NCBI RefSeq assembly: GCF_003115775.1
Contig: NZ_QEES01000002.1
Span: 1,922,001 to 1,986,000, forward strand
Direction of reading: 5' to 3'
DNA length: 64,000 bases
Origin: Cellulomonas sp. WB94
GTDB lineage: Bacteria; Actinomycetota; Actinomycetes; Actinomycetales; Cellulomonadaceae
In this document: positions 1 through 64,000 of the stretch, in pieces
Numbering within the stretch: position 1 is the first letter of the stretch
How the letters are laid out: each line of letters begins with the position of its first letter
Notes under the pieces: generated by a model
What the model saw: only the letters and a program-made list of their open reading frames with translations
Told to the model about the DNA's origin: nothing
Databases searched by the model: none
Position numbers and translations under genes: made by a program

Positions 1-857
1 CCCGCAGCGGTCGCGGAGACGTGCGTGCCGTGGCCCGAGTTGGGGCTCGTGGAGAGCGAGTCGATGGGGTTGTCGTCCGGGGCCGGGACCTGCGTGGCGC
101 CAGGGAGGGTGGACGCAGGGTCGGCGTCGTACAGCGGACCGGCGAAGTCGTAGCCGCCGAGGAACTTGGCCGCGTCGTAGGTGTCGGCCGGGATCGGTCC
201 CGTGCCGTCGGTGCCGTACGCCGCTGCGTAGGCGGCCGCGGTGCCGGGGCCGCCGAACGCCGCGTGCGTGTAGTCGAGGCCGGTGTCGATGACGCCGATG
301 CGCACGCCGGTGCCGATCTGGCCGGTGCTCTGCCACGTGGCGAGCGCGCGCGTGAACGCGTCGGTGCTCTTGTTGTCGGGCGTCTTGGGCACGACGCGGT
401 ACAGCGCGACGACGTCGGGGTTCGAGGCGAGCGCGCGGATCTTCGCGGCGTCGCCCGTGACGATCGTCGCGGAGACGAGGTTGCTCAGGGTCGCGATGCG
501 CTGCGGTGCGGGGGTCGCGCTGCGCGCGGTGGCCTGGTCGGGGACGACGGCCGCCGCCTGCTGCTCGACGGCGTCGGTCGCTGCCCGGACGGCGGCCGCG
601 TCACCGCCCTTGTCGGCGACGTCGAGGCCCGAGGGAGCCTTGAGCTGGACGAACGCGGTGACGGTCCCGGTGGCCTTCTCGAGGGCCGGGGCGACCCGCC
701 CGTGCTGCAGGTCCTTGCCGGAGACGACTGGCCCGCCGGGGGACCCGGGGTCGGGCGACCTGTGGTTGGCGGCGCCCGCGGCGCCCACTCCGACCATGGC
801 GGTGCTCACAGCGAGCGCGAGGGTGGTCAGGGCGGCGAGCAGCGGTCGACGCTTCAT
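1..857 (-). CDS. S8 (subtilisin-like) serine peptidase, N-terminal part only
   Basis: Secreted subtilase cut by the window edge; about 285 N-terminal residues are visible. An Ala/Leu-rich signal peptide (residues 1-29) is followed by an I9-like propeptide, then the peptidase domain with the catalytic Asp motif GVIDTGLDYTH near residue 190 and the His motif GHGTHVSATAAG near residue 277. The catalytic Ser lies outside the window. Start ATG at 857 has a GGAG ribosome site about 7 nt upstream. Family membership is clear; the substrate is unknown. Confidence 0.93.
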   Translation of the reverse strand, partial: MKRRPLLAALTTLALAVSTAMVGVGAAGAANHRSPDPGSPGGPVVSGKDLQHGRVAPALEKATGTVTAFVQLKAPSGLDVADKGGDAAAVRAATDAVEQQAAAVVPDQATARSATPAPQRIATLSNLVSATIVTGDAAKIRALASNPDVVALYRVVPKTPDNKSTDAFTRALATWQSTGQIGTGVRIGVIDTGLDYTHAAFGGPGTAAAYAAAYGTDGTGPIPADTYDAAKFLGGYDFAGPLYDADPASTLPGATQVPAPDDNPIDSLSTSPNSGHGTHVSATAA

Positions 858-1098
858 AGCGCACTCCAGGTCAGCCGGACGGATGGAGACAGAAGTGCCG
901 TGACACGTGACGTGACTGCCGGTCATGCGCGACGACTCCCCAGGGCACCGTACTGAGGATTGGGCGATTCGTCACGCATTCGTCGGGATCTGCCGTACCG
1001 GCCGGTAGCTCCCGCGGGGAACGGGTCGGTGCAGGTCAGCGCGGGTGCGCGCCTGGAGCCAGGCTCAGCGCGGGCTCATCGCGGACTCATCCGCGGGC

Positions 1099-1674
1099 TC
1101 AGCGCAGAGGGACGAATGCGTAGGAGCCGAGGTTGGTGGACACCAGCTCGTCGCCGTGGCGCTCGACGGCCCACAGCGTGGAGCGCACCGGGATGACCAT
1201 CCGGCCGCCGTCGGCGAGCTGGTCGCACAGCTCCGGCGGCAGCACCCGGGCCGACGCCGAGACGAGGATCCGCGACCAGCCGCCCTCGATCGGCCGTCCC
1301 AGGACGCCCGGCGTCGCGGGCTCGATGTGGGCCCAGCGCGTCGCCCAGGCGGCGAGGTTGGCGCTGCCCCAGGTCGCGAGCTCTGGCTCGAGCTCGAGCC
1401 CGAGGACCATGCCGGTGGGCCCGACGAGCCGGGCGAGGAGCGCCGTCGTCCAGCCCGAGCCGGAGCCGATGTCCAGCACGCGGCCACCGGTCGGCACGTG
1501 CAGGTAGCGCAGCATGACGGCCACGGTGCTCGGCTGCGAGCACGTCTGCCCGTTGCCTATGGGGAGCGGGTAGTCCTCGCGGGCCTGCGCTCGGCGCGCC
1601 TCCGGCAGGAACCGGCGTCGGTCCAGGTGCTTGATCGCCTCGTCGACGTCGAGCGCACGTTCCGGATCCGTCAT
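1099..1674 (-). CDS. Protein-L-isoaspartate O-methyltransferase-like SAM methyltransferase
   Basis: 191 aa. The N-terminal block (residues about 30-50) reads like PIMT, with GNGQTCSQPSTVAVML matching the family's GQTxSQP substrate loop, followed by the SAM-binding motif I RVLDIGSGSGWTTALLA. PIMT enzymes repair isoaspartyl residues in aged proteins, a cytoplasmic role. The start ATG at 1674 is chosen because TACGCT (1681-1686) lies 6 nt before it, as in other leaderless genes here. It is downstream of, and in the same direction as, the small HTH gene. True isoaspartyl activity is inferred, since divergent actinobacterial members may have other substrates. Confidence 0.82.
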   Translation of the reverse strand: MTDPERALDVDEAIKHLDRRRFLPEARRAQAREDYPLPIGNGQTCSQPSTVAVMLRYLHVPTGGRVLDIGSGSGWTTALLARLVGPTGMVLGLELEPELATWGSANLAAWATRWAHIEPATPGVLGRPIEGGWSRILVSASARVLPPELCDQLADGGRMVIPVRSTLWAVERHGDELVSTNLGSYAFVPLR

Positions 1675-1691
1675 CTTCCGAGCGTAGGCAC

Positions 1692-2039
1692 TTACGGCAG
1701 GCGGCGGACGATCTCTGTGGGTCGAGTGACGGGCTTCTCGACCGGTTCGGCGAGGTGGGCCGGCGCTGCGCGGGGCTTGCGGCCGGGCCTGCCGGGGGTC
1801 CGACGCATCTCGATGCCCTCGAGGGTCGAGGCGCGCCACACCGCTCCGCCGTTGAGGCGGCCGTCCGGCGCGGGAAGCCAGGGAACCTTGCGCGAGAGCC
1901 ACACGCGGATGGTCGCGTGCTCGACGCCGAGGCGGTCGGCGAGCCGGCCGATGTCGTAGAGGTCGTCGAGTCCGTGCTGGCGCGGTGGGGTTGCAGGGGA
2001 TGCGACGGCCCCGGGGTGCTGGGTGCTGTCGACGTCCAC
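1692..2039 (-). CDS. Small HTH DNA-binding protein (MerR/excisionase-like fold)
   Basis: 115 aa. Residues about 28-70 (LYDIGRLADRLGVEHATIRVWLSRK) look like a winged-helix/AlpA-type helix-turn-helix with a Trp-containing recognition helix. The C-terminal 40 residues are basic and Pro-rich and probably disordered. Start GTG 2039 is preceded by TACGAT at 2047-2052, consistent with a leaderless mRNA. It is divergent from the M15 peptidase gene, so it could control that shared intergenic region, but no target is shown. Function otherwise unknown. Confidence 0.7.
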   Translation of the reverse strand: MDVDSTQHPGAVASPATPPRQHGLDDLYDIGRLADRLGVEHATIRVWLSRKVPWLPAPDGRLNGGAVWRASTLEGIEMRRTPGRPGRKPRAAPAHLAEPVEKPVTRPTEIVRRLP

Positions 2040-2046
2040 GGCGTGA

Positions 2047-2052
2047 ATCGTA
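2047..2052 (-). promoter_or_regulatory. -10 element of leaderless HTH gene
   Basis: TACGAT on the minus strand, 7 nt before GTG 2039. A transcript initiating from it would begin at or next to the start codon. Confidence 0.45.
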
Positions 2053-2081
2053 GCGGCGGCGCAGCCCCCCGGAACCCCGCC

Positions 2082-2099
2082 TGTGAAAACTGTGACGGA
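2082..2099 (+). promoter_or_regulatory. 9-bp direct repeat TGTGAAAAC/TGTGACGGA, MtrA-like site
   Basis: TGTGA occurs at 2082 and 2091, exactly 9 bp apart. On the minus strand this reads GTCACAGTTTTCACA, two TCACA units spaced like the mycobacterial MtrA direct-repeat motif (GTCACAgcg). It lies about 90 bp upstream of a cell-wall peptidase gene, an appropriate MtrA target class. Binding is inferred. Confidence 0.4.
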
Positions 2100-2170
2100 G
2101 ACGTGACGAGATCCACACAGGATCCCCCCGCCTCGAGGGGCGTGTGGGTCCTGGACACCCGTCCACCTCC

Positions 2171-2184
2171 CGTAACGTGTTACG
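2171..2184. promoter_or_regulatory. Inverted repeat overlapping the -10 of the M15 gene
   Basis: CGTAAC-GT-GTTACG, two 6-bp arms around GT, directly before GTG 2186. TAACGT (2173-2178) inside it is a plausible -10 element 7 nt before the start, so a protein bound here would block initiation. The cognate regulator is unknown. Confidence 0.4.
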
Positions 2185-2185
2185 C

Positions 2186-3643
2186 GTGAGTGACGGAATG
2201 CCGACCCCGAGTCGCTCGTCTCGCGGTGGCCGGCACGTCGCCCCCCGAGCTGAGCACACCCCGACGACCCCGAGTCGTCCCGCCGAGCGCACCGAGACGA
2301 CCCCGCGTCGACCGGTCGACTGGACCCCGACGACAGCGCGCCGTGCCGCCGCGCCGACCCCGACGCCGCCGCCTCGCGCCGCCACGCCGACCACGCGGCG
2401 CTCGGCCGGACGCGTCGCCAAGACCGCCGTGGCCGTTGTACTCATGGTCTCCGTCGGCAGCTTCGCCATGGCGGTGCCGTCGGACGTCACGCAGAGCCCG
2501 CTGATGGCCGACGTCGCCGGCGCGCGGGCGGAGCGCGCAGCCGCAGCAGCCGCTGCCGCGCAGGTCAGCGCCGAGCACCGAGAGGCCGTCGTCACGGCCG
2601 CGGCGGCCGCAGCCGAGCAGGCCCAGGCGGTGCGCACCGCGAGCGTCACGGTCGTCCCCGCGGAGACCCTCACCGAGCTCGACCAGGCCGCAGCGGAGCT
2701 CGACCGGCTCCTTGCTGTCGCGGGTGCCTCGGTCACGCCCGTCGCCCCGGCAGACCCGGCCCCGACGGACCAGGCCACGACGAGCCCGACGGCGACGCCG
2801 ACGCCGAGCGAGACGCCGACGCCGAGCCCGACGACGGCGAGCCCGACGGCCACCGACCCCGCGCCCGCCACCCCGACCGCCCAGCCCACGGCCGGTGCCG
2901 CCGAGCCGTCGCCCGCGGCCTCGGCCACGACCGACCCGTCGGCTGCACCGTCGGGATCGCCGACCTCCACCCCGGCCCCGTCCACGTCGGCGGGCCCGAG
3001 CGATGCGACCGCAGCGTCCGCAGCGGCGCTCGACGCGCTCGCGGCCGTCCCCGCGAAGGTCGAGGACGCCGCGACCAAGCAGCTGCGCACCACCGCGACG
3101 AAGGTCGCCGCCCTCGTCGTCGAGGTGACGCAGGCCGTCCGCGACCAGCAGGCCGCAGCGGAGGCGACCGCCGCGGCCGACGCCGAGGCCGCCCGAGCGG
3201 CTGCCGAGGAGGCCGCTACCCGCGCGGCCCAGCGCGTGTCGCTCGACAAGTACGCGAACGGTCGCATCCCGGCGTCCGCCCTGTGCGAGCTGAACTTCGC
3301 CGCCGGTGCCGAGCTCCGGTGCGACGCGGTCGCCGCGATCGAGCAGCTGAACGTGGCGTACCGCGAGAAGTTCGGCACCGACCTGGTGATCTCCGACTCC
3401 TACCGTTCCTACGCCTCGCAGGTCGCGTGCCGCCGGACCAAGGGCAGCCTGTGCGCCCAGCCCGGGACGTCCAACCACGGGCTCGGCAAGGCCGTCGACC
3501 TGGGTGCCGGCGCGCAGTCGTTCGGGACGGCGCAGCACCGCTGGCTGCTCGCGAACGCCGAGGCGTACGGCTGGACGTTGCCGACCTGGGCCCGCGCGGG
3601 CGGCAGCAAGCCGGAGCCGTGGCACTGGGAGTACGTGGACTGA
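2186..3643 (+). CDS. Membrane-anchored or secreted M15 D-Ala-D-Ala carboxypeptidase (VanY-like)
   Basis: 485 aa from GTG 2186. A basic Pro/Thr/Arg-rich cytoplasmic tail (residues 1-75) leads into a hydrophobic segment (VAVVLMVSVGSFAMA). Two Ala-rich coiled-coil stretches follow, separated by a long Pro/Thr/Ser linker (about 185-270). The C-terminal peptidase domain carries the zinc signature SNHGLGKAVDL (about residue 430) and EPWHWEY (about 478), giving the His, Asp and His ligands. It trims peptidoglycan stem peptides outside the membrane. The Pro/Thr linker suits wall spanning. The region upstream holds MtrA-like repeats and a palindrome. Confidence 0.88.
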   Translation: MSDGMPTPSRSSRGGRHVAPRAEHTPTTPSRPAERTETTPRRPVDWTPTTARRAAAPTPTPPPRAATPTTRRSAGRVAKTAVAVVLMVSVGSFAMAVPSDVTQSPLMADVAGARAERAAAAAAAAQVSAEHREAVVTAAAAAAEQAQAVRTASVTVVPAETLTELDQAAAELDRLLAVAGASVTPVAPADPAPTDQATTSPTATPTPSETPTPSPTTASPTATDPAPATPTAQPTAGAAEPSPAASATTDPSAAPSGSPTSTPAPSTSAGPSDATAASAAALDALAAVPAKVEDAATKQLRTTATKVAALVVEVTQAVRDQQAAAEATAAADAEAARAAAEEAATRAAQRVSLDKYANGRIPASALCELNFAAGAELRCDAVAAIEQLNVAYREKFGTDLVISDSYRSYASQVACRRTKGSLCAQPGTSNHGLGKAVDLGAGAQSFGTAQHRWLLANAEAYGWTLPTWARAGGSKPEPWHWEYVD

Positions 3644-3678
3644 GGCGCGCGCGGGCGCTCGGACCTACGATCGGGCGC

Positions 3679-4905
3679 ATGGACGACGCCGCGGGGTCGG
3701 ACCGGGACCTCCCGTTGATCGGTCGCGCCGCCGAGCTCGACGACCTCGACGACGCGCTCGCGTCCGTCTCGGCGGGCGCCGGTTCGATCGTCCTGCTCGA
3801 GGGTGAGGCCGGCATCGGCAAGTCCGCCCTGGTGGACGCGGTGCGTACGAGTGCGCGGCTGCTCGGGCTGGAGGTCCGCAGCGCCGTCGCCCGGCCCGGC
3901 AGTGCTCGACCGTTCGGGCTGCTCGCTGAGGCGATGCTGGACGGCGACGTCGAGCCGCTCCCCGCCCGACGCGGCGCCTCCACGGCGCAGCCCGACGCGA
4001 TCGAGGACGAGCTCGCGTCCCTTCTGGCCGACGCTGAGGCGGACGCAGACGCCGACGCCGGGGACGACGCGACAGGTCGCCGGCGGCTGCCCGCAGCCCT
4101 CGCCGCCCGTGCCGAGGAGCTCGCGGCGGCCCTCGTCCGCCGGCGCGGGGACCACGAGCCGTGGCTGCTCGTCCTGGAGGACCTGCACGAGGCCGACGAC
4201 GAGTCCCTCGCGGTGCTGTACCGCCTCGCGCACGAGGGCACCGTCCCGCACGCGCTCGTCCTGGCCACGCTCCGACCGGTCCCGCGCTCGGCCGAGCTCG
4301 CGGCAGTGGTGGCCGCGTGGACCCGCGCCGGTGCGCGCTACCTCGAGCTGCGACCGTTGTCGTCGCACGCGGCGCTCGAGCTGGCGGAGTCGCAGCTGGG
4401 CGCGTCCGTCGGAACGTCGCTGCGCGGCTCGGTCCTGACCGCGGGCGGCAACCCGCGGTTCGTCTCCGACGTCGTCCGGGCGGTCCGGGAGTCGGGCGCG
4501 CTGCGGTTGACCGGTCACGGGGTCGTGGACGCGGTCGGCTCGCAGTGGACCGACTCCCTCGACGCCGTCGTCGCGAGCCGCGTCGCCTACCTCGGTCCGG
4601 AGGTCGTCCAGCTGCTCAACGAGGCGTCGGTGCTCGGCGCGTCGTTCGTCATGGCAGACCTTGCCGAGCTCGCGTGCCGTCCGGTGGGGGACTGCTGGCG
4701 CGTGCTGCGTCATGCGCTCGCGGCCGGCGTCGTGCACGCGCGGGGCGACCGGCTCGTGTTCCGGCACGAGCTCGTGCGGTCCGCGCTCTACAGCGGGCTG
4801 GACCCGTCGGTCCGGCGCGCGCTGCACGAGCGCGCCGCGCGCACGCTCGACGCGGCCGGTGCCCCCGACGTCGTCGTGATGTCCCACCGCGCCCTCGCCG
4901 AGTGA
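3679..4905 (+). CDS. Orphan AAA_16/LuxR-family ATPase domain protein, no HTH
   Basis: 408 aa. It begins like the ATPase module of large LAL/MalT-type LuxR regulators: LIGRAAELDDL, Walker A GEAGIGKSA (residues 42-50), Walker B WLLVLEDLHEAD, then the helical arm with FRHELVRSALYSGL. Family members usually run to about 900 aa with TPR repeats and a C-terminal LuxR HTH; here the protein stops right after the ATPase arm and only 67 bp separate it from the next gene. The start has TACGAT 7 nt upstream (leaderless). It may be a decayed regulator or a stand-alone STAND ATPase. Confidence 0.75.
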   Translation: MDDAAGSDRDLPLIGRAAELDDLDDALASVSAGAGSIVLLEGEAGIGKSALVDAVRTSARLLGLEVRSAVARPGSARPFGLLAEAMLDGDVEPLPARRGASTAQPDAIEDELASLLADAEADADADAGDDATGRRRLPAALAARAEELAAALVRRRGDHEPWLLVLEDLHEADDESLAVLYRLAHEGTVPHALVLATLRPVPRSAELAAVVAAWTRAGARYLELRPLSSHAALELAESQLGASVGTSLRGSVLTAGGNPRFVSDVVRAVRESGALRLTGHGVVDAVGSQWTDSLDAVVASRVAYLGPEVVQLLNEASVLGASFVMADLAELACRPVGDCWRVLRHALAAGVVHARGDRLVFRHELVRSALYSGLDPSVRRALHERAARTLDAAGAPDVVVMSHRALAE

Positions 4906-4972
4906 CGCGACCCGCCCTACGGTGGTCAGGCGGGCGCAGGACCTGCCCGCGCCACCCGGACGAAGGAGCACC

Positions 4973-5410
4973 ATGGCTACCCGTACCGCACGCACGGCCT
5001 GGAACGGCACCCTGCTCGAGGGCGGTGGCCAGGTCGAGCTGTCCAGCTCGAAGACCGGCACCTTCGACGTGTCCTTCCCGAAGCGGATCGCCGACGAGGC
5101 CGGCGGGGTCACGAGCCCCGAGGAGCTCATCGCGGCGGCGCACTCGTCCTGCTTCGCGATGCAGCTCTCGGCAGTGATCGCCGAGGCGGGCGGGACCCCG
5201 ATCGCCCTCGAGGTCAGCGCCGACGTCACCGTTCGCCCCGACCCCGCCGGCGGGCTCCACATCACCGACATCGCGCTGACGGTCCGCGGTGAGGTCGAGG
5301 GGCTCGACGCCGCCGGGTTCGAGCAGGCGGCCCAGAACGCCAAGGCCACCTGCCCGGTCAGCAAGGCGCTCACCGGGACGCAGATCACGGTGACCGCCAC
5401 CCTGGCATGA
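4973..5410 (+). CDS. OsmC/Ohr-family thiol peroxidase
   Basis: 145 aa, the usual OsmC length. The two redox cysteines are Cys60 (AAHSSCFAMQLS) and Cys127 (NAKATCPVSKAL). OsmC proteins reduce organic hydroperoxides, probably in the cytoplasm, as a homodimer. GAAGGAG lies 6 nt before ATG 4973, which fixes the start. It is followed by the iron-uptake operon but separated from it by an iron-regulated promoter, so it is probably its own unit. Confidence 0.92.
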   Translation: MATRTARTAWNGTLLEGGGQVELSSSKTGTFDVSFPKRIADEAGGVTSPEELIAAAHSSCFAMQLSAVIAEAGGTPIALEVSADVTVRPDPAGGLHITDIALTVRGEVEGLDAAGFEQAAQNAKATCPVSKALTGTQITVTATLA

Positions 5411-5431
5411 CGACCCGGGACCTGTGTCCTA

Positions 5432-5450
5432 TGAGGTGAGGCTTACCTCA
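5432..5450. promoter_or_regulatory. DtxR/IdeR iron box for feoABC
   Basis: TGAGGTGAGGCTTACCTCA is a 19-bp near-perfect palindrome matching the DtxR/IdeR consensus (TTAGGTTAGGCTAACCTAA). It covers the -35 region of the feoA promoter, whose -10 TACGGT lies at 5455-5460, the position expected for Fe(II)-dependent repression. Confidence 0.88.
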
Positions 5451-5466
5451 GTCGTACGGTCCTCGT

Positions 5467-5703
5467 ATGGACCTGGGGAGCTGGCCGACCGACACCGAGG
5501 CGCGAGTCGTCGCCGTCGACCTCGAGCACGCTGCCCGGCTGCGGCTCAGCGAGCTCGGGCTGCGGGCCGGTGCCATCGTGCGGGTCACCCACCGTGCAGC
5601 GTTCGGCGGGCGCGTCGTCGCGATCGGCGCCGACCGGTTCGCCGTCGACGGTCGCACCTGCACCCGCATCGACCTCGAGGCCCCGGGCGGTGCCCGGCTG
5701 TGA
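5467..5703 (+). CDS. feoA: FeoA family protein, ferrous iron transport
   Basis: 78 aa SH3-like FeoA domain (LSELGLRAGAIVRVTHRAAFGGRVVAIGADRFAV). FeoA is a small cytoplasmic partner of the FeoB Fe(II) channel. ATG 5467 follows TACGGT by 6 nt, so the mRNA is probably leaderless. Its stop codon overlaps the feoB GTG by GTGA, giving translational coupling. The DtxR box just upstream indicates iron repression. Confidence 0.9.
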   Translation: MDLGSWPTDTEARVVAVDLEHAARLRLSELGLRAGAIVRVTHRAAFGGRVVAIGADRFAVDGRTCTRIDLEAPGGARL

Positions 5704-7769
5704 CGTCATGCCATGACACGTCGGGCGGTCTCGTCGACGCCCGCACCGGGCTCGCGGCGGACCCGTCGGCACCGTCCGTCGTGCTCGTGGGCAACCCGAA
5801 CGTCGGCAAGTCGACCCTCTTCAACGCGCTCACCGGTGCCCGCCAGCAGGTCACCAACGCCCCGGGGACGACCGTCGAGGTGCAGCTCGGGACGTGGCGG
5901 GGCCTGACCGGGACCGCGAGCGGCACCGGTTCGGACGAGTCCGGGGCGGTCCGCGTCCTCGACCTGCCCGGGACGTACAGCCTGCTCGCGCGGTCGCCCG
6001 ACGAGCGGGTCACCGCCGAGACGGTCGCGGGCCGCGGGGCTCTCGGCGTCCCCGACCTCGCCGTCGTCCTCGTCGAGGCCGGGGCACTGTCGCGCTCGCT
6101 GTACCTGCTGGCCCAGGTCGCGGGTGCCGGCCAGGCGCTCGTCGTCGCGCTGACCATGACCGACGTCGCCGCCACGCGCGGGGTGCTCGTCGACCCCGAA
6201 CGGCTCGCGACGCTCCTCGGGGTGCCCGTCGTCCCCATCGACCCGCGCACCGGGACCGGGCTCGACCGCCTCACGCGCGTCGTGTCTGATGCGCTCACCG
6301 CCGGCGTCCCGCCCGTCCTGCTGCCCGACGCCGCACCCGCCTGCTCCTGCCACGGCGACGTGGCGTGCGGGACCGGATGCTCGTGCGGCCGACCCCTCGA
6401 CCTCGACGCCGAGCTGGCGAGCGCCGACCGCCTGTTCACCTGGGTCGACGGTGTCCAGCGGGCGCTCGCGTCCCGCGAGGTCGACGCCGCGGTCCCGGGT
6501 GCGCCGTCGTCGGCCCGACCCGCTCCCGTGCGCACGTGGTCCGACCGCGTCGACCGCGTGCTGCTCGACCCGTGGTTCGGGGTCCCGGTGTTCCTCGCCG
6601 TCATGTGGGCCCTGTTCCAGCTCGCGACGACCGTCGCGGCACCGCTCATGGGCGCCGTGTCGTCGCTCGTCGACGGACCGGTCGCGAGCGCCGTGCGGAC
6701 CGCGCTGCCCGGCCCGCACTGGCTCGAGAGCTTTGTGGTCGACGGGGTCCTCGCGGGCGTCGGGACCGTGCTGTCGTTCGCCCCGCTCATGGGCCTGATG
6801 TTCCTGGCGATCGCAGTCCTCGAGGACAGCGGCTACCTCGCGCGCGCCGCGTTCGTCGCCGACCGGGCCATGCGGGCCATCGGGCTCGACGGCCGCGCGA
6901 TGCTCCCGCTCGTCGTCGGCTTCGGCTGCAACCTGCCGGCCCTGGCCGCGACCCGCACGCTGCCCCATGCGCGGCAGCGCCTGCTCACCGGGCTGCTCGT
7001 CCCGTACACGTCGTGCTCGGCCCGCCTGACCGTCTACATCCTGCTCGCGAGCGTGTTCTTCCCGGCGCACGCGGGCACGGCGATCTTCCTCATGTACGTC
7101 TCGAGCATCGCGCTCGTCGTCGTCGGCGGCCTCGTGCTGCGCGCGACCGCGTTCCGCGACCTGCGCCGCGAGCCGTTCGTCCTCGCGCTGCCCGCCTACC
7201 AGCGCCCTCGCGTCCGCGCGCTGCTCCTCTCGGCCTGGGTCCGGGTCCGCATGTTCGTGACCGACGCGGGCAAGATCATCGTCGTCACGCTCACGGTCGT
7301 CTGGGTCCTCATGGCCGTCCCGGTCGCCGGCGGTCACCAGATCGCGGACGTCCCCGTCGCCGACAGCCTGTACGGCCGGACGGCGCTCGCGATCGCCCCC
7401 GTCTTCGCCCCCGCCGGGTTCGACGACTGGCACGCGTCCGCAGCGCTGCTCACCGGGTTCGTCGCGAAGGAGGTCGTCGTCGGGTCGTTCGCGCAGTCCT
7501 ACGCGGTCGACGAGCCCATCGACGCCGGAGTCGCCGGAGACCTCGGCAGCCGGCTGCGCGCGACGTTCGAGTCGTCGTCCGGTGGGTATGCCGGGGCGGC
7601 CGCCGCGGCGTTCATGGTCTTCGTGCTCGCCTACACCCCGTGCCTCGCGACCGTCGCCGAGCAGCGCCGGCTGTTCGGGTCGCGCTGGACCTTCGGTGCG
7701 ATCGGCGTGCAGCTCGTGATCGCCTGGACGGCCGCGGTCATCGTCTTCCAGCTCGGCCGGTTGCTGTGA
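5700..7769 (+). CDS. feoB: FeoB ferrous iron transporter with Cys-rich insert
   Basis: 689 aa from the GTG overlapping the feoA stop. The N-terminal G domain shows G1 GNPNVGKST (about residues 30-38), G3 DLPGTYSL and a switch region NAPGTTVEV; the usual G4 NxxD appears as TMTD. A spacer helical region follows, then a membrane domain with two Gate-type segments (FGCNLPALAATRTL; YTSCSARL) and about eight membrane spans. Unusual is a cysteine cluster in the linker: Cys215, 217, 223, 227 and 229 with His218. It imports Fe(II) across the inner membrane. Confidence 0.95.
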   Translation: MTSCHDTSGGLVDARTGLAADPSAPSVVLVGNPNVGKSTLFNALTGARQQVTNAPGTTVEVQLGTWRGLTGTASGTGSDESGAVRVLDLPGTYSLLARSPDERVTAETVAGRGALGVPDLAVVLVEAGALSRSLYLLAQVAGAGQALVVALTMTDVAATRGVLVDPERLATLLGVPVVPIDPRTGTGLDRLTRVVSDALTAGVPPVLLPDAAPACSCHGDVACGTGCSCGRPLDLDAELASADRLFTWVDGVQRALASREVDAAVPGAPSSARPAPVRTWSDRVDRVLLDPWFGVPVFLAVMWALFQLATTVAAPLMGAVSSLVDGPVASAVRTALPGPHWLESFVVDGVLAGVGTVLSFAPLMGLMFLAIAVLEDSGYLARAAFVADRAMRAIGLDGRAMLPLVVGFGCNLPALAATRTLPHARQRLLTGLLVPYTSCSARLTVYILLASVFFPAHAGTAIFLMYVSSIALVVVGGLVLRATAFRDLRREPFVLALPAYQRPRVRALLLSAWVRVRMFVTDAGKIIVVTLTVVWVLMAVPVAGGHQIADVPVADSLYGRTALAIAPVFAPAGFDDWHASAALLTGFVAKEVVVGSFAQSYAVDEPIDAGVAGDLGSRLRATFESSSGGYAGAAAAAFMVFVLAYTPCLATVAEQRRLFGSRWTFGAIGVQLVIAWTAAVIVFQLGRLL

Positions 7770-7776
7770 GGGGCCG

Positions 7777-8025
7777 ATGATGAGCGTCCTGACCGACGTC
7801 CTGCGCGAGGCGCGCGGCGGGGCCACGACCGACCGGATCGCCGCGAACCTCGGGATCGACGCCGGTCTCGCGGAGGCTGCCGTCGACCACTGGGTGCGGC
7901 TCGGCATCGTGAGCCGGTCTGCGGATGTGCTGGGTGCTACGGGCTGTCATGGGTGCGAGCCGACGCCGGGGCGGTCGCTGGCGTGCGCGGGGTGCGTGTT
8001 CGCGAAGCGGGCGCCGGGGCGCTGA
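7777..8025 (+). CDS. FeoC-like winged-helix protein with C-terminal cysteines
   Basis: 82 aa, 7 nt after feoB. Residues 1-50 (LTDVLREARGGATTDRIAANLGIDAGLAEAAVDHWVRLGIV) form a winged-helix like FeoC. The tail has CHGC and CAGC pairs that could bind an Fe-S cluster or metal, as FeoC proteins do. It probably modulates FeoB stability or activity and completes the iron operon. Two ATG codons occur at 7777 and 7780; the first is used here. Confidence 0.8.
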   Translation: MMSVLTDVLREARGGATTDRIAANLGIDAGLAEAAVDHWVRLGIVSRSADVLGATGCHGCEPTPGRSLACAGCVFAKRAPGR

Positions 8026-8068
8026 CGCGCTCCCGCACGGGCGGGGCGACCACGTCAGTGGCAGCGGC

Positions 8069-8620
8069 TCAGCGCCGGCGGCCCAGCAGCCGCATCGCGC
8101 CCGACACCCGCGGGTGCTCCTCGACCATGTGCTCCGCCGACAGCGCCGCGAGCTCATCGACCAGTCCGGGCAGCTGACCGGTCGACCCGTGGTGCCAGAG
8201 CAGCGCCACCGCGTCGGCCGGCACCACGACCATGGCCGTCCGAGGGTGCGCGAGCGCGTACGGCGACCCCGGCGCGTCGAACGCGAAGACCCACTCCAGC
8301 CCGGGCACGCGTGCGATGACGGCGTCCCCGACGGCGAGGCCGACGGCGGTCGTGGTCGGGAGCGGATCCCAGCGCAGGGAGGGCATGGTGTCGTGCCACG
8401 TCGTCATGAGCCCGTCGAGGTGACCGCCGAGCCAGGCGATGTCGGTCAGGTCGACCTCGGGTCCGCGCAGGAGCTCGCGAGCCTCACCGAGCCAGACGAG
8501 CTCGACGGGGTCGAGCGAGCGCACCGCGGGACGCAGCTCGGGGGCGGCACGTCCCGTGGTGCCCCGGGGTGTGGGCACGAAGGACCGGCGGTCGCGCCCG
8601 CGGTGTCCTGTGTCGCTCAT
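8069..8620 (-). CDS. Hypothetical actinobacterial protein, 183 aa
   Basis: I do not recognise a family. The N-terminal 25 residues are basic and polar, then a folded region begins at LRPAVRSLDPVELVWLGEARELLRG. There is no signal peptide, membrane segment or obvious catalytic motif. The start ATG 8620 has AGGAA 5 nt upstream, and TAGGAA could also serve as a -10. It converges with the feo operon and diverges from the FAD oxidase gene. Confidence 0.65.
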   Translation of the reverse strand: MSDTGHRGRDRRSFVPTPRGTTGRAAPELRPAVRSLDPVELVWLGEARELLRGPEVDLTDIAWLGGHLDGLMTTWHDTMPSLRWDPLPTTTAVGLAVGDAVIARVPGLEWVFAFDAPGSPYALAHPRTAMVVVPADAVALLWHHGSTGQLPGLVDELAALSAEHMVEEHPRVSGAMRLLGRRR

Positions 8621-8740
8621 GATGATTCCTATCGGCTCGTCGGGCCGTGAAGTGCAGGAGGAACCGGGGTGAATCTGGCCGCACCGTCGCGGTTTCGGGC
8701 GCGAGCACGCGCACCAGCCGGTCGGTGGGAGACTGCACGC

Positions 8741-11669
8741 GTGTCGACTGTGACCGAGCCCACGCACCCCGAGAACGCCCAGACCGCCGACCTCGTCGAG
8801 GGGTTGCGCGCTGCCGTGCGCGGGTCGGTCGACGACTCGCCCCGGCGCCGGGCCGAGTACTCGACGGACGCGTCCAACTACCGCGTCGTCCCGCAGGTCG
8901 TGGTCTTCCCTCGGGACACCGACGACGTGCTCGCCGCACTCGAGGTCGCCCGCGCGGTCGGCGTGCCGGTGACGTCGCGCGGCGGCGGGACGTCCGTGGC
9001 GGGCAATGCCATCGGGACGGGTGTGGTCCTCGACCTTTCCCGGCACGTCAACCGCGTCCTCGAGATCGACCCCGAGGCCCGCACGGCCCGCGTCGAGCCG
9101 GGTGTCATCCTCACCGATCTGCAGAAGGCCGCAGCGCCGCACGGTCTGCGGTTCGGCCCCGACCCGTCCACGCAGGCGCGCGCGACGCTCGGCGGCATGA
9201 TCGGCAACAACGCATGCGGCCCCCGGGCGGTGGCCTACGGGCGGACGACCGACAACGTCGTGGACCTCGACGTGATCGACGGGCTGGGTCGCCGGTTCAT
9301 CGCGGGTCGCGGCCTCGACCCCGTGCCGGGGCTGGACGCGCTGGTCCGGGCGAACCTGGAGACGCTCCGCACCGAGCTCGGCCGGTTCGGCCGGCAGGTG
9401 TCGGGCTACTCGCTCGAGCACCTGCTGCCCGAGAACGGCGCGGACCTCGCGAAGGCGCTCGTCGGCACGGAGGGCACCGTCGTGACGGTGCTCGGCGCCA
9501 CGGTCAACCTGGTGCCTGTCCCGGCCGCGCCCGTGCTCGTCGTGCTCGGCTACCCGGACATGGCGTCGGCGGCCGACGTCGTTCCCGCGCTGCTCGCCCA
9601 CGCACCGCTCGCGATCGAGGGCATCGACGCACGCCTGGTCGACGTCGTCCGGCGCGCGCAGGGGCCTCGGCGGTGCCCACGCTGCCGGCGGGCGGCGGCT
9701 GGATGATGGTCGAGGTCGGCGGCGCGACGCTCGACGAGGCTCTCGAACGCGCGCACGCCCTCGCGGCCGACGCCGGGACCGACGCGGTCGGCATCTTCCC
9801 GCCCGGCCCCGACGCCGCGGCGATGTGGCGCATCCGCGCGGACGGCGCGGGGCTCGCGGGGCGGACCGCGTCGGGCGCGCAGGCCTGGCCCGGCTTCGAG
9901 GACTCGGCCGTGCCCCCGCGAGGCTCGGCGCGTACCTGCGCGAGCTCGAGGCGCTCATGGCGTCGCACGGTGTGGACGGGCTCGCGTACGGGCACTTCGG
10001 TGACGGCTGCGTGCACCTGCGCCTCGACATCCCGCTCGAGCGGTCAGGCAACCCGCTGCGCGCGTTCATGACCGACGCCGCGCACCTCGTCGCGGCGCAC
10101 GGCGGCTCGCTCTCGGGCGAGCACGGGGACGGCCGGGCGCGCAGCGAGCTGCTGCCGGTCATGTACTCGCCCGCCGCGATCGGCGCGTTCGAGGCGTTCA
10201 AGGATCTGCTCGACCCGCGGGACCTGCTGAACCCGGGGGTGCTCGTCCGGCCCCGGCCGCTCGACGCCGACCTGCGCCGTCCGCACGCGCGGCCGCTGCT
10301 CGCAGCGCCGAGCGGGTTCGCGTTCCCGCACGACGCGGGCGACTTCACGACGGCCGTGCACCGCTGCGTCGGGGTCGGCAAGTGCCGCTCGGACACGTCC
10401 GCGGCCGGCGGCTTCATGTGTCCGTCGTACCTCGCGACGCGTGACGAGAAGGACTCCACGCGCGGCCGGGCCCGCGTGCTGCAGGAGATGGCGAACGGGA
10501 CGCTCGTGAACCGCGGCTGGTCGTCGCCCGAGGTGCACGAGGCCCTCGACCTGTGCCTGGGCTGCAAGGCGTGCTCGAGCGACTGCCCCGCGGGCGTCGA
10601 CATGGCGCAGTACAAGTCCGAGGTGCTGCACCGTACATACCGCGGCAAGGTGCGGCCGGTCGCTCACTACGTGCTCGGCTGGCTGCCGCGCTGGATCCGT
10701 CTCGTGACCTCCGTGCCCGGGCTCGCGTGGCTCGCGAACACGGCGCTCGGGGTGCGGCCGATCGCGAAGGTCGTCCTCGCCGCCGGGGGCATGGACACGC
10801 GCCGGTCCATGGTCACGTTCGCGTCCACGCCGTTCCGCACCGCGTGGAAGCGCGACGGTGCGCAGAAGACCGTGATACCGGTCGGGACACCCGCCCGGCA
10901 GAAGGTCGTCCTGTGGACCGACTCCTTCAGCGACGGCCTCGCGCCGTCCGTCCCGCACGCCGCGGTCGCCGTGCTGACGGCCGCCGGCTACGAGGTGATC
11001 GTCCCGGACGAGGAGGCGTGCTGCGGGCTGACCTGGATCACCACCGGTCAGCTCGACGGCGCACGCAAGCGCCTCACGCACCTGCTCGGGGTGCTCGGCC
11101 CGTTCGCGGTCAACCGCATCCCGATCGTCGGCCTCGAGCCGTCGTGCACCGCGGTGCTGCGCTCCGACCTGCGCGACCTGGTCCCGGACGACCCCCGAGC
11201 CCTCGCGGTCGCGCGCGAGACACGCACCCTCGCGGAGCTGCTCACCGCGCCCGCCCCGGTCGGCCCGGGCGACCGGTGGACGCTCCCCGACCTGTCGGAC
11301 GTCACCGCCGTCGTGCAACCGCACTGCCACCACCACTCGGTGATGACCTTCACGGCCGACCGTGCGCTCCTGACCGCGGCGGGCGCGCAGTTCTCGACGC
11401 TCGCCGGCTGCTGCGGGCTGGCCGGCAACTTCGGCATGGAGAAGGGCCACTACGACGTGTCGGTGGCCGTCGCCGAGCACGAGCTGCTCCCGGCACTGCG
11501 TGCCGCGGCCCCGGGCGACGTGTTCCTCGCCGACGGGTTCTCGTGCCGCACGCAGGCCGACCAGCTCGCCGACGTCCAGGGTGTCCACCTCGCGGAGCTG
11601 CTCGCGGCGCACCTGCCGCAGCGCGGTGGCGCTCGCGGTGGCGTCGCGCCCAGTGGCACAATGGCCTGA
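8741..11669 (+). pseudogene. FAD-linked/4Fe-4S oxidoreductase (D-2-hydroxyacid dehydrogenase-like), two frameshifts
   Basis: About 976 aa if two single-base deletions are restored. N-terminal FAD_binding_4 domain with SRGGGTSVAGNAIG and IGNNACG; FAD-oxidase C domain with YGHFGDGCVHLRLD; ferredoxin-like Cys motifs (VGVGKCRS; LCLGCKACSSDCPAG); and two CCG-domain motifs (EEACCGLTW; AGCCGLAGNFG). This is the fused GlcD/GlcF architecture of membrane-associated D-lactate or D-2-hydroxyglutarate dehydrogenases. The frame shifts by -1 at the G4 run 9661-9664 and again at the C5 run 9913-9917. Adding one G and one C restores a normal protein, so a sequencing error is as likely as true inactivation. 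Confidence 0.88.
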
Positions 11670-11965
11670 TGCTCATCGCCTTCTCTGTCGCCCCGCTCGG
11701 TGCGGGCGAGTCCGTGACCGACGCGGTCGCCGACGCCGTCCGGATCGTCCGTGAGTCCGGCCTGCCGAACCGCACCGACTCGATGTTCACGACCATCGAG
11801 GGCGAGTGGGACGAGTGCATGGACGTCGTCCGACGTGCCACGGAGGCGGTCGGGCGGCACGGCCACCGCGTGAGCCTCGTGCTCAAGGCGGACATCCGCC
11901 CTGGTCACACGGGCGAGATCACCGGCAAGGTCGAGCGCGTCGAGGCCCGGCTCGCCGCTGAGTGA
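11669..11965 (+). CDS. MTH1187-family thiamine-binding protein
   Basis: 98 aa, the usual size of the MTH1187/YkoF-type ferredoxin-fold family, with the start MLIAFSVAPLGAGESVTDAVADAV, the central FTTIEGEWDECMDVVRRA and the C-terminal HRVSLVLKADIRPG. Members bind thiamine and act as homotetramers in the cytoplasm. ATG 11669 overlaps the stop of the FAD oxidase (TGATG), so the two genes are cotranslated, although no metabolic link is evident. Confidence 0.85.
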   Translation: MLIAFSVAPLGAGESVTDAVADAVRIVRESGLPNRTDSMFTTIEGEWDECMDVVRRATEAVGRHGHRVSLVLKADIRPGHTGEITGKVERVEARLAAE

Positions 11966-12035
11966 AGCCATTCGGGTGACGGTCGCCTGGGCCGAACGGT
12001 GGAGGCGCGGTCGGTCAGCCGCCAGCCGGCCCAAC

Positions 12036-12078
12036 GGGACCTAGGTCCGTACAGCCAGGCATGGGAGACTTCGGTCCG
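12036..12078. promoter_or_regulatory. Pair of DosR/DevR-like boxes
   Basis: GGGACCTAGGTCCG (12036-12049) and GAGACTTCGGTCCG (12065-12078) both fit GRGAC-N4-GTCC, the core of the mycobacterial DosR palindrome, and start 29 bp apart. The first contains a perfect 12-bp palindrome. They lie 80-120 bp before the RAMA gene start. The regulator's identity is inferred from motif shape alone. Confidence 0.4.
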
Positions 12079-12156
12079 GTGCGGTCCCGGCACGCCGAGG
12101 ACCGCCGTCACCAGGCGCGTCCAGCGCCCCGCCGCTCCACCAGGAAGCCGGAACGC

Positions 12157-13290
12157 ATGCCGATCTTCGAGCTCGACGAGGGCCGCCCTGTCCTCGTCCA
12201 GCCGATGCAGCCTGCTCCGGGGACGTTTGCGGCCGACAGCAGCGCGCTCGTCGCCGAGCACCTCGCGTCGCTCCTCGGTGAACAGCTCTTCCCCGTCCGC
12301 CTGCGCCACGGCGACGCTCCCGGCCCGCACCTGCTCGCGCTCGACACCACGGGCCGCCCGGTCGTCGTCGACGTCGTGCAGATCCTCGACGGCGAGAGCC
12401 TGGTCCGGGCGCTGCAGCATGCGGGCAACGCCGCACGCCTGAGCCGCGCCGACCTGCTGCGGACCTACGAGGGCGGCGCCGACCTGTTCGACGCCGACTT
12501 CCGCGACTTCCGCGACGAGGCGCCGCTGAGCGCCGCGCAGACGGGCCCGTTGCCCGGTGCGCGGCTGCTGCTCGTGTGCGCGGAGGTCGACCCGCAGGTC
12601 ATGGATGCCGTCGCGTTCCTGCGCGAGCCGGGCCGGCAGGTCGAGGTCCTCCAGATCGGTGTCGTGCGCGGCGTCGACGGTCGGCGCTACGTGGACGTGT
12701 CCCCGCTCGTGCTCCGCCCGCCCTCGCTCCGCACCGTCGAGCCGTCGACGCTGCGGCTGGTCCGCCACCACGCCGCACCGGGCGACGACCTGGCATCGTC
12801 GCCCGTGTCGGCACCGCCGACGAGCCACGCCGCGATCCCGGTCCACGCGCCCGCTCACGCCGAGGTGCCAGCACCCGCGCCCGCTCACGCCCACATCCCC
12901 AGCCCCGCGACGGTCGCGAGCCACGCCCGGAACCCCGTCACCGCACCGACGCCCGCCGTCTCGGCCGGACCGCCGCCGCCGGCGGACTTCGGTGGCGCCT
13001 GGACCCCCGACGTCCTGCCGGGCCCCGCCGCGGTGCCCGCACTGGCGGCGCTCGTCAAGGGCCGCGGGGCCGTCGTGACCCTGGTGTGGTTCCGCGAGCG
13101 GCGCGGTCAGCGGCTGCACGCGACGCTCCGGCACGACGGGCTCATCGAGCTGCCCGACGGCCACGTCCACGCAAGCCCCGACGACGCCGCGGCCGACGCC
13201 GCGAACACGGAGGGCACGGTCGACGGCTGGCGCGCGTGGCGGCTCGGCGACGGCGGGCCGACGCTCGCGGAGGCTGCGGGCTCGCGCTGA
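12157..13290 (+). CDS. RAMA-domain protein with N-terminal nuclease-like domain
   Basis: 377 aa. Residues 1-120 (MPIFELDEG; LLALDTTGRPVVVDVVQILDGESLVRAL) have the strand-turn-strand acidic pattern of DUF91/PD-(D/E)XK-like nuclease folds, though a clear catalytic Lys is not visible. A Pro/Ala/His-rich linker (about 225-285) leads to a C-terminal RAMA-like domain (about 297-370; HATLRHDGLIELPDG, DDAAADAA, VDGWRAWRLGD). RAMA domains are predicted to read modified DNA in restriction-type systems. The start ATG 12157 has AGGAAG upstream; ATG 12061 in the same frame is possible. Its stop overlaps the next start (ATGA). Nuclease activity is a guess. Confidence 0.68.
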   Translation: MPIFELDEGRPVLVQPMQPAPGTFAADSSALVAEHLASLLGEQLFPVRLRHGDAPGPHLLALDTTGRPVVVDVVQILDGESLVRALQHAGNAARLSRADLLRTYEGGADLFDADFRDFRDEAPLSAAQTGPLPGARLLLVCAEVDPQVMDAVAFLREPGRQVEVLQIGVVRGVDGRRYVDVSPLVLRPPSLRTVEPSTLRLVRHHAAPGDDLASSPVSAPPTSHAAIPVHAPAHAEVPAPAPAHAHIPSPATVASHARNPVTAPTPAVSAGPPPPADFGGAWTPDVLPGPAAVPALAALVKGRGAVVTLVWFRERRGQRLHATLRHDGLIELPDGHVHASPDDAAADAANTEGTVDGWRAWRLGDGGPTLAEAAGSR

Positions 13291-14095
13291 TGTCCGGGGC
13301 TTCCGCACCCCTGTCTCCGCCCGACGTCGTGGCTCTGCTCCGCGCCGCCGGATGCGTCTTCGCCGAGGACGAGGCGGACCTGCTGCTGGCCGCGGCGCGG
13401 ACGCCCGCCGAGCTCGCTGACATGGTGGACCGACGCGTCCAGGGGCTGCCGCTCGAGCAGATCCTCGGCTGGGCGGAGTTCCGGGGTCTGCGGATCCTTG
13501 TGGATCCCGGGGTCTTCGTGCCGCGTCGACGGACCGAGCTCCTCGTCGCGCAGGCCATCGCCCTGGCCCCGGACGCCACCGTCGTCGTCGACCTGTGCTG
13601 CGGCTCGGGCGCGGTGGGCGCGGCGCTCCTGGCGGCGCTCGACGGGGCCGAGGTCCATGCCGCCGACATCGATCCGGCCGCCGTGCGCTGCGCTCGCCGC
13701 AACGTCGTGGGCCCCCGCGGCCACGTCTACGAGGGCGACCTCGACGCACCGCTGCCCGTCGAGCTGCACGGTCGCGTCGACCTCCTCGTCGCGAACGCGC
13801 CGTACGTCCCGACCGACGAGATCCGGCTGATGCCCCCGAGGCGCGCCTCCACGAGCCGCAGACCGCACTCGACGGCGGCACTGACGGGCTCGACCTGCAC
13901 CGACGCGTCGCCGAGGCGGCTCCCCGGTGGCTGGCACCCGGTGGCCACGTGCTGATCGAGACGAGCGAGCGTCAGGCGCCCCGGACCGCCCAGCTCCTCG
14001 CCGACGTCGGCCTGGTGGCGCGGGTCGTGACCGACGACGATCTCGACGGGACGGTCGTCGTCGCCACGTGGCCCGACGGGGCCGCCGAGCAGTGA
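13290..14095 (+). pseudogene. PrmC/HemK-like N5-glutamine methyltransferase, one frameshift
   Basis: About 268 aa when corrected. It has the PrmC layout: N-terminal helical domain, the GLPLEQILGWAEFRGLRILVDPGVFVPRRRTELLV linker block, SAM motif VVDLCCGSGAVGAALL and the catalytic loop NAPY (family N-P-P-Y). The frame breaks by -1 in the C5 run at 13833-13837 (Leu-Met-Pro-Pro-Glu becomes out of frame). One extra C restores ARLHEPQTALDGGTDGLD through to the stop at 14095. PrmC relatives methylate release-factor GGQ motifs; this copy is probably a paralogue. Coupled to the RAMA gene by ATGA. Confidence 0.82.
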
Positions 14096-14102
14096 GCGCA
14101 GG

Positions 14103-15074
14103 TCACGCGTACGCGACCGACCACCGGCTGATCTCGGCGTAGAACCGTTCGCGCGCGGGTCGCGGCGAGAGTGTGAGGTCGTGCATGCCACCCGCGATCC
14201 GGACGACCGTCACGACCGGCCCGAGCTGCACGGCGCGGCGGGCGAGGAGCTCGACGTCGAGCACGACGTCGGACGAGCGCATGTCCTCGTTCCAGCGCGG
14301 GCTGATGAGCGTGCGGGCGGAGGCGAGCATGAGGATCGGCGCGTCGATGTCGAGCCCGCGGGCAACCCGGGCATGGCCGGCGATGACCGCGCGCAGCCAG
14401 CCGGCCCGGACCGGGAACGCGGGGCTCGGCCGCCAGCGGTCGTCGTAGTCCCACTCGCCGCCGTCGGACTTGCGCAGCGTGCGCGCGTAGTAGCCGGGGT
14501 CGATGTTCGGCATCGCGGTCTTCGGCTGGAACCGCGCGAGCTGCGCGATCGCGGGGCTCGAGACGTGCCGTGCCACGGAGGAGCCCTGCAGCTCGAGCCA
14601 CGGGCTGTTGAGCACGAGGGCGCGGACGGCGCCCGGGTGGCGGTCGGCCCACAGGGCGGCGATGAGGCCACCGGTCGAGTGGCCCATGAAGGTCAGGTGC
14701 ACGTGGCGGCCGAGGTCGCGGCGCATCTGGGCGAACGACGCGTCGATCTCCTCGTCGTACGTCACGAGGTCCTCGATGTACCCGGGTGTCTGGTGCTCGC
14801 GCAGGCTGCGCCCGTACTTGCGCAGGTCGAGCGCGTAGAACGCGATGCCGCGGGCGTGCCAGTACTCGGCGAGCTCGGTCTGGAAGAAGTAGTCGGACCA
14901 GCCGTGCACGTACAGCACGGCGCGCGCGGGGCGCACGGGCTCGTCGCTCGGCGGGACGTACCGCACGAGGCTCGCGACGACCTCGCCCTCGTCGTCGGGC
15001 GCGAGCTCGAGCGTGCGGACGCGGTAGTCCGGCCCGAGGACGTCCTGCTCCCACCGACCCGTCACCGCGGTCAC
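14103..15074 (-). CDS. Alpha/beta hydrolase (serine aminopeptidase S33/monoacylglycerol lipase type)
   Basis: 323 aa. The oxyanion motif HGWSDYFFQ (about residue 60), nucleophile elbow GHSTGG (about residue 135), and late Asp and His (ASARTLISP; GGMHDLTLS) outline the triad of the Hydrolase_4 family. There is no signal peptide, so it acts in the cytoplasm; the ester substrate is unknown. Start GTG 15074 overlaps the stop of the upstream MDR gene by GTGA, making a two-gene operon. Confidence 0.85.
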   Translation of the reverse strand: MTAVTGRWEQDVLGPDYRVRTLELAPDDEGEVVASLVRYVPPSDEPVRPARAVLYVHGWSDYFFQTELAEYWHARGIAFYALDLRKYGRSLREHQTPGYIEDLVTYDEEIDASFAQMRRDLGRHVHLTFMGHSTGGLIAALWADRHPGAVRALVLNSPWLELQGSSVARHVSSPAIAQLARFQPKTAMPNIDPGYYARTLRKSDGGEWDYDDRWRPSPAFPVRAGWLRAVIAGHARVARGLDIDAPILMLASARTLISPRWNEDMRSSDVVLDVELLARRAVQLGPVVTVVRIAGGMHDLTLSPRPARERFYAEISRWSVAYA

Positions 15075-16045
15075 ACCTCGAGGACGATCTTGCCGAACTG
15101 GCTGCCGCGCGCGAGCCGCGCGAGGCCGGCGCGGGCCCGGGCCAGGTGGAACGTCGCATCGACGAGGGGGCGGAGACCCGTGCGGCCCATGAGCGCGAGC
15201 AGGTGCTCGAGGTCGTCCTTCGAGCCCATCGTCGCCCCGACGACGCTGATCTCGAGGAAGAAGATGCGCTGCAGCTCGGCGGGGCTCGCGTCGCCCGACG
15301 TGGCTCCGGCCACCACGATCGTGCCGCCGGGACGTACCGAGCGCACCGAGTGCGACCACGTCGCGGCGCCCACGGTCTCGAGCACGACGTCGACCTTGGC
15401 GGGCAGACGACCGCCGGGCTCGACGGCGGCCGCAGCGCCTAGCTCGACGGCACGCGTGCGCTTGGCCTCGTCACGGCTCGTCACGAAGACCTCGAGCCCC
15501 GCGGCCGCCGCCAGGAGCACCGCCGCGGTCGACACCCCGCCGCCCGCACCCTGGACCAGCACGCGCTGACCGGGGGTCGCCCGGCCGCTCGTGAACAGCA
15601 TCCGGTACGCCGTCAGCCACGCGGTCGGGACGCACGCCGCCTCGACGAACGACAACGACGCCGGCTTGTCGACCAGGTTCCAGGTCGGCACCGCGACGCG
15701 CTCGGCGAGCGTGCCGGGGTAGCGCTCGGACAGGAGGCTGCGCGGTTCGTTCGGCCCGACGCCGTGACCGAGGGCGCCGCCGATGACCGCGTGCACGACG
15801 ACCTCGCGGCCGTCGGGTGTCACGCCGGCGGCGTCGGTGCCGAGGATCATCGGGAGCTGTTCGGCACGCAGCCCGACGCCGCGCAGCGACCACAGGTCGT
15901 GGTGGTTGAGGGACGCGGCACGCACGTCGACGGTCGTCCAGCCCTCGCGAGCCTCGGGCTCGGGGCGCTCACCGACCTCGAGGCCGGCGAGCAGGGAGTC
16001 AGGGGACGCGTCGGGCGCGAACTGGGCGGCGTAGGCGGCGAGCAT
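15071..16045 (-). CDS. MDR-superfamily zinc-binding dehydrogenase/quinone oxidoreductase
   Basis: 324 aa. GroES-like N-terminal domain (SLNHHDLWSLRG; LGTDAAGVTPDGREVVVH) and a Rossmann domain with the NADPH motif VQGAGGGVSTAAV and FVTSRDEAKR. Reductases of this type act on small enones or quinones. ATG 16045 is preferred over GTG 16051 because TAGGTT (16052-16057) sits exactly 6 nt before the ATG, the leaderless spacing seen elsewhere in the window. No structural-zinc Cys loop is present. Confidence 0.88.
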   Translation of the reverse strand: MLAAYAAQFAPDASPDSLLAGLEVGERPEPEAREGWTTVDVRAASLNHHDLWSLRGVGLRAEQLPMILGTDAAGVTPDGREVVVHAVIGGALGHGVGPNEPRSLLSERYPGTLAERVAVPTWNLVDKPASLSFVEAACVPTAWLTAYRMLFTSGRATPGQRVLVQGAGGGVSTAAVLLAAAAGLEVFVTSRDEAKRTRAVELGAAAAVEPGGRLPAKVDVVLETVGAATWSHSVRSVRPGGTIVVAGATSGDASPAELQRIFFLEISVVGATMGSKDDLEHLLALMGRTGLRPLVDATFHLARARAGLARLARGSQFGKIVLEV

Positions 16046-16068
16046 GCTCACAACCTACGGCCCCGAGC

Positions 16069-16821
16069 TCACAGGATCGGCAGGATCCGGCCGAGGTCCG
16101 GGACGGCGTCCGAGCTGTACTCCGGGGTCACGGCCTGGGCGAGCAGGTCGACGTCATAGGGGACCCGGCCCGTGGCGAGTCGGACCCAGATCAGCGGCCG
16201 CGTGATCTCGAGGTCCCAGCCGCCCCGCGCGACGACGACGTCGAGGAAGGCGTGCGCCACGATGTCGAGCGCGGTCCGGTCGATCGGGCCGACGCCCGCA
16301 CCGACCCCGCCGTCGAGCCCGACCGAGGCCGAGCCGCGGCGGGCGAGCGACCGCTGGAGGTCGTCGGCGTGGACGACGAGCTCGATGAGCCGGGTCGTGA
16401 CCATCGAGGACAGCAGGATCGGCCCGCGTCGGGCCAGGACCACGCGGTCGGACGGGCCGAGCCTCTCCAGGCGGTCGAAGGCTGCGGCGGCGAGGGCGTC
16501 GATCCCGGCCAGGGGATCGGCGGCGATCTCGGTCGCGAGCTCGTGGGTGACCGCCGAGATCTTGGCGGCGCCCGCGGCGTAGGACGCGATGTACTCGCCG
16601 ACTGTCTGCGGCACCGTGCCGTCCGGCGCCGGCTCGCACGCGGCGAGAGCCGACATGGACCGCCCGACGTGGGCGATGAGGTCGGCGACCGTCCACCCGT
16701 CGAGCACGCTCGGAGCAGCGGTCGACGCCGTCTCCGCCACCGGGTCGAGCCAGCGGCGCAGCACCCCCCACTGGGTGCGCAGCGCGTCGGACAGCTCAGC
16801 GAGTTGCTCGTCGGTCAGCAT
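16069..16821 (-). CDS. Mycothiol-dependent maleylpyruvate isomerase-like (MDMPI/DinB fold) protein
   Basis: 250 aa. The four-helix MDMPI metal-binding domain is recognisable: GWTVADLIAHVGRS with His51, and RLIELVVHADDL with Glu147 and His151, the expected divalent-metal triad. Such proteins use mycothiol as cofactor or conjugating thiol; the mycothiol glycosyltransferase mshA occurs later in the window. The C-terminal domain is sterol-carrier-like but ends in a species-specific tail. The substrate is unknown. Confidence 0.82.
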   Translation of the reverse strand: MLTDEQLAELSDALRTQWGVLRRWLDPVAETASTAAPSVLDGWTVADLIAHVGRSMSALAACEPAPDGTVPQTVGEYIASYAAGAAKISAVTHELATEIAADPLAGIDALAAAAFDRLERLGPSDRVVLARRGPILLSSMVTTRLIELVVHADDLQRSLARRGSASVGLDGGVGAGVGPIDRTALDIVAHAFLDVVVARGGWDLEITRPLIWVRLATGRVPYDVDLLAQAVTPEYSSDAVPDLGRILPIL

Positions 16822-16867
16822 GGGGACATCTTGCCGCAGACGTGGGCGAATGCCACGGCGGAACCGG

Positions 16868-18061
16868 TCAGGGCCGGACGCGCACCGGCTCGGCCAGGAA
16901 GTCGGAGACGATGCGCCCGACCTGGTCGGCCTCGATGAGGAACCCGTCGTGCCCGTAGTCGGACCGGATCGACCGGACCGGGCCGGCGCCCGGGATGCCG
17001 GCCGCGATGCGCTCGGACTGCGACGGGAGGAACAGCCGGTCGGTGTCGACCGCGACGACGAGGGCCTTCGCGGTGACGGTCGCGAGAGCCGCCTCGACCC
17101 CGCCCCGGTCCCGGCCGAGGTCGTGGGTGATCATCGTGCGGGTCAGCGTCACGTAGGTGTTCGCGTCGAACCGTCGCGCGAGCTTGTCGCCGTGGTGGTC
17201 GAGGTAGGACTGCACGGCGAACCGGCCGCCCTCGAGGGGGTTCTCGCCGCCCTGCGGGATGCGCCCGAACCGCTCGTCGAGCTCGAGCGCGCTGCGGTAC
17301 GTCTGGTGGGCGATCTGCCGCGCGATGCCGAGACCGGTGTGCGGTCCCTCGCCGTCGGGCGCGTCGTAGTAGTCGCCGCCGGCGAAGCGGGGGTCGGCCT
17401 GGATCGCGGCGAGCTGCGTGTGGAAGCTCGCGACCTGGTCGCCGGACGTCTGCGCGGCGGTGGCGATCGCGGCGAGCCCGCGGACGCGGTCCGGTGCGGA
17501 CACGCCCCACTCGAGCACGCGCTGCCCGCCCATGGAGGCGCCGATGACGAGGGCCCAGGCGTCGATCCCGAGCGCGTCCGCGAGCCGGACCTCCGCGTGG
17601 ACCTGGTCGCGGACGGTGAGGTGCGGGAACCTGCTGCCCCACGGCCGCCCGTCCGGGGCCGCGGACGCCGGGCCCGTCGAGCCCTGACAGCCGCCGAGCA
17701 CGTTGGGGGCGACGACGAAGTACCGGTCGGTGTCGATGGGCGCGCCGGGGCCGACGAGCGAGGACCACCAGCCGGGCGTCGGGTGACCCGGTCCCGCGGG
17801 CCCGGTGACGTGCGAGTCGCCGGTGAGCGCGTGCAGCACGAGGATCGCGTTGTCACCGGCCTCGTTGAGCGTGCCCCACGTCTCGTAGGCCAGGCGCACC
17901 GCCGCGAGACGGCCACCGGCCTCGAGCCGCAACGGTCCGATGTCGAGGAACTGGCGCCCGCCGGGCTCGTCGCCCTCGCGCCAGGCGCTGCTCGCGGGCG
18001 CCGCGACCGAACCCAGCCCGCGGGAGGCGGCTGAGGTCCGGGGGGTGCGCGAGCTCGACAT
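16868..18061 (-). CDS. metX: Homoserine O-acetyltransferase
   Basis: 397 aa alpha/beta-hydrolase acyltransferase. The N-terminal HALTGDSHV, nucleophile elbow VIGASMGGQRVLEW and the late Asp/His pair in VAVDTDRLFLPSQ and YGHDGFLIE match MetX. It acetylates homoserine with acetyl-CoA, giving the substrate for MetY encoded just upstream. The first 35 residues are Ser/Ala-rich and may be untranslated or disordered. TAGATT lies 8 nt before ATG 18061, so it may also have its own promoter besides reading through the metY-metX hairpin. Confidence 0.95.
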   Translation of the reverse strand: MSSSRTPRTSAASRGLGSVAAPASSAWREGDEPGGRQFLDIGPLRLEAGGRLAAVRLAYETWGTLNEAGDNAILVLHALTGDSHVTGPAGPGHPTPGWWSSLVGPGAPIDTDRYFVVAPNVLGGCQGSTGPASAAPDGRPWGSRFPHLTVRDQVHAEVRLADALGIDAWALVIGASMGGQRVLEWGVSAPDRVRGLAAIATAAQTSGDQVASFHTQLAAIQADPRFAGGDYYDAPDGEGPHTGLGIARQIAHQTYRSALELDERFGRIPQGGENPLEGGRFAVQSYLDHHGDKLARRFDANTYVTLTRTMITHDLGRDRGGVEAALATVTAKALVVAVDTDRLFLPSQSERIAAGIPGAGPVRSIRSDYGHDGFLIEADQVGRIVSDFLAEPVRVRP

Positions 18062-18083
18062 GGGGGTCCAATCTACGGGCCGT

Positions 18084-18117
18084 ACGGTCGGCCCGCCCAG
18101 AGGGACGGGCCGACCGT
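18084..18117 (-). terminator. Hairpin between metY and metX
   Basis: A 12-bp perfect stem (ACGGTCGGCCCG at 18084-18095 with CGGGCCGACCGT at 18106-18117), with a loop that can add a CCC/GGG pair. There is no T-tract on the transcribed side, so it may be a partial attenuator or a 3' stabiliser of metY mRNA rather than a full stop. Confidence 0.55.
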
Positions 18118-18135
18118 GCGGGTCGGGCGGTGGGG

Positions 18136-19452
18136 TCAGGCACCCTTGGCGGCCCGGAAGCCGGCGTCGAGGTCGGCGAGGATGTCGTCGATGTGCTCGA
18201 TGCCGACGGCGAGGCGGACGAGGCCGGGCGTGACACCCGAGAGGGCCTGCTCCTCGGGGGTCAGCTGGCTGTGGGTCGTTGACGCCGGGTGGATGACGAG
18301 CGAGCGCACGTCCCCGATGTTCGCGACGTTCGAGTGCAGCTCGAGCGCTGACACGAACGCCTGGCCGGCGGCGGCGCCGCCCTCGATCTCGAACGCGAGC
18401 ACGGCGCCGGCGCCACGCGGCACGTACTTCTGCGCGAGCGCGTACCAGGGGCTGGACGGAAGTCCGGCGTAGTGCACGGCCGTCACCTCGTCGCGGGCCT
18501 CGAGCCACGCGGCGACCTTCTCCGCGTTGGCGACATGGCGCTCGATGCGCAGCGACAGCGTCTCGATGCCCTGCGCGATGAGGAACGCGTTGAACGGCGA
18601 GATCGCCGAGCCGAGGTCGCGCAGCAGCTGCACGCGCGCCTTGAGGATGAAGGAGAGGTTCGCGCCGAACGCGCTGCCGACCCCGAGGTCCCGCGCGTAG
18701 ACCAGGCCGTGGTAGCTCGGGTCGGGCGTGTTGTAGTTCGGGAACCGCTCCGGGTACTGGGCGTAGTCGAACGTGCCCGCATCGACGATGACGCCGCCGA
18801 TCGCGGTCCCGTGGCCGCCGAGGTACTTCGTCGCGGAGTGCACGACGACGTCGGCGCCGAACGTGATCGGGTTGAGCAGGTACGGGGTCGCGATCGTGTT
18901 GTCGACGACGAGCGGGACGCCGACCTCGTGCGCGATCGTGGCGACCTCCTCGATGTCGAGGATGTCGGAGCGCGGGTTCGGGATCGTCTCGGCGTAGAAG
19001 AGCTTGGTGTTCGGGCGGACGGCGTCGCGCCACGCCTGCGCGTCGTGCGGGTCGGTGACGAAGGTCGTCTCGATGCCGAGCTTGGGGAGCGTGTAGTGCA
19101 GCAGGTTGTACGTGCCGCCGTACAGGCTCGGGCTCGCCACGATGTGGTCGCCGGCCTCGGCGATGTTGAGGATCGCGAGGGTCTCAGCGGCCTGGCCCGA
19201 CGCGACGAGCAGCGCACCGACGCCGCCCTCGAGGGACGCGATGCGGTCCTCGACGACCGTCTGGGTGGGGTTGCCGATCCGCGTGTAGATCGGGCCGAGG
19301 TCCTTCAGTGCGAATCGGTCGGCGGCGACGCCGGCGTCGGGGAACACGAAGGAGGTGGTCTGGTAGATCGGCAGGGCGCGCGCACCCGTCGTGGGGTCGG
19401 GCGTCTGGCCGGCGTGGATCTGGCGGGTCTCGAAGGACCAGTTGTTGCTCAT
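18136..19452 (-). CDS. metY: O-acetylhomoserine aminocarboxypropyltransferase (sulfhydrylase)
   Basis: 438 aa, PLP-dependent Cys/Met metabolism family. Lys209 in HSATKYLGGHG is the Schiff-base residue; the cofactor-binding Asp in VVDNTIATP and the substrate motif YTRIGNPT (about 56-63) are intact. It converts O-acetylhomoserine plus sulfide to homocysteine. ATG 19452 follows an AGGAG site. A Cys/Met-rich leader peptide and a hairpin lie in its 5' leader, suggesting control by amino-acid or sulfur supply. metX follows in the same direction. Confidence 0.95.
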   Translation of the reverse strand: MSNNWSFETRQIHAGQTPDPTTGARALPIYQTTSFVFPDAGVAADRFALKDLGPIYTRIGNPTQTVVEDRIASLEGGVGALLVASGQAAETLAILNIAEAGDHIVASPSLYGGTYNLLHYTLPKLGIETTFVTDPHDAQAWRDAVRPNTKLFYAETIPNPRSDILDIEEVATIAHEVGVPLVVDNTIATPYLLNPITFGADVVVHSATKYLGGHGTAIGGVIVDAGTFDYAQYPERFPNYNTPDPSYHGLVYARDLGVGSAFGANLSFILKARVQLLRDLGSAISPFNAFLIAQGIETLSLRIERHVANAEKVAAWLEARDEVTAVHYAGLPSSPWYALAQKYVPRGAGAVLAFEIEGGAAAGQAFVSALELHSNVANIGDVRSLVIHPASTTHSQLTPEEQALSGVTPGLVRLAVGIEHIDDILADLDAGFRAAKGA

Positions 19453-19470
19453 GGGGACTCCTGGGGCTGC

Positions 19471-19506
19471 GCGGGAGCAGCGGCCGATGTGCCGGACCGC
19501 TCCCGC
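19471..19506 (-). promoter_or_regulatory. Leader hairpin before the metY RBS
   Basis: GCGGGAGC (19471-19478) pairs perfectly with GCTCCCGC (19499-19506), and the loop can form further G-C pairs. It ends about 7 nt before the metY ribosome site and lies downstream of the leader peptide, the position for an attenuation or translation-control element. Confidence 0.5.
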
Positions 19507-19622
19507 AAGGGATGGGGAGGTGGTCGCACGAACGGGAGGGCGCCAGAGTCAGCCGGGAGGTGTCCGAGGGGGCCTGGAGGGGCCACCGGGGCCGGTGTGC
19601 GGGCGCAGCCGAAGTGCGTCGG

Positions 19623-19646
19623 TCAGCGACACATTCGGCAGGTCAT
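19623..19646 (-). CDS. Leader peptide MTCRMCR upstream of metY
   Basis: Seven-codon ORF (Met-Thr-Cys-Arg-Met-Cys-Arg-stop), two Cys and one internal Met. TACGCT at 19653-19658 lies exactly 6 nt before its ATG, so the metY transcript would begin with this ORF. Cys-rich leaderless uORFs that attenuate sulfur genes are known in mycobacteria; this one sits in front of metY, a sulfide-assimilation gene. A role in ribosome stalling is inferred. Confidence 0.6.
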   Translation of the reverse strand: MTCRMCR

Positions 19647-19675
19647 GGTGCGAGCGTAGGGCGCGGGTGTCCAGC

Positions 19676-19703
19676 ATGGGAAACCCCATCTCACGATGTG
19701 AGA
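19676..19703. promoter_or_regulatory. Two adjacent palindromes over the metY promoter -35
   Basis: ATGGG-AAAC-CCCAT (19676-19689) and TCTCAC-GAT-GTGAGA (19689-19703) abut each other. They cover the -35 region and just upstream of the leader-peptide promoter. They look like an operator; the regulator is not identified. Confidence 0.45.
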
Positions 19704-19764
19704 ACACGCTCGGCTCACGGCACCGCGCACGGGGGTTTCGGGTAGTTCGTCCAGAACCACAGCC

Positions 19765-19800
19765 GTGTGACTCGTGTGACGGGTGTGACTGGTGTTCACT
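19765..19800 (+). promoter_or_regulatory. Four 9-bp tandem repeats, MtrA-like activator site
   Basis: GTGTGAC occurs at 19765, 19774 and 19783, and a degenerate GTGTTCA at 19792, a strict 9-bp phase. On the minus strand the unit reads GTCACA, the core of the mycobacterial MtrA direct repeat. The last unit contains the -35 TTCACT (19795-19800), followed after 17 bp by the -10 TAGCGT (19818-19823). Confidence 0.55.
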
Positions 19801-19883
19801 TCTGGGATCTGCGCAGGTAGCGTGCCCTACGAGGCCCCTCCCGCGGCCTCAAGGTTCACCGCTGGGCAGACGAAGGACGTGAC

Positions 19884-21311
19884 GTGGCACTTCGACTCGG
19901 GACGGTCAACGGACGCACGCGCGCGGCGGTCGCGACGCTGGCGGCCGCGGTCCTCCTCGTCGGTTCCGCGACCACCGGCTCGGCGGACCCGACGGCCCCG
20001 AGCGACCGGGACGTGCGCGCCGCGCAGCAGGCCGTCACCGCCGCGCAGATGTCGGTCGCCGAGATCGAGGTGCGGCTCGCGCAGCAGAGCGTCGAGCGCG
20101 ACGCAGCCGTCGTCGCCGTCCAGGCGGCCGGCGAGAAGTACACGCAGGCCGAGTCCGACCGGGCCGCCGCCGCCGACGCCGCGACCGAGGCCGCCACGCG
20201 GGCCGCCGCCGCGGACGCCCAGGCCGAGACCGCACGCCGCTCCCTCGTCGCGATCGCCCGGCAGACCGCACGGTCGGGCGGCTCGATGGACACGATCGAA
20301 GCCGTCCTGTCCGCCGACGGGTTCCGCCAGGTCGTCGACCGCAGCACGACCCTCGCGCGCGTCGGCACCAAGGCCGACGAGGCGGTCCAGCGGTACCGGG
20401 CCGCTCAGCTCGTCGCGACCACGCTCCAGGCACGCGCCGACTCCGCAGTCGCCGCGCAGGCCACCGCGAGCGCAGCAGCCAAGGATGCGCTCGCCGCCGC
20501 CGAGGCCACGCAGGCCGCGTCCGACGCGGCGCTCGCCGCTGCGGCCGCCGAGCGTGACGACCTCATCGGGCAGCTCGCCGCGGCCCGCAGCACGAGCGCC
20601 GAGGTCGAGCGCGCACGCCAGGACCAGCTCGACGCCGACCGCCAGGCGCGCGCCGACGCCGCGGCCGAGGCGTTGCGACGCGCTGCCGCACCGGCCGCCG
20701 CGGTGACCACGGTCGCGGCCGCCGTACCGTCGGCCGCGACGTCACCCACCACCACGACGACCCAGCCGCCCGCGGCTGCCGCGCCTGCCGCCGCACCGGC
20801 CGCGCCCGCACCCGCCGTCTCGGCGCCGGCCGCTCCGGTGGCCTCTGCCCCGACGTCGCCCGCGACGACCACCCCCGCACCGACCCCGACGACCGCCCCG
20901 ACGGGCGCGTACGGGCTCGGCACCGGCCGGTCCCGCGGCTCCGCGGACCAGGGTGCCGCAGCCGTCGCGTGGGCGTCGGCACAGGTGGGTCTGCCGTACG
21001 TCTACGGCTCAGCGGGCTTCGAGAGCTTCGACTGCTCCGGGCTCACGATGCGCTCGTGGCAGGCGGCCGGTGTCAACCTCGGCCGGACCTCGCGGGACCA
21101 GTACAAGCAGGTCCTGAAGATCAGCTACGACGACATGCGCCCCGGTGACCTGGTCTTCTACTCGACCGACCCCAACGACCCGGACGCGATCTACCACGTC
21201 GCGATGTGGATCGGCGGGAACCAGGTCGTGGAGGCCCCGCGGCCGGGTGTGCCGGTCCGGATCACGTCGATGCGCTGGGCCGCGACGATGCCGTTCGCCG
21301 GCCGCGCCTGA
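19884..21311 (+). CDS. Secreted NlpC/P60 peptidoglycan endopeptidase (RipA-like)
   Basis: 475 aa from GTG 19884 with GAAGGA upstream. Signal peptide (1-34), long Ala/Gln/Glu-rich coiled coil (about 38-260) containing a DIPY-like regulatory segment, a Pro/Ala/Thr linker (about 270-345), and a C-terminal NlpC/P60 domain with Cys384 in SFDCSGL and His438 in IYHVAMW. It cleaves gamma-D-Glu-mDAP-type stem-peptide bonds during cell division. The coiled coil resembles RipA/FtsEX-controlled hydrolases. Its promoter carries 9-bp repeats. Confidence 0.92.
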   Translation: MALRLGTVNGRTRAAVATLAAAVLLVGSATTGSADPTAPSDRDVRAAQQAVTAAQMSVAEIEVRLAQQSVERDAAVVAVQAAGEKYTQAESDRAAAADAATEAATRAAAADAQAETARRSLVAIARQTARSGGSMDTIEAVLSADGFRQVVDRSTTLARVGTKADEAVQRYRAAQLVATTLQARADSAVAAQATASAAAKDALAAAEATQAASDAALAAAAAERDDLIGQLAAARSTSAEVERARQDQLDADRQARADAAAEALRRAAAPAAAVTTVAAAVPSAATSPTTTTTQPPAAAAPAAAPAAPAPAVSAPAAPVASAPTSPATTTPAPTPTTAPTGAYGLGTGRSRGSADQGAAAVAWASAQVGLPYVYGSAGFESFDCSGLTMRSWQAAGVNLGRTSRDQYKQVLKISYDDMRPGDLVFYSTDPNDPDAIYHVAMWIGGNQVVEAPRPGVPVRITSMRWAATMPFAGRA

Positions 21312-21363
21312 CCCGAGGACCCGCCTCGCCGCTGGCTCGAGCCATGCGGCGCGGGCACACGCA

Positions 21364-21391
21364 GGTCCGGCACGGTTCCCCGCGCCGGACC
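21364..21391. terminator. Bidirectional hairpin between NlpC/P60 gene and ppa
   Basis: GGTCCGGC (21364-21371) pairs with GCCGGACC (21384-21391); after an A/C mismatch a further CGG/CCG pair forms around a TTCC loop. It sits between convergent genes. Confidence 0.55.
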
Positions 21392-21399
21392 GGAACAGC

Positions 21400-21897
21400 T
21401 CAGTGCATGTAGTAGCCGGTGTCGATCGCGCGCTGACGCGACCGCTCGATCTCGGCCTCGGCCTCGATGCGGTCGGTCCAGTGCGCACCCTCGACGGACT
21501 TGCCCGGCTCGAGGTCCTTGTAGACCTCGAAGAAGTGCTGGATCTCGAGGCGGTGGAAGTCGGACACGTCGTCGATGTCCTGGCGCCAGGCGGCGCGCTG
21601 GTCGCCCGTCGGCACGCACAGGACCTTGTCGTCGCCACCGGCCTCGTCGCGCATGCGGAACATCCCGAGCGCGCGACACCGGATCAGGCAGCCGGGGAAC
21701 GTCGGCTCCTCGAGGAGGACGAGCGCGTCGAGCGGGTCGCCGTCCTCACCGAGGGTGCCCTCGATGAAGCCGTAGTCGTCGGGGTACCGGGTCGAGGTGA
21801 AGAGCATGCGGTCGAGGCGGATCCGTCCCGTCGCGTGGTCGACCTCGTACTTGTTGCGCTGCCCCTTGGGGATCTCGATCGTGACGTCGAACTCCAC
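21400..21897 (-). CDS. ppa: Inorganic pyrophosphatase
   Basis: 165 aa family I soluble pyrophosphatase. [25 protein letters not shown] and the metal-binding [10 protein letters not shown] motif (about residues 52-61) are all intact. It hydrolyses PPi in the cytoplasm and so pulls biosynthetic reactions forward. It diverges from dacB; no strong promoter is recognisable beyond the shared spacer. Confidence 0.96.
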
Positions 21898-21995
21898 AGC
21901 TCTCCTCCGCAGGTGCGTGGTCGGCGCGCCGCGTCAGCGCGAGTCGGCACGCACGCGTGTCCGCAGGGCGGGTCGTGGTGCGGCCCGCCCCTCTT

Positions 21996-22013
21996 GTGTG
22001 CTTAGTGTGACGC
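21996..22013 (+). promoter_or_regulatory. 9-bp direct repeat upstream of dacB
   Basis: GTGTG occurs at 21996 and 22005 (second copy GTGTGAC), the same 9-bp phase as the sites before the NlpC/P60 and M15 genes. A possible -10 TAGTGT (22003-22008) lies within it, 48-65 bp before the dacB ATG. Confidence 0.4.
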
Positions 22014-22060
22014 ACCGGAGGGCCTGCTGCGCCCCCCGGTCAGGACGGAGAGGACCGCAG

Positions 22061-23473
22061 ATGGCATCGGGAGTCCGCGTGGTCGCCACGACGGCGCTCG
22101 TCGTGCTGCTCGCCGGCGGTGCGTACGCGACCGCCGACGCCTACGACGTCGTGCCGGGCATGGTCACTCTCGCTCCCGTCCCGGCGCCCCCGAACCCGTT
22201 CCCGACCGCGCCCGGTGCCGTGCCCGCGCCCGCCGTGACGGCGCTGCTGGGCGCTCTCGACCCCGCGGCGCCCGCACCGTCGCCCGCGCAGCTGCAGGGG
22301 ATGGTCGCGGCCCTCGTCGCGGACGCACGGATGGGTGCGAGCACGGGGGTCGTCGTCGTCGACGGCCTCACGGGCGACGTGCTCGCGTCGAACGCCCCGG
22401 AGGTCCCGCACATCCCGGCCTCGACCGCCAAGCTCGTCACGGCCGTCGCGGCGCTCACGCAGCTCCCGGCCTCGACGACGCTGCCGACCCGCGTCGTCAA
22501 GGGTGCCGCGGGGCAGCTCGTGCTCGTCGGCGGCGGCGACATGATGCTGGCCGCCGGGGCGGGCGACCCGACGGCGGTCGACGGGCGGGCGGGCCTCGCC
22601 GACCTCGCCGCCCAGGTGGCCAAGGGGCTCAAGCTCGCGGGGACGACGACGGTCTCGCTCGGGGTCGACGACACCCTGTTCTCCGGCCCCGCGCTCAGCC
22701 CGACGTGGGCGGCCTCCGACATCGCCGCGGGGTACGTCGCACCCGTGACGGCGCTCGCGGTCGACGTCGCCAAGATCAAGGCCGGCGAGTACCCCCCGCG
22801 CTACCCCGACCCGTCGCTCGCGGCTGCCGGCCAGCTCGCCGCGCGCCTCGCGGAGCAGGGCATCACCGTGACCGGCACCCCGTCACGGGTCACCGCGCCG
22901 GCGGGGGCGGCCGAGCTCGGCGTCGTGCAGTCGGCGCCGATCGCGGACGTCGTGCAGTACTTCCTGCACACGTCGGACAACACGATCACCGAGGTCGTCG
23001 CGCGCATCGTCGCCGTGCACATGGGGCTGCCCGGCAGCTTCGAGGCCGCGAGCAAGGCGGTGCTGCGCGCAGCCTCCGAGCTCGGCCTCGACACGTCCGG
23101 GGCCACGCTCGTCGACGCCTCGGGCCTGGGAGCCGGCTCCGCGCTCCCGCCGCAGCTCCTCGTCGACCTCGTCCGGCTCTCGACCTCGCCGACGCATCCC
23201 GAGCTGCGTGAGGTCGCGACGGGCATGCCGATCGCGGGGCTCTCGGGAACGCTCGCGGACCGCTTCACGACGACGGCCGCGCGAGGTCTCGTGCGCGCGA
23301 AGACCGGCAGCCTGCCGCACGTGACGTCGCTCGCGGGAACGGTCGTCGACGCGGACGGACGCCTGCTCGCGTTCGCGGTCCTCGCGGACCAGACGCCCGA
23401 CGGCGGCCAGTTGGCTCCGCGCGCGACCATCGACGCGTTCGTGACGACGCTCCAGGCGTGCGGCTGCCGCTGA
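22061..23473 (+). CDS. dacB: D-alanyl-D-alanine carboxypeptidase/endopeptidase, PBP4 type
   Basis: 470 aa S13 peptidase. A signal anchor (residues 7-27) is followed by a Pro/Ala-rich spacer, then the three penicillin-binding motifs: SxxK with Ser121 and Lys124 (IPASTAKL), SxN with Ser305 and Asn307 (HTSDNTI), and KTG at 414-416 (RAKTGSLPHV). It trims and hydrolyses peptidoglycan cross-links outside the membrane. ATG 22061 is chosen for its AGGAC site and because it starts the signal sequence. Confidence 0.94.
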   Translation: MASGVRVVATTALVVLLAGGAYATADAYDVVPGMVTLAPVPAPPNPFPTAPGAVPAPAVTALLGALDPAAPAPSPAQLQGMVAALVADARMGASTGVVVVDGLTGDVLASNAPEVPHIPASTAKLVTAVAALTQLPASTTLPTRVVKGAAGQLVLVGGGDMMLAAGAGDPTAVDGRAGLADLAAQVAKGLKLAGTTTVSLGVDDTLFSGPALSPTWAASDIAAGYVAPVTALAVDVAKIKAGEYPPRYPDPSLAAAGQLAARLAEQGITVTGTPSRVTAPAGAAELGVVQSAPIADVVQYFLHTSDNTITEVVARIVAVHMGLPGSFEAASKAVLRAASELGLDTSGATLVDASGLGAGSALPPQLLVDLVRLSTSPTHPELREVATGMPIAGLSGTLADRFTTTAARGLVRAKTGSLPHVTSLAGTVVDADGRLLAFAVLADQTPDGGQLAPRATIDAFVTTLQACGCR

Positions 23474-23498
23474 CCTGTCGGCCCTCGCGCATCGGCCC

Positions 23499-23526
23499 CG
23501 GACCCGCACAGGTCGGCGCGGGTCCG
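23499..23526 (+). terminator. Hairpin after dacB
   Basis: CGGACCCGC (23499-23507) pairs with GCGGGTCCG (23518-23526), a 9-bp perfect stem with a 10-nt loop, just before the next gene's -10 element. No T-run follows. Confidence 0.5.
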
Positions 23527-23544
23527 CGTAGGTACGGTGGGGGC

Positions 23545-24708
23545 GTGAACCAGGCCATGGGGGACGACGGGACGGACGCCGTGCGCGGACCCGTCGACTG
23601 GGACCTGGCCGCGCGCCTCTCTGGGCAGCTCGCGTCACCGGGCCCGACGGCGACCCGGGCCGAGCTCGTCGACCTCGTCACCACGCTCCGTACCGCCGCC
23701 CGGGCGGCCACCGCGCACGCCGCGCGCATCACCGAGCTCGTCCCGGCCGACGGAACCGATCCCGAGACCGACCCGGTCTCGCTCGTGCAGGTCGTGGACC
23801 GCCCGGGCTGGGCGCAGGCGAACATCCGGATGCTGGCTGCGATGACGGCGTCCGTCCGGGGCGGCGACGCGTCGACCGGCGTGCGGCTCGCCGGGGCCGC
23901 GCAGGTCGGCGGGGTCCTCGCGCTGCTCGCGGGCAAGGTGCTCGGCCAGTTCGACCCGTTCACCGCGGACGCGCGCGCTCCGCACGGCCGGCTCCTGCTC
24001 GTCGCGCCCAACGTGCTCCAGGTCGAGCGCGCGCTCGGCGTCGAGCCGGCCGACTTCCGGCTGTGGATCGCGCTGCACGAGCAGACGCACGCGCTGCAGT
24101 TCGCGGCGGCGCCGTGGCTCGCCGACCACCTGCGCGCGGGCGCGTCCGCGCTCCTCGACGACCTCGGGGAGCTCGTCCCGGGCGGGCTCGTGCCGGGCGC
24201 CGGTCATGGCGGGCGCGGTCACGGCGGGCAGGGGCGCCGCGGCCAGGACGGCGGCCCGTCCCTCGCCGACGTCGTCCGCATCGCCTCGCGCGTCCTCGTG
24301 GGGCCCGACGACGACGGCGACGCCGGGCTGCTCGGCCTGCTCTCGCCCGCCCAGCGCGCCCAGCTCGACGAGGTGGGCGCCGTGATGGCGCTCCTCGAGG
24401 GCCACGCCGACGTGGCGATGGACGCCGTCGGCCCCTCGGTCGTGCCGTCCGTCCGCCACATCCGGGCGCGGTTCGAGGCCCGCCGCGACGCCGGCGCGGC
24501 CTCCCACGGGCTCGAGCGCGTGCTGCGCCGGCTCCTAGGCCTCGACGCGAAGCTCGCGCAGTACCGGGACGGTGCGGCCTTCGTCCGCGAGGTCCGTCGG
24601 GCCGTCGGCACCGCGGGGCTCAACGCCGTCTGGTCCGCGCCCGAGCAGCTGCCCACCGCGCGGGAGATCGCCGACCCGCGTGCGTGGGTGCGTCGGGTCC
24701 ACGGCTGA
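23545..24708 (+). CDS. Zinc-dependent metalloprotease, DUF2342 family
   Basis: 387 aa. Actinobacterial DUF2342/putative hydrolase family often encoded next to tilS. The HExxH motif is present as H178-E-Q-T-H182 (LWIALHEQTHALQF), and a downstream acidic helix EGHADVAMDAVG probably supplies the third ligand. A Gly/His-rich loop lies near residues 215-232. No signal peptide. TACGGT 6 nt before GTG 23545 marks a leaderless start. The substrate is unknown. Confidence 0.85.
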   Translation: MNQAMGDDGTDAVRGPVDWDLAARLSGQLASPGPTATRAELVDLVTTLRTAARAATAHAARITELVPADGTDPETDPVSLVQVVDRPGWAQANIRMLAAMTASVRGGDASTGVRLAGAAQVGGVLALLAGKVLGQFDPFTADARAPHGRLLLVAPNVLQVERALGVEPADFRLWIALHEQTHALQFAAAPWLADHLRAGASALLDDLGELVPGGLVPGAGHGGRGHGGQGRRGQDGGPSLADVVRIASRVLVGPDDDGDAGLLGLLSPAQRAQLDEVGAVMALLEGHADVAMDAVGPSVVPSVRHIRARFEARRDAGAASHGLERVLRRLLGLDAKLAQYRDGAAFVREVRRAVGTAGLNAVWSAPEQLPTAREIADPRAWVRRVHG

Positions 24709-24723
24709 GCCGATGACCCGACG

Positions 24724-25812
24724 ATGACCGGACCGGCGCCCGAGGTCGCCGCGCTGCGGTCGGCCGTCACCGCGGCGACCTCCGACCTTCCCGATGGCGC
24801 GCTCGTCCTCGTCGCCTGCTCGGGGGGACCCGACTCGCTCGCGCTCGCGGCCGCGGCGGCGTTCGTCGCCCGACGCAGCACCCGTGCCTCGGGGCGGGGG
24901 AGCGCCGGACCCCTGCTCCGCGCGGGCGCGGTCGTCGTCGACCACGGTCTGCAGCCTGGCAGCGCCGAGGTCGCGGCGGCGGCCGCCGCCGCGTGCCGCA
25001 CGCTCGGCCTCGACCCCGTCGAGGTCGTCCGCGTCCACGTCACCGCGTCCGGCGGGCCCGAGGCGGCGGCACGCGACGCGAGGTACGCGGCCCTCGACGA
25101 CACCGCCCGACGGCTCGGCGGCGCCGCGGTGCTCCTCGGCCACACGCTCGACGACCAGGCCGAGCAGGTCCTGCTCGGGCTCGCGCGCGGTGCGGGCGGA
25201 CGGTCGCTCGCGGGGATGCCTGCCCGGCGCGGACTGCTGCGCCGCCCGCTGCTCGGTCTGCGACGCACCGACACGCTCGCCGCGTGCGCCGCCCTCGGGC
25301 TCGAACCCTGGCACGACCCGACGAACGTCCCGACGGACCCAGGTGCAGGGCCGCTGCGCTCCCGCGTGCGGGCGCACGTGCTGCCGGTGCTCGAGGACGA
25401 GCTCGGGCCGGGCGTGGCCCAGGCGCTCGCCCGCACCGCGGACCAGCTGCGCGAGGACGCCGACGCGCTCGACGCGCTCGCGGCCGACCTGCTGGCGGCG
25501 TCGCTGGTTGCCGAGGACGCACCGGCCGACGCGCCCGCGGGCGCGTCCGACGACGCGCGCGAGCCGGGCCGACCGCACGGGCCGGTCCAGCTCGACGTCG
25601 AGGTGCTGGCCGCGGCCGCTCCCGCGCTGCGTCGCCGGGCCCTGCGCGCCGCCGCGATCCGCGCGGGGGCACCTGCCGGGTCCGTGCACCGCACGCACGT
25701 CCTGGCCCTCGACGCCCTCCTGACCCACTGGCACGGACAGGGCCCGCTCGACCTGCCCGGGCTCCGGGCCGTGCGCGCGTATGGCAGGCTGATGCTTCAA
25801 CCCGACCAGTGA
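24724..25812 (+). CDS. tilS: tRNA(Ile)-lysidine synthetase
   Basis: 362 aa. The PP-loop ATP motif SGGPDS is at residues 33-38, followed by [36 protein letters not shown] and the [14 protein letters not shown] segment of the N-ATPase domain, and a short TilS substrate domain. It converts C34 of the AUA-reading tRNA-Ile to lysidine. It lies 15 nt after the DUF2342 gene and its stop overlaps an hpt-frame GTG, so the three genes form a unit. Confidence 0.94.
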
Positions 25813-25826
25813 AGAGAGTCGTCACG

Positions 25827-26381
25827 GTGGACCCTGTGGACATGGGCAGCGACCTGGAGCGCGTCCTCCTGACCGAGGAGCAGCTCGGTGCGCGCCTCGA
25901 CGAGATGGCGGCGCAGATCGACGCCGACTACGTGGGCAAGGAGCTGCTGGTCGTCGGTGTGCTCAAGGGCGCGGTGATGGTCATGGCCGACCTCGTGCGC
26001 CGCCTGCACTCATCGGTGCAGATGGACTGGATGGCGGTCTCGTCGTACGGCTCGGGCACCAAGTCCTCGGGCGTCGTGCGCATCCTCAAGGACCTGGACG
26101 CCGACCTCACAGGCCGTCACGTCCTCATCGTCGAGGACATCATCGACTCGGGCCTGACGCTGTCGTGGCTGCTCGCGAACCTGCGCAGCCGCGGGCCGGA
26201 GACCGTCGAGATCGCGACGATGCTCCGCAAGCCGGACGCCGCGAAGGTCGCCGTCGACGTCAAGTACGTCGGCTTCGAGATCCCCAACGAGTTCGTGGTC
26301 GGCTACGGCCTGGACTTCGACGAGAAGTACCGGAACCTGCCGTTCGTCGGGACGCTGGCCCCGCACGTCTACGGGGCCTGA
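25827..26381 (+). CDS. hpt: Hypoxanthine-guanine phosphoribosyltransferase
   Basis: 184 aa. The PRPP-binding motif VLIVEDIIDSGLT, the flexible loop SSYGSGTKSSG and the base-recognition end VKYVGFEIPNEFVVGYGLDF identify Hpt. It salvages hypoxanthine and guanine. GTG 25827 is chosen because AGAGAG precedes it; GTG 25809, overlapping the tilS stop by GTGA, is an alternative adding six residues. The tilS-hpt-ftsH-folE order is conserved in actinobacteria. Confidence 0.94.
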   Translation: MDPVDMGSDLERVLLTEEQLGARLDEMAAQIDADYVGKELLVVGVLKGAVMVMADLVRRLHSSVQMDWMAVSSYGSGTKSSGVVRILKDLDADLTGRHVLIVEDIIDSGLTLSWLLANLRSRGPETVEIATMLRKPDAAKVAVDVKYVGFEIPNEFVVGYGLDFDEKYRNLPFVGTLAPHVYGA

Positions 26382-26493
26382 GGCCTGCGCTTCCTGCCCT
26401 GGGCGAACAGGCAGGGGAGTTCACACTCTCAGCGTGTAACTTCGATCCGACCAGTTCAGCGACCGGAGGGATGAAGGGGCACGTCCCCCGCCC

Positions 26494-28482
<1,989 letters not shown>

Positions 28483-28485
28483 TCG

Positions 28486-29079
28486 GTGCCAGGCCGCGAC
28501 CGCACCCTGATCGGTGAGTACGACGCCCCGCGCGTCGAGGCAGCCGTCCGCGAGCTGCTGCTCGGCGTCGGGGAGGACCCGGACCGCGAAGGTCTGCGGG
28601 ACACCCCGGCCCGGGTCGCGCGCGCCTTCGCGGAGACCTTCGCGGGTCTGCGCCAGGAGCCCGAGGACGTCCTGACCACGACGTTCGACCTCGGCCACGA
28701 CGAGATGATCCTCGTCAAGGACATCGAGCTGTACTCGACGTGCGAGCACCACCTCGTGCCGTTCCACGGCGTCGCGCACGTCGGGTACATCCCCGGCACG
28801 GACGGCCGCATCACGGGGCTGAGCAAGCTCGCGCGGCTCGTCGACGTCTACGCCCACCGCCCCCAGGTGCAGGAGCGGCTGACGAGCCAGGTGGCGGACG
28901 CCCTCGTGGAGTACCTCAAGCCGCGCGGCGTGATCGTCGTCATCGAGTGCGAGCACCTGTGCATGTCGATGCGCGGCGTGCACAAGCCCGGGTCGCGCAC
29001 CGTGACGTCGGCCGTGCGCGGGCAGATGCGCAGCCCCGCGACGCGCGCCGAGGCGATGGCCCTCGTGCTCGCCCGCTGA
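28486..29079 (+). CDS. folE: GTP cyclohydrolase I
   Basis: 197 aa. Zinc ligands in [13 protein letters not shown] (Cys and His) and [10 protein letters not shown] (Cys), with the GTP-binding [10 protein letters not shown], are complete. It makes 7,8-dihydroneopterin triphosphate, the first folate intermediate. It starts 4 nt after the ftsH stop, at GTG, so it is translated with ftsH. It is followed by folP after a short spacer with its own promoter. Confidence 0.96.
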
Positions 29080-29100
29080 CGTACGGCCTAGGCTCGGCCC

Positions 29101-30009
29101 GTGAGCACCGGAGCGCGACCCGCACCCCTGCCTGACGCCCTCACCGGCCTGGGCCGCACGCTGGTCATGGGCGTCGTCAACGTCACCCCGGACTCGTTCT
29201 CGGACGGTGGCCGGTGGTTCACCCCGGGCGCGGCCGTGGCGCACGGCCTCGCGCTGATCGACGACGGCGCCGACCTCCTCGACGTCGGCGGCGAGTCGAC
29301 CCGCCCTGGCGCGCGGCGCGTCCCGGTCGACGAGGAGCTCGTCCGGGTGCTCCCGGTCATCGACGCGCTCGTGGCGCGCGGTGCCACGGTGAGCGTGGAC
29401 ACGACCCGCGCCCGGGTGGCCCACGAGGCGGTCCGGCACGGTGCGGCGATCATCAACGACGTCTCGGGCGGCCTGGCCGACGAGGCGATGCACGAGGTCG
29501 TGGCGCAGACCGGTGCGGTGTATGTCGCGATGCACTGGCGCGGCCATGCGGACGTCATGGACACCTTCGACGACTACGTGGACGTCGTGGCTGACGTACG
29601 CCGCGAGCTCGCCGAGCGGGTCGCTGCCCTGCGCGCGGCCGGCGTGCACGACGACCAGGTCGTCCTCGACCCGGGTCTCGGGTTCGCGAAGCCGGGTGCG
29701 AGCAACTGGCCGCTGCTGGCCCGTCTGCCCGAGCTGGTCGCGGACGGCTTCCCGGTGCTGGTCGGCGCGTCGCGCAAGCGGTTCCTCGGGCACCTGCTCG
29801 CGCACCCGGACGGTGAACCGGCGCCACCGCTGGCGCGGGACGGCGCAACCGCGGCGATCAGCGCGCTGGCCGCCGCGGCCGGTGCCTGGTGCGTGCGGGT
29901 GCACGACGTCAAGGGCTCGGCCGACGCGGTCCGGGTGGCGGCGGCGTGGCGGGCAGCATCGACCGACCTGTCCACGGAGCCGTCGGCAGACCCCAGGAGG
30001 GCGCAGTGA
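29101..30009 (+). CDS. folP: Dihydropteroate synthase
   Basis: 302 aa TIM-barrel DHPS. MGVVNVTPDSFSDGG, DVGGESTRPGA, IINDVSGG, DPGLGFAKPG and VGASRKRFLG are the pterin and pABA loop motifs in order. It joins pABA to dihydropterin pyrophosphate and is the sulfonamide target. TAGGCT (29089-29094) lies 6 nt before GTG 29101, a leaderless start inside the operon. Its stop overlaps the folBK GTG by GTGA. Confidence 0.96.
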   Translation: MSTGARPAPLPDALTGLGRTLVMGVVNVTPDSFSDGGRWFTPGAAVAHGLALIDDGADLLDVGGESTRPGARRVPVDEELVRVLPVIDALVARGATVSVDTTRARVAHEAVRHGAAIINDVSGGLADEAMHEVVAQTGAVYVAMHWRGHADVMDTFDDYVDVVADVRRELAERVAALRAAGVHDDQVVLDPGLGFAKPGASNWPLLARLPELVADGFPVLVGASRKRFLGHLLAHPDGEPAPPLARDGATAAISALAAAAGAWCVRVHDVKGSADAVRVAAAWRAASTDLSTEPSADPRRAQ

Positions 30010-31361
30010 GCATGCAGCCGGAGCGTCCGCTCGACCAGATCCGGCTCGTCGGCATCGCTGCTACGGGCTACCACGGGGTGTTCGCGCACGAGCGGCGGGG
30101 CGGTCAGACGTTCCTGGCCGACGTCGTCGTCCACCTCGACACGCGTCGCGCCGCGGCGAGCGACGACCTGGCCCGCACGATCAACTACGGCGAGCTCGCG
30201 GAGCGCGTCGCGGCAGTCCTGTCGGGCGAGCCGGCGGACCTCATCGAGACCGTCGCGGAGCGCATCGCGGCGACCGTCCTCGCCTACGGGCAGGCGTTCG
30301 CGGTCGACGTCGAGGTGCACAAGCCTCAGGCACCGATCACCGTGCCGTTCGCGGACGTGGTCGTGGCGATCCACCGGGACCGCAACCGACTGCCCGCGGC
30401 GGAGCCGTGGCGCCCGCCGGTCGAGTCGGCTCCGGTGCCCGCGGCCGCACCGGTGCGCGCGGTGACGGCTGCGTTCCCGCAGGTCCCGGTGCCCGCCGGG
30501 GACGCCGCGCCCGCGCCCTCGAGCACCGTCGCCGTGCCGGTCCCGTTCGCACGCGACGAGCCGGTCCTCGGTGAGCTCGTGAGCGACGCGCTCGACGAGG
30601 TGCCCGCCGAGCCCGTCGACGTCGTGCTGGCCCTCGGTGCGAACCTGGGGGCCGCGCAGCAGACGCTGCGCGACGCCGTGTCGGACCTCGCGCGCGTCCG
30701 GGGCCTGACGGTCGTGGACGTCTCGCCGCTCGCCCGGTCGGCCGCCGTCGGCGGTCCGGAGCAGCCCGACTACCTCAACGCGGTCGTCCTGGCGCGCACC
30801 ACCCTGTCCGCGCGGGACCTCCTGCGGGCGACCCAGGCGATCGAGCAGCAGCACGGCCGGGAGCGCCTCGAGCACTGGGGTCCGCGCACGCTCGACATCG
30901 ACCTCGTCGTGTACGGCACGACGCTCGCTGTGACGGACGACCTCGAGCTGCCTCACCCCCGTGCGCACCAGCGTGCCTTCGTGCTCGAGCCGTGGGCGCA
31001 GGTCGCACCCGACGCCGTCCTTCCGGGGCTCGGTGGCGGTCCCGTCGCGCTGCTCGCTGCGACGGCTCCGGACCGTGCCGGGATCCGCTGGCTCGCGCTC
31101 GACTGGCTGACGGCTCCCGTGCTGCCGGAGCCGGCGCCCGCGCCGGAGCAGGCACCCGCCCCCACGCCCGCCCCCGAGTCCGGTCCGATCACGACACCGG
31201 GCCCGACCCCGACTCCCGAGCCGGATGTCGCGTCCCGACCGACCCACGCCGCCGCACCCGCTGCCCCCGCCGCGCCCAGAGCGCCTGACGGCCCCGTGCC
31301 GCTCGCCTGGGCACCCGTCCGCGACACGAGCGAGGGCGCCCCGGGGAGCTGGCCGGCGTGA
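30006..31361 (+). CDS. folBK: Bifunctional dihydroneopterin aldolase / HPPK fusion (FolB-FolK)
   Basis: 451 aa. FolB domain at about 8-122 (GYHGVFAHERRGGQTFLADVVVHLD; INYGELAE; ETVAERIA), a Pro/Ala/Val linker (about 135-200), then the HPPK domain at about 210-370 (LALGANLGAAQQTL; QPDYLNAVV; EHWGPRTLDIDLVVYG; LPHPRAHQRAFVL). It ends in a roughly 75-residue Pro/Ala tail without known function. The fused enzyme makes 6-hydroxymethyl-dihydropterin pyrophosphate for FolP. AGGAGG precedes GTG 30006; ATG 30012 is also possible. Confidence 0.94.
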   Translation: MSMQPERPLDQIRLVGIAATGYHGVFAHERRGGQTFLADVVVHLDTRRAAASDDLARTINYGELAERVAAVLSGEPADLIETVAERIAATVLAYGQAFAVDVEVHKPQAPITVPFADVVVAIHRDRNRLPAAEPWRPPVESAPVPAAAPVRAVTAAFPQVPVPAGDAAPAPSSTVAVPVPFARDEPVLGELVSDALDEVPAEPVDVVLALGANLGAAQQTLRDAVSDLARVRGLTVVDVSPLARSAAVGGPEQPDYLNAVVLARTTLSARDLLRATQAIEQQHGRERLEHWGPRTLDIDLVVYGTTLAVTDDLELPHPRAHQRAFVLEPWAQVAPDAVLPGLGGGPVALLAATAPDRAGIRWLALDWLTAPVLPEPAPAPEQAPAPTPAPESGPITTPGPTPTPEPDVASRPTHAAAPAAPAAPRAPDGPVPLAWAPVRDTSEGAPGSWPA

Positions 31362-31861
31362 TGCAGCGCACCCGTGTCCAGACGCTCGGGACGGTCGCCG
31401 TGCTGGTCGCGCTCGGCGGCTGGCTGCTGTTCCGGGCCCTGGCGAGCCGCGGCGTCGTGCCGCCGCCCGTCCCGTGGCTCGTCGTGGCGGTCGAGGTGGT
31501 CATCGCGGCGGTCGTGCTCGTGATGGGGTGGTCCGTCCGGCAGTACCTCAAGGGCAAGAAGCCCGACCTGGACCCGATCCGAGCGGCCCGCACCGCCGTG
31601 CTCGCGAAAGCGAGCTGCTACACGGGCGCCGTCCTGGCCGGCTGGTACGGAGCCCAGGTCCTCGCGGTCCTCGGGGACCTCGACATCGCGTCGCAGCGGT
31701 CGAGGGCCGCCGCCGCCGGTGTCGCCGTCGTCGGGGCGCTGGTCATGGCGGCCGTGGGGCTCGTCGTGGAGTGGTTCTGCCGGATCCCCCCGCCGGAGGA
31801 CGGCGCGGGCGACTCCGGCAACCACTCCCGCGCCCCGTCGCCCGACCCGGCTGCGGGCTGA
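31361..31861 (+). CDS. DUF3180 integral membrane protein
   Basis: 166 aa with four predicted membrane segments (about 11-27, 38-57, 85-105 and 120-142) and a Pro/Ser/Asp-rich C-terminal tail. DUF3180 proteins follow folK in many actinobacteria; function unknown. ATG 31361 overlaps the folBK stop by GTGATG (GTG 31358 is the other start), so it belongs to the folate operon by coupling. Confidence 0.85.
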   Translation: MQRTRVQTLGTVAVLVALGGWLLFRALASRGVVPPPVPWLVVAVEVVIAAVVLVMGWSVRQYLKGKKPDLDPIRAARTAVLAKASCYTGAVLAGWYGAQVLAVLGDLDIASQRSRAAAAGVAVVGALVMAAVGLVVEWFCRIPPPEDGAGDSGNHSRAPSPDPAAG

Positions 31862-31923
31862 GCGCCGCACGGTCGGGATCGGGGGCGCGCCCCAGGTCAC
31901 GCCAGCGGTGGAAGGATGAGCCC

Positions 31924-32418
31924 ATGACGACTGCTGCCGGACCGTTCGACCCGGACGACGTGACCTGGACCCCGGTCTCGACCCGGCTCGCGCACGCCCG
32001 GCTCACCGTGACGGCCATCGTCGTCGTCGTCGGGCTCGCGGTCACCGTGCCGTTCGCCCTGCTCGTCGGCACGGCGTGGGCGTGGGCGCCTGCGGCGGTC
32101 GTCGCGGCGCTGGGGCTCTGGGCGGCGCTGCTGATCACCCGCCAGGTCCGCGCCATCGCGTATGCGGAGCGCGTCGACGACCTGCTGATCCGCAAGGGGA
32201 TCCTGTTCCGTTCCCTCGTCGTCGTGCCGTACGGCCGCATGCAGTACGTCGACGTGACCGCGGGACCGCTTGCGCGCCGGTTCGCGATCGCCTCGGTGCA
32301 GCTGCACACCGCCGCCGTCGGCACCAACGCGACGATCGACGGGCTCCCGCCGCAGGAGGCCGCGCGGTTGCGTGACCGGCTGGCATCGCGCGGTGAGGCG
32401 AGGTTGGCCGGGCTGTGA
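31924..32418 (+). CDS. PH-domain membrane protein (bPH2, YdbS-like)
   Basis: 164 aa. Two N-terminal membrane segments (about 29-70) are followed by a bacterial PH domain (RVDDLLIRKGILFRSLVVVPYGRMQYVDVTAGPLARRFAIASVQLHTA). YdbS and YdbT proteins occur as adjacent pairs and are thought to form a membrane complex; in Bacillus they affect bacteriocin resistance. GGAAGGATGA precedes ATG 31924. Its stop overlaps the next gene's GTG. Confidence 0.85.
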   Translation: MTTAAGPFDPDDVTWTPVSTRLAHARLTVTAIVVVVGLAVTVPFALLVGTAWAWAPAAVVAALGLWAALLITRQVRAIAYAERVDDLLIRKGILFRSLVVVPYGRMQYVDVTAGPLARRFAIASVQLHTAAVGTNATIDGLPPQEAARLRDRLASRGEARLAGL

Positions 32419-33854
32419 GCACCCCCGTGCCGGGCTCCCCGGCGTCGGCGACCGATCCCGGCGGCCCCGAGGTCGCGTGGCGCCGCATGCACCCGATCAC
32501 CCCTGCGCTCAAGGGGTGGAAGGCGCTCGTCGCGTTGCTCGCGATCGTGGCGTACAACATGACCGACAACATCCAGAACCTCGGCGAGCTCATGCAGGAG
32601 GGCCGGTGGCGCTACGTCGTCGCTGTCGTCCTCGCGATCGCCGCCGTCGGGTTCGCCTACGCGGCCGTCGCGTGGCGGGTGACGAAGTTCGTCGTCGACG
32701 ACGAGGCAGTGCACCTGCACACCGGCGTGCTGTTCCGCCAGCAGCGCCAGGCGCGGCTCGACCGGCTCCAGGCGGTCGACATCGTGCAGCCGCTGCTCGC
32801 CCGGCTCACGGGTCTCGCGGAGCTGCGGCTCGAGGTCGCGGGCGGCTCAGGGTCGGCCGTCTCCCTGGCGTTCCTCAAGGAGTCGGAGGCCGAGTCGCTG
32901 CGGGCCGAGCTGCTCGCCCGAGCGGCCGGGCTGCGCGTGCGACCGGACGAGGCTCCCGCGGTGCGCGCGCCCGAGCAGCCGGTGTTCGAGGTGCCGATGC
33001 CGCGCATGCTGGCGTCCACGCTCCGCTCGGCGGCGACGGGGTGGCTCGCCCTGTTCGTCGTCGCGATCGTGGCCAGCGTCGTGGCGACCCGTGAGCTCGC
33101 TCCGGTCTTCACCCTCGTCCCCGCGGTGCTCGGCGTCGGCGGGGCGATGTGGACGCGGGTCAACCAGGGTGCGAACTTCCGGGCCGCGATCTCCCCGGAC
33201 GGCATCCGGCTGCGGCACGGGCTGACGGAGGCGCGCGCCCAGACGGTCCCGCCGGGCCGGGTGCAGGCGCTGCGGTTCACGCAGGGTCCGCTGTGGCGCG
33301 GACCGGACTGGTGGCGCGTCGAGATGAACGTCGCGGGGTACGGCGGCGAGAAGGACCAGCAGACCGAGAACGTGCTGCTGCCGGTCGGCACCCGCGAGGA
33401 GGCGCTGCTGGCGCTGTGGCTCGTGCTGCCGGACCTGAAGGTCGAGGACCCGCGAGCCCTGCTGGACGCAGCGCTGGGCGGTTCGGGCGAGGAGGGCGGG
33501 TTCACCACCGTGCCGCGGCGCGCGCGCCTGCTCGACCTCGTGGGCTGGCGCCGCCGCGGCTTCCTGGTCACCGACCGCGCGCTGTTCGTGCGCTACGGCC
33601 GGATCGTGCGCCGGCTCGTCGTCGTGCCGCACGAGCGGACGCAGTCGCTCGCGCTCAAGCAGGGCCCGGTCCAGCGCAGGCTGCGGGTCGCGTCGATCGA
33701 CGTGCACTCGACGGCCGGCCCGGTGCACCCGATGGTCGAGCACCTCGACGAGAGCGTCGCCGCGGCGCTGCTCGACGAGCAGACCGTGCGGGCACGCACC
33801 GCCCGCGCGGGCGCCCTGCCCGAGCAGTGGATGCGTCGACCGGAGGCCCTGTGA
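32415..33854 (+). CDS. Large PH-domain membrane protein (YdbT-like)
   Basis: 479 aa with repeated DUF304/bPH2 modules: FVVDDEAVHLHTGVLFRQQRQARLDRLQAVDIVQPLLARLTGLAELRLEV (about 90-140) and a second near residue 375 (FLVTDRALFVRYGRIVRRLVVVPHERTQSLALKQGPVQRRL), with membrane pairs near residues 35-85 and 210-245. It is the partner of the smaller PH protein upstream. GTG 32415 overlaps that gene's stop by 4 nt, and its own stop overlaps the next start. Confidence 0.86.
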   Translation: MSTPVPGSPASATDPGGPEVAWRRMHPITPALKGWKALVALLAIVAYNMTDNIQNLGELMQEGRWRYVVAVVLAIAAVGFAYAAVAWRVTKFVVDDEAVHLHTGVLFRQQRQARLDRLQAVDIVQPLLARLTGLAELRLEVAGGSGSAVSLAFLKESEAESLRAELLARAAGLRVRPDEAPAVRAPEQPVFEVPMPRMLASTLRSAATGWLALFVVAIVASVVATRELAPVFTLVPAVLGVGGAMWTRVNQGANFRAAISPDGIRLRHGLTEARAQTVPPGRVQALRFTQGPLWRGPDWWRVEMNVAGYGGEKDQQTENVLLPVGTREEALLALWLVLPDLKVEDPRALLDAALGGSGEEGGFTTVPRRARLLDLVGWRRRGFLVTDRALFVRYGRIVRRLVVVPHERTQSLALKQGPVQRRLRVASIDVHSTAGPVHPMVEHLDESVAAALLDEQTVRARTARAGALPEQWMRRPEAL

Positions 33855-34870
33855 CGTACGAGGGTCCGGCAGGGCGTCCGGGGCGCCTCGGCGTCGGCGT
33901 CGTGGGCGCGGGTCGGGTCGGTGCCGTGATCGGCAGCGCGCTGCGGGCCGCGGGGCACCCGGTGGTCGCCGTGAGCGCCGTGTCCGAGGAGTCGCGGGCG
34001 CGCGCCGAGACCATGCTGCCCGGCGTGCCGATCCTCGAGGTCACCGAGGTCGTCCGGCGCTCCGAGCTCGTGCTTCTCGCCGTGCCCGACGACGCGCTCG
34101 CACCCCTCGTCCAGGGCCTCGCGGGCGTGGGTGCCTGGCAGGCCGGCCAGATCGTCGTCCACACGTCGGGGCGGCACGGCGTCCGCGTGCTCGACCCCGC
34201 GCGCCCCGCGGGGGTCATCCCGCTCGCGCTGCATCCCGCGATGACGTTCACCGGCACCTCGCTCGACCTCAGCCGCCTCGTGGGCTGCGCGTTCGCGGTG
34301 ACCGGTCCGGGCCCGGTGCTGCCCATCGGGCAGGCGCTCGTGGTCGAGATCGGTGGGGAGCCCGTCGTCGTCGCGGAGGAGGACCGCCCGCTGTACCACG
34401 CGGCCCTCGCGCACGGCGCGAACCACCTCGTCGTGCTCGTGGCCCAGGCGGGGCAGGCGCTCGCGGCCGCCGGGATCGAGGACCCGGGCCGCGTGCTCGG
34501 TCCGCTGCTCTCGGCCGCCCTCGACGGTGCGCTGCGCGCGGCCTCGACGTCCGCCGGGGCGATCACGGCCCTGACCGGCCCGGTCCGCCGCGGGGACGCG
34601 GACACGGTGCGGGATCATGGTGCGGTGCTCGACGAGCTCGGCGCACGCACGGGAGCGATCGACGTGGCTCCCGCGTACAGGGTGCTCGCACGGGCCGCGA
34701 CGCAGCGCGCGCTCGCGGCGGGACTCGTCGGGCAGAGCGCGGCCGAGCGGCTGCTCGACGCCCTGGACGCGCACGGCGCGGGCATGAGCGGCGGCTCCGA
34801 CGCGTTGACGCCGGAGGAGCAGCACGACCCGGGGACCGACCCCGGTGGCACGCGGGAGGACGACGAATGA
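33851..34870 (+). CDS. Rossmann-like DUF2520 oxidoreductase, candidate ketopantoate reductase
   Basis: 339 aa. The N-terminal Rossmann-like domain has GVGVVGAGRVGAVIGSALRAAGH (NAD(P) loop), then AVSEESRARAETMLPGV and LLAVPDDALAPLV; residues about 165-290 are the all-helical DUF2520 domain (HPAMTFTGT; YHAALAHGANHLVVLV). DUF2520 proteins of the PanG type reduce ketopantoate. This gene is directly coupled to panC and panD and no panE is seen here, so the same role is a reasonable inference. The acidic tail is poorly conserved. Confidence 0.8.
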   Translation: MTYEGPAGRPGRLGVGVVGAGRVGAVIGSALRAAGHPVVAVSAVSEESRARAETMLPGVPILEVTEVVRRSELVLLAVPDDALAPLVQGLAGVGAWQAGQIVVHTSGRHGVRVLDPARPAGVIPLALHPAMTFTGTSLDLSRLVGCAFAVTGPGPVLPIGQALVVEIGGEPVVVAEEDRPLYHAALAHGANHLVVLVAQAGQALAAAGIEDPGRVLGPLLSAALDGALRAASTSAGAITALTGPVRRGDADTVRDHGAVLDELGARTGAIDVAPAYRVLARAATQRALAAGLVGQSAAERLLDALDAHGAGMSGGSDALTPEEQHDPGTDPGGTREDDE

Positions 34871-35886
34871 ACGCGCAGGACCGGCTCGAGGCCCCGGGCA
34901 CCCCGGCGCTCGCGCGGACGCGGGACGAGCTCGCCTCGGCCCTGGCCGCTCAGGGCGCCCCCGGGCCCACCGCGGACGTCCGTCGTGGCCGGCTCCCGGC
35001 GCGCGCCGTCGTCATGACCATGGGTGCGCTGCACGCCGGGCACCTCGCCCTGGTGGCGGCGGCCAAGGCGTCGGCCCAGCACGTCGTCGTGACGATCTTC
35101 GTGAACCCTCTGCAGTTCGGCCCGGGCGAGGACCTCGACCGCTACCCGCGTGACCTCGCCGGCGACCTCGCGCTCCTGACCGGCCCCGGGCTGCTCGGCG
35201 CGGGCGACGTCGTCTTCGCGCCGGCCCCCGAGGTCGTCTACCCGGACGGTGACCCGGTCGTGCGGGTGAGCGCCGGCCTGTTCGGCGAGGTGCTCGAGAC
35301 GATCGCGCGGCCGGGCCACCTGGACGGCGTGCTGACGGTCGTCCTCAAGCTGCTCCACCTGGCGCGCCCGGACGTCGCCCTGTTCGGGCAGAAGGACGCT
35401 CAGCAGGTCGCGGCGGTCCGGCGGATGGTCCGCGACCTCGACGTGCCGGTCGACGTCCGCGAGGTGGCGACCGTGCGGGACGCCGACGGGTTGGCGCTGT
35501 CGTCGCGCAACGCGTACCTGAGTCCGCCCGAGCGCACCCGTGCGTTCGCGCTGGGCCGCTCGGTGCGCGCTGCTCATGATGCTGCCGACCGGCCCGGCGC
35601 GACCCCTGCCGACGTGCGAGCCGCGGCCCGCGCCGAGCTCGCCGGTGCCGACGTCGAGCTGGAGTACGCCGAGCTCGTCGACCCTGCGACCTTCGAGGCG
35701 GTCGACGACCGGTTCGCCGGCCCGGCGGTGTTCGCCGTCGCAGCGCGCGTCGGCGCGACGCGCCTCATCGACAACGCGTGGGTCATGCTCGGCGACCCGA
35801 CCGCGCGCACCCAGACCCCGGACCCAGCGACCGAGAACACTGCGACCGAGAACACCGCGACCGAGCGCACGGAGGCCTCCCGATGA
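34867..35886 (+). CDS. panC: Pantothenate synthetase
   Basis: 339 aa. [14 protein letters not shown] (HxGH ATP motif), [18 protein letters not shown], and [13 protein letters not shown] and [10 protein letters not shown] (KMSK-like) mark PanC. It condenses pantoate with beta-alanine using ATP. ATG 34867 overlaps the DUF2520 stop. The C-terminal tail is odd: three 15-bp tandem repeats (35827-35871) encode [15 protein letters not shown] after the conserved end, and its stop overlaps the panD ATG. Confidence 0.94.
35827..35871 (+). repeat. Three 15-bp tandem repeats in the panC tail
   Basis: Units begin at 35827, 35842 and 35857 with the core GCGACCGAG. They encode Ala-Thr-Glu-Asn/Arg-Thr repeats, in frame, so length changes would not disturb panC. 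Confidence 0.75.
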
Positions 35887-36353
35887 CATCTCTGCTCCGA
35901 CCCATGCTGATCGGCAAGATCCACCGCGCGACGGTGACGCAGGCCGACCTGCACTACGTGGGCTCGATCACCGTCGACGCCGAGCTGCTCGCAGCCGCGA
36001 ACCTCCTGCCGGGCGAGCAGCTCGACGTCGTCGACGTGACGAACGGCGCCCGCCTGACGACGTACGCGATCGCGGGCGAGGCCGGGTCCGGCCAGGTCTG
36101 CATCAACGGTGCCGCGGCCCATCACGTCCACCCCGGCGACGTCGTGATCCTCATGGCGTACGGGCTGCTGTCCGACGCCGAGGCCCGCACGTACAGCCCG
36201 CACGTCGTGCTCGTCGACCACGAGAACCGGATCGTCGCGCGCAGCGAGGACCCGGGACAGGTGCCTCCCGAGTGGACGGCGGAGTCCGGCCTCGAGCCGA
36301 GCGGCGTGCCGTTCAGCGAGGGACGCGGCCTGGTGCAGGGGTCGGCCTGGTGA
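35883..36353 (+). CDS. panD: Aspartate 1-decarboxylase proenzyme
   Basis: 156 aa. The self-cleavage site is Gly27-Ser28 in HYVGSIT, which yields the pyruvoyl cofactor; [12 protein letters not shown] and [20 protein letters not shown] are conserved. It makes beta-alanine for PanC. The last 15-20 residues extend beyond the usual end. ATG 35883 overlaps the panC stop and its own stop overlaps nadB (GTGA). Confidence 0.95.
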
Positions 36354-38074
36354 CGGTCCGCCTCGCTGCCCGCCTCGCGGCACCGGCGCCTGGCTGGACG
36401 GCGCAGGCCGACGCGATCGTCGTCGGTTCGGGGATCGCCGGCCTGACGGCCGCGCTCGAGCTGCGGACCCGTGTGCCGCGCGTGCTGCTCGTGACGAAGG
36501 GAGTGCTCGCGTCGGGCTCGACCGTGTGGGCCCAGGGCGGCATCGCTGCGGCGCTCGACCCGGAGGACTCCCCGGCCGCGCACCTGCAGGACACGCTCGT
36601 CGCGGGCGCCGGTCTGTGCGACCCGCGGGCCGTGGAGGTCCTGGTCACCGAGGGTCCGGTGCGCGTGCGCGAGCTCGTCGGTCGCGGCGCCGTGTTCGAC
36701 CGGGCGCCGGACGGGGAGATCGCCCTGACCCGTGAGGGCGGCCACCATGCCGACCGGATCGTGCACGCGGGCGGGGACGCGACGGGCGCGGAGGTCTCGC
36801 GAGCGCTGGTCGCCCAGCTCGAGGCGGTGCTCAGCGACCCGGGCATCGAGGTCATCGAGCACGCCCTCGTGCTGGACGTCCTGACGGGTCCGGCGGGCCC
36901 GGACGGCCGGCCCGGTGCGGTGTGCGGCGTGACGCTGCACGTCATCGGGGCGGGCTCACGCGACGGGGTCGGTGCGGCGCTCGCGCCCGCGGTCATCCTC
37001 GCGACCGGCGGCATCGGGCAGGTGTTCCGCTCCTCGACCAACCCGGTGCAGGCCACGGGGGACGGGATCGCGGCGGCGCTGCGTGCGGGGGCGGTGGTCG
37101 GCGACATCGAGTTCGTGCAGTTCCACCCGACGGTCCTGTGGCTCGGCGCGGGGGTCCGGGGGCAGCTCACGCTGGTCTCGGAGGCTGTGCGCGGTGAGGG
37201 TGCCTACCTGCTGGACACCGACGGCGTGCGGTTCATGACCGCGGTGCACCCGATGGCCGAGCTCGCACCGCGGGACGTCGTCGCGCAGGCGATCGTCCGG
37301 CAGATGGCGTTGACCGACACGGACCACGTGCTGCTCGACGCGCGGCACCTCGGCGCCGACTTCCTGCGCCACCGGTTCCCCACGATCCACGAGCGGCTGC
37401 TCGAGCACGGCATCGACATGACGACCGATCTGGTGCCCGTCGCCCCCGCGCAGCACTACCACTCGGGCGGGGTCGTCACCGACCTGGTCGGCCGCACGAC
37501 GGTGAGCGGGCTCTACGCGGCCGGCGAGGCTGCATGCACCGGCGTGCACGGGGCGAACCGGCTCGCGTCGAACTCGCTGCTCGAGGGGCTCGTGTTCGCG
37601 TACCGCGCGGCGCGGGACGTCGCGGCGAGGGTCTCGTCGGGCGAGCTCGTCCAGGCTGACCCTGTCGAGAGGCCAGGACCGGCCGTGCTCGTCGCAGGCG
37701 CGGCCCGCTCGCGCATCCAGCGCGCGGCGAGCGACGGCCCCGGGGTCGTGCGCTCGGCCGACGGCCTGCTCGCGGCGGCCCACGTCCTGGAGACGGTGCG
37801 GACCGACGCGCACCTCGCGCCCGGCGGCCCGGCGGGGACATCGACGGGTCTGCTCCCGGTCGTCGCCCGCCCGCAGGCGGCCGAGTGGGAGACGACCAAC
37901 GTGCACCAGGTCGCGTCGGTGCTCACCGCGACCGCGCTCGAACGCACGGAGAGCCGTGGCGGCCACTTCCGCAGCGACTACCCGGTGCCCGACCCTGCCT
38001 GGCTGCACCGGCTCGAGGCCAGCCTCGACGCGGACGGCCGGCTCGTGACGCACCGGGTCACGGTCGGCGAATGA
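36350..38074 (+). CDS. nadB: L-aspartate oxidase
   Basis: 574 aa flavoprotein of the succinate dehydrogenase family: GxGxx[18 protein letters not shown] (about 24-40), the substrate region [32 protein letters not shown] and [26 protein letters not shown]. It oxidises aspartate to iminoaspartate; no nadA is in the window. GTG 36350 overlaps the panD stop; its stop overlaps the nadC ATG. Confidence 0.95.
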
Positions 38075-38979
38075 GCGACCTCGACCTCACCCCGCTCGAC
38101 CCCGCCTGGATCGCCCGTGCCGTGGCGACCGCGCTCGACGAGGACCTCGGCCCCGAGCCGGGGCGTGACGTGACGACGCAGGCGACGATCCCTCTGGACG
38201 ATCGCGGTGTCGCGCACCTCGTCGCCCGCGCGGCCGGCGTCGTCGCGGGACTCGTCGTCGTCCCCGCGGTGCTCGACCAGGTCGCGCGGCGGCTCGGCCT
38301 GCCGCCCGCATCGTGCGAGCAGCGTGTCGCGGACGGCTCACGCGTCGTGCGCGGGGACGTCCTCGCGGTCCTCGCGGGACCCGTCCAGGTGCTGCTCGTC
38401 GCGGAGCGCACGCTGCTCAACCTCACGTCGCGCGCGTCCGGCGTCGCGTCGCACACCCGACGGTGGGCCGACGCGCTCGAGGGCACGGGCGCCCGCGTGC
38501 TCGACACCCGCAAGACGACCCCCGGCCTGCGGGCGCTCGAGAAGTACGCGGTGCGCTGCGGCGGCGGCACCAACAAGCGCATGGGCCTGTACGACGTCGC
38601 GATGATCAAGGACAACCACGTCGTGGCGACGGGCTCCGTCTCGGCCGCGGTCGCCGCGGTGCGGGCGAGGTTCCCGGACGTCGCGATCCAGGTCGAGGCC
38701 GACACCCTCGACCAGGCCCTCGAGGCGCTCGACTCGGGCGCACGGTTCCTGCTGCTCGACAACATGCCGACCCCGCTGCTGCGGGAGGTCGTCGCAGCGG
38801 TCCGGGCCCGCGAGCCGCAGACGGGCCGTGTCGAGCTCGAGGCCACCGGGAACCTCACGCTCGACCGGGCCCGTGAGGTGGCGGGCACGGGCGTCGACTA
38901 CCTGTCGGTCGGCGCGCTGACCCACTCGTCCCCGATCCTCGACCTCGCCCTCGACCTGACCCCCGCACCGCGGTCCTGA
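38071..38979 (+). CDS. nadC: Nicotinate-nucleotide pyrophosphorylase (quinolinate PRTase)
   Basis: 302 aa. ERTLLNLTSRASGVASHTRRW, DTRKTTPGLRALEKYAVRCGGG (quinolinate/PRPP-binding Arg and Lys), IKDNHVVATGS, IQVEADTLDQ and ELEATGNL are the family's signatures. It turns quinolinate plus PRPP into nicotinate mononucleotide. It is the last gene of the chain of 4-nt overlaps that starts at the PH-domain genes. Confidence 0.95.
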   Translation: MSDLDLTPLDPAWIARAVATALDEDLGPEPGRDVTTQATIPLDDRGVAHLVARAAGVVAGLVVVPAVLDQVARRLGLPPASCEQRVADGSRVVRGDVLAVLAGPVQVLLVAERTLLNLTSRASGVASHTRRWADALEGTGARVLDTRKTTPGLRALEKYAVRCGGGTNKRMGLYDVAMIKDNHVVATGSVSAAVAAVRARFPDVAIQVEADTLDQALEALDSGARFLLLDNMPTPLLREVVAAVRAREPQTGRVELEATGNLTLDRAREVAGTGVDYLSVGALTHSSPILDLALDLTPAPRS

Positions 38980-39070
38980 AGCAGGGCTGATGCCCGCGCG
39001 ACGACTCGTCGGACGCCTGCCCGACGCGCGCACGGCGGGCCGGGGGCCCTGCGCTCGGTAGCATGGCGCG

Positions 39071-40584
<1,514 letters not shown>

Positions 40585-40588
<4 letters not shown>

Positions 40589-40650
40589 GCAGCCACGACG
40601 CCGCGGTGGTTGCCGCCCTGCGGCTGCGGGACGGAGGTCACCACCGATGA
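40585..40650 (+). CDS. Possible 21-aa coupling peptide between lysS and the next gene
   Basis: [21 protein letters not shown]. Its ATG overlaps the lysS stop (ATGA) and its stop overlaps the start of the following membrane-protein gene (ATGA), so ribosomes could pass from one to the other. No family known; it may be chance. Confidence 0.3.
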
Positions 40651-40835
40651 ACGCGTTCTGGTCCGTCTTCGCGGCCGTGGTCCCGTCGATCGGCGTGGGA
40701 CTGCTGTTCTGGCTCGCCCTGCGCTCGCTCGTGAATGCCGACCGTACGGAACGCGCAGCGATCGCGCGCATGGACGCCCAGGAGCGCGAGGCCGCCACCC
40801 CGGCCATTCCGCCCGCGGCGGATTCGGATTCCTGA
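40647..40835 (+). CDS. Small single-span membrane protein
   Basis: 62 aa. One membrane segment (FWSVFAAVVPSIGVGLLFWLALRSLV, residues 4-29) and a charged cytoplasmic tail with ERAAIARMDAQEREAA. Similar short proteins lie between lysS and lsr2 in other Micrococcales. GGAGGTCACCACC is a strong ribosome site before ATG 40647. Function unknown. Confidence 0.75.
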   Translation: MNAFWSVFAAVVPSIGVGLLFWLALRSLVNADRTERAAIARMDAQEREAATPAIPPAADSDS

Positions 40836-40853
40836 GCGTCAAAGCCGCCCGTT

Positions 40854-40877
40854 CCCTTTGACGGTCGAATCAAAGGG
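40854..40877. promoter_or_regulatory. 8-bp inverted repeat over the lsr2 promoter
   Basis: CCCTTTGA (40854-40861) and TCAAAGGG (40870-40877) are perfect inverted arms around 8 bp. The -35 TTGACG (40858-40863) starts in the left arm; after 17 bp the -10 CATGCT lies at 40881-40886. The placement suits an operator. It is AT-richer than its surroundings, as Lsr2 targets are, so autoregulation is possible. Confidence 0.5.
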
Positions 40878-40931
40878 TGTCATGCTTCCGGTGATCAGTT
40901 CTCATGCACGTCGTTCACCCGGGAGAGAACA

Positions 40932-41267
40932 ATGGCACAGAAGGTTCAGGTCCTGCTCGTCGACGACATTGACGGCGGGACGGCCGACGAGACGGTCACA
41001 TTCGCCGTCGACGGCGTGACCTACGAGATCGACCTCACGGCAGAGCACGCAGCCGAGCTCCGCAGCTCGGTCGCCACGTGGGTCGGCCACGCACGCAAGG
41101 TCGGCGGGCGCACGTCGACGGCTACCGGCCGCCCGGCGCGCGGTCGCCGTGGCACGGGTGTCGACGCGGGCGCGATCCGCGAGTGGGCCAAGGCCAACGG
41201 GCACCACGTGTCCGAGCGCGGACGCATCTCCGCCGGGGTCAAGGCCGCGTACGACGCTGCGCACTGA
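40932..41267 (+). CDS. lsr2: Lsr2 nucleoid-associated xenogeneic silencer
   Basis: 111 aa. N-terminal dimerisation beta-sheet (QKVQVLLVDDIDGGTADETVTFAVDGVTYEIDLT), a basic linker (residues about 60-77), and the C-terminal DNA-binding domain REWAKANGHHVSERGRISAGVKAAYDAAH with the RGR AT-hook-like loop. It binds AT-rich minor grooves and silences acquired DNA. Strong RBS GGGAGAG. Its terminator was split by an IS. Confidence 0.95.
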   Translation: MAQKVQVLLVDDIDGGTADETVTFAVDGVTYEIDLTAEHAAELRSSVATWVGHARKVGGRTSTATGRPARGRRGTGVDAGAIREWAKANGHHVSERGRISAGVKAAYDAAH

Positions 41268-41331
41268 CCGACACGCACTGACCGATAAGCCCGAGTGACC
41301 CCGCGGCGCAGCCGATCACGGGCACACTGAG

Positions 41332-41370
41332 GACACAGCGGAGCCCGGCACCCGTCGAGGGGTGCCGGGC
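41332..41370. terminator. lsr2 terminator hairpin, 3' arm interrupted by the IS
   Basis: The left arm (41332-41353) still pairs with 41360-41370 (11 bp). The remaining 11 nt of the right arm lie beyond the IS at 43111-43121. Rejoined, the stem is 22 bp and perfect with a GTCGAG loop. It lies between convergent lsr2 and xylB and would have served both. Confidence 0.85.
41364..41370. repeat. Left 7-bp target-site duplication of the IS
   Basis: GCCGGGC, repeated at 43104-43110 on the other side of the element. Confidence 0.85.
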
Positions 41371-43103
41371 CCGACTCGTGCCACTTGCCTTAGTGACCGG
41401 TTTCGAGTCGGTTGAGGATGGCGCGGGCGGTCTCGGTGAGGTCGGGGTCGAGGGTGAGGCGTTGGCCGTTGATCTCGATGGTTGCTGAGCGTGCGGTGCG
41501 CAGGGCCTGGACGATCTTCTTGATGCTCATGCCGGTGAGGTCTTGCAGATGGCGGGCGACGGCCAGGGCGGCGAACACCACCGTCAGGTGGGCTTCGATG
41601 GCGTCGCGTTGGTGGTGGAACACGGGCCGGGCTCGTAGGTCGGACTTGGTCATGCGGAACGACTGCTCGACGTGCCATAGGTCGTGGTAGGCCGCGATGA
41701 CCGCCGCGCCGTCCATCGTGGCGGTCGGCAGGTTGGTGACGTAGCCCTTGAGGCCCGCCAACTGGCGGGCCCGGTCGATGGTGGCCTGGTCGAGTTCCTT
41801 GGTGGCTCCGGTGATCTTGAGGAACCGGGCCTTCTTCAACGGGGCGCGGCCGTCGGCGATCTTCTCGGCCCGGTCGATCATCGCGTTGATGGCCTTGTTG
41901 TCGTGCTGCTCGCGGGCGAACTTCCACTGGTAGACCACCCGCCGGGCCCGGGCCGCCTTGCCGGTGCCCATGTCCCGGGTCGATTCCAGGACCTGCCCGT
42001 CGGTGAAGTAGTTGCCGTGCCGTTCGAAGTGATCGGCCAGGTCGTAGGGGGCCCGGGTGATCCGCGAGCCGACGATGAAGCAGAACCCGGCGTCCTCCAG
42101 GGCGTTCAGGTTGCCCGCCGAGAGCATCCCGGCGTCGGCGACGACGACCAGGTCCGTGACGTCGTGCCGCTTGCCGAACGCGGTCAGTACGGGGATCAGA
42201 GTGGTCGTCTCGGCCTTGCTGCCCTCGAACAGGTGCACCTCGAGCGGGAACCCGCCCGGGTCGACCAGCAGCCCGACCTGAACCTGGGGGTCCACGCGGT
42301 GCTCCTTGCTCATCCCGACCCTGCGCAGCTCGTCCTCGTCCGGCCGCTCGAAGTGCAGCGTCGTCACGTCGTACAAGATCAGGACCGATGTCCCGGTGGT
42401 GCGGACCGAGTGCGCCCACGCGGCCCTGGCCAACGTGTCGCGGTAGTCCTGGGCCTGGCACCGGGCCAGCGACCGGAACAACGTGCGCAGGCTGACCGCC
42501 GGTGCGTCGAGTTCGTCCAGGACGCGGACGACCTCGGCCTTGGAGGTCGGCTCCACGATCCGTGCCAGGACCATCGCCCGGAACCCGTCATCGCCCAGGA
42601 CGTCGAACCCCAGCCGGGTGTATTCGCTGGTCAGGACCTTCCACAACAGGTCCGCGGAGGTCCCCACGACCCGCCCACCTGCGGCGACGGCCGCAGGACG
42701 CCCACCGGCCGCCGGCGTCGCCGGCTGCAGGAGCAGTTCCGGTTCGGCGGTCCAGTCCGCGACGTCGTCCATCCGCGCCGGGACCACCAACAGGTCCCCG
42801 AGGTCCAGGGCGTCTTGGCCTGGGGACAGCCGCTCACGCGCTACGGCCAGCAGCAACGCGAGCTCGGCATCGCTATGCGCTGACCCGACGTGCTCGACCT
42901 GTTCGACCTGCCGGCCCCGGCGCGTGACGATCTGGACCGCGACCGCTCCCGAAGCGGTGCGGACCTTGCGCACGAACCGCGAGACCACCCCCGAAGGCTT
43001 GCACGACGAGGTTCTTAGTGACCACATCGCACCCGAGCGCACAACGAAACAGCAGGTCAGCGACCCGCGCCCACCCTCGAGGACCGAACGTGGCACGAGT
43101 CAG
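41371..43103 (-). mobile_element. IS1634-like insertion sequence, 1733 bp
   Basis: Bounded by 14-bp terminal inverted repeats with one mismatch (CCGACTCGTGCCAC at 41371-41384; complement of CTGACTCGTGCCAC at 43090-43103) and a 7-bp direct repeat GCCGGGC. One transposase gene fills it. Intact repeats and ORF suggest a recent, possibly still mobile insertion. The target is a hairpin rather than a gene. Confidence 0.9.
41390..43027 (-). CDS. IS1634-family DDE transposase
   Basis: 545 aa. RNase-H-like catalytic residues: Asp in LILYDVTTLHFE, Asp in VVVADAGMLSAGN, and Glu of the YHDLWHVEQSFRMTKSDL motif (E-x6-K signature of the IS4-type families). The start ATG 43027 is the first in-frame ATG inside the right inverted repeat; the stop is 6 nt inside from the left repeat. 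Uninterrupted. It moves the element by cut-and-paste. Confidence 0.92.
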   Translation of the reverse strand: MWSLRTSSCKPSGVVSRFVRKVRTASGAVAVQIVTRRGRQVEQVEHVGSAHSDAELALLLAVARERLSPGQDALDLGDLLVVPARMDDVADWTAEPELLLQPATPAAGGRPAAVAAGGRVVGTSADLLWKVLTSEYTRLGFDVLGDDGFRAMVLARIVEPTSKAEVVRVLDELDAPAVSLRTLFRSLARCQAQDYRDTLARAAWAHSVRTTGTSVLILYDVTTLHFERPDEDELRRVGMSKEHRVDPQVQVGLLVDPGGFPLEVHLFEGSKAETTTLIPVLTAFGKRHDVTDLVVVADAGMLSAGNLNALEDAGFCFIVGSRITRAPYDLADHFERHGNYFTDGQVLESTRDMGTGKAARARRVVYQWKFAREQHDNKAINAMIDRAEKIADGRAPLKKARFLKITGATKELDQATIDRARQLAGLKGYVTNLPTATMDGAAVIAAYHDLWHVEQSFRMTKSDLRARPVFHHQRDAIEAHLTVVFAALAVARHLQDLTGMSIKKIVQALRTARSATIEINGQRLTLDPDLTETARAILNRLETGH

Positions 43104-43110
43104 GCCGGGC
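43104..43110. repeat. Right 7-bp target-site duplication of the IS
   Basis: GCCGGGC, matching 41364-41370. Confidence 0.85.
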
Positions 43111-43172
43111 TCCGCTGTGTCGTGGGCTCCGCTGTCGTGGGAAACGCTGTGTCGGCGGCGCCCCGGCCGCGG

Positions 43173-44627
43173 TCAGGCCGGGCGCGTCCCGGTGAGCTCA
43201 CGGACCGCCGCGTACTGCGCGCGGACCTGCGGGGCCGCGTCGGCCTGGTAGACCTCGGCGCTGCCGGCCGCGGTCCAGGCGGGCGGTGTCGCCGCGCCGG
43301 ACAGCACCCAGGCCGCCTGCCGCGCGGCACCGTCGGCGACGTACTCGCCGGGCGTCGGGACGGCGACGTCGAGACCGAGCACGCTTGGCGCGATGCGGCG
43401 GACCGCCTCGGACTGCGCGCCGCCACCGATGAGGAACACCCGCTGCACGGGCACCCCCTGGGCGACGAGGGCGTCGAGCCCGTCGGCGAGGGCGCAGAGC
43501 ATGCCCTCGACCGCTGCGCGGGCCAGGTGGGCCGGCGTGGTGTTCGCGAGCCGCAGTCCGTGCAGCGCCCCGGTGGCGTCGGGCTTGTTGGGGGTGCGCT
43601 CGCCCTCGAGGTAGGGGACGAGGACGAGCCCGTCGGCGCCGGCGGGGGCCGACAGCGCGAGCGCGGAGAGACCCGCGTGGTCGACGCCGAGCATCCGGGC
43701 GGCCGCGTCGAGCACGCGCGAGGCGTTGAGCGTGCAGGCGAGCGGCAGGAACGCGCCGGTCGCGTCGGCGAACCCGGTGACGAGCCCCGACGCGTCGGCC
43801 GTCGGGACGGCGGAGATCGCCGAGACGACGCCCGACGTGCCGATCGAGATCGCGACGTCACCGGGGGTGAGGCCGAGGCCGAGCGCCGCGGCCGCGTTGT
43901 CCCCGGCGCCGGCGCCGAGCGCGGGTCGCAGGGCTCCGAGGGCCGACGTCCCCGCGCGCTCGCCGGGACCGACGACGCGCGGCAGCACCGCGTCGTGGCC
44001 GAGCGCGAGCGAGAGCAGGTCGCGGCGGTAGTCGTCGGAGATCGGCGACCAGTACCCCGTGCCCGAGGCGTCCGAACGGTCGGTCGTGAGCGCGGCCAGG
44101 GCCGCCGCGGGGTCGCTGCTGCCCGGTCCGTGGCCGGCGAGGCGCCAGGTCAGCCAGTCGTGGGGGAGGGCCACCGCGGCCACGCGGGCGGCGTTGGCGG
44201 GCTCGTGGTCGCGCAGCCAGCGCAGCTTGGTCACGGTCAGCGACGCAACCGGGACCGAGCCGATGGCTGCGGCCCAGGCGGCAGCGCCGTCACCGTCACC
44301 GGTGGCGCCCAGCTCGTCGATGAGGTCGAGCGCGGACTGCGCGGAGCGGGTGTCGTTCCACAGGAGAGCGTCGCGGACGACCGCGCCGTCGGCATCGAGC
44401 GCAACCATGCCGTGCTGCTGACCGCCGACGGAGATGGCCTCGACGTCGTCCAGGCCTCCCGCGTCGGTGATCGCGACCTGCAGGGCGTGCCACCAGCGTG
44501 CGGGGTCGATCTCGGTGCCGTCCGGGTGCGAGGCGCGCCCGGAGCGCACGAGGGCGCCCGTCGCGGCGTCGCGCACGACGACCTTGCAGGACTGGGTGGA
44601 CGAGTCCACCCCGGCGACGAGCGTCAT
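43173..44627 (-). CDS. xylB: Xylulokinase
   Basis: 484 aa FGGY-family sugar kinase. The N-terminal phosphate-binding [15 protein letters not shown] (residues 3-17), [10 protein letters not shown] (substrate), and the C-terminal ATPase motif [17 protein letters not shown] are intact. It phosphorylates D-xylulose made by XylA. GGAGACC precedes ATG 44627. It is downstream of xylA, with a strong hairpin between, and its own end faces the IS-split terminator. Confidence 0.94.
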
Positions 44628-44653
44628 TGTCGGGTCTCCATCTGGCGAAAGGC

Positions 44654-44688
44654 GCGACGCCCGCACCCGGTGCGGGTGCGGACGTCGC
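44654..44688 (-). terminator. Hairpin between xylA and xylB
   Basis: GCGACG-CCGCACCC pairs with GGGTGCGG-CGTCGC with one C/A mismatch and a 5-nt loop. It could halt part of the transcripts or protect xylA mRNA, keeping XylA above XylB. Confidence 0.55.
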
Positions 44689-44721
44689 GGTCGAGCGGGG
44701 TGTGTCAGTGCTGCGTGCGGG

Positions 44722-45909
44722 TCAGCGGGCGCCGAGCGCGTGCTCGAGCGCGAGCTGGTTGAGGCGGACGAAGTGGAAGCCGCGCTTGGCGACGTCCTCG
44801 ACGTCCAGGTCTTCGAACGTCGAACGGTCGTTCAGCAGGTCGTCGAGGGTCTCGCCCTCGGCGATCGTCGGCTGGGCCAGCTCGTAGACGCCGGCCTCCT
44901 CGAGCGCCGCCTGGACCTCGGGGTCGGCACGGAACGCGAGCGCGCGCTCCTTGAGGATCAGGTAGGCCTGGATGTTCGCCGCGGCGGACTCCCAGACGCC
45001 GGCCATGTCCTCGGTGCGCGACGGCTTGTAGTCGAAGTGACGCGGGCCGTCGTAGCGCGGGCCGCCGCTGGGGAAGCCGTTCTCGATCAGGTCGACCGTG
45101 CCGAAGGCGGAGAACAGGTCGCCGTGGCCGAACACGAGGTCCTGGTCGTACTTGATCGACTTCTGGCCGTTGAGGTCGATGTGGAAGAGCTTGTTCGACC
45201 ACAGCGCCTGGGCGAGGCCGCCCGTGTAGTTCAGGCCGGCCATCTGCTCGTGACCGGTCTCCGGGTTGAGGCCGACGATGTCGCCGTGCTCGAGCTCGGC
45301 GATGAACGCGAGCGCGTGGCCGACCGTGGGGAGCAGGATGTCGCCGCGGGGCTCGTTCGGCTTGGGCTCGATCGCGATCTTGAGGTCGTAGCCCTTGTCC
45401 TTGATGTAGCCGGCGACGGTGTCGATGCCCTCGCGGTAGCGGTCGTGCGCGGCCTTGAGGTCCTTGGCGGAGTCGTACTCCGCACCCTCACGCCCGCCCC
45501 ACATGACGAACGTCGCGGCACCGAGCTCGGCGGCGAGGTCGACGTTGCGGACGACCTTGCGCAGGCCGTAGCGGCGCACGCGACGGTCGTTCGAGGTGAA
45601 CGCGCCGTCCTTGAAGATCGGGTGGCTGAACGTGTTGGTCGTGACCATCTCGACCGTGATGCCGGTCTCGTCGAGCGCGCCCTTGAAGCGCGCCAGGATC
45701 GCGTCGCGGGTCGCGGCGTCGGAGCCGAACGGGACGACGTCGTCGTCGTGGAACGTCACGTGCGCGACGCCCAGCTTCGCGAGCTGGTGCACCGACTCGA
45801 CCGGGTCGAGGGCCGGCCGGGTCGCGTCTCCGAACTGGTCGCGTGCCTCCCAGCCGATGGTCCACAGACCGAACGAGAACTTGTCTTCAGGGGTGGCCTT
45901 GCGCGCCAT
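44722..45909 (-). CDS. xylA: Xylose isomerase
   Basis: 395 aa class I xylose isomerase. [12 protein letters not shown] (catalytic His/Asp), [11 protein letters not shown] (metal Glu and Lys), [13 protein letters not shown] and FHIDLNGQ are the metal and substrate motifs in order. It converts D-xylose to D-xylulose with Mg/Mn. GGAGAGCCCG before ATG 45909 fixes the start and excludes an upstream in-frame extension. It diverges from the ROK regulator across a short AT-rich spacer. Confidence 0.97.
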
Positions 45910-45984
45910 CGGGCTCTCCTCCACGAGATCCGCCAAATTTGTTGTACGGATGAACTTATGCAACTGAGGCGCTAGGGTCAAGTC
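45910..45984. promoter_or_regulatory. Divergent xylA / ROK regulator control region
   Basis: A 75-bp spacer with an AT-rich core (45935-45962) that stands out from the GC-rich surroundings. It contains ATTTGTTG (45937-45944), the complement of CAACAAAT found before chvE at 47488. TAGGGT (45973-45978) is the -10 of the leaderless ROK gene. It is the most likely XylR-type operator; the exact half-sites are not clear. Confidence 0.5.
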
Positions 45985-47379
45985 ATGCCGGACCACCAGA
46001 TGCCCGAGCCTGGCCGGAGCACGGTGCGGGGCAGATCGACGGACGACCTCCGCCCCTGGTCATCGGGGATGTCCGGACCGATCGTGCCTCGCCTGCCGGC
46101 GGGGCCGTCCGCGGGATCGTCCTCTGCGCCGCACCACGCGGGGGCACGCGTGCGGACCGCGGGACGTGCGGCGCGGCAGGAGTCGCTGCGCGAGCACAAC
46201 CTCAGCCTGACGCTGCAGAAGGTGATCGACGCCGTCCGTCCCGTCTCCCGTGCTGACATCTCGGCCGCGACCGGGCTCGCGCGCGCGACCGTGTCAGGGC
46301 TCGTGGACCAGCTCATCGACGCGTCGCTCGTCATCGAGCTCGCGGCCCCCATCACGCTCGAGGCCCGCCGGGTCGGTCGCCCCGCCGTCCCCCTCGCGCC
46401 GGCCCGCGGCACCGTGGCGGGGCTCGGCATGGAGGTCAACGTCGACTACCTCGGCGTGCGCGCCGTCGACCTCGCCGGTCGGGTGCTCACCGAGGTCGTC
46501 GAGATCGACAACTTCCGCAACAGCCGGCCGGAGGTCGTGCTCGACCGGCTCGCGCGCACCGCGGGGCGCGTGCTGGCCAACCTCAGCGCCGACGGCGTCC
46601 GGGTGGCGGGTACCGCCCTCGCGCTGCCCGGTCTGGTCGACCGGGTCACCGGTCCGCTGCGCTACGCGCCGAACCTCGGCTGGCGGGACGTGGACGTCGT
46701 CGGGCTGCTGACGGCCCACCCGGTGCTCGCGGGCTTCCCACCCTCGCTGGCCAACGAGGCCAACCTGGCGGCGCTCGCCGAGGCGGTCGCGCGGCGCGAC
46801 GGGGGCCGGGCGAGCTTCGTCTACGTGTCGGGCGAGGTCGGCATCGGTGGGGCCATCGTGCTCGACGGCGAGATCTTCGCGGGTCGGCACGGCTGGAGCG
46901 GGGAGATCGGGCACACGGTCGTCGACGCGTTCTCCACGGCCGAGGCCGACGACGGCACAGCCCGTGCCGGTCGTCGGACGCTCGAGGACTACGCCGGTCA
47001 GGACGCCCTCATGCGCCGTGCGGGCCTCGACCCGACCGCACCCCTCAGCGATCTCGTCCACGCCGCCGAGGCGGGCGACCCTCGTGCGCTCGAGTCCTTG
47101 CGGCGCGGCGGCACGGCGCTCGGTGTGGTGCTCGCGAACATCGTCAACGTGGTGGACGTGGGCATGGTGGTGCTCGGCGGCAGGTTCTCGGAGGTCTACC
47201 CGTACGTGCGCGAGGCTGTCGCGGAGCAGCTCGAGCGGTGCGTGATCTTCGCCCCGTGGTCGCCGGTCGAGGTGCAGGTGGCACGCGCCGGGGAGTACCC
47301 CGCGATGACCGGGGGAGCGATCTCCGAGCTGCGGACGGTCGTCGCCGACCCCGTCGCCTGGGTGGCCGAGGGCGCCTGA
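45985..47379 (+). CDS. xylR: ROK-family xylose repressor (XylR-like)
   Basis: 464 aa. A Ser/Pro-rich N-terminus (1-65) is followed by a winged HTH ([32 protein letters not shown], about 80-112) and a ROK sugar-kinase-like domain ([52 protein letters not shown]). The zinc-binding Cys cluster of ROK kinases is absent, as is usual in regulators. Divergence from xylA and the transporter downstream point to xylose-responsive repression. TAGGGT lies 6 nt before ATG 45985. Confidence 0.88.
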
Positions 47380-47449
47380 GCGATCGGCGCCGATCCTTGC
47401 CGTGACTCAGATGTTGCGCGATCGTGACCTGTTTGGGGCCCGATGTGGC

Positions 47450-47495
47450 TTGCGCTGCGTTGGGTTCACGTCCTAAATTCAGCGCAGCAACAAAT
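47450..47495 (+). promoter_or_regulatory. chvE promoter and possible XylR site
   Basis: -35 TTGCGC (47450-47455), 18 bp, -10 TAAATT (47474-47479). GCGCTG (47452-47457) and CAGCGC (47480-47485) form an inverted repeat flanking it, and CAACAAAT at 47488-47495 repeats the motif seen in the xylA control region. The rest of the 259-bp spacer before chvE shows nothing I can name except the RBS. Confidence 0.5.
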
Positions 47496-47638
47496 AGAGC
47501 CACACGGCTCGCAGCTCGACGACGGAGCGGCACGCAGGTTCATCGGAGGCCCTGCGCGTCCACCGTCGACGGGGGCGCACTGGTGCGCTCCTGACGCCGC
47601 CGGGTGGTCCGGTCGGTGGGAGGAAGGATCAGACAACG

Positions 47639-48778
47639 ATGTCGCTCAGGAAGACAAAGATCGTCGCGGCGGTTGCTGGAGCTGCGCTCCTGCTCGTCGG
47701 GGCCAGTGCGTGCAGCAGCACGCGGGACACCACCTCGGGCTCGACCGGCGGCAGCACTGCGGCCGCAGCGGGCGGCCTCATCGGTATCGCGATGCCGACC
47801 AAGAGCCTCGAGCGCTGGAACAACGACGGCGCGCACCTCGAGGAGCTCCTCAAGGCGGCCGGCTACACCACGAGCCTGCAGTACGCCGACAACAAGGTCG
47901 ACCAGCAGATCACGCAGCTGCAGAACATGATCAACCAGGACCCGAAGGTCATCGTCGTCGCGTCCATCGACGGCACGGCGCTCGGCCCGGTGCTCGCACA
48001 GGCCAAGGCCAAGAAGATCTCCGTCATCGCGTACGACCGCCTGATCAACGGCACCGCGGACGTCGACTTCTACGCGACGTTCGACAACTACAAGGTCGGC
48101 CAGCTCCAGGGCGAGTTCATCGAGACCCAGCTCGGCCTCAAGGACGGCAAGGGCCCGTTCAACCTTGAGCCCTTCGCCGGCTCGCCGGACGACAACAACG
48201 CCAAGTTCTTCTTCTCCGGCGCGTGGGACGTCCTCAAGCCGTACATCGACAAGGGCCAGCTCGTCGTCCCCTCGGGCAAGGCGCCCGCGTCGGACGCCGA
48301 CTGGACCAAGATCGGCATCCAGGGCTGGAAGTCCGAGACCGCGCAGTCCGAGATGGACAACCGCCTCAACTCGTTCTACCAGGACAAGAAGGTCAACGTC
48401 GTCCTGTCCCCGAACGACTCCCTCGCGCTGGGCATCGAGCAGTCGCTCGACTCGCAGGGCTACAAGGCCGGCACCGACTGGCCCATCGTCACCGGCCAGG
48501 ACGCCGACAAGGCCAACGTCAAGAACATGCTGGTCGGCAAGCAGTCGATGACGGTCTGGAAGGACACCCGCACGCTGGGTGACCAGGTCGCCAAGATGGT
48601 CGACCAGATCGTCAAGGGCGAGACGGTCACGGTCAACGACGAGAAGACCTACGACAACGGCAAGAAGGTCGTCCCGACCTACCTGCTCCCGCCGCAGGTC
48701 GTCACGAACGACAAGGCTGACATCTCGAAGTCGCTCGTCGACTCGGGCTTCTACAAGGCCGCAGACCTCGGCCTCTGA
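47639..48778 (+). CDS. chvE: ChvE/XylF-type sugar-binding lipoprotein
   Basis: 379 aa. Lipobox LVGASAC with Cys25 for lipid anchoring, then a Peripla_BP_4 two-lobe sugar receptor (GIAMPTKSLERWNNDGAHLEELLKAAGY; IAYDRLINGTADVDFYATFDN; VTGQDADKANVKNMLVGKQSMTVWKDTR). ChvE proteins bind several monosaccharides, including xylose, arabinose and galactose. It is the first gene of the transporter operon, followed by a large hairpin and then gguA and gguB. Confidence 0.92.
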   Translation: MSLRKTKIVAAVAGAALLLVGASACSSTRDTTSGSTGGSTAAAAGGLIGIAMPTKSLERWNNDGAHLEELLKAAGYTTSLQYADNKVDQQITQLQNMINQDPKVIVVASIDGTALGPVLAQAKAKKISVIAYDRLINGTADVDFYATFDNYKVGQLQGEFIETQLGLKDGKGPFNLEPFAGSPDDNNAKFFFSGAWDVLKPYIDKGQLVVPSGKAPASDADWTKIGIQGWKSETAQSEMDNRLNSFYQDKKVNVVLSPNDSLALGIEQSLDSQGYKAGTDWPIVTGQDADKANVKNMLVGKQSMTVWKDTRTLGDQVAKMVDQIVKGETVTVNDEKTYDNGKKVVPTYLLPPQVVTNDKADISKSLVDSGFYKAADLGL

Positions 48779-48792
48779 GAAACCCCAGCGTT

Positions 48793-48845
48793 GGCTGCCG
48801 GGACCGCACCGCGGGAGGATTCTCCTGGGTGCGGCCCCGGCAGCC
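48793..48845 (+). terminator. Long hairpin after chvE
   Basis: GGCTGCCGGG-(A)-CCGCACC at 48793-48810 pairs with GGTGCGG-(C)-CCCGGCAGCC at 48828-48845: 17 pairs and one mismatch. An inner GGAG/CTCC pair is possible. Such structures behind binding-protein genes usually stabilise that mRNA and reduce reading into the ABC genes. Confidence 0.75.
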
Positions 48846-48883
48846 GCGCAACCCATCCCGACGACAGCAGACGGCAGGCTCAG

Positions 48884-50434
48884 ATGTCGACCGACAACAC
48901 CATTCTTGAGATGCGCGGGATCACGAAGCTCTTCCCCGGCGTCAAAGCACTCCAGGACGTGACGCTGACCGTGACCCGCGGCGAGGTCCACGCGATCTGC
49001 GGTGAGAACGGCGCCGGCAAGTCGACCCTCATGAACGTGCTGTCGGGCGTGTACCCGCACGGCACCTACGAGGGGGAGATCCTCTTCGAGGACCAGCTGT
49101 GCGACTTCCGGACGATCCGCGACAGCGAGCACCGCGGCATCGTGATCATCCACCAGGAGCTCGCGCTGAGCCCGTACCTGTCGATCGCCGAGAACATCTT
49201 CCTCGGCAACGAGCAGTCGGCGCGCGGCGTCATCGACTGGAACAAGACGAACGCCGAGGCGGCCAAGCTGCTCGCGCGCGTCGGCCTCACCGAGGCGCCG
49301 GACACCAAGATCAAGGACATCGGCGTCGGCAAGCAGCAGCTCGTGGAGATCGCGAAGGCGCTGTCCAAGCGCGTCAAGCTGCTGATCCTCGACGAGCCGA
49401 CCGCGGCGCTGAACGACGAGGACTCGGCCCACCTGCTCGACCTGATGCGGAGCCTCAAGGGCCAGGGCATCACCTCGATCATCATCTCCCACAAGCTCAA
49501 CGAGATCGCCGCGATCGCGGACCGCACGACGGTCATCCGCGACGGCAAGACGATCGAGACCCTCGACATGCACGGCGCCGAGCCGATCACCGAGGAGCGG
49601 ATCATCCGCCCGATGGTCGGACGGTCTCTCGACGACCGCTTCCCGGACCGCGAGCCGAACATCGGCGAGGAGGTCCTGCGGATCGAGGACTGGACGGTCC
49701 ACCACCCGATCGACCAGGGCCGCAAGGTCGTCGACGGTGCGTCGATCAGCGTGCGCCGGGGCGAGGTCATCGGCCTCGCCGGGCTCATGGGCGCGGGCCG
49801 GACCGAGTTCGCGATGAGCGTCTTCGGTCGGACCTACGGGGCCAACGCCTCGGGCAAGGTCTTCAAGGACGGCAAGGAGATCCACACGCGCACGGTCGGG
49901 GAGGCGATCGCCCACGGCATCGTCTACGCGACCGAGGACCGCAAGCGGTACGGCCTGAACCTCATCGAGGACATCAAGCGCAACATCAGCGCGGCGGCGC
50001 TCGGCAAGCTGTCCCGGCGCGGGGTGGTCGACCGCGAGGAGGAGGTGCTCGTCGCCGAGCGGTACCGCAAGGAGCTCAACATCAAGGCGCCGACGATCGA
50101 GGCCCTCGTCGGCAAGCTCTCGGGCGGCAACCAGCAGAAGGTCGTCCTGAGCAAGTGGATCTTCGCCGACCCGGACGTGCTCATCCTCGACGAGCCGACC
50201 CGCGGCATCGACGTCGGTGCCAAGTACGAGATCTACACGATCATCAACCGCATGGCCGACGCCGGTAAGTCGGTCATCTTCATCTCGTCCGAGCTGCCCG
50301 AGCTGCTCGGGATGTGTGACCGCATCTACACGCTGAGCCAGGGTCGTGTGACCGGCCAGCTCCCCCGGGCAGAGGCGACGCAGGAGTCGCTCATGCTGCT
50401 CATGACCAAGGAGAAGGAAGGGACGCCGCGATGA
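48884..50434 (+). CDS. gguA: Monosaccharide ABC transporter ATPase (GguA/MmsA)
   Basis: 516 aa with two fused ABC domains. Domain 1: Walker [10 protein letters not shown] (about residues 36-44), signature [16 protein letters not shown], Walker [12 protein letters not shown]. Domain 2 has the degenerate Walker [12 protein letters not shown] and signature [15 protein letters not shown], typical of the carbohydrate CUT2 class. It powers uptake with ChvE and GguB. ATG 48884 is chosen to match the family N-terminus ([17 protein letters not shown]). Confidence 0.94.
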
Positions 50435-51600
50435 CCGCCGTCACCGAATACCTCGGCAAGAACGTGCGCCAGTACGGGATCTGGGGCGCGCTCGTCGCGA
50501 TCGTCATCCTGTTCGAGATCTTGACCAACGGCCTGCTGCTGATGCCGAACAACGTCGCGAGCCTGGTGCAGCAGAACGCGTACGTGATGATCCTGGCCAT
50601 CGGCATGGTCATGGTGATCGTGGCCGGCCACATCGACCTGTCGGTGGGCTCGGTGGTCGCCTTCATCGGCGGCCTGGTCGCGATCATGATGGACAAGTGG
50701 GGCCTCCCGTGGCTCGTCGCGGTGCTCCTCGGCCTCGTCGTCGGTGCGCTCGTGGGCGCGTGGCAGGGCTACTGGGTCGCCTACGTCGGGATCCCGGCGT
50801 TCATCGTGACCCTGGCCGGCATGCTCATCTTCCGCGGGCTCGCGATCGTGCTCGTCGGGACGACGATCGCCGGGCTCCCGCCGGGCTTCAACGCGATCAG
50901 CAACGGGTACCTGCCGAACTCCTTCGGGTTCATGGCTGGTCGGGACGTCGTCACGGTGACGATCGGTGTCCTCGCCCTGGCCGGTCTCGTGTACTCGCAG
51001 GCGCGCGCCCGCCGGACCCTGCGCAAGCACGACCTCGCGGTCGAGCCGTTCCCGGCGTTCGTCGGCAAGCTCGTCCTGTTCGCGCTCCTGCTCGGCTACC
51101 TCACGTGGCTGCTCTCGGGCAGCAACGGCATGCCGATCGTCCTGATCATCGTCGGCGTCCTCATCGTGGCGTACACGTTCGTCCTGGGCCGGACGGTCTT
51201 CGGTCGGCACATCTACGCGATCGGTGGCAACCTCAACGCCGCGATCATGTCCGGTGTCAACACGCGTCGGGTCAACTTCGGCGTGTTCGTGAACATCGGC
51301 GTCCTGGCCGCCGTCGCGGCGATCGTGACGACGTCCCGTGCCGGTGCGGCCGTCGCGGCAGCCGGTGACAGCTACGAGCTCGACGCCATCGCCGCGTGCT
51401 TCATCGGTGGCACGGCCGTCACCGGCGGTGTCGGCAAGGTCTCGGGCGCCATGATCGGTGCGCTCATCATGGGCGTCCTGAACATGGGCCTGTCGATCAT
51501 GAGCGTCGACCCGTCGTGGCAGAAGGCCATCAAGGGCCTCGTGCTGCTCCTCGCGGTGGCGTTCGACCTGCTCAACAAGCGTCGCGCCGGCGCGAGCTGA
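50431..51600 (+). CDS. gguB: Monosaccharide ABC transporter permease (GguB/MmsB)
   Basis: 389 aa, CUT2-class permease (BPD_transp_2) with about ten membrane spans. It carries [39 protein letters not shown] and [22 protein letters not shown], and a charged cytoplasmic loop near residues 190-205. ATG 50431 overlaps the gguA stop. A 17-bp terminator follows. Confidence 0.94.
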
Positions 51601-51620
51601 CCGACACCCCCGCTCGACCC

Positions 51621-51657
51621 CGACGCCGGGCCCCGCACCATGCGGGGCCCGGCGTCG
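51621..51657. terminator. 17-bp terminator after gguB
   Basis: CGACGCCGGGCCCCGCA (51621-51637), loop CCA, and its exact complement (51641-51657). It ends the transporter operon. Confidence 0.85.
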
Positions 51658-51684
51658 TCGTACCGGCCCACCTAGGATTCGCGG

Positions 51685-52806
51685 GTGACCAGCGAGCGCA
51701 CGTCCCTGTGGATCGGCACGTACCCCGCGGCCGGTGCCGGCGCCCCGGCGGGCCACGGCGAGGGGGTGTGGCGGGTCGACCTCGACGCCGCGTCGGGGAC
51801 CCTGGGGGCCGCCGCACTGGTCGCGGTCACCCCGTCGCCGTCGTTCGTCGCGACGCACCCGTCGGGCCGGGTGCTCTACGCGGTCGGCGAGGTGACCCGG
51901 GGCACGGTCACCGCGTTCGCGGTCCCGGCCGACGACCCGGCACCCCGCCCGATCACCGCGCTGGACGTCGTCGGCTCGGGGGGCGCCGACCCCTGCCACC
52001 TGCTGCTGGCCCCCGACGCGCGCACCTTGTACGTCGCGAACTACTCGTCGGGCACGCTCGGTGTCCTCCCGCTCGACAGTGAGGGGCGGTTCGCCGCCGA
52101 GGTCCTCGCAGAGCGCGGCCCGGTGCAGGTCTGGGGCCACGAGGGCTCGGGGCCCGACGCGAGCCGGCAGGAGGCCTCGCACGCCCATTTCGTGGCGATC
52201 GCCCCCGGCGGGCTGTTCGTCGTCGTGGCGGACCTCGGCACGGACGAGCTGCGCCGGTACGCGCGTGACCCCGCGACGGGGCTGCTCAGCCCGGCCGGGA
52301 TCGCGGCGACACTTCCACTGGGGACGGGCCCACGCCACCTGGTGTTCGCTCCGGACGGACGCACGGTCTACGTGGTGGGCGAGCTCGACGTGAGCGTGTG
52401 CGTGCTGGCGTGGGACCGGGGCACGGCATCGGGCACGCTCGTGCAGCAGCTGCCGGCAGGTCCGCCGGCGGGCCCGCTCGGTACGGAGCCTGGCAGTGCC
52501 GCGGGCCGCCGGGTGCTGCCGTCGCACGTCGAGCTCGACGGTGAGCGGCTCGTCGTCGCGGTGCGCACGAGTGACGTCCTCGTCGGGTACGCGGTGTCCG
52601 CGGACGGCTCGCTCGTCGCCGACGGTGCGACGCCGGTGCCGGGGGCGTGGCCGCGGCACTTCGCGGTCGTGGACGGGACCGTCGTGGTCGCGGCGCAGGT
52701 GGGCGATGCTCTCGTCGCGCTCCGGCCCGGTGAGGGTGCGGCGGGGTGGGTCGTCTCGGCTGTCCTGCCGATGCCCGCGCCCGCGTGCGTGGTCCGGGCG
52801 GTGTGA
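51685..52806 (+). CDS. Lactonase-family protein (6-phosphogluconolactonase, YbhE type)
   Basis: 373 aa seven-bladed beta-propeller of the lactonase family: [82 protein letters not shown] and [21 protein letters not shown]. It would hydrolyse 6-phosphogluconolactone or a related sugar lactone in the cytoplasm. TAGGAT (51673-51678) lies 6 nt before GTG 51685, so its mRNA is probably leaderless and separate from gguB. Confidence 0.87.
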
Positions 52807-52948
52807 GCCCGCCGAGGGTGAGCGCGGCCGGGTGCCGGGCGACATGGACCGGGGCGCCAGGAGCCAGGCGCGGGGTGACAATGGGGCAGGTGATGTCCTC
52901 GACCGACCAGGCGCGCCGATCCCGATCCCGATCCCCGCAGGAGCCTTC

Positions 52949-54283
52949 GTGAGCCTCGAGCAGCCGCGCGTCGCGATGCTGTCGGTGCACACGTCACCGC
53001 TCGACCAGCCGGGCACGGGTGACGCGGGCGGCATGAACGTCTACGTCTCGGAGCTCTCGCAGGCGCTGGCCCGACGCGGCGCGCGCGTCGAGATCTTCAC
53101 GCGCGCGACGTCGTCGGCCCAGCCCGAGACCGCGGTGCTCGAGGGCGTGGACGCGCACGGCACGCCGCTCACGCCCGAGGGTGCCCGCGCGGTGCTGCTG
53201 GCCGAGGGCGTCGAGCCCGGGGTCGTCCCGCCGGTGCTCGTGCACCACGTGCCCGCAGGCCCGTTCGAGGGGCTCGACAAGAACGACCTGCCCGGACAGC
53301 TGTGCGCGATGACGGCCGGCGTGCTGCGGTCGGAGGCGGCACGCAGGCCCGGCTGGTACGACGTCGTCCACTCCCACTACTGGTTGTCGGGCCAGGTCGG
53401 GTGGCTCGCCGCCGACCGGTGGGAGGTCCCGCTCGTGCACACGATGCACACCATGGCGCGCGTGAAGAACGCGGCGCTCGCCCCGGGGGACACCGCCGAG
53501 CCCAACGGCCGGATCGTCGGGGAGGAGCAGGTCGTCGCGGAGGCCGACGCGCTCGTGGCGAGCACGGCCGAGGAGGCGCTGGACCTCGTCGAGCTCTACG
53601 ACGCCGACCCGGCGCTCGTGCACGTCGTGGCCCCGGGCGTGGACCTCGAGGTGTTCAGCCCCGGTGGACCCCAGGCCCGTGCCGAGGCGCGCCGAGCCCT
53701 CGGGTTGCCGCTCGACCGGGACATCGTGCTGTTCGCCGGCCGCGTCCAGCCGCTCAAGGGCCCCGACGTGCTCGTGCGGGCCCTCGGCCTGCTCGCCGCG
53801 ACCGGGCGCCCCGTCCCGATGCTCGTCGTCCTCGGCGGGCCGAGCGGGCGACCGACGGCCGTCCGTGAGCTGTCGGCCCTCGCCGCCACGACCGGCGTCG
53901 GCGACCACGTGCTGCTGCGGCCGCCCGTGCCCCGCACCGAGCTCGCCCAGTGGTACCGCGCGGCCGACGTCGTGGCCATGCCCTCGCGGAGCGAGTCGTT
54001 CGGCCTGGTCGCCATGGAGGCGCAGGCGAGCGGGACGCCGGTGCTCGCGGCTGCCGTGGGCGGGCTGCGGTCGGTCGTGACCGACGGCGTCTCGGGGACC
54101 CTCGTCCCCGGCCACGACCCGGCAGTGTGGGCGGACGCGATCACGGACCACCTGGCCGACGCCGGCCTGCGCGCACGGCTGGCTGTCGGCGCCCGGCAGG
54201 TGGCCGAGCGGTTCGGCTGGGACGCCGCGGCCGAGCAGGTGCTCAAGGTGTACGCGCTCGCCGACGCCCACCGCCGCGCCTGA
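52949..54283 (+). CDS. mshA: D-inositol-3-phosphate glycosyltransferase, mycothiol biosynthesis
   Basis: 444 aa GT4 enzyme. The UDP-GlcNAc/inositol loop [23 protein letters not shown] (about residues 18-40), [45 protein letters not shown] and the EX7E region [20 protein letters not shown] are complete. It makes the first mycothiol intermediate. GCAGGAG before GTG 52949 fixes the start; an upstream Pro/Ile in-frame segment comes from a GATCCC repeat. Confidence 0.94.
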
Positions 54284-54357
54284 CGGGGCCGGACGGAGGA
54301 CCGTTCACGGGCCGAACGTCCCCGTCCACCCCCTGCCTCGTGCGGCAGGATGAACCC

Positions 54358-55098
54358 ATGACCTACACCCTCGTGCTGCTCCGCCACGGCGAGAGCGAGT
54401 GGAATGCCAAGAACCTGTTCACCGGCTGGGTGGACGTCGCGCTGTCCGAGAAGGGCATCGCCGAGGCCGTGCGCGGCGGCTCGCTGCTCACGGACGCGGG
54501 CGTGCTCCCCGACGTCGTGCACACGTCCCTCCTGCGCCGCGCCATCACGACGGCGAACCTGGCCCTCGACGCGGCCGACCGGCACTGGATCCCGGTCAAG
54601 CGCAGCTGGCGCCTGAACGAGCGCCACTACGGCGCGCTCCAGGGCAAGGACAAGAAGCAGATCCGCGACGAGTACGGCGACGAGCAGTTCATGCTCTGGC
54701 GTCGCTCGTACGACGTGCCGCCGCCCCTCGTGGAGCTGGGCTCGGAGTTCTCGCAGGACACCGACCCGCGGTACGCCGACGCCCCCGTCGTGCGGGCCGA
54801 GTGCCTCAAGGACGTCCTCGAGCGCGCGCTGCCGTACTGGCACAGCGACATCGTCCCGGACCTCCAGACCGGCAAGACGGTGCTCGTCGCCGCGCACGGC
54901 AACTCGATCCGCGCCATCGTCAAGTACCTCGACGACGTCGACGACGAGACCATCGCGGGGATCAACATCCCCACGGGCATCCCGCTGCGCTACGAGCTCG
55001 ACGAGACGACGCTCAAGCCGGTCGTCAAGGGTGGCGAGTACCTCGACCCCGAGGCCGCCGCCGAGTCGATCAAGGCCGTGGCGAACCAGGGCAAGTAG
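54358..55098 (+). CDS. gpmA: 2,3-bisphosphoglycerate-dependent phosphoglycerate mutase
   Basis: 246 aa. [10 protein letters not shown] with the phosphorylated His10, [11 protein letters not shown], and [14 protein letters not shown] (second His) are intact. It interconverts 3- and 2-phosphoglycerate. AGGATGAA precedes ATG 54358. The end of the gene carries a 15-bp tandem duplication that includes the stop codon, followed by a terminator. The mshA-gpmA-phoU/senX3 order is widespread in actinobacteria. Confidence 0.96.
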
Positions 55099-55125
55099 TC
55101 AGGACGCACGTAGTCAGGACGCACT
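55096..55125 (+). repeat. 15-bp tandem duplication at the gpmA stop codon
   Basis: TAGTCAGGACGCACG (55096-55110) and TAGTCAGGACGCACT (55111-55125). The first TAG ends gpmA; the second would be a back-up stop. Confidence 0.8.
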
Positions 55126-55157
55126 GAACCCCCGCGCCGTGGGCGCGGGGGTTCAGT
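55123..55157. terminator. Bidirectional terminator between gpmA and phoU
   Basis: A 16-bp perfect stem (ACTGAACCCCCGCGCC, 55123-55138, with its complement at 55142-55157) closed by a 3-nt loop, between convergent genes. Confidence 0.88.
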
Positions 55158-55203
55158 CGTGCCTGGGGCCGTGCGGCCGAGCCCGATCCCAGTGAAGGAG
55201 TGC

Positions 55204-55866
55204 TCAGCGCTCGCCGCGGAGGTCCTCGGCGAAGTCGCCCGTCACGAGGTAGGTCACGCGGCGCGCGATCGACACGCCGTGGTCGCCGAACCGCTCGTAG
55301 TAGCGCCCCGCGAGGGTCACGTCGACGGTCTCCTGCGGGGTCCCGGTCCAGCCGCCGCCGAGCATCGCGGTGAACGTGTCCTCGTGGAGGGCGTCGAGCA
55401 GGTCGTCGTCGCGCTCGATCTCCTTGGCGACGTCGAGGTCGTGCGTCCGCAGGAGCACCGAGGTGCGGCTCGCGACGCGGGTTGCGGCGTCGTGCATCTC
55501 CGCGAACGCTCCGGTGAGGCCGTGCGGGATCGCCTGGCGCGGGTAGCGCAGCCGGGCGACCTGGGCGATGTGCCGGGCGAGGTCGCCCATGCGCTCCAGC
55601 GTCGCGCTCATCCGGAGCGCCGAGACGATGATGCGCAGGTCGGTGGCCACGGGCTGCTGCTGGGCGAGCAGGAGGATGCATCGCTCGTCGAGCTCGCGGT
55701 TGATGGCGTCGATCGCGGCGTCGTCGGCGATCACCGACTCGGCGAGCTGGAGGTCGGCGGTCAGCAGCGCCGTCCCTGCCCGGTCGATGGCCTGCTCGAC
55801 GAGCCCGCTCATCGCGGCGAGGTCGTCGCCGAGCTGCCTCAGCTCGTCGTCGAAGATCTTGCGCAT
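55204..55866 (-). CDS. phoU: Phosphate-signalling protein PhoU
   Basis: 220 aa, two three-helix PhoU repeats with the metal-binding E/DxxxD stretches (DRAGTALLTADLQLAESVIADDAAID; HEDTFTAMLGGG). It links Pst transporter activity to the SenX3 kinase and keeps signalling low when phosphate is plentiful. It diverges from senX3, with a PHO box in between. Confidence 0.94.
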   Translation of the reverse strand: MRKIFDDELRQLGDDLAAMSGLVEQAIDRAGTALLTADLQLAESVIADDAAIDAINRELDERCILLLAQQQPVATDLRIIVSALRMSATLERMGDLARHIAQVARLRYPRQAIPHGLTGAFAEMHDAATRVASRTSVLLRTHDLDVAKEIERDDDLLDALHEDTFTAMLGGGWTGTPQETVDVTLAGRYYERFGDHGVSIARRVTYLVTGDFAEDLRGER

Positions 55867-55909
55867 GTGTTCCCTCTCTCAGTGCCCAGGCCCCAGGATC
55901 CCACCATGA

Positions 55910-55938
55910 GATGAACGTCGTCCTGCTCCCAGGTGAAC
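55910..55938. promoter_or_regulatory. PHO box in the phoU-senX3 spacer
   Basis: On the minus strand GTTCACC (55932-55938) and GTTCATC (55910-55916) start 22 bp apart, two 11-bp units of the actinobacterial PhoP/RegX3 direct repeat. It faces phoU and would give feedback control by RegX3. Confidence 0.6.
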
Positions 55939-55999
55939 ATCAGGCGAGCGACCGGTGCGCACGTGGGTTCGGCGGTTCGCTGACCGTACTCTGACGATC

Positions 56000-57181
56000 G
56001 TGCAAGGAATCCAAGGCGCGGCGGTCGTTCTCGCGGGGCTGCTCGGGCTCGTGACCGGCGGAGGTGCCGCGCTCGCGTTCCGTTTCAGCGAGCGCGCGCA
56101 GCACACCGTGCCGGAGCAGCCTCTCCCCGAGCTCGACGAGGGGCTCGTCCGCGTGCTCGCGGTGCTGCGCTCGGCGGCGGTCGTCCTCGACGCCGACGAC
56201 CGGGTCGTCCGCGCGAGCCCGCCCGCCTATGCGCTCGGCGTCGTGAACGACGGCCGGATCGTGCACGCCGCGATCCGCGACCTCATCGCGGACGTGCGCC
56301 GCACCGGGGCGATCCGCGACGAGGAGCTCGAGCTGCCGCGCGGCCCGCTCGGCCGCGGCACCCTGATGCTGCAGGTCCGGGTCGCGCACGTCGGCCCCGA
56401 TCACCTGCTCGTGCTCGCCGAGGACCGCACCCAGGCGCGCCGGCTCGAGGCCATCCGCCGCGACTTCGTGGTGAACATCTCCCACGAGCTCAAGACGCCG
56501 GTCGGTGCGCTGTCGCTGCTCGCGGAGACTGTCCAGGACGCCGCAGACGACCCCGACGCGGTCCGCCGGTTCGCGGGCCAGATGCGCAAGGAGGCGACCC
56601 GGCTCTCGGCGCTGGTCCACGAGATCATCGAGCTGTCGCGGCTGCAGGTCGCCGGAGCGCTCGAGGAGATCTCAGCGATCGACATCGATGCGGTCATCGC
56701 CGAGTCGGTGGATCGTGCGCGGACGAACGCGAGCGCGAAGAACATGGTCTTCGACGTCGGCGGTGCGTCGGGGGCTGTCGTGTTCGGCGACCACGGCCTC
56801 CTCGTCACCGCGGTGCGCAACCTGCTGGACAACGCCGTCGCCTACTCGCCCGAGGGCACCCATGTGGGCGTCGGGGTGCGGATCGTCGAGGGTCTCGTCG
56901 AGATCGCGGTCGTGGACCAGGGGATCGGGATCGCCGCGGACGAGCAGGACCGGGTGTTCGAGCGGTTCTACCGGGTCGACCCTGCGCGGTCCCGGGACAC
57001 CGGCGGCACGGGCCTCGGCCTGAGTATCGTCAAGCACGTCGCTGCTGATCACGGCGGTGACGTGACCGTCTGGTCGAGACCCGGACGGGGCTCGACCTTC
57101 ACCCTGCGACTGCCCCAGGCGGTCGTACCCGAGCACGACGAGGGCCTCGACGGCCCCGCGCAGACAGGAGCCACCCCGTGA
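56000..57181 (+). CDS. senX3: Sensor histidine kinase SenX3
   Basis: 393 aa. One N-terminal membrane segment (AAVVLAGLLGLVTGGGAALAF), a PAS-like region (about 45-145), the HisKA box NISHELKTPVGAL with phospho-acceptor His162, and HATPase_c N, G1, F and G2 boxes (RNLLDNAVAYSP; VVDQGIGIAADEQDRVFERFYRVD; GGTGLGLSIVKHVAADHGG). TACTCT (55987-55992) is 7 nt before GTG 56000, favouring this start over GTG 55955. Its last codons overlap regX3. Confidence 0.93.
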   Translation: MQGIQGAAVVLAGLLGLVTGGGAALAFRFSERAQHTVPEQPLPELDEGLVRVLAVLRSAAVVLDADDRVVRASPPAYALGVVNDGRIVHAAIRDLIADVRRTGAIRDEELELPRGPLGRGTLMLQVRVAHVGPDHLLVLAEDRTQARRLEAIRRDFVVNISHELKTPVGALSLLAETVQDAADDPDAVRRFAGQMRKEATRLSALVHEIIELSRLQVAGALEEISAIDIDAVIAESVDRARTNASAKNMVFDVGGASGAVVFGDHGLLVTAVRNLLDNAVAYSPEGTHVGVGVRIVEGLVEIAVVDQGIGIAADEQDRVFERFYRVDPARSRDTGGTGLGLSIVKHVAADHGGDVTVWSRPGRGSTFTLRLPQAVVPEHDEGLDGPAQTGATP

Positions 57182-57885
57182 CCCGCATCCTCCTGGTCGA
57201 GGACGAGGAGTCGTACCGCGATCCGCTGACCTACCAGCTGACGCGCGAGGGCTTCGAGGTCGTGACCGCGGCGACGGGCCCCGAGGCGCTGGTCGCGTGG
57301 GAGGACGGCGGCGCCGACCTCGTGCTCCTGGACCTGATGCTGCCGGGGATGTCGGGGACCGAGGTGTGCCGGTGGCTGCGCGCGCGCAGCGACGTGCCGG
57401 TCATCATGCTCACCGCGAAGGACGGCGAGATCGACAAGGTCGTCGGCCTCGAGCTCGGCGCGGACGACTACGTGACGAAGCCCTACTCGTTCCGCGAGCT
57501 GCTGGCCCGGGTGCGGGCGGTCCTGCGCCGGGGCTCGATCGGGACAGCCGAGCCCGTGACCGAGCCCGACGACGGCACGCTCGAGGTCGGTCCGGTCCGC
57601 CTGGACGTCGAGCGGCACACGGTCCACGTGCACGGGGAGCTCGTCGCGTTCCCGCTCAAGGAGTTCGACCTGCTCGAGCTGCTGATGCGCAACGCCGGCC
57701 GTGTGCTGACCCGCGGGCAGCTCATCGACCGCGTGTGGGGGTCGGACTACGTGGGGGACACCAAGACCCTCGACGTGCACGTCAAGCGCGTGCGCGCCAA
57801 GATCGAGACCGACCCCGCGAACCCCGTCCTGCTGCAGACGGTCCGGGGCCTCGGCTACAAGCTCGCCGACGTCGCAGCGTCCTGA
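57178..57885 (+). CDS. regX3: Phosphate response regulator RegX3
   Basis: 235 aa OmpR family. Receiver domain with Asp9, phospho-acceptor Asp52 (LLDLMLPG) and Lys in MLTAKDGE; C-terminal winged HTH (LLELLMRNAGRVLTRGQLIDRVWG; DVHVKRVRAKIE). GTG 57178 overlaps the senX3 stop by GTGA. It should bind the GTTCACC-type repeats before pstS. Confidence 0.95.
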   Translation: MTRILLVEDEESYRDPLTYQLTREGFEVVTAATGPEALVAWEDGGADLVLLDLMLPGMSGTEVCRWLRARSDVPVIMLTAKDGEIDKVVGLELGADDYVTKPYSFRELLARVRAVLRRGSIGTAEPVTEPDDGTLEVGPVRLDVERHTVHVHGELVAFPLKEFDLLELLMRNAGRVLTRGQLIDRVWGSDYVGDTKTLDVHVKRVRAKIETDPANPVLLQTVRGLGYKLADVAAS

Positions 57886-57904
57886 CGGCACTTCGTCGAC
57901 CATC

Positions 57905-57948
57905 GTTCACCCTGCGTTCACCTTCCGCGGGCCTCCAGGTCACTTGTC
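57905..57948 (+). promoter_or_regulatory. PHO box upstream of pstS
   Basis: GTTCACC at 57905 and 57916 and GGTCACT at 57938 lie in one 11-bp phase (0, 11 and 33 bp), the form of PhoP/RegX3 boxes. The -10 TAACGT is at 57954-57959, so the box covers the -35 position where an activator would sit. Confidence 0.85.
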
Positions 57949-58026
57949 CTGCTTAACGTCTGCCATGCACCGCGGCCTCCGTGCTGCGGGGGCATCTGAC
58001 GATGAAGCTCCAGGAGAGGGATTCCC

Positions 58027-59178
58027 GTGAAGGTTCGGCAGTTCGCACGACTGGCCAGTCTGGCCGGCGTCGTGCTCGTCTCGTCGCTGACGCTCGCGGC
58101 CTGTGGGTCCGACAACAACGCCGTCGCAGGCGAGAGCTCGGCGGCCCCGACGGCGGGCACGGCGACCTCGGCCGCCGCGGCGCCCGCTGTCGACTGCGGC
58201 ACCGGCGGAACGATCAACGCTGAGGGCTCGTCGGCGCAGAAGAACGCGATCGAGCAGGCCATCGCGTCGTTCGCCGACGTGTGCCCCGACATCACCGTGA
58301 ACTACAACCCGACCGGCTCCGGTGCGGGGATCACGCAGTTCACCGCGGCGCAGGTCGACTTCGCCGGCTCGGACTCGGCGCTCAACGCCGACAAGGGTGA
58401 GGTCGCCGCCGCGGCTGCCCGCTGCGCCGCCAACCCGGCCTGGAACCTGCCGATGGTGACCGGCCCGATCGCGGTCGCGTACAACCTCGCGGGCGTCGAC
58501 AAGCTGGTCCTGAACGCCGAGGTCACCGCGAAGATCTTCCGCGGCGAGATCGCGACTTGGAACGACCCGGCGATCGCCGCGCTCAACACGGGCGTCACGC
58601 TGCCGTCGGACGCGATCCACGTCTTCTTCCGCTCGGACGAGTCGGGCACGACCGACAACTTCACGAAGTACCTCAAGGCCGCCTCGAACGGCGCCTGGAC
58701 CGACGAGCACGCCAAGGCGTGGCCGAAGTCGGGTGCCGGTGAGGGTCGCGAGAAGTCCGCTGGTGTGGCCGAGGGCGTCAAGACGACCCCCGGTGGCATC
58801 TCCTACGTCGAGTGGTCCTACGCCAAGGACAACAAGCTGGGCATCGCCCAGATCGACAACGGCTCCGGTGCTGTCGAGCTGAACGCCGAGTCGGTCGGCA
58901 AGGCTGTGGCCTCGGCGAAGGCGGCCGGTGAGGGCAACGACCTGCAGCTCAAGCTCGACTACGCGACCACGGAGGCCGGGGCGTACCCGATCATCCTGGT
59001 GACGTACGAGATCGTCTGCTCGAAGGGCCTGGACGCGAACCTCACGACCGGCGTCAAGGCGTTCCTCACGCACTTCGCCTCGGCGGACGTGCAGAAGAGC
59101 CTCGTCGACATCGGCTACGCGCCGCTGCCCGCCGAGGTCCAGGCGAACGTCGAGAAGGCCATCGCGGCCATCGCCTGA
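58027..59178 (+). CDS. pstS: Phosphate-binding lipoprotein PstS
   Basis: 383 aa. Lipobox LTLAAC with Cys26, then the phosphate-binding fold: GSSAQKNAIEQAIASF, PTGSGAGITQFTAAQVDFAGSDSAL and FRSDESGTTDNFTKYL carry the Ser/Thr/Arg ligands. It captures phosphate outside the membrane for PstCAB. GGAGAGGG precedes GTG 58027; a PHO box controls it. Confidence 0.96.
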   Translation: MKVRQFARLASLAGVVLVSSLTLAACGSDNNAVAGESSAAPTAGTATSAAAAPAVDCGTGGTINAEGSSAQKNAIEQAIASFADVCPDITVNYNPTGSGAGITQFTAAQVDFAGSDSALNADKGEVAAAAARCAANPAWNLPMVTGPIAVAYNLAGVDKLVLNAEVTAKIFRGEIATWNDPAIAALNTGVTLPSDAIHVFFRSDESGTTDNFTKYLKAASNGAWTDEHAKAWPKSGAGEGREKSAGVAEGVKTTPGGISYVEWSYAKDNKLGIAQIDNGSGAVELNAESVGKAVASAKAAGEGNDLQLKLDYATTEAGAYPIILVTYEIVCSKGLDANLTTGVKAFLTHFASADVQKSLVDIGYAPLPAEVQANVEKAIAAIA

Positions 59179-59215
59179 GCCTGACCTACGCTGGAAACCG
59201 CCGTACCTGCCTGAC

Positions 59216-59256
59216 GCCGTCGTCCTGGTCCCTCCTCGAGGGGCCGGGACGACGGC
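59216..59256 (+). terminator. Hairpin between pstS and pstC
   Basis: GCCGTCGTCC (59216-59225) pairs with GGACGACGGC (59247-59256), with further wobble-assisted pairing of the inner GGTCCC/GGGGCC. It probably keeps pstS mRNA in excess. Confidence 0.7.
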
Positions 59257-59293
59257 ATGGGGCAGCACCGAACACTCCACCCGAAGGATGGCG

Positions 59294-60262
59294 ATGGTGA
59301 CCACGACCAGCCCGCAGCCCGACGTCGCCCTCACGGGTGGCCGACGGCGTGGGCCGGACCGGATCTTCCGTGGGCTCGCGGTCTCCGCGAGCGGGATCGT
59401 GGTCGCGCTCGTCGTGATCGTCGGCGCGTTCCTGGTCACGAAGGCGGCTCCGTCGCTCGCGGCCGACACGGCCAGCTTCCTCGGCTCGCGCGAGTGGGAC
59501 GTCGCCGACCCGACCAACCTGCGGTTCGGCATCGCCCAGCTGCTCTGGGTGACGGTCATCTCGTCGATCGTCGCGATGGCGCTCGCGGTACCGGTGGCGA
59601 TCGGCGTCGCGCTCTACCTGACGCACTACGCGCCCGCGCGGGTGGCCAAGCCGTTCGCCTACCTCGTGGACCTGCTGGCCGCCGTCCCGTCGATCGTCTT
59701 CGGGCTGTGGGGCGCCCGGGTGCTCATGCAGTACGTGCAGCCGTTGCAGGACTTCCTCAAGCGCATCTTCGGGTGGTTCCCGCTGTTCGCCCCGACGTCG
59801 GTGCAGGCGGGCACGATCTTCCTCGCGTCGATCGTCCTGGCGATCATGATCCTGCCGATCATCACCGCGCTGTCGCGCGAGGTGTTCCGGCAGACGCCGA
59901 ACGAGCACAAGGAGGCCGCGCTCGCGCTCGGGGCGACCCGCTGGGAGATGATCCGCGTCGCCGTCCTCCCGTTCGGCCGGCCCGGTGTCATCTCGGCGGC
60001 GATGCTCGGCCTGGGTCGCGCACTCGGCGAGACCATCGCGGTCACGATCATCCTGTCGACGACGTCGGGCGCGTTCAGCTGGTCGCTCTTCTTCGGCGGC
60101 GAGACGTTCGCGTCGAAGATCGCGAACGCGGCGTCCGAGTTCGACACCCCGTCGAAGACCGGCGCCTACATCGCGGCCGGGCTCGTGCTCTTCCTCCTGA
60201 CGTTCGCGGTCAACGCCATCGCCCGCATCATCATCGAGCGACGGAAGGCCTTCTCCGAATGA
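59294..60262 (+). CDS. pstC: Phosphate ABC transporter permease PstC
   Basis: 322 aa with six membrane spans and the EAA loop of MetI-like permeases (EVFRQTPNEHKEAALALGATRWEMIRVAVLP). ATG 59294 is preferred since GAAGG lies 6 nt upstream of it; ATG 59288 would leave no spacing. Its stop overlaps pstA. Confidence 0.95.
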   Translation: MVTTTSPQPDVALTGGRRRGPDRIFRGLAVSASGIVVALVVIVGAFLVTKAAPSLAADTASFLGSREWDVADPTNLRFGIAQLLWVTVISSIVAMALAVPVAIGVALYLTHYAPARVAKPFAYLVDLLAAVPSIVFGLWGARVLMQYVQPLQDFLKRIFGWFPLFAPTSVQAGTIFLASIVLAIMILPIITALSREVFRQTPNEHKEAALALGATRWEMIRVAVLPFGRPGVISAAMLGLGRALGETIAVTIILSTTSGAFSWSLFFGGETFASKIANAASEFDTPSKTGAYIAAGLVLFLLTFAVNAIARIIIERRKAFSE

Positions 60263-61185
60263 GCGCCGTGACCTCCCTCAGCCAGAGCGCGACGCCGGCC
60301 GGCCCGGGCGCCCCCGCGCTGGGTGACCTGAGCAGCCCGGCGAGCGCCTCACGCCGCGCCAAGGACCGCGCCGCGACCATCGCGATGCACGCGGCGTTCG
60401 GCCTCGCGCTCGTCCCGCTCGTCTGGATCCTGTGGACGGTCATCTCCCAGGGCTACCAGATGCTGCTGACGTCCCAGTGGTGGACGAACTCGCAGCGCGG
60501 CGTCACCGTCCGTGACTTCGGCGGCGGGGCGTACCACGCCATCATGGGCACCCTTCTGCAGGCCGGGGTCACGGCGGTCATCTCCGTGCCGATCGGCATC
60601 CTGACCGCGATCTACCTCGTCGAGTACGGGCGCGGGGCCGCGGCGCGAGCGGTGAGCTTCATGGTCGACGTGCTCACCGGCATCCCCTCGATCGTCGCCG
60701 CGCTGACCATCTACGCGCTGTGGATCTCGACGTTCGGGCTGTCGCGGGTCGGCTTCGCCGTGAGCCTGGCCCTGGTCCTGCTGATGGTCCCGACGATCGT
60801 GCGGTCGACCGAGGAGATGCTCAAGCTCGTCCCCAACGAGCTCCGCGAGGCGTCCTACGCCCTCGGGGTGCCCAAGTGGAAGACGATCATGCGGATCGTC
60901 CTGCCGACGGCCTTCTCGGGCATCCTCACCGGCGTCCTGCTCGGGCTCGCGCGCGTCATGGGCGAGACCGCGCCGCTCCTGATCCTCGGTCCGTACACGA
61001 AGTCGATCAACCTCGACCTCTTCAGCGGCAACATGGCCTCGCTCCCGACGATGATCAACCAGGACCGCACCGAGTTCCTCGACGCCGCGGTCCAGCGCAC
61101 GTGGGGCGCAGCCCTGACGCTGATCCTCGTCGTCATGCTCCTCAACCTCGCGGGCCGACTCATCGCCCGGTTCGGGAAGGTGTAG
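60259..61185 (+). CDS. pstA: Phosphate ABC transporter permease PstA
   Basis: 308 aa. A Ser/Ala-rich cytoplasmic start is followed by six membrane spans and the EAA loop [43 protein letters not shown] is conserved. It forms the channel with PstC. ATG 60259 overlaps the pstC stop. Confidence 0.95.
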
Positions 61186-61270
61186 CCGTGCCCACCCGAA
61201 CAGGCGCGCTGCCGAGCACCGCGCGCACACTGGACCCGACCCCCGCACCTCGAAAGGAGCGCTGACCGCT

Positions 61271-62047
61271 GTGGCCAAGCGCATCGACGTCAAAGACCTC
61301 AACGTCTACTACGGGGACTTCCGTGCGGTCGAGGGCGTGACCCTCGGGATCGACGCCCGGTCTGTGACCGCCTTCATCGGGCCGTCGGGCTGCGGCAAGT
61401 CGACGTTCCTGCGGACCCTCAACCGCATGCACGAGGTGCTGCCCATCGGCCGCGTCGAGGGTCAGGTGCTGCTCGACGGCGCCGACCTGTACGACAAGAA
61501 CGTGGACCCGGTCGCGGTGCGCCGGACCATCGGCATGGTGTTCCAGCGCCCCAACCCGTTCCCGACGATGTCGATCTTCGACAACGTGGCCGCCGGGCTG
61601 CGCCTGAACGGCACGAAGAACAAGGCCGAGCTCATCGAGGCGGTCGAGACGTCGCTCAAGGGCGCCAACCTCTGGAACGAGGTCAAGGACCGCCTCGACA
61701 AGCCCGGCGCCGGGCTCTCGGGCGGTCAGCAGCAGCGCCTGTGCATCGCGCGGGCGATCGCGGTGCGCCCGCAGGTGCTCCTCATGGACGAGCCCTGCTC
61801 GGCGCTCGACCCGATCTCGACGCTCGCCATCGAGGACCTGATCTCCGAGCTGAAGAACGACTACACGATCGTGATCGTGACCCACAACATGCAGCAGGCC
61901 GCACGCGTCTCGGACCGGACGGCGTTCTTCAACATCGCGGGGACCGGCAAGCCGGGTCGGCTCATCGAGATCGACGACACCGCGACGATGTTCTCCTCGC
62001 CGCGCGAGAAGGCCACGGAGGACTACATCTCGGGCCGCTTCGGCTGA
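61271..62047 (+). CDS. pstB: Phosphate ABC transporter ATPase PstB
   Basis: 258 aa. Walker [10 protein letters not shown] (about residues 37-45), Q-loop VFQRPNPFP, signature [16 protein letters not shown], Walker [14 protein letters not shown] and the H-loop [21 protein letters not shown] lies 11 nt before GTG 61271. It ends the pst operon. Confidence 0.96.
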
Positions 62048-62053
62048 GCCCGG

Positions 62054-62545
62054 TCAGCTCGCCTTCGGGGTCGGGACGAGCGTCGCGTACTCCGGCAGCG
62101 TGCTGTCGAGCACCGGGACCGAGACGGTCAGGCTCCCGCCCGGGCCGGTCTCAACGGTCAGCGGGGTCACGCCACCGGGCGCGTTCGCCGTGGTGAAGGT
62201 GAGGGCCTTGCCGGTGTCGCCGCCCAGCAGGACGGTCGAGGCGGCGTCGACCTTCACGGTCCCGACCGCGACGGTGCCCGACGTCAGGGTGACGGTGACC
62301 GCGTCGGTGCCACGGTTCGTGAGGGCGCCCTGCAGGGCCCCGGGCGCGCCCTCGGCGCTCGCCAGGACGATGAGGTTCTCCGCGGTCACGTCGCCGAGCT
62401 CCGCGCGGACGCCGTCCGACGCCGAGTACGCCTTGGCCGTGGTGATCTCGTTGGTCGCCGAGCAGCCGGACAGGGCCAGGCCGGCGAGGGCGACGACGCC
62501 CGCTGCAGCGAGGCGGTGACGCAAGGACGAGCGGGCGCGGATCAC
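62054..62545 (-). CDS. Hypothetical lipoprotein
   Basis: 163 aa. Signal peptide with lipobox LALSGCS and Cys28, then an Ig-like beta-rich domain with repeated Thr/Val strands (GVRAELGDVTAENLIVLAS; VTVTLTSGTVAVGTVKVDA). Similar lipoproteins of unknown role occur in Micrococcales. GAGGAG precedes GTG 62545. It converges on pstB and diverges from carD. Confidence 0.82.
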   Translation of the reverse strand: MIRARSSLRHRLAAAGVVALAGLALSGCSATNEITTAKAYSASDGVRAELGDVTAENLIVLASAEGAPGALQGALTNRGTDAVTVTLTSGTVAVGTVKVDAASTVLLGGDTGKALTFTTANAPGGVTPLTVETGPGGSLTVSVPVLDSTLPEYATLVPTPKAS

Positions 62546-62667
62546 GGGTTCTCCTCGTTCGCTGTGCCTGGTCGGCACACATCGGTCGGCACACATCTCT
62601 CGCGAGCTGCCGGCAACACATTAGCGGTCAGAGGGTCCGATGCGCCTCGTCCGGGACCCTCCCGCGA

Positions 62668-62685
62668 CGCCCCACCGGTGGGGCG
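62668..62685. repeat. 18-bp perfect palindrome upstream of carD
   Basis: CGCCCCACC-GGTGGGGCG with no spacer. GCGACGCC (62664-62671) can alternatively pair with GGCGTCGC (62689-62696). It could be an operator or a terminator for reading from either side. The rest of the 268-bp spacer holds the carD promoter. Confidence 0.6.
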
Positions 62686-62777
62686 AGCGGCGTCGCACCG
62701 ACGGCGAAGAACTCGCTCGGCTGCCTCTGACCTGCACAAACGTTCTCGACGGGCCCCCGGGAGGCCCGCTGAAACGT

Positions 62778-62785
62778 GATAGAAT
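62778..62785 (+). promoter_or_regulatory. Extended -10 promoter of carD
   Basis: GATAGAAT: TAGAAT at 62780-62785, preceded by TG one base earlier (TGATAGAAT). It is the best -10 in the spacer, 28 nt before the ATG, followed by GAAAGGGG as the ribosome site. Confidence 0.55.
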
Positions 62786-62813
62786 GGGCATCCGCGAAAG
62801 GGGACACCCACAG

Positions 62814-63296
62814 ATGACTTTCACTGTAGGGGAGACGGTTGTCTACCCGCACCACGGTGCAGCATTGATCGAAGAGATCAAGACCCGAACGATCCGTGGC
62901 GAGGAGAAGCTCTACCTGAAGCTCAAGGTGGCGCAGGGCGATCTGACGATCGAGGTCCCGGCGGAGAACGTCGATCTCGTCGGAGTGCGTGACGTCGTCG
63001 GCCAGGAAGGTCTCGACAAGGTGTTCGAGGTCCTGCGTGCGCCGTACACCGAGGAGCCGACCAACTGGTCTCGCCGGTACAAGGCGAACCTCGAGAAGCT
63101 GGCCTCGGGCGACGTCATCAAGGTTGCCGAGGTCGTCCGCGACCTCTCGCGTCGCGACGCCGACCGTGGGCTGTCTGCCGGCGAGAAGCGCATGCTCGCC
63201 AAGGCCCGTCAGATCCTCGTCTCGGAGCTCGCGCTCGCGGAGCACACCGAGGAGGAGAAGGCCGAGGCCATCCTCGACGAGGTCCTGGCGTCCTGA
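62814..63296 (+). CDS. carD: CarD-family RNA polymerase-binding regulator
   Basis: 160 aa. N-terminal RNAP-interaction domain ([39 protein letters not shown]) and a C-terminal helical DNA-binding domain with the conserved Trp ([36 protein letters not shown]). It stabilises open complexes at rRNA and housekeeping promoters and is often essential. ispD follows, as in many actinobacteria. Confidence 0.96.
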
Positions 63297-63381
63297 CGGC
63301 CGCCTGACCGCGTCCTGACGACCGTTCCCGTGCCGGGAGTGATCCCTGCGGCCGTGGCAGCGCTGTGACCAAGGCGGTGCT

Positions 63382-64000
63382 GTGACGGTCGTCGCGATCC
63401 TCACGTCTGCCGGGAGCGGTCGCCGGCTCGGTCACCTGCTGCCGAAGGCGCTCGTCGAGCTCGGCGGGGTGCCGCTCGTGGTGCATGCTGCGCGCGCTCT
63501 CGTCGGCTCCGGGCTCGTGGGGCTCGTCGTCGTGACGGCACCCCCGGAGCAGCTCGCGGAGTTCACCGCGGTGCTCGGCGCTGAGATCGACGGCGTCCCG
63601 GTGCGGGTGGTCGCCGGAGGATCGACCCGGCAGGCGTCTGTCGCTGCGGGCATCGCCGTCGTGCCGGACGGCGCGGAGGTCGTCCTGGTCCACGACGCCG
63701 CGCGTGCGCTCGTCCCGCCCGAGCTCGTCGTAGCCGTCGTCGAGGCCGTCCGCGCGGGACACCCCGCCGTCATCCCTGGGCTCGCGGTGACCGACACGAT
63801 CAAACGGGTCGACGCCCGGGGCGGCGTCGCCGAGACGGTCCCGCGCCACGCACTGCGGGCCGTCCAGACCCCCCAGGGGTTCGCGCCCGACGTGCTCGCC
63901 CGTGCCCATGCGGCCGGAGCCCACCTCGGTCTCGACGAGGCGTCCGCGGCGTCCGACGACGCCGGCCTCGCCGAGGCGATCGGCGTGAGGGTGTGGGTCG
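63382..64000 (+). CDS. ispD: 2-C-methyl-D-erythritol 4-phosphate cytidylyltransferase, N-terminal part
   Basis: 206 residues visible, cut by the window end. The CTP loop ILTSAGSGRRLGHLLPKALVELGG (the family's AAGxGxRxG as TSAGSGRRLG), AGGSTRQASVAAG, VLVHDAARALVPP and AVQTPQGFAPDVL are IspD motifs. It makes CDP-methylerythritol in the MEP isoprenoid pathway. GTG 63382 is the likely start. Confidence 0.93.
   Translation, partial: MTVVAILTSAGSGRRLGHLLPKALVELGGVPLVVHAARALVGSGLVGLVVVTAPPEQLAEFTAVLGAEIDGVPVRVVAGGSTRQASVAAGIAVVPDGAEVVLVHDAARALVPPELVVAVVEAVRAGHPAVIPGLAVTDTIKRVDARGGVAETVPRHALRAVQTPQGFAPDVLARAHAAGAHLGLDEASAASDDAGLAEAIGVRVWV

Follow-up and report, generated by a model that had tools for sequence, protein, structure and literature searches.

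Question and locus

In the genome of Cellulomonas sp. WB94 an insertion sequence (IS) lies between the convergent genes lsr2 and xylB and splits a hairpin, and this locus raises the question whether the element selects hairpins for its insertion or met one through its ordinary choice of target sequence. The window, by which we mean the whole analysed stretch of 64,000 nucleotides, was compared with the other copies of the element in this genome, with the lsr2/xylB spacer of relatives and with copies of related elements. The features of the locus are given below.

40932..41267, (+): lsr2, 111 aa, convergent with xylB (ORF; Pfam PF11774 and PF23359)
41332..41353, (+): 5′ arm of the 22-bp hairpin (pairs without mismatch with the joined 3′ arm)
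41343..41370, (+): residual 11-bp hairpin on the lsr2 side, its last base being the first base of the IS (predicted -27.0 kcal/mol)
41354..41359, (+): 6-nt loop (joined-flank pairing)
41360..41369, (+): loop-side portion of the 3′ arm, left of the IS (joined-flank pairing, six-copy boundaries)
41365..41369, (+): CCGGG, left copy of the 5-bp target duplication (six-copy comparison)
41370..43104, (-): IS1634-family element, 1735 bp (element of identical length at six places in the genome, 0-1 base different)
41390..43096, (-): transposase ORF, 568 aa as listed from GTG (NCBIfam NF033559, Pfam PF01609)
43105..43109, (+): CCGGG, right copy of the 5-bp target duplication (six-copy comparison)
43110..43121, (+): outer portion of the 3′ arm, now 1.74 kb from the remainder (joined-flank pairing)
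43173..44666, (-): xylB, xylulokinase, 497 aa, convergent with lsr2 (ORF; TIGR01312)

Boundaries and family of the element

The first-pass annotation had described the element as IS1634-like, and this family was confirmed by the transposase, which matches NCBIfam NF033559 (IS1634-type DDE transposase) with 365 bits at a cut-off of 100 and whose true start may be further in than the listed GTG. The residues of the YREK motif follow a spacing rule, and by eye the ORF has Y, a leucine replacing R, and E and K at the expected spacing.

Six copies of the IS are present in this genome, each at most one base different from the window copy. In all six a C to the left and a G to the right of the element as first drawn (41371-43103) are constant and the flanks beyond them differ, therefore the element is 41370-43104, 1735 bp, with its ends one base further out on each side. 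By the same comparison the 7-bp duplication GCCGGGC was rejected and replaced by one of 5 bp, which was found in six of six copies: in window orientation it reads CCGGG here and TCTGG, TTAGG, TCAGG, CCCGG and CCCGA at the other five sites. Seven bases appear to match at the window site because the target had G before and C after CCGGG. The inverted repeats, given earlier as 14 bp, are present at the termini and agree at 13 of their first 14 bases, not at all 14 (CCTGACTCGTGCCA / CCCGACTCGTGCCA).

Six other genomes of the genus gave no copy of full length; the best partial matches in them were 78% over query 56-1323 (genome G004) and 83% over about 380 bases (genome G006). The search of plasmids gave matches in 44 of 72,556 records, none of them spanning 80% of the IS. 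The element is a previously undescribed member of a known family, and its hit on the hairpin is an ordinary one.

Among the other copies of this genome, one (L004, G000:C2:1198434-1203166) sits where an ORF with a match to the Mutator-family transposase PF00872 ends, an IS inside an IS, and another (L003, G000:C2:1398142-1402874) lies beside a DUF3418 gene and, on its other side, by eye a few bases from an apparent gene start codon. Pfam gave matches for two of the ten flank ORFs of the five other copies.

The split hairpin and the empty site

When the flanks of the IS are joined with one copy of the duplication removed, 41332-41353 is the exact reverse complement of 41360-41370 plus 43111-43121, without a mismatch over 22 bp. 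The earlier claim that excision rebuilds a perfect 22-bp stem with a 6-nt loop was thus borne out, and the corrected ends leave it untouched since the joined sequence is the same under the 5-bp and the 7-bp reading. For the joined 50-nt hairpin a folding energy of -53.7 kcal/mol is predicted. Positions of the window sampled outside the IS (n=5577) lie in a perfect stem of at least 12 bp in 0.18% of cases and of at least 18 bp in none, so the 22-bp stem is not a chance structure. In the joined window sequence neither flank of the hairpin has a T tract.

Two further perfect hairpins of the window also have no T tract (17 bp at 51621-51657 and 16 bp at 55123-55157), and between the hairpin and the end of xylB, at 43113-43172, a 28-nt sequence is directly repeated in diverged form (75% identity, spacing 32).

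The joined flanks were then aligned with IS-free relatives, as had been proposed along with the first reading. In G004, a genome of the same genus, locus L021 has lsr2, the spacer and xylB but no IS. Its alignment to the joined flanks is collinear, extends over 1745 nt at 90% identity and runs ungapped across the junction, and its spacer contains a stem with 19 of 21 pairs. The joined flanks are hence the ancestral state, and the pairing together with this empty site confirms that the IS was inserted into the 3′ arm of the lsr2/xylB hairpin. A second empty site was found in G004 for the L003 copy, with a single CCTAA; for the L005 copy no orthologous empty site was recognised among the four genus members searched. 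The empty-site genome also holds, on contig C127, IS fragments of 67-80% identity in both orientations within 2.6 kb (L007, L012, L015, L019), which are degraded relatives of the IS.

Conservation of the spacer hairpin

The spacer was examined in 29 relatives, which are the loci kept from a search matching 146 of 150 genomes. lsr2 and xylB are convergent in 27 of them, the other two having no xylB within the stretch examined. A stem of at least 14 pairs lying at most 180 nt after lsr2 is present in 27 of the 29 and in 6 of 232 control stretches taken from these loci; these controls replaced a first set (6.0% of 232 with at least 14 pairs) which ignored reverse-oriented loci and could include the spacer itself. 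The spacer sequences vary between relatives and the stem persists. It is long, up to 29 pairs, in L025, L041, L043, L045 and others of L021-L049 despite great sequence change, and the spacers of L021-L049 are a useful set for the study of terminators without a T tract.

Judged by its sequence and position, the hairpin is most likely a bidirectional terminator. Of the features of such terminators, the stable and GC-rich stem which relatives retain between the convergent genes is present here, and its retention in 27 of 29 relatives strengthens this reading; the T tract after the stem is a feature which is absent from the joined window sequence. The missing T tract on both sides would fit some other 3′ structure, e.g. 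an RNA stabiliser or a protein-binding palindrome, and a conserved stem between convergent genes does leave room for roles other than termination. We consider such a role unlikely, however, since 27 of 29 relatives have the hairpin between convergent genes, the sequence differing and the stem being kept, as would be expected of a shared terminator.

Possible consequences for lsr2 and xylB

After the insertion a stem of 11 bp persists beside lsr2, with a predicted -27.0 kcal/mol against -53.7 kcal/mol for the whole. Because this hairpin remains on the lsr2 side, any effect of the insertion would fall mainly on xylB. The residual hairpin may still serve lsr2 and would now also stand downstream of the transposase, while xylB would be stripped of its terminator. 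If termination is lost, transcripts of xylB would run into the transposase in the sense direction, as the transposase shares the strand of xylB. One more feature belongs to this side of the IS.

43052..43068, (-), xylB strand: weak terminator-like stem in the IS end upstream of the transposase (consensus scan; not evidence of function)

The consensus scan gave two terminator-like stems in the region, where shuffled sequences gave 0.5 (sd 0.9).

The IS might be retained here by selection, the split hairpin altering the expression of xylB or lsr2. The split does part the xylB side from its hairpin partner and leaves the transposase downstream of xylB on the same strand. Against this, the lsr2 side retains its 11-bp hairpin, a scan covering sigma-70-type promoters gave none in 41200-43250, and the six copies are at most one base apart, so that too little time may have passed since the insertions for selection to be visible; we therefore regard retention by selection as very improbable. 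What the window does offer is a clean before-and-after case of an IS splitting the conserved hairpin of two convergent genes, with one half still foldable.

Preference for hairpins or for a sequence

It had also been suggested that the target may be structure-directed, which would mean that the transposase recognises an extruded hairpin, a cruciform or a terminator and cuts in its arm. The window copy, in a perfect 22-bp hairpin of a kind rare in the window, invites this explanation, and for six copies the probability of one hit in a perfect stem of at least 12 bp is about 1% (6 x 0.18%), under a null which takes all positions as targets, which insertion sites are not, and for a site singled out for its hairpin. 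When the other copies were mapped, as had been advised for terminator hairpins, the window copy was found to be the only one of six in a hairpin. The best stems at the five other sites are 3, 4, 4, 5 and 6 bp, which is background: of the sampled window positions, 45% have a stem of at least 5 bp and 19% one of at least 6 bp. The exact-element sample consists of these six copies.

Related elements were therefore drawn into the count, with named-genome loci being the best 80 of 124 and further loci coming from other genomes. The script found 123 unique copies with both ends, and 110 of them were kept after the removal of 13 whose flanks were shorter than 12 bases or whose ends were doubtful. Stems of at least 7 bp were found at one of the 24 short-duplication sites, which include the six own copies, and this one is the window site. 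At the long-duplication junctions they were found in 2/59 and 4/59, that is 6/118 (5.1%), against 3.2% of 618 controls, a small difference towards hairpins and no clear excess. In an earlier test of 33 named-genome sites, 7-bp stems were seen at two junctions and none longer overlapped a junction. On these counts the targeting of hairpins was rejected, and we consider it very unlikely. A hairpin preference is not supported in this sample; the preference is for the sequence YCNGR.

The short duplications fit this word by position (Y in 23, C in 22, G in 18 and R in 23 of 24) and show it complete in 16 of 24. The IS1634-family element would thus have entered at CCGGG by an ordinary staggered event of 5 bp; this word matches the preferred target and lies here in the 3′ arm of the hairpin conserved between the two convergent genes. 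Most probably the hairpin was hit by chance, as YCNGR words are offered by GC-rich palindromes and the spacer is non-coding as far as known; since YCNGR is itself GC-rich and nearly a palindrome, some insertions into GC-rich stems are to be expected by chance. We consider it very probable that this is an ordinary insertion at a YCNGR word within a conserved hairpin, with no targeting of the hairpin.

Short and long duplications among relatives

The lengths of the duplications in the 110 copies fall into separate classes: 5-6 bp in 24 copies and 12-738 bp (median 83) in 59, with none of 7-11 bp and no duplication found in 27. Both kinds are possible with one element, since in genome G555 two copies of equal length and identity have duplications of 5 bp (L211) and 72 bp (L208). 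The element of genome G278 has 5 bp in five of five copies with both ends. Ends reading CTCG at bases 6-9 occur in 14 of the 24 short against 10 of the 59 long cases, counts which include the six copies of the window element and the five of G278.

In the copies without duplication the junction scores are not anticorrelated (r -0.13, with 26% of permutations as low), which gives no support for a matching deletion class; these copies may be products of recombination between copies. Eleven of the 110 copies are in loci holding N. Two loci of Brachybacterium timonense (L062 and L097, NZ_LT984895.1) carry a near-doubled IS end of 138 nt whose join holds an N; this is probably an artefact of scaffolding at IS copies.

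One-end rule in long-duplication copies

Both junctions of the 59 long-duplication copies were scored against the motif of the short duplications. The left and right scores are anticorrelated (r = -0.68, reached by 0 of 20000 permutations), and a positive score was obtained by the left junction only in 22 copies, the right only in 24, both in 5 and neither in 8, where 10.8% of background words score positive. The correlation holds with one copy per element (r = -0.64, 51 copies) and with exact repeats only (r = -0.75, 47 copies). When only 11 copies from two genomes served to train the motif and the 55 long-duplication copies outside N-holding loci were scored with it, r is -0.70, with 34 one-sided, 0 both and 21 neither. 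It is weaker in 16 hand-picked copies from few-contig genomes (r = -0.54, 333 of 20000 permutations).

Assembly artefact was tried as the source of the long duplications and set aside, as the result stands after dropping all 11 copies in N-holding loci (r = -0.67 in the 55 remaining long-duplication copies). Recombination between two nearby normal insertions was likewise rejected; it predicts the motif at both junctions, which is seen in 5 of 59.

The better-scoring junction is at either end, 30 to 28 with one of the 59 copies dropped for a short flank. At +2 the worse-scoring junction carries G in 37 of 58 copies (p 3e-6 against 0.34), a p value that overstates the effect because picking the worse-scoring junction itself removes C at +2.

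Read most simply, these results would mean that the target receives one IS end and that the second is joined to the opposite strand at some other place. Joining of both ends at one site would give the 5-bp duplication, and joining of the non-motif end 12-738 bp away on the opposite strand would give the long direct repeats. We lean towards the view that in this subgroup the ends can integrate separately, one of them, which may be either, at YCNGR and the other 12-738 bp off, on the opposite strand and without the motif. In the portions of the open-licence literature returned by searches not aimed at the rule by name, no statement of it was found. The rule makes the question of long duplications testable with existing genomes and a simple transposition assay.

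Comparison with known systems

IS1630 (IS30 type) and the REP-targeting IS elements insert in or beside inverted repeats. The window element likewise lies in an inverted repeat, but it shows no preference for inverted repeats in the sample and belongs to a different transposase family.

As described in PMC2266710, members of the IS1634 family are 1500-2000 bp long, make direct repeats of 5-6 bp, have ends C-----YT, usually lack the arginine of the YREK motif and duplicate AT-rich tracts. The window element shares with them the transposase family, the length range (1735 bp), the first base C and the 5-bp duplication. By eye its ends fit at C in position 1 and T in position 7, whereas the C at position 8 does not. 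The published targets are AT-rich, while those of the window element and its relatives are GC-rich, YCNGR; an AT-rich target is a description of the known members and not a strict criterion.

According to the same paper, IS1549 of Mycobacterium smegmatis and IS1634 of Mycoplasma mycoides make long variable duplications of 8-514 bp, for which this 2008 review states that no mechanistic model was then proposed (PMC2266710). The relatives of the window element behave likewise, with long direct repeats (12-738 bp) at 59 of the 110 copies, whereas the window element itself has 5 bp in six of six. In PMC4549789 and PMC5371812, an IS1634-family transposase of Acidiphilium is described as binding the replication clamp, so a mechanism linked to the replication fork is possible, although for the elements studied here this is speculation. 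One-end-specific integration, perhaps at a replication fork, would if true explain the long variable duplications of IS1549 and IS1634 as well.
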